Source of the DNA: an uncultured Lachnospiraceae bacterium
Lineage (GTDB): Bacteria; Bacillota_A; Clostridia; Lachnospirales; Lachnospiraceae
NCBI GenBank assembly: GCA_947175285.1
Contig: CAMWMM010000105.1
Coordinates: 1-11,810, forward strand
Direction: 5' to 3'
Length of the DNA: 11,810 nucleotides
The position numbers and the translations under genes are program-made. Positions within the stretch are counted from its first letter, which is position 1, and each line of letters opens with the position of its first letter. Positions 1 to 11,810 of the stretch are shown here, piece by piece. The notes under the pieces were generated by a model. The model was given only the letters and a program-made list of their open reading frames with translations. It did not search any database and was not told the origin of the DNA.

Positions 1-237
1 AATTGTGAAAAGGAAAAAGAAAATATATTTGTAAAAAAGGCATCTGTGATACTTTTGATTGTTATCGCAAATGTAGTAGACATCTTAGTGTTAAAAAATA
101 GATTGAATATCGGAATTTTAGTTATCGCGTTTTACATATACGATTCAGGAATGGCTATATTGAATAATGTTAAACGATTAGAAGTTCCTTTACCCAGCGT
201 TTTAGTCAAGATATTAAAGTTGTTGAGCGGAGAATAA
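1..237 (+). CDS. Phage holin family protein, C-terminal part (5' end outside window)
   Basis: The reading frame is open from the first base, so the true start lies upstream; a GTG at 46 is only the first possible start inside the window. About 78 residues are visible: a charged, Lys-rich stretch (residues 1-14), a hydrophobic membrane segment (about 16-30), a second hydrophobic stretch (about 38-50, ILVIAFYIYDSG), and a tail with VKRLEVPLPSVL. This layout, ending in a 'G(x)aIlnNvkRlevPlP' type tail, resembles the end of the toxin-secretion/phage-lysis holins (Bacteriophage_holin_4 type, PF05105). Such proteins form membrane lesions that release endolysin or other enzymes. The gene is followed directly by a strong terminator, fitting the end of a lysis operon. 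The family call rests on remembered motif similarity. Confidence 0.6.
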   Translation, partial: NCEKEKENIFVKKASVILLIVIANVVDILVLKNRLNIGILVIAFYIYDSGMAILNNVKRLEVPLPSVLVKILKLLSGE

Positions 238-252
238 TATACAAAATCAATT

Positions 253-311
253 AAATAGTCAAAATAATGCCTCCAAGTCCAAAAGATTTGGAGGTTTTAT
301 TCTGACTATTT
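253..311. terminator. Long inverted repeat, probable bidirectional terminator
   Basis: A nearly perfect 24-bp inverted repeat: 253-276 pairs with 288-311 with only a few mismatches, centred on CCTCCAA / TTGGAGG (270-276 and 288-294). The GC-rich core is followed by TTTTATT on the plus strand and by an A/T-rich run on the minus strand, so it could stop transcription in both directions. It sits just after the holin stop. The rest of the gap to 515 is AT-rich, and I see no convincing gene in it. Confidence 0.75.
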
Positions 312-515
312 ATGTTTCGGAAAAGTCTATCCAAGAATAAAATTCTATGATATTTTTAAATGAAGTAATATATGTTATAGTAAAAAGCAGATTTCAAATC
401 ATGACAAAGCCAATCAAAGGTTTGTCTAAAAAGCAATTCTTAATTTTTTATGGGAAAACATAGAGATAGATATGCCGCTCATTATGGGTTTTGTGAAAAA
501 TTAAAGCGTTAGTTT

Positions 516-902
516 ATGGCTTATATTTACCTAGCAAGCCAAGGTGAGTGCATCTTTATTGCACACTCGGGGCATGTGGAGACGTGTGTCCTTTTGTCGC
601 GGAGAAATATTGGAAACAAATCTACCCGTATTGAGATTGAAATCGACTTAGATGAGGCTGACAGGAGGGAATGTATCGGTAGGGCAACCTATCAAGAGAT
701 TAAAAATTACATATTAGAGCATTACCAAACAAAAGTATCAAGTTTGTATATATCTCAGGTTAAAAGAAAATGTGGTTTGGAAACAAGGGAAAACTTCAAT
801 AAACCCAAAACAGATGGCAATAAAGTACCAAATTGTCCACTTGAAAAGGAGGAGATTATAAAAGAAGCATTAAAATATTTTGGAATGTTAAACGAAGAAT
901 AA
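516..902 (+). CDS. Orphan C-terminal domain of an RlmD/RumA-like 23S rRNA (uracil-5)-methyltransferase
   Basis: 128 residues. Residues about 18-30 contain SGHVETCVLLSR, which matches the conserved C-terminal 'tGHVETVvLLS' segment of RlmD/RumA-type methyltransferases. The remainder (ATYQEIKNYILEHY, SLYISQVKRKCGL, then NKPKTD...CPLEKEEIIKEALKYF) matches the helical extension that clostridial members of that family carry. The SAM-binding and catalytic parts, several hundred residues in full-length enzymes, are absent: an in-frame TAG lies at 510-512 and I see no upstream continuation. There is no good ribosome site before the ATG. It is therefore either a decayed remnant of a methyltransferase gene or a stand-alone small protein that kept the nucleic-acid-related tail. 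Catalytic activity is not expected. The family assignment comes from recalled motifs. Confidence 0.55.
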   Translation: MAYIYLASQGECIFIAHSGHVETCVLLSRRNIGNKSTRIEIEIDLDEADRRECIGRATYQEIKNYILEHYQTKVSSLYISQVKRKCGLETRENFNKPKTDGNKVPNCPLEKEEIIKEALKYFGMLNEE

Positions 903-908
903 AAATAT

Positions 909-945
909 ACTCCCTGAACGAAATTGTTCGGGGAGTTGGTTTTTA
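909..945. terminator. Bidirectional terminator between convergent genes
   Basis: ACTCCCTGAAC (909-919) pairs with GTTCGGGGAGT (926-936), 11 bp with one G-T pair and a 6-nt loop. A T-rich run (TTGGTTTTTAT) follows on the plus strand, and the minus strand also leaves as T-rich (TATATTTTTATT). It sits exactly between the plus-strand gene ending at 902 and the minus-strand gene ending at 943. Confidence 0.8.
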
Positions 946-1269
946 TATGGATTCAAGCATTACATTGATTAAATCGAAGCTGATTCCTGCATCTATGTAC
1001 CTGCATATGTCATAATCATAAAAAACGGTATTTGGAAATTCTCGAAATGGGCTTTTTATAGTGTGTCCATTAAAATTAAGAAACTGTTCTATTTCATTGG
1101 AGGTTGGCAGAGCTAAAAAGAATGCCATCTGTAAATAAAAGTGACGTTTCTCTACAAATTTCTTATTCGTTTTTCTTTTATAATCAAACCATGAATTTGA
1201 CGAAAAGCCTCGTGCTTTCAAATAATTTGTGAATCTGACATGTCCATTATCTTCCCACGATGAAGTCAT
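943..1269 (-). CDS. Unrecognised small protein, possibly a helical DNA/RNA-binding type
   Basis: 108 residues from the ATG at 1267-1269; the frame stays open upstream to about 1337 without another ATG, and no clear ribosome site precedes the ATG. I cannot name the family with confidence. The pattern in residues about 27-108 (FDYKRKTNKKFVEKRHFYLQMAFFLAL, then EIEQFLNFNGHTI, then YDICRYIDAGISFDLINVML) resembles the helical arrangement of a widespread clostridial family of XRE-like regulatory domains. That family reads roughly 'YKRAnIDRKLFSKIR...KKTaiALAIALELNLdETkdLLeRAGYaLS...IIeYFIenGnYdIfeINEaLF'. The similarity is of layout, not of close sequence. The gene converges on the orphan methyltransferase piece and shares its terminator. 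Confidence 0.5.
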   Translation of the reverse strand: MTSSWEDNGHVRFTNYLKARGFSSNSWFDYKRKTNKKFVEKRHFYLQMAFFLALPTSNEIEQFLNFNGHTIKSPFREFPNTVFYDYDICRYIDAGISFDLINVMLESI

Positions 1270-1319
1270 TAGACAAAAAAGACCAGTAAAATCAAGGGTT
1301 TCAGCGATTTTGAGTTGCG

Positions 1320-1352
1320 ATTTACTACAAATTTACTACAAATTTGCTACGC
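1320..1352. repeat. Three tandem 11-bp repeats (ATTTACTACAA type)
   Basis: ATTTACTACAA at 1320-1330 is repeated exactly at 1331-1341, with a degenerate third copy ATTTGCTACGC at 1342-1352. Short repeated ATAATAC strings follow at about 1353-1379. The block lies in the gene-free interval 1270-1487, where the base composition changes from AT-rich flank to the more balanced element A. It could belong to an attachment region or be a protein-binding array; no function is shown by the sequence itself. Confidence 0.6.
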
Positions 1353-1416
1353 ATAATACGGAATAATACCTGATAATACGTTTTGTGCGACATCTAATTT
1401 TAATATTTTGTACTTC

Positions 1417-1455
1417 AAGGACACTTTCCAAGTGAGAATTTGGGAGTGTCCTTTT
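1417..1455 (+). terminator. Hairpin before the DUF6075-like gene: terminator or leader attenuator
   Basis: AAGGACACT (1417-1425) pairs perfectly with AGTGTCCTT (1445-1453), the stem is extended inward by TTCCAA/TTTGGG pairing, and four T residues follow (1452-1455). Only about 20 bp separate it from the ribosome site of the next gene, too little for a promoter. It is either an insulator against upstream transcription, with the promoter elsewhere, or an attenuator in the leader of the parA-parB-repA operon. Confidence 0.6.
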
Positions 1456-1487
1456 GTTATGGTCAAAAAATAAAATTGGAGGTAGAA

Positions 1488-2009
1488 ATGATGAATAACA
1501 CAACGTTAAGAGCAGAGGCGCAGAGCGCCAATAACACACACATGGTTTTTGCAGACGAGGAACATGAGAAATTTTATTATGAGAAATTGGAACAGGCGAG
1601 GTATCAGGACTGTTATCACAAGGCTTTGATCTACATTCTCGGTATATCGGAGGACACAAGAAATCATTTCAGCCAGATTTATGATATTAAGTCCGGGTAC
1701 ATCAAGCCGGAATGCCTGCATCAAGGCTGGCAGACAAGCGGCAGTGTCCGTGTGGTAAGGCTTGCCTTTAACCTTTACACGGACGGAACACCAAGCGTGG
1801 ATGATTATGAGAGCAGGGACGAACAGGTAAGAGAGTGCAGGGAGTATTCCGTAAGCGATATTTTCTGCTGTGGTTACGCAATGTACTTCTGGCAGGGCAT
1901 TCAGCTCCGTTATCCGGAGTATTGCCAAAAGCAGAAGCCCATTGAAGAAATCCTTGCGGAAATGGAGAGGAAACGTGCTGAAAATTCGACTGATGGGAAC
2001 AAAGAATGA
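1488..2009 (+). CDS. DUF6075-like family protein
   Basis: 173 residues from ATG 1488, preceded by TTGGAGG at 1476-1482. The frame is open further upstream to 1440, but that would place the start inside the hairpin. The protein is soluble and acidic, with an N-terminal DEEHEKFYYEKLEQA segment, a central YHKALIYILGISEDTRNHF segment and YDIKSGYIKPECLHQGWQTSGS, then a Cys/Tyr/Trp-rich patch SDIFCCGYAMYFWQGIQLRYPEY and a charged tail. I recognise this as the DUF6075 type, a family found at the head of partition/replication modules of clostridial ICEs. Its molecular function is not known to me. It is the first gene of the operon and overlaps the following small gene by 35 bases, suggesting coupled translation. 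Confidence 0.75.
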   Translation: MMNNTTLRAEAQSANNTHMVFADEEHEKFYYEKLEQARYQDCYHKALIYILGISEDTRNHFSQIYDIKSGYIKPECLHQGWQTSGSVRVVRLAFNLYTDGTPSVDDYESRDEQVRECREYSVSDIFCCGYAMYFWQGIQLRYPEYCQKQKPIEEILAEMERKRAENSTDGNKE

Positions 2010-2157
2010 TATTAAGTGGTTCGAGAAGATTTTGAAAAGACAGCCCAAAGTGGCTGTGATGGAGTTCTCGGAGCTGTACCGTAATAAAGGTACAAACAGA
2101 TATTACCGGGCTTATGTGGAAGTGCAGAAAGCCAACATCAAAGAAAAATCTAACTAA
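1975..2157 (+). CDS. DUF3970-like small protein
   Basis: 60 residues from GTG 1975, which has GGAGAGG at 1964-1970 just upstream. The frame is open back to 1870, but nothing there looks like the family. An ATG at 1993 is a weaker alternative. The protein begins MLKIRLMGTKNDIKWFEKIL and continues KVAVMEFSELYRNKG and YYRAYVEV, a compact alpha/beta arrangement ending in a Lys-rich tail. This matches the small 'irLmGTkndikwF' proteins (DUF3970) that precede ParA in conjugative elements of Firmicutes. The role is unknown. It starts inside the end of the DUF6075-like gene and ends 16 bp before parA. Confidence 0.7.
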   Translation: MLKIRLMGTKNDIKWFEKILKRQPKVAVMEFSELYRNKGTNRYYRAYVEVQKANIKEKSN

Positions 2158-2173
2158 ACGGAGGAATAAAACC

Positions 2174-2959
2174 ATGTGTAAAATTATAGCAATCGCAAAC
2201 CAAAAAGGCGGTGTCGGAAAGACTACCACAACGAGCAACTTAGGGATTGGGCTGGCAAAGCAGGGAAAGAAAGTCTTAGTTATTGATGCAGATGCACAGG
2301 GAAGTCTGACTGCAAGTCTTGGCTTCACGGAGCCGGACAAGCTGGAAGTTACCCTTGCAAATGTAATGGAAAAGGTTATCAACGATGAAGAAATTGAGCC
2401 GGGCTATGGTATTTTAAAGCATGACGAAGGGATTGACTTATTGCCAGCGAACATTGAGCTGTCTGGTCTGGAAGTTTCCCTTGTGAATGTGATGAGCAGG
2501 GAGATTATGATGCGCTCCTATATGGATATGGTAAAGGATAAGTACGATTACATTTTGATTGACTGTATGCCCTCGCTTGGCATGATTACCATAAATGCCT
2601 TTGCCTGTGCGGACAGTGTACTCATTCCAGTGCAGGCGGCATATCTGCCCGTTAAAGGGTTGGAGCAGCTTATTAAGACCATAGGCAAGGTAAAGCGGCA
2701 GATTAATCCCAAACTGGAGATTGAGGGAATTTTAATGACAATGGTAGATAACCGTACCAATTATGCAAGGGATATTACAGCACTGCTCATCGAAACTTAT
2801 GGCAGTAAAGTACGGATATTTGAGAACAGCATACCGATGTCCGTGAGAGCGGCGGAAACTTCTGCAGAAGGCATCAGCATTTACCAGCATGATCCGAAAG
2901 GCAGAGTTGCAGGCGCATATCAGTCTTTGACGGAGGAGGTGCTTGGCAATGGGCAATAA
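2174..2959 (+). CDS. parA: ParA/Soj-family partition ATPase
   Basis: 261 residues. The start is ATG 2174 with GGAGG at 2160-2164; the open frame extends back to 2114 but has no comparable ribosome site and overlaps the previous gene. The deviant Walker A motif KGGVGKTT is at residues 11-18 with the signature lysine K11, the Walker A' motif VIDADAQGS is at 36-44, and the Walker B motif YILIDCMPS is at 125-133. Family members bind DNA non-specifically as ATP dimers and are stimulated by ParB bound at parS, moving replicon copies to daughter cells. There is no N-terminal helix-turn-helix extension, so it is the short type that does not autoregulate by direct operator binding. It overlaps parB by 11 bases, so the pair is likely translationally coupled. 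In an ICE it would stabilise the circular replicating form. Confidence 0.95.
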   Translation: MCKIIAIANQKGGVGKTTTTSNLGIGLAKQGKKVLVIDADAQGSLTASLGFTEPDKLEVTLANVMEKVINDEEIEPGYGILKHDEGIDLLPANIELSGLEVSLVNVMSREIMMRSYMDMVKDKYDYILIDCMPSLGMITINAFACADSVLIPVQAAYLPVKGLEQLIKTIGKVKRQINPKLEIEGILMTMVDNRTNYARDITALLIETYGSKVRIFENSIPMSVRAAETSAEGISIYQHDPKGRVAGAYQSLTEEVLGNGQ

Positions 2960-3824
2960 GGCAGGGAGCGCATCAAAGGTCAAATTGAGCAGTTATGATG
3001 ATTTATTTGGCGGTGCGGAGAATGCGGCGGGGGAGCAGATCATCAATGTGAAGCTGACCGATTTACATACATTCAAAGGACACCCGTTCCGTGTCCTTGA
3101 TGATGAAAAGATGGAGGAAACCACAGAGAGCATCAGCAGACACGGTGTGCTTGTACCCGGAATTGCAAGACCGAGGGCAGAAGGCGGCTATGAAATCATA
3201 GCCGGACACCGGAGGAAACGGGGTTCTGAAAGGGCAGGGTTAGACACAATGCCCGTCATTGTCAGGGATTATACGGACGATGAAGCCACGATTATTATGG
3301 TGGATTCCAATATCCAGCGTGAGGACATTTTACCGAGCGAAAAAGCAAAGGCTTATGCCATGAAGTATGAAGCGATGAAGCATCAGGGCAGCAAAGGCGG
3401 CAGTACCCTCGACGAAGTGGGGGAAGCAGCCGGGGAGAGTGGAAAGACGGTGCAGAGGTATGTATGGCTTGCAAGGCTATCCGATGAGCTGCTTGACATG
3501 GTGGATAAGAAAAAGATAGGGATAGCGCAGGGGGTGGATATTTCGTTCCTGTCCGAAGAAGCCCAACAATGGGTATCTGTTATCCTTGAGGAAACGGGGG
3601 CGGCAGTGAACGCTTCCAAATCGGCAAAGCTGAAGGAGTATGGGAAAAGCGGCGAGCTTACGCTTCCAATGGTAAGGCTGATACTGGCGAAGGAAAAGCC
3701 GAAGGAAAGAAAGGTAACGATTAAGGGCGATAAGATCAGCAGATATTTTTCAGAGGACTATTCCAATGATGACATAGAGGGCATCATTATCCAGCTTTTG
3801 GAGGAATGGCAGAATAAGCAGTAA
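2949..3824 (+). CDS. parB: ParB/Spo0J-family partition protein
   Basis: 291 residues from ATG 2949, 8 nt after GGAGGAGGT (2932-2940); the upstream TTG at 2943 is too close to that site. The N-terminal domain (about 30-125) has the CTP-binding/arginine region EIIAGHRRKRG, with GHRR at 86-89, and the following box NIQREDILPSEKAKAY (121-136). A helix-turn-helix follows at about 153-176 (TLDEVGEAAGESGKTVQRYVWLARL). The C-terminal third contains LTLPMVRLILAKEKP and a final acidic helix likely used for dimerisation. ParB proteins load at parS as CTP-dependent clamps and activate ParA. I did not find an obvious parS palindrome close by. The gene overlaps parA and ends 13 bp before repA. Confidence 0.93.
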   Translation: MGNKAGSASKVKLSSYDDLFGGAENAAGEQIINVKLTDLHTFKGHPFRVLDDEKMEETTESISRHGVLVPGIARPRAEGGYEIIAGHRRKRGSERAGLDTMPVIVRDYTDDEATIIMVDSNIQREDILPSEKAKAYAMKYEAMKHQGSKGGSTLDEVGEAAGESGKTVQRYVWLARLSDELLDMVDKKKIGIAQGVDISFLSEEAQQWVSVILEETGAAVNASKSAKLKEYGKSGELTLPMVRLILAKEKPKERKVTIKGDKISRYFSEDYSNDDIEGIIIQLLEEWQNKQ

Positions 3825-3837
3825 AGGAGGCGGTAAA

Positions 3838-4899
3838 ATGGGCGAGCCATTGAAGTTTGATTATTACTATGGCATTGAAGCAGAGCAGTTTTCCTTTTAC
3901 CGTGTTCCACGCCTGCTGATTAAGGACGAGCGTTTCAAGGGGCTTAGCAGCGATGCTAAGCTCCTATATGGGCTGATGCTTGACAGAATGTCGTTGTCAA
4001 TGAAAAATGGGTGGCTGGACGATGAAAACAGGGCATATATCATCTATACTGTTGACAATATAATGGAAGATTTGGGTTGTGCAAGGGCAACCTGTGTAAA
4101 AGTCATCAAGGAGCTTGACAGCGATAATGGTATCGGGCTGATAGAAAAGAAACGCAGAGGGCTTGGAAAGCCTGATATAATTTATGTGAAAAACTTTGCG
4201 GCGGAGGAAAAAAAGCCGGACGAAACAGCCGCAAAAGCTGATAAATCCACAGAAGTTCAAAATCTGAACTTCAAGAAGTTCAATAATTATACTTCTGGAA
4301 GTTCAGAAACTGAACCTCAAGAAGTTCAGAATTTGGACTTGCAGAAGTTCAGAAAACAGACTTCAAGAAATTCAGAAACTGAACTTGCAGAAGTTCAAAA
4401 ATCAGACCCTAATTATACTAACTATAATCAAACAGATCAGAACCATACTGATATGAGTTATACCAATCCTATCAATCAATCTACGGGAAATGCTGATGCG
4501 ATTGATGTGATTGATGAAACGAGTGCATATATGTCACTGATCCGTGACAATCTGGAATATGAACACCACATGAAATATGACCAGTATGGAGATAGGGAAA
4601 TGTACGAGGAAATCTATGAAACCGTCTGTGATGTGGTCTGTGTGAAGCGCAGGACAATCCGTATCAATGGGGAAGATTACCCGTATGAGCTTGTAAAATC
4701 CCGTTTCCTGAAACTGAACAGCAGCCATGTGGCGTATGTCATGGACTGTATGAAAAATACCGACACAAAGATTACAAACATCAGGGCATATCTGATTACA
4801 ACACTTTACAATGCCCCCTCAACCATGAACCATTACTACCAGCAGGAGGTACAGCATGATATGTATGGCGGAGGGTGGGAAGAAAAAGGAATTACTTAA
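3838..4899 (+). CDS. repA: Replication initiator protein A (RepA_N family) with DUF6017-like C-terminal domain
   Basis: 353 residues from ATG 3838, with AAAGGAGG ten bases upstream. The RepA_N domain spans about 5-120: FDYYYG, FSFYRVPRLLI, FKGLSSDAKLLYGLMLDRM, and the winged-helix region ending KPDIIYVKNF. A polar, low-complexity linker (about 121-220) follows; its part 139-191 consists of a 23-residue protein repeat (EVQNL...) written by 23-bp iterons. The C-terminal part (about 230-353, EYEHHMKYD to the end) fits the DUF6017 domain of Gram-positive initiators. RepA_N proteins of plasmids such as pSK41, pAD1 and pCF10 bind repeats lying within their own coding sequence, which act as the origin. 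By analogy this protein probably starts replication of the excised circular element at its own gene. Confidence 0.92.
   Translation: MGEPLKFDYYYGIEAEQFSFYRVPRLLIKDERFKGLSSDAKLLYGLMLDRMSLSMKNGWLDDENRAYIIYTVDNIMEDLGCARATCVKVIKELDSDNGIGLIEKKRRGLGKPDIIYVKNFAAEEKKPDETAAKADKSTEVQNLNFKKFNNYTSGSSETEPQEVQNLDLQKFRKQTSRNSETELAEVQKSDPNYTNYNQTDQNHTDMSYTNPINQSTGNADAIDVIDETSAYMSLIRDNLEYEHHMKYDQYGDREMYEEIYETVCDVVCVKRRTIRINGEDYPYELVKSRFLKLNSSHVAYVMDCMKNTDTKITNIRAYLITTLYNAPSTMNHYYQQEVQHDMYGGGWEEKGIT
4252..4412 (+). repeat. Seven 23-bp iterons inside repA, candidate origin of replication
   Basis: The octamer GAAGTTCA (GAAATTCA in copy 6) begins at 4252, 4275, 4298, 4321, 4344, 4367 and 4390, a strict 23-bp period. 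Most units contain an internal inverted element TTCAGAAACTGAA followed by CTTCAA or CTTGCA, so each unit is itself partly palindromic. Because 23 is not a multiple of three, three units (69 bp) encode one 23-residue protein repeat. The spacing of just over two helical turns, the internal symmetry and the location in a repA_N gene fit an iteron-type origin; initiation at this place is inferred. Confidence 0.85.
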
Positions 4900-4905
4900 T
4901 AAACT

Positions 4906-4924
4906 TCTGGACACAATGTCCAGA
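4906..4924. repeat. Intergenic palindrome copy 1 (TCTGGACA-CAA-TGTCCAGA)
   Basis: Perfect 8-bp arms with a 3-nt spacer, beginning 7 bp after the repA stop and lying between repA and the convergent XRE gene. It matches copies at 6898-6916 and 7087-7105; the flanking 3' GGTGG is also similar to copy 2. No T run follows, so it does not look like a simple terminator. Confidence 0.8.
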
Positions 4925-4929
4925 GGTGG

Positions 4930-4958
4930 CAAAAACAAGGCAGCTTATTTTTCTGCCT
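4930..4958 (-). terminator. Probable terminator of the XRE gene
   Basis: On the minus strand AGGCAG pairs with CTGCCT (plus-strand 4953-4958 and 4938-4943) and is followed by TTGTTTTTG. The stop codon of the XRE gene lies in the loop region. Its position prevents minus-strand transcripts from entering repA. Confidence 0.55.
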
Positions 4959-5169
4959 GCTCTGTATCCGGTGTAAATTCAGCGATGTCATTCAGCGTAA
5001 AGTCCTCGCCCAAGATATTCAGTATCATGTTCAGCGTGTGGGTAGTAACGGACTGGTTATTTTTCAGCCGCTGTATCTGTGACCTGCTGACACCGTGACG
5101 GGTATATAGGCTGTATTGGCTGATTCCGTTTTCCTTTAAGGTTTGAAAAAGTTTGTCGAATTTAATCAT
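4945..5169 (-). CDS. Small XRE/Cro-C1-type helix-turn-helix regulator
   Basis: 74 residues. The helix-turn-helix occupies about residues 17-40: ISQYSLYTRHGVSRSQIQRLKNNQ, with the typical 'S.s.i.r.k.n...t..tl..i...L' pattern carried on by VTTHTLNMILNILG. An acidic tail DTEQAEK follows. The ATG is 5167-5169; a modest AGAGGAAA lies about 15 nt upstream on the minus strand. It is the only minus-strand gene in element A, convergent to repA and divergent from the accessory gene at 5282. It is therefore well placed to repress the intervening promoter region (repeats at 5225-5259) and possibly to sense induction of element transfer. Targets are inferred from position only. Confidence 0.88.
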   Translation of the reverse strand: MIKFDKLFQTLKENGISQYSLYTRHGVSRSQIQRLKNNQSVTTHTLNMILNILGEDFTLNDIAEFTPDTEQAEK

Positions 5170-5198
5170 AATGTGCGGTATTTTCCTCTACTTTCTAC

Positions 5199-5227
5199 TT
5201 GAATATGTATTATTATGCTCCTATAAT
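5199..5227 (+). promoter_or_regulatory. Sigma-A-like promoter for the 5282 gene cluster
   Basis: TTGAAT at 5199-5204, a 17-bp spacer, then a perfect TATAAT at 5222-5227. It lies in the 112-bp interval between the divergent XRE gene and the first accessory gene, with transcription running rightward. Confidence 0.8.
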
Positions 5228-5259
5228 GGAGATGGTTATAGTTACTAAAAATGGAGATG
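5225..5259. promoter_or_regulatory. Repeated AATGGAGATG motif downstream of the promoter, possible operator
   Basis: AATGGAGATG occurs at 5225-5234 and 5250-5259, a 25-bp spacing, and CTATAA/TTATAG (5221-5226 and 5236-5241) forms a small inverted repeat overlapping the -10 box. The position from the -10 through the start of transcription fits an operator, most simply for the adjacent XRE protein. Confidence 0.45.
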
Positions 5260-5281
5260 AAATGTAAAGGAGTACAGAGTT

Positions 5282-5605
5282 ATGGATAAGAAAGAACTGC
5301 GGAAAAGATATGAAGAACAGGACGGCATGGGGAAGGCGCTGCTGTTAGAAAAGCTGGCTTTCTGTAAATTTGCAGACCACTATGATTTTGAAAATTATTT
5401 CAGGATAGGGGAATTAAAGGACAGTGAACTGCTCTGCCTTGTCAGTTTCCTTTATCATCATGATTTTTTCCTGATGATGCTGGATATTATGAACCATTAT
5501 AAAGAGAGGTTTATCTTCGCTGATACTTCCCTTTTGAGGGAATTTGAACCGGACGATACCCTTGTGGAAAGGCTTTCAAGGATTGACATTCTGACGGATA
5601 TATAA
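5282..5605 (+). CDS. Unrecognised 107-aa accessory protein
   Basis: ATG 5282 preceded by AAAGGAG (5266-5272) and by the promoter at 5199. The protein begins MDKKELRKRYEEQDGMGKALLLEKLAFC, a charged amphipathic helix, then ADHYDFENYFRIGELKDSELLCLVSFLYHHDFFLMMLDIMNHY, then an acidic end (FEPDDTLVERLSRIDILTDI). It appears all-helical, cytoplasmic and acidic, with no membrane segment or catalytic motif that I can identify. It is first in a rightward run of accessory genes placed between the replication and transfer modules. No function is proposed. Confidence 0.75.
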   Translation: MDKKELRKRYEEQDGMGKALLLEKLAFCKFADHYDFENYFRIGELKDSELLCLVSFLYHHDFFLMMLDIMNHYKERFIFADTSLLREFEPDDTLVERLSRIDILTDI

Positions 5606-5635
5606 AAAAATAGGTGTAAGGAGATGCAGGGGCTT

Positions 5636-5992
5636 ATGGAGAAAAAAACATACATTACAGAAGAAGAACAGAAAAAATGCCGGAAGGTGGCAGATGCCTT
5701 TGCAGAACTTGAAGATGTGGACATCGTGGTAGTTGATGTTGGCAGGTATGGTTTTGTGAAGCTGCAATATTACACACCACCGACAGGCTTTGAGAATGAT
5801 TTTACTTTCACTAACAGCAAAGAAATGTTTGAAGATTTGTGGGAGGAATGGCTGCACACACAGATCATTGTGCTTGCAAAGGAAATGGGCATAAATGATA
5901 TCGACTATGATGTTTTTTTAAGCGATTGCCAGAGGAAAAGCAGAATGAGCTTATGGGCAGGAAACAGCATTTCGCAAAAGCAGCGGGAATAG
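5636..5992 (+). CDS. Unrecognised 118-aa accessory protein
   Basis: I place the start at ATG 5636 (MEKKTYITEEEQKKC), 12 nt after AAGGAG (5618-5623). An in-frame ATG at 5624 directly abuts that ribosome site and is less likely, though it would add only four residues. The protein has an N-terminal charged helix, then a beta-rich part (VDIVVVDVGRYGFVKLQYYTPPTGF), an acidic helix KEMFEDLWEEWLHTQIIVLAKEMG, and a polar tail. There is no signal peptide or known catalytic motif. It follows the 5282 gene by 30 bp and is probably in the same transcript. The function is unknown. Confidence 0.75.
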   Translation: MEKKTYITEEEQKKCRKVADAFAELEDVDIVVVDVGRYGFVKLQYYTPPTGFENDFTFTNSKEMFEDLWEEWLHTQIIVLAKEMGINDIDYDVFLSDCQRKSRMSLWAGNSISQKQRE

Positions 5993-6002
5993 AAACAGTA
6001 TG

Positions 6003-6020
6003 AGCCTGCCAAAGTGTGGT
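6003..6020. repeat. Upstream half-repeat of the 6037 hairpin arm
   Basis: GAGCCTGCCAAAGTGTGGT here resembles GAGCCTTGACTAAAGTGTGAT at 6034-6054: the same GAGCCT and AAAGTGTG blocks with slightly different spacing. It is an imperfect direct repeat of about 20 bp starting 31 bp before the hairpin arm. Confidence 0.55.
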
Positions 6021-6036
6021 GGGTGGCATTTTCGAG

Positions 6037-6082
6037 CCTTGACTAAAGTGTGATTATCTTTTCAATCACACTTTAGTCAAGG
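6037..6082. other. Perfect 19-bp-stem inverted repeat in an intergenic gap
   Basis: CCTTGACTAAAGTGTGATT (6037-6055) pairs perfectly with 6064-6082 around an 8-nt loop (ATCTTTTC). No T run follows, the arms are AT/GC mixed, and a part-copy of the arm lies 31 bp upstream. These points argue against an ordinary terminator and leave open an origin-related structure (nick or single-strand origin), an RNA element, or a binding site. A second small hairpin, CAGAGGT/ACCTCTG (6087-6093 and 6107-6113), follows directly. Confidence 0.75.
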
Positions 6083-6143
6083 TTTCCAGAGGTATGGAGG
6101 TGGAAGACCTCTGTGTTAAAAAAATGATAAATAAAAGACAGCG

Positions 6144-6187
6144 TAAGGGCGGTTATGGATCAGCAGATTTGTAGCTGCCCTTTTTTA
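6144..6187 (+). terminator. Terminator-like hairpin in the leader of the 6230 gene
   Basis: AAGGGC (about 6144-6150) can pair with GCCC(T) before a run of six T (6182-6187), with an inner CAGC/GCTG pair. It has the form of an intrinsic terminator just before the GTG start at 6230, suggesting separation from, or attenuation of, the transcript entering the next genes. Confidence 0.5.
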
Positions 6188-6229
6188 TTGCTTCCGGTTA
6201 ATGTATCAGGAAGCGGAAAGGAGATAGAT

Positions 6230-6892
6230 GTGGAATCATTACGGGACGTCAGAAGGGCAATGGAGCGTGAGGTAAAAAAAGGGAGCTGCCCGCTTATGTT
6301 TGACAGGCTGGAGTTTGGCAGCAAGCCTTTCCAGATTATTACGTCAGAGGAAAAGCTGGACGAAGTGCTTGCCTATCTGTTAAGGGTAAAGACTTTCCGG
6401 CAGTATGCAGAAAAGACCATAATCAATAACGTGTATATGGACGTGAATGTTTTCTGTAAAAATCCGAAGTTTAAGCGCACCTATTCCGTCATAGACCGGG
6501 AGAAGATTTATGCAAAGGCACAGATGTATAAAAAGCTGTTACACCCTGATTACAGTAGTGGTCTGAGTTTGGAAACGGTACAGTGCATCTTTACACTTCC
6601 AGAGGGAGAAGCAGAAAAATATCGGATTACTCATGACGGGCAGGAAACATATGCCTTTATCATGTCAAACAGATATATCCTCGGTCTGTTCACCCACTGT
6701 GAAGCGGCACGGAAATCTGTTGTTTCAGACGGGGTGGAATATGGACACCTTACCGAACAGGAACAGAAGATTGTGCGGCTTGACGGTGTAAAGGATGTGC
6801 TGTTTCAGGCGCTGCTTCTTGATGATGTGGAGTACGACAATCATGAGCTGTCTGCCAATCTCCACACAATCTATTGCTTGAATGAAAAATGA
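6230..6892 (+). CDS. Unrecognised conserved-looking ICE accessory protein (220 aa)
   Basis: The start is uncertain. GTG 6230 has GGAAAGGAG six bases upstream and gives VESLRDVRRAMEREVKKG. The longer in-frame ATG at 6155 (245 aa) has only a weak AAGGG and lies within the terminator-like hairpin, so I prefer 6230. The protein is mixed alpha/beta without membrane segments. Recognisable blocks are MFDRLEFGSKPFQIITSEEKLDEVLAYLL, a Cys/Tyr-containing YMDVNVFCKNPKFKRTYSV, KAQMYKKLLHPDYSSGLS, and GVKDVLFQALLLDDVEY near the end. I recall similar proteins next to the PcfB/VirD4 genes of clostridial ICEs but cannot name a domain. It is followed six bases after its stop by palindrome copy 2. Confidence 0.75.
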   Translation: MESLRDVRRAMEREVKKGSCPLMFDRLEFGSKPFQIITSEEKLDEVLAYLLRVKTFRQYAEKTIINNVYMDVNVFCKNPKFKRTYSVIDREKIYAKAQMYKKLLHPDYSSGLSLETVQCIFTLPEGEAEKYRITHDGQETYAFIMSNRYILGLFTHCEAARKSVVSDGVEYGHLTEQEQKIVRLDGVKDVLFQALLLDDVEYDNHELSANLHTIYCLNEK

Positions 6893-6897
6893 TAACC

Positions 6898-6916
6898 TCT
6901 GGACATGATGTCCAGA
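6898..6916. repeat. Intergenic palindrome copy 2 (TCTGGACA-TGA-TGTCCAGA)
   Basis: Perfect 8-bp arms separated by TGA, located between the stop at 6892 and the ribosome site of the 48-aa gene at 6935. The 3' neighbour AGTGGAAAGGAGGG is close to that of copy 3, so the conserved unit includes the ribosome-binding purine tract. Confidence 0.85.
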
Positions 6917-6934
6917 AGTGGAAAGGAGGGACAA

Positions 6935-7081
6935 ATGCGTATGAAAAAGATATTGAAAGGAATATCCAGAAACTTTATGCGGTTTTGCCTTTTTATGAAA
7001 TTTTTTATCACATTCAATAAGATAGTCCGGGATGAAAACAAGAAAATGGAACAGAGGTACAGAGAGCAGAAAAGAATATAG
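6935..7081 (+). CDS. 48-aa cationic small protein
   Basis: ATG 6935 follows AAAGGAGGG (6922-6930) by four bases, a strong site. The product begins MRMKKILKGISRNFMRF, continues through a hydrophobic/aromatic CLFMKFFITF patch (about residues 18-27), and ends in a strongly charged helix DENKKMEQRYREQKRI. It is very basic and could form an amphipathic, membrane-touching N-terminal helix followed by a coiled tail. It lies exactly between palindrome copies 2 and 3. It is too short for routine gene calling. No function can be assigned; a small transfer-module or membrane-associated peptide is possible. Confidence 0.6.
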   Translation: MRMKKILKGISRNFMRFCLFMKFFITFNKIVRDENKKMEQRYREQKRI

Positions 7082-7086
7082 TGACT

Positions 7087-7105
7087 TCTGGACATGATGT
7101 CCAGA
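7087..7105. repeat. Intergenic palindrome copy 3 (TCTGGACA-TGA-TGTCCAGA)
   Basis: Identical core to copy 2; here the arms extend to 10 bp (CTTCTGGACA/TGTCCAGAAG, 7085-7107). It begins three bases after the stop of the 48-aa gene and ends just before the GGAAGGAGGG of the next tiny reading frame. Confidence 0.85.
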
Positions 7106-7121
7106 AGTTGGAAGGAGGGAT

Positions 7122-7181
7122 ATGGTGTATTCTGCAATGAATATTGTCCGTGACATTATCTGCCGGGGGATTCCGCCTTAG
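7122..7181 (+). CDS. Possible 19-aa leader peptide before pcfB
   Basis: ATG 7122 directly follows GAAGGAGGGAT (7111-7121), a strong ribosome site that no other start uses. The peptide is MVYSAMNIVRDIICRGIPP with stop TAG 7179-7181. CCGGGG (7163-7168), near its end, can pair with CCCCGG (7194-7199), just ahead of the pcfB ribosome site. Translation of the short frame could therefore change access to pcfB. It may be a leader peptide, or only a relic whose ribosome site persists. Confidence 0.4.
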   Translation: MVYSAMNIVRDIICRGIPP

Positions 7182-7220
7182 TGTATGGTTTTTCCCCGGA
7201 ACGTAACAAGGAGGTGCTTA

Positions 7221-7697
7221 ATGCAGGAGGAAGTAACACAGAAAACGATTGCCCTTGTGATTAAGACCGCAAAATTAGATGCCAACGTGCTGAAATCTGC
7301 AATGAAAATGTATCTGAACCACCGTAAGCAGAAAGCACAGAAAACGCATGGAAAGACTTCTGTAAAAAAGCTCGTTGGCGATGGCGTGGGGGTATCGTCG
7401 ATTGAAGTCACTGACGGCAACATCAAATCTTTTGAGCGTGTAGCCAAAAAGTACAATGTTGATTTTGCCATAAAGAAAGACAAAACGACAGACCCGCCCA
7501 AGTACATGGTCTTTTTTAAGGGCAGGGATACCGATGTGGTGGCGCAGGCATTCAAGGAATTTGTTTATGGTAACGAGAAAAAGAAAGGCAGGGTTTCCGT
7601 AAGGGAAAAATTGAAGCATCTAAAAGATGCATTATCGCAGGACAAGAACCGGGAACGGAGCCGGGAGAAGAAAAAGGACAGGGGGCAGAGCCTATGA
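7221..7697 (+). CDS. PcfB family protein (DUF3801)
   Basis: 158 residues from ATG 7221, five bases after AAGGAGGTG (7208-7215); an in-frame ATG at 7185 lacks such a site. The protein is basic and soluble: N-terminal helix QKTIALVIKTAKLDANVLKSAMKMYLNH, then KTSVKKLVGDGVGVSSIEVTDGNIKSFERVAKKYNVDFAIKKD, then a strand pair PPKYMVFFKGRDTDVVAQAFKEFV, and a highly charged Lys/Arg tail. This is the DUF3801/PcfB pattern of Gram-positive conjugation modules, where the gene stands directly before the VirD4-type coupling protein (pcfB-pcfC in pCF10). It overlaps the traG start in an ATGA arrangement at 7694-7697, so the two are translationally coupled. Confidence 0.85.
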   Translation: MQEEVTQKTIALVIKTAKLDANVLKSAMKMYLNHRKQKAQKTHGKTSVKKLVGDGVGVSSIEVTDGNIKSFERVAKKYNVDFAIKKDKTTDPPKYMVFFKGRDTDVVAQAFKEFVYGNEKKKGRVSVREKLKHLKDALSQDKNRERSREKKKDRGQSL

Positions 7698-8728
7698 GCA
7701 ATATCATAAACGGCATTGCCAAAGACCTGAAAGCCATTCCGAAGAACCTAAAGGCAAAGACCGGGAACATTGACAAAAAGAAACTTGTCCTGATGAACCT
7801 GCCCTATGTCCTTGCAGGGTATTTCTGTGACAAGATAGCGTGCCTGTGGCGGGTATCGCCGGGGCAGGACGCTTCTGCAAAGATGATGGCGGTCATGGAA
7901 GGAATGGAGGGGCTGTTTTCCAATCCCCTGCCGAGCTTCTATCCAAGAGATCTGCTGATAGGGGTGTGCTGCGGCATTGCTTTAAGGCTTGCAGTGTATT
8001 TCAAAGCCAAGAATGCCAAGAAGTTCCGGCACGGCATGGAGTATGGTTCCGCAAGGTGGGGAAATGCAAAAGATATAGAGCCTTACATGGATTCCGTATT
8101 TGAGAATAATATCCTGCTGACGCAGACGGAGCGGCTGATGATGTCAGGCAGACCGAGAGAGCCAAAGTACGCAAGGAATAAAAATATTCTTGTTATCGGC
8201 GGTTCCGGTTCAGGCAAGACGAGGTTTTTTGTAAAACCGAACCTTATGCAGATGCACAGCAGCTATGTTGTCACTGACCCGAAAGGCACCGTCTTAATTG
8301 AGTGTGGAAAGATGCTCAAAAAGGGCGGCTATAAGATAAAAGTCCTCAATACCATAAACTTTGCAAAGTCCATGCACTACAATCCCTTCGCCTATCTGCG
8401 GAGCGAAAAGGACATTCTGAAACTTGTAAACACGATTATTGTCAATACCAAAGGAGAGGGGCAGCAATCCGGCGAAGATTTTTGGGTGAAAGCCGAAAAG
8501 CTGTATTACACAGCGCTCATTGCCTATATCTGGTATGAAGCCCCGGAGGAAGAACAGAATTTCGCAATGCTGATTGATATGATAGATGCGAGCGAAGCAA
8601 GGGAAGATGACGAGAATTTCAAGAACGCTGTTGACCTGCTGTTTGAGGAACTGGAGGGAAAAGACCCTAATCATTTCGCTGTCCGCCAATATAAAAAATA
8701 CAAACTTGCGGCGGGTGTTATAAGCTGA
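7694..8728 (+). pseudogene. VirD4/TraG type IV secretion coupling protein, truncated at residue 344 by insertion
   Basis: The first 344 residues of a coupling protein that normally has about 600. Two membrane segments are visible (about 31-52, LVLMNLPYVLAGYFCDKIACLW, and about 80-103, around LLIGVCCGIALRLAVYF), then GSARWGNAKDI and Walker A GGSGSGKT at 169-176. The conserved TDPKGTVLIECGKML, YNPFAYLRSEKDIL and GEDFWVKAEKLYYTALIAYIW blocks follow. The frame reaches KYKLAAG and then reads only VIS before a stop at 8726-8728; intact relatives continue with a KTAKSIL-like segment and later the Walker B region. The break lies about 80 bp before a serine recombinase gene, so the 3' part was probably displaced by an inserted element. 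The remaining product should lack ATPase function, so transfer of element A is likely blocked unless the insert excises. Confidence 0.9.
8705..8728. other. Probable left junction (attL) of the serine-recombinase element inside traG
   Basis: Coding similarity to TraG ends at GCGGCGGGT (about 8708-8716); after this comes TTATAAGCTGAAAAAGA, with an immediate stop. Large serine recombinases recombine at short sites with a central dinucleotide, leaving such an abrupt junction. The exact crossover cannot be fixed without the right end or an empty site. Confidence 0.55.
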
Positions 8729-8807
8729 AAAAGACTTATTCATCAAACAACAACAAAATAGCTGAACAGTCCGAAAACAGGCACACAGCGGAAAGGAGGA
8801 TTGATTT

Positions 8808-10682
8808 ATGAGTCAGGAAATCACAGCATTGTATGAGCGTTTATCACATGATGATGAATTGCAGGGGGAAAGCAACAGCATATCCAACCAAAAGCAGATG
8901 TTAGAGGAATACGCAAGGCGCAACGGTCTAGGGAATATCCGGCACTTTACGGACGACGGAATATCGGGTACACGCTTCGACCGCCCCGGTTTTGTTGCCA
9001 TGTTGGAACAGATTGAAAAAGGGAATGTAAAGGTTGTCTGCATCAAGGACATGAGCCGTTTAGGGCGTGACTACCTCAAAGTCGGTATGTACATGGAAAC
9101 CATGCGGAAAATGGGCGTAAGGCTTATTGCGGTCAATGACGGTGTGGACAGCTTCAGCGGAGATGATGATTTTACCCCGTTCCGGAACATCATGAATGAA
9201 TGGTATGCAAGGGATACAAGCAAGAAAATCAAGTCCACTTTCCAAGCCAAAGGGCAGGCAGGAAAGCACGTTGCAAGCTCCCCGCCCTACGGCTATCTGA
9301 AATCGCCGGAGGACAAAGAAAAATGGATCATAGACGGGGAAGCCGCCGAAATCGTCCGCAGGATATTCCACATGACAATGGAGGGATATGGACCGTATCA
9401 GATAGCGAAAAAACTGTCAGAGGATAAAATACCAATCCCCGCATACCACCAAGCGCAGTTAGGCGTGGGATTGTACCAAAACAGGGAATTTAAGGACATT
9501 TACCATTGGGGAAGCTCTACGGTGTGCCATATCCTAGCCAAGCAGGAATATTTAGGGCATACGGTAAATTTCAAGACAAGGAAGCATTTCAAGGACAAGA
9601 AAAGCCACTATGTATCTCAAGACCAGTGGTTGATATTCGAGGACACTCACGAGCCGATCATAGACCAAGAAACTTTTGACAACGTACAGCGGATAAGGGG
9701 ACAGGTAAGGCGATACCCCGACGGTTGGGGCGAAGCGCACCCATTAACAGGACTGATGTATTGTGCGGACTGCGGGGGCAAGATGTATGTCCACAGGGTA
9801 AACAACGGGAAGCGCATACCACAGTACACTTGTGCAAATTACAGCAAAACACCGATTGGCACACGCTGTAAGTCAGCGCACCGCATCAAGGCGGATAATG
9901 TCATGGAGATTGTTTCAGAAATGATACGGGAAGTGATACGCCATGCAAGCGTTGACAGGGAAGCCTTTGCAAAAGAGATACAGGCAGAGCTTGAACAGAA
10001 ACAGACCGTTGATTTTACCGCACAGAAAAAGCGTATTGCAGTGTGTGAAAAGCGTATCGGGGAACTGGAAATACTGATAGCGAAAATCTATGAGGACAAT
10101 GTATTGGGGAAGCTGTCAGACAAGCGGTATGAAACACTGTCCAACCAGTACGAAAAGGAACAGGAACAGCTAACACAGGAAGTTATGGAATACAAGACCA
10201 TGCAGGAAAATTATGAGAATGACAGGAAATCGGCGGCACGTTTCCTTGCGCTTGTGAAGCGGTACGAAAACTTTGAACAGCTAACAACCGTCATGCTGAA
10301 TGAGTTTGTTGAGAAAATCGTTGTCCATGAGCGTGAGAAGAAAGGCAGAGCCGACAGCCCGCAGAAAATAGAGATACATTTTAACATGATCGGGCAGTTT
10401 ATACCGCCCGATATGGAACAGCCGGAACTAACGCCGGAACAGTTGGAAGAACAAAGGAAACGGGAAGCCCGAAAGGAAAAGCTGCACCAAAACTACCTAA
10501 AGCGCAAGGCAAACGGAAAGCAGAAAGCCTATGAGGAACGCATAAAAGCGGAGAAAAAAGCACAGATTGACACCCAAAAGGAAGCCATAAGAGCCGAGGA
10601 CAGGGAAAAGGGAATTTATTATATCGTGTCAGACAAGGGAGTGCCAAAGATACCAAGAGCAAAGGACACAGCCATTGTTTGA
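8808..10682 (+). CDS. Large serine recombinase (resolvase, recombinase, zinc ribbon, DUF4368-like)
   Basis: 624 residues from ATG 8808 with AAAGGAGG at 8792-8799. The N-terminal resolvase domain (1 to about 150) has ALYERLSHDDE with R11 and catalytic S13, DDGISGTRFDRPGF, and CIKDMSRLGRDYLKVG. The recombinase domain follows (about 160-300, PPYGYLKSP... through YHWGSSTVCHILAKQEYLGH). A zinc ribbon has C319, C322, C342 and C354 (CADCGG...YTCANY...RCKS). Next come a coiled coil (about 395-465) and a C-terminal part, FLALVKRYENFEQLTTVMLNEFVEKIVVHE, of DUF4368 type, then a Lys/Glu-rich tail. Enzymes of this kind integrate and excise mobile elements by serine-linked strand exchange. All key residues are intact, so it is probably active. 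It sits at the left edge of the inserted element, about 80 bp from the traG junction. Confidence 0.95.
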   Translation: MSQEITALYERLSHDDELQGESNSISNQKQMLEEYARRNGLGNIRHFTDDGISGTRFDRPGFVAMLEQIEKGNVKVVCIKDMSRLGRDYLKVGMYMETMRKMGVRLIAVNDGVDSFSGDDDFTPFRNIMNEWYARDTSKKIKSTFQAKGQAGKHVASSPPYGYLKSPEDKEKWIIDGEAAEIVRRIFHMTMEGYGPYQIAKKLSEDKIPIPAYHQAQLGVGLYQNREFKDIYHWGSSTVCHILAKQEYLGHTVNFKTRKHFKDKKSHYVSQDQWLIFEDTHEPIIDQETFDNVQRIRGQVRRYPDGWGEAHPLTGLMYCADCGGKMYVHRVNNGKRIPQYTCANYSKTPIGTRCKSAHRIKADNVMEIVSEMIREVIRHASVDREAFAKEIQAELEQKQTVDFTAQKKRIAVCEKRIGELEILIAKIYEDNVLGKLSDKRYETLSNQYEKEQEQLTQEVMEYKTMQENYENDRKSAARFLALVKRYENFEQLTTVMLNEFVEKIVVHEREKKGRADSPQKIEIHFNMIGQFIPPDMEQPELTPEQLEEQRKREARKEKLHQNYLKRKANGKQKAYEERIKAEKKAQIDTQKEAIRAEDREKGIYYIVSDKGVPKIPRAKDTAIV

Positions 10683-10690
10683 CATACCGA

Positions 10691-10731
10691 AAAGGATTGC
10701 CGACTGTACAGACAGTTTGCAGTCCTTTTTT
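10691..10731 (+). terminator. Terminator after the serine recombinase gene
   Basis: AAGGATTGC pairs with GCAGTCCTT (one G-T pair), and an inner ACTGT-ACAG-ACAGT stem lies between; six T follow. It starts about 10 bp after the recombinase stop and ends 26 bp before the start of the next gene, so recombinase expression is separated from the genes beyond. Confidence 0.8.
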
Positions 10732-10756
10732 GCAGGGAAAGGAGGACACTAAGACC

Positions 10757-11032
10757 ATGAAACTGATGAAATGCGAGCAGGAAGTACATATCAGCTTTTG
10801 CGCTGATGAAGAAACCGCCACCCTCTACACTTCCTATCCGGCGTGGATAAGGAAAATGGATAAACTTGTTGAGAAGAACCCGCAGAGCTTCCAGTGCATA
10901 GCGGAAACCGAAGCAGGCAAGACCTACGCCATGCCGAGGAACTTTATCAGCATACGTTCCAAAGAGCGCACCGTTACCTTGACCGAGGAACAGAAAGAAC
11001 AGGCAACAAGACGTTTACAAGGTAAGGAATAA
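10757..11032 (+). CDS. Unrecognised 91-aa mobile-element protein
   Basis: ATG 10757 follows AAAGGAGGACAC; the frame extends back to 10679, but that would run through the terminator. The protein begins MKLMKCEQEVHISFCADEETATLYTSYPAWIRKMDKLVEKNPQSFQC, continues with AGKTYAMPRNFISIRSKERTVTLTEEQKEQATRRL and ends with a short charged tail. The beta-rich layout, with a conserved-looking 'E..t..lY...p.wirkmdkl...nP' block and a 'tY.mPrnfisir' block, is shared by small uncharacterised proteins found on many Firmicute phages and ICEs. No enzymatic or DNA-binding motif is apparent. It stands between the recombinase and the second repA. Confidence 0.75.
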   Translation: MKLMKCEQEVHISFCADEETATLYTSYPAWIRKMDKLVEKNPQSFQCIAETEAGKTYAMPRNFISIRSKERTVTLTEEQKEQATRRLQGKE

Positions 11033-11180
11033 GACAGTGCAGATATGGGCGTTTTAATCTCAAAATCTGCTGTTCAGACAGGGGAAACGGAAAACCGAAC
11101 CATGAAAGGGTATTCTTCTTTGACAGGGCAGACAGGGGGAAAGAAAACGCTATTCAAACAGGGAAAGGAGAAAAAGGGAA

Positions 11181-11546
11181 ATGCCGTTTGATTACTTTTA
11201 CGGGAAACAGGGCGGGCAATACGCTTTTTACCGCATACCGAAGCTGTTGTTTACGGACAGCCGCTTTAAAGCACTCTCCACAGACGCAAAACTGCTCTAC
11301 GGTATGCTGATAGACCGCATGGAACTGTCACTGAAAAACGGTTGGATTGACGGACAGGGGCGCATATACCTCTACTTCACGATTGACGAGATACAGAAGC
11401 GTTTCCATTGTGCAAGCGGCAAAGCGGTCAGACTGCTTGCGGAGCTTGACAGTGCAAAAGGCATAGGGCTTATCGAGAGCGTAAGGCAGGGAATGGGGAA
11501 ACCGAATATCATTTATGTCAAGAACTTTGTCAGCGATACCGACTAG
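11181..11546 (+). CDS. Second RepA_N initiator, N-terminal domain only (121 aa)
   Basis: ATG 11181 follows AAAGGAGAAAAAGG. The 121 residues align along the whole RepA_N domain of the protein encoded at 3838: FDYFYG, AFYRIPKLLFTDSRFKALSTDAKLLYGMLIDRMELSLKNGW, KGIGLIES...GMGKPNIIYVKNF, roughly half identical by eye. The frame then stops (SDTD, TAG 11544-11546) exactly where the other protein enters its linker, so the linker and DUF6017-like part are missing. In-frame stops and a non-coding iteron array follow. It may be a truncated initiator, a compact initiator, or a regulator competing at origin sites; the C-terminal part could also lie beyond the window as a separate gene. Confidence 0.85.
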   Translation: MPFDYFYGKQGGQYAFYRIPKLLFTDSRFKALSTDAKLLYGMLIDRMELSLKNGWIDGQGRIYLYFTIDEIQKRFHCASGKAVRLLAELDSAKGIGLIESVRQGMGKPNIIYVKNFVSDTD

Positions 11547-11629
11547 GGAGGGGAAGGAAAGGAAGGGAAAGGATATGATTGATTGATAAGTATGACTATA
11601 ATCAGTCTAAATAATATCAGTATTATTAG

Positions 11630-11721
11630 ATTGCGAAAATCGAAACTCTTGAATTGCGAAAATCGAAACTCTTGAATTGCGAAAACCGAAATTCATGAAT
11701 TGCGGAAATCGAAATTCAAGA
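11630..11721 (+). repeat. Four 23-bp tandem iterons downstream of the second repA
   Basis: Units start at 11630, 11653, 11676 and 11699, each beginning ATTGCG and containing a CGAAA(C/T)TC block before TTGA, ATGA or AAGA. Units 1 and 2 are identical; units 3 and 4 carry several substitutions. The period is the same 23 bp as the array inside the first repA, but the sequence is different. The array lies in DNA with stops in all plus frames and no convincing gene, so here it is not constrained by coding. It is probably the binding array/origin for the second RepA_N protein. Confidence 0.85.
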
Positions 11722-11760
11722 AGTTCGGATAATCGGTATATATCCAGTCTGATATATATT

Positions 11761-11797
11761 TGTTGTCGGTAAATAATTCTTGAATTGTTGTCGGTAA
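11761..11797 (+). repeat. Two direct copies of TGTTGTCGGTAA near the window end
   Basis: TGTTGTCGGTAA occurs at 11761-11772 and 11786-11797, 25 bp apart, with AATTCTTGAATT, itself nearly palindromic, between them. They lie just after the 23-bp iterons in AT-rich DNA. They could be accessory origin boxes or the start of a further array cut by the window edge. Confidence 0.6.
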
Positions 11798-11810
11798 TCA
11801 ATTATAATAA

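Follow-up and report, generated by a model that had tools for sequence, protein, structure and literature searches.

A probable integrative and mobilizable element nested in traG of a Lachnospiraceae conjugative element, with a tentative model for its regulation

Results

The window is the whole stretch of DNA that was analysed, 11,810 bases from a Lachnospiraceae contig; the genes, attachment-site parts, expression signals and direct repeats described below are all on its + strand. It aligned with contig JAIEEY010000484.1 (L001; a Lachnospiraceae MAG, 12,368 bp) at 99.7% identity, with 10 mismatches and one gap (11,810 versus 11,833 bases). Profile searches identified genes of a host element to the left of position 8714. 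These were a ParA-type ATPase (2114..2959; Pfam AAA_31, 8.8e-59), a ParB-type protein (2943..3824; Pfam ParB_N, 2.1e-19, with TIGR00180 above cut-off), a RepA_N/DUF6017 protein (3838..4899; Pfam), a DUF3801 (PcfB-like) gene (7185..7697; Pfam DUF3801, 3.3e-40) immediately 5' of traG, and traG. The annotation of L083, a relative with an intact traG, has an identical gene order, with a PcfB family protein followed by a DNA-transfer protein. Judged by this gene set, the host is probably a Tn1549/Tn5252-like conjugative element. The host element has three copies of a 26-nt palindrome around CTGGACATNATGTCCAG (4902-4927, 6894-6919 and 7084-7109; one copy is a variant), two of them directly 5' of GGAGG. 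As a guess, the palindrome may act as an operator, or else be bound in the manner of parS by the ParB-type protein (2943-3824). A perfect 19-nt inverted repeat with an 8-nt loop is located between host-element ORFs at 6037-6082.

The traG ORF (7694..8728) encodes 344 amino acids and represents the 5' part of a gene for a VirD4-like coupling protein of the CD1115 family. We used the intact traG of L083 as a yardstick (593 amino acids, with KYKLAAG from residue 323, reading KYKLAAGKTAK). The window's traG breaks after codon G341, at KYKLAAG, which is where an earlier note on this DNA had seen the VirD4/TraG similarity stop; the match to the NCBIfam profile NF045973 (VirD4-like, CD1115 family) likewise ends at residue 341, having covered profile positions 1-207 of 442. 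The score of 248 falls slightly below the model cut-off of 250, as is possible for half a gene. The retained piece has the Walker A motif GGSGSGKT (identified by eye) and lacks the TraG-D_C region, which corresponds to residues 413-531 of the intact L083 protein. Its C-terminus reads G-V-I-S, the V-I-S and the stop codon being supplied by the inserted DNA.

The junction was placed with the help of relatives. L005 contains a complete element in traG, with the left junction ...GCGGCGGG-TGTTATAAGC and the right junction ...TTACTGG-CAAGACAGCG. When both were compared with the traG codons for KLAAGKTA, their overlap was GG, and the same 2-bp core was common to both ends in the relatives with both ends located. 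In the window the GG core is at 8714..8715, as given by the L005 overlap with intact traG and by the left end shared with L002 and L003. The adjoining 30 bases (8716..8745) are identical in L002 and L003 behind different flanks and thus represent the element's left attachment arm. On these comparisons, the window junction is the left attachment site. The 3' half of the window's own traG was absent from the window and from L001, which ends at 12,368 bp still within the nested element, and it had no match in G001, the assembly to which L001 belongs, where the search returned just an unrelated VirD4 (44%) and one weak match.

The nested element begins with a gene for a large serine recombinase of 624 amino acids (8808..10682), co-directional with traG and containing the four domains of the DUF4368 type (Pfam Resolvase, Recombinase, Zn_ribbon_recom and DUF4368). 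The gene starts 79 bp past the traG stop codon and 92 bp past the core, consistent with the distance of about 80 bp in the earlier note, and a probable ribosome-binding site was read from the sequence at 8790..8799. It is followed by a small ORF from the ORF list without a Pfam match (10757..11032) and a short RepA_N-type ORF (11181..11546; Pfam RepA_N, 2.9e-30). Iteron-like 23-bp direct repeats lie 3' of the RepA_N ORF (11630..11714); TRF analysis of L001 gave 11630-11737 with a period of 23 and 4.7 copies, and the end in the window was deduced from an array one unit shorter. With such an array the excised circle can perhaps replicate. No relaxase was found in the visible part of the window's element, as the contig ends before any.

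Relaxases were found in related elements. In the complete element of L005 (about 6.7 kb, in traG), a relaxase matching MobA_MobL (1e-100) is accompanied by a TTRAP protein; MobA_MobL was also found in L126 (in traG) and L004 (not in traG), and Mob_Pre in L006 (not in traG). The complete L005, L004 and L006 elements measure about 5.5 to 6.7 kb, and their ORF lists (limits 90-110 amino acids) had no ORF of more than 300 amino acids besides the recombinase and the relaxase. Since L005 encodes a relaxase of the MobA/MobL type and none of its remaining ORFs has the length of a mating-pore ATPase, it would be classified as an integrative and mobilizable element (IME).

A scan of genome contigs confirmed 439 relatives, and the following counts rest on the best 80 of the 439. 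The earlier note had suggested looking for DUF4368-type recombinases behind a traG cut at the same codon, and we found this arrangement in most loci: in 58 of the 80 (59 when L070, recognized by eye, is counted), part of traG is found no more than 700 bp upstream of the recombinase. Fifty-six of the 58 traG alignments end at residue 343 or 344, and the other two agree with them (L022, in which a second piece ends at 343, and L069, by eye). The traG-inserted loci include some from several Bacillota families and from Fusobacterium. The remaining 22 loci comprise L070, four without a located end (L013, L020, L025 and L060), one whose contig starts at the element end (L023), and 16 whose left end was located outside traG, including L021, where a 12-mer resembles traG.

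The 3' half of traG follows the recombinase in 12 of the 80 loci and also in L126, which is outside the 80, giving 13 elements with both halves. In nine of the 12 loci the traG similarity picks up again at L083 residue 325; in L005, L019 and L022 it does so at residues 311, 316 and 326, respectively. Because the same codon is cut in 58 of the 80 loci and the 3' half lies downstream in 12, the adjacency of traG and recombinase is not due to chance.

With a threshold of 1e-60, traG was matched in 140 of 397 Lachnospiraceae genomes; among the matches listed many were full-length, with recurring partial ones in addition. Two of the matches listed (G179 and G388) end at the same place as the window's traG, and both have the 3' half 9 to 12 kb further on; the same end without an insert, which the earlier note had set against its own reading, did not appear among them. 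A DNA scan of the 397 genomes with the left end plus the recombinase start matched 74, mostly by the recombinase start alone. A viral collection gave seven loci. In a plasmid collection the recombinase identity was at most 62.4% among the 15 matches listed, and the plasmid DNA search gave a single traG match. One further locus, L125 (G263:C9, near 103121), has the family left end and no recombinase match in the 6 kb examined; it is perhaps a remnant.

Separate upstream traG pieces in the 58 traG loci revealed additional breaks. These lie near codon 198 in seven loci (L031, L038, L040, L050, L058, L062 and L072), near codon 120 in four (L033, L045, L075 and L077) and near codon 267 in two (L054 and L009), with L059 ambiguous. 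The codon-198 insert of L031 has the same layout as the window: about 80 bp past the break it opens with another DUF4368 recombinase, which shares 44% identity with that of the window. The 2.7-kb inserts at codon 267 had no match to the window's recombinase. The gene traG appears to be a landing pad with several separate insertion codons.

We then compared insertion sites within the recombinase family. The closest relatives of the window's recombinase, L002 and L003 (98.7 and 98.4% identical), are not in traG; their left ends match the window's and their flanks differ. L002 is inserted in a gene with DUF285 and BspA-type LRR matches, the repeats of which continue past the right end. L003 is near the start of an FtsX-type permease gene beside an ABC ATPase gene, and its target reads GG-GAAAACAGCA, much like traG. 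Both ends were located in five non-traG copies, and the target flanks meet at GG in each. For L004, L006 and G001:C380 (a decayed second copy in G001) both ends are on one contig; for L002 and L003 a pattern search placed the right end elsewhere in the assembly of each. A reversed-pattern control of this search gave 0 to 2 hits per strand and genome, and only hits with fitting flanks or position were used. In L003 and L124, which are different family members, TCTGCACCA stands directly before the GG core, and neither flank matches traG.

A traG-specific clade of recombinases was considered and rejected, since recombinases labelled traG and non-traG are intermixed on the tree. On the tree of 81 recombinases (L020, L025 and L060, with unlocated ends, scored as other, and L070 scored as traG by eye), the labels required 20 changes versus a shuffled mean of 18.4, and 474 of 500 shuffles were as low. 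The recombinase of L048, outside traG, is identical to those of L049, L052, L053 and L054, inside traG. The secondary left half-sites resemble traG weakly (19 sites, among which L042 and L074 share one and are not independent and L021 has the traG-like 12-mer; mean rank 0.295 among 12,725 GG sites; KS p 0.003). Given the scattered labels and the identical recombinases under different labels, traG is in this set the preferred and not the obligatory site, and secondary sites appear at the tips of the tree. The earlier note's idea of a conserved virD4 stretch as the target accordingly holds in that many relatives use the same codon, but not as a strict rule, as L002, L003 and L048 illustrate.

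Promoter-like motifs were examined at both ends of the elements. Fifteen right ends were identified through the traG 3' half, regardless of promoter motifs (12 of the 80 loci, L126, L141 and L142; of the last two, the right ends alone were examined). TTGACA stands 10 nt before the GG core in 14 of the 15, and L141 has TTGACT. The five non-traG right ends were left out of this count, their search pattern itself containing TTGACA; in G001:C380, TTGACA is 10 nt before the last GG. The left ends were examined in 75 leaders of 81, six having been dropped with a left end unlocated by the pattern (L013, L017, L020, L025, L027 and L060, of which L017 and L027 are traG loci). TAGAAT with a would-be spacer of 17 nt was present in 50 of the 75, and TATAAG with a spacer of 15 nt in nine. 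The window is of the TATAAG type: its -10-like box (8719..8724) is predicted to face a right-end TTGACA in the circle, taking the TTGACA from the relatives L002 and L003, with a 15-nt spacer that is below the usual 16-18. The -10 boxes of L004 and L006 are poor (4 and 3 of 6). The conserved TTGACA may instead serve recombinase binding.

The leaders between core and recombinase often contain a terminator-like hairpin. A hairpin-plus-T-run rule was passed by 62 of the 75, and 59 reached -16 kcal/mol or better (including L073, with an irregular fold), the hairpin starting at the element's end; since about 50 of the 75 have nearly one left end, these counts represent few independent leader sequence types. 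Three representative leaders folded better than all of 200 shuffles (z -3.9, -5.2 and -3.9). The window leader (z -2.3; 3 of 200 shuffles as good) and that of L005 (z -1.5; 16 of 200) have no terminator, and no terminator hairpin was found in the leaders of L001 to L006 and L126. A consensus scan of window positions 8600-8830 detected neither a promoter nor a terminator. For RNAs begun at the predicted attP start, the T-run hairpin was weaker, and not always lost, among the values listed (at most four per type). From the presence and absence of the hairpin, read-through from traG is predicted to be blocked in much of the family and open in the window clade.

Discussion

The window very probably represents the left part of an IME nested in traG. 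The element has its own integrase at one end and defined attachment sites (the left end here, both ends in relatives), as expected for an IME, and it is a serine-recombinase insertion inside traG, like the published traG IMEs. In the mechanism that we propose from these alignments, the IME would have been inserted by its own recombinase at the GG core, which belongs to the Gly codon in the conserved KLAAG/KTA stretch of traG, with the recombinase presumably joining the element's attP to the traG attB through a 2-bp overlap; other GG sites would serve as secondary sites. The insertion would separate the Walker A region of the coupling protein from its C-terminal part, and with the protein split, the host element, while occupied, should not transfer with its own coupling protein. 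Such a loss of coupling function, with transfer blocked until excision, would be a hyperparasite-like strategy. Excision would restore traG, and the excised circle could borrow the host transfer machinery while using its own relaxase, of the kind seen in relatives. IMEs inside transfer genes raise the question of how an element can move on after disabling the one that carries it.

The right-end TTGACA at a fixed distance, the left -10-like boxes and the terminator-like leaders suggest a state-dependent switch, which we put forward tentatively as having somewhat less than an even chance of being correct. Circularization would place the right-end -35 (TTGACA) against the left-end -10 and turn on the recombinase for integration; circle-started transcripts would largely lack the first arm of the terminator. 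In the inserted state the boxes would be apart, and a terminator whose first arm is the element's left end would stop read-through from the host transfer operon. In the window clade, which has no terminator, the host transfer operon would switch on excision and so restore traG. If true, this model makes two opposed predictions, with elements insulated in much of the family versus open in the window clade.

An alternative that is compatible with the IME reading, and that we consider rather unlikely, is that read-through of the host transfer operon is what expresses the recombinase of the inserted element in the window clade; switching on conjugation would then itself set off excision and make traG whole again. 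In favour of this, the recombinase gene runs in the same direction as traG, with 79 bp between it and the traG stop codon, the scan of 8600-8830 gave no promoter-like or terminator-like site, and excision on induction has been hypothesized, without a mechanism in the available part of that paper (PMC5357655). However, the strong terminator-like hairpin between junction and recombinase in 59 of the 75 leaders of relatives would insulate much of the family, although the window clade and a few other members do not have it, and, in the available text of another study, two ICE-hosted S. suis IMEs had no detectable excision under the conditions tested, one of them having a broken integrase gene (PMC7168690).

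It could also be argued that the element is a strictly traG-specific, specialised parasite of conjugative elements and that the non-traG insertions are assembly errors. The use of traG in 58 of the 80 loci, across several Bacillota families and Fusobacterium, fits such an element. Nevertheless, strict specificity is quite improbable and was rejected on the non-traG insertions: in 16 of the 80 loci the left end was located outside traG, the five non-traG copies with both ends have target sequence meeting at GG, the labels are scattered on the tree (20 changes versus 18.4), and the secondary half-sites resemble traG just weakly. That the cut traG is a decayed gene end, with the recombinase adjacent by chance or rearrangement, would agree with the missing 3' half of the window copy but is more improbable still, given the recurrence of the same codon in 58 of 80 loci and both halves in 13 elements.

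Nesting and traG as a target have already been published, together with a traG that has two sites and the proposal that induction leads to excision, as seen in the available parts of three papers (PMC5357655, PMC5704250 and PMC7168690). The earlier note had regarded virD4 as a target that deserved attention; traG is already a published target, of Tn6104 and of streptococcal IMEs. It had also named Tn6103 as a nested clostridial precedent. The nesting is indeed known, but Tn6103 is the host and Tn6104 the nested element. According to the available part of its description, Tn6104, in Tn6103 of Clostridioides difficile R20291, is a large serine recombinase element within ORF 1743 that carries a mobA/mobL gene; it excises, its circle was detected, and a 2-bp direct repeat was reported, also for the circular form and the empty target (PMC3158075). 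ORF 1743 holds two of the three Tn6103 inserts; transfer of Tn6103 was not detected, and the authors gave the inserts as a possible cause (PMC3158075). A 2017 review, in the part available, lists the ORF 1743 site as an internal site of traG/VirD4 (PMC5704250). Compared by description and not by codon, Tn6104 resembles the window element as a serine recombinase element nested in the traG of a conjugative transposon, and it differs in its size of 15.6 kb and other cargo.

The streptococcal elements IME_Sco1050_traG_site1 and site2 and other streptococcal traG IMEs (Ser_1) have a serine integrase and interrupt the traG gene of ICEs of the Tn5252 superfamily. Both Sco1050 elements are listed with a replisome organizer, and 12 of the 16 serine-integrase IMEs of the streptococcal study have a MobQ relaxase, in the available parts of these sources (PMC5357655 and PMC5704250). 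The likeness to the window element is at the level of the gene, and the host here is instead a Lachnospiraceae MAG.

Tn4451 and its recombinase TnpX are like the present family in having a 2-bp core at both ends (GG in the window's relatives) and unlike it in the GA dinucleotide and low specificity, versus a GG core and one preferred traG codon here. We know of no traG preference of Tn4451 or Tn4453. Tn4451 reportedly, as the title of a paper has it, has a promoter formed in the circle. For Tn4451/Tn4453 (TnpX), numerous GA sites and low specificity are given in the available part of the review (PMC5704250).

In the open-licence literature that we searched, no description of a switch for traG-nesting IMEs was found. 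A close parallel to the predicted switch is ICEKp1, for which the available text describes an integrase whose promoters differ between the inserted and the excised state and a terminator-like leader by which transcription coming from the host promoter is attenuated (PMC13023037). State-dependent promoters with a terminator-like leader would be common to both. ICEKp1, in contrast, is an ICE at a tRNA gene, and the promoter of its excised state is located upstream of attP, near the 3' end, versus boxes from opposite ends here. Set beside these systems, the present case is confirmed and largely an ordinary one of a published kind, with a corrected claim of specificity and a testable regulatory prediction.
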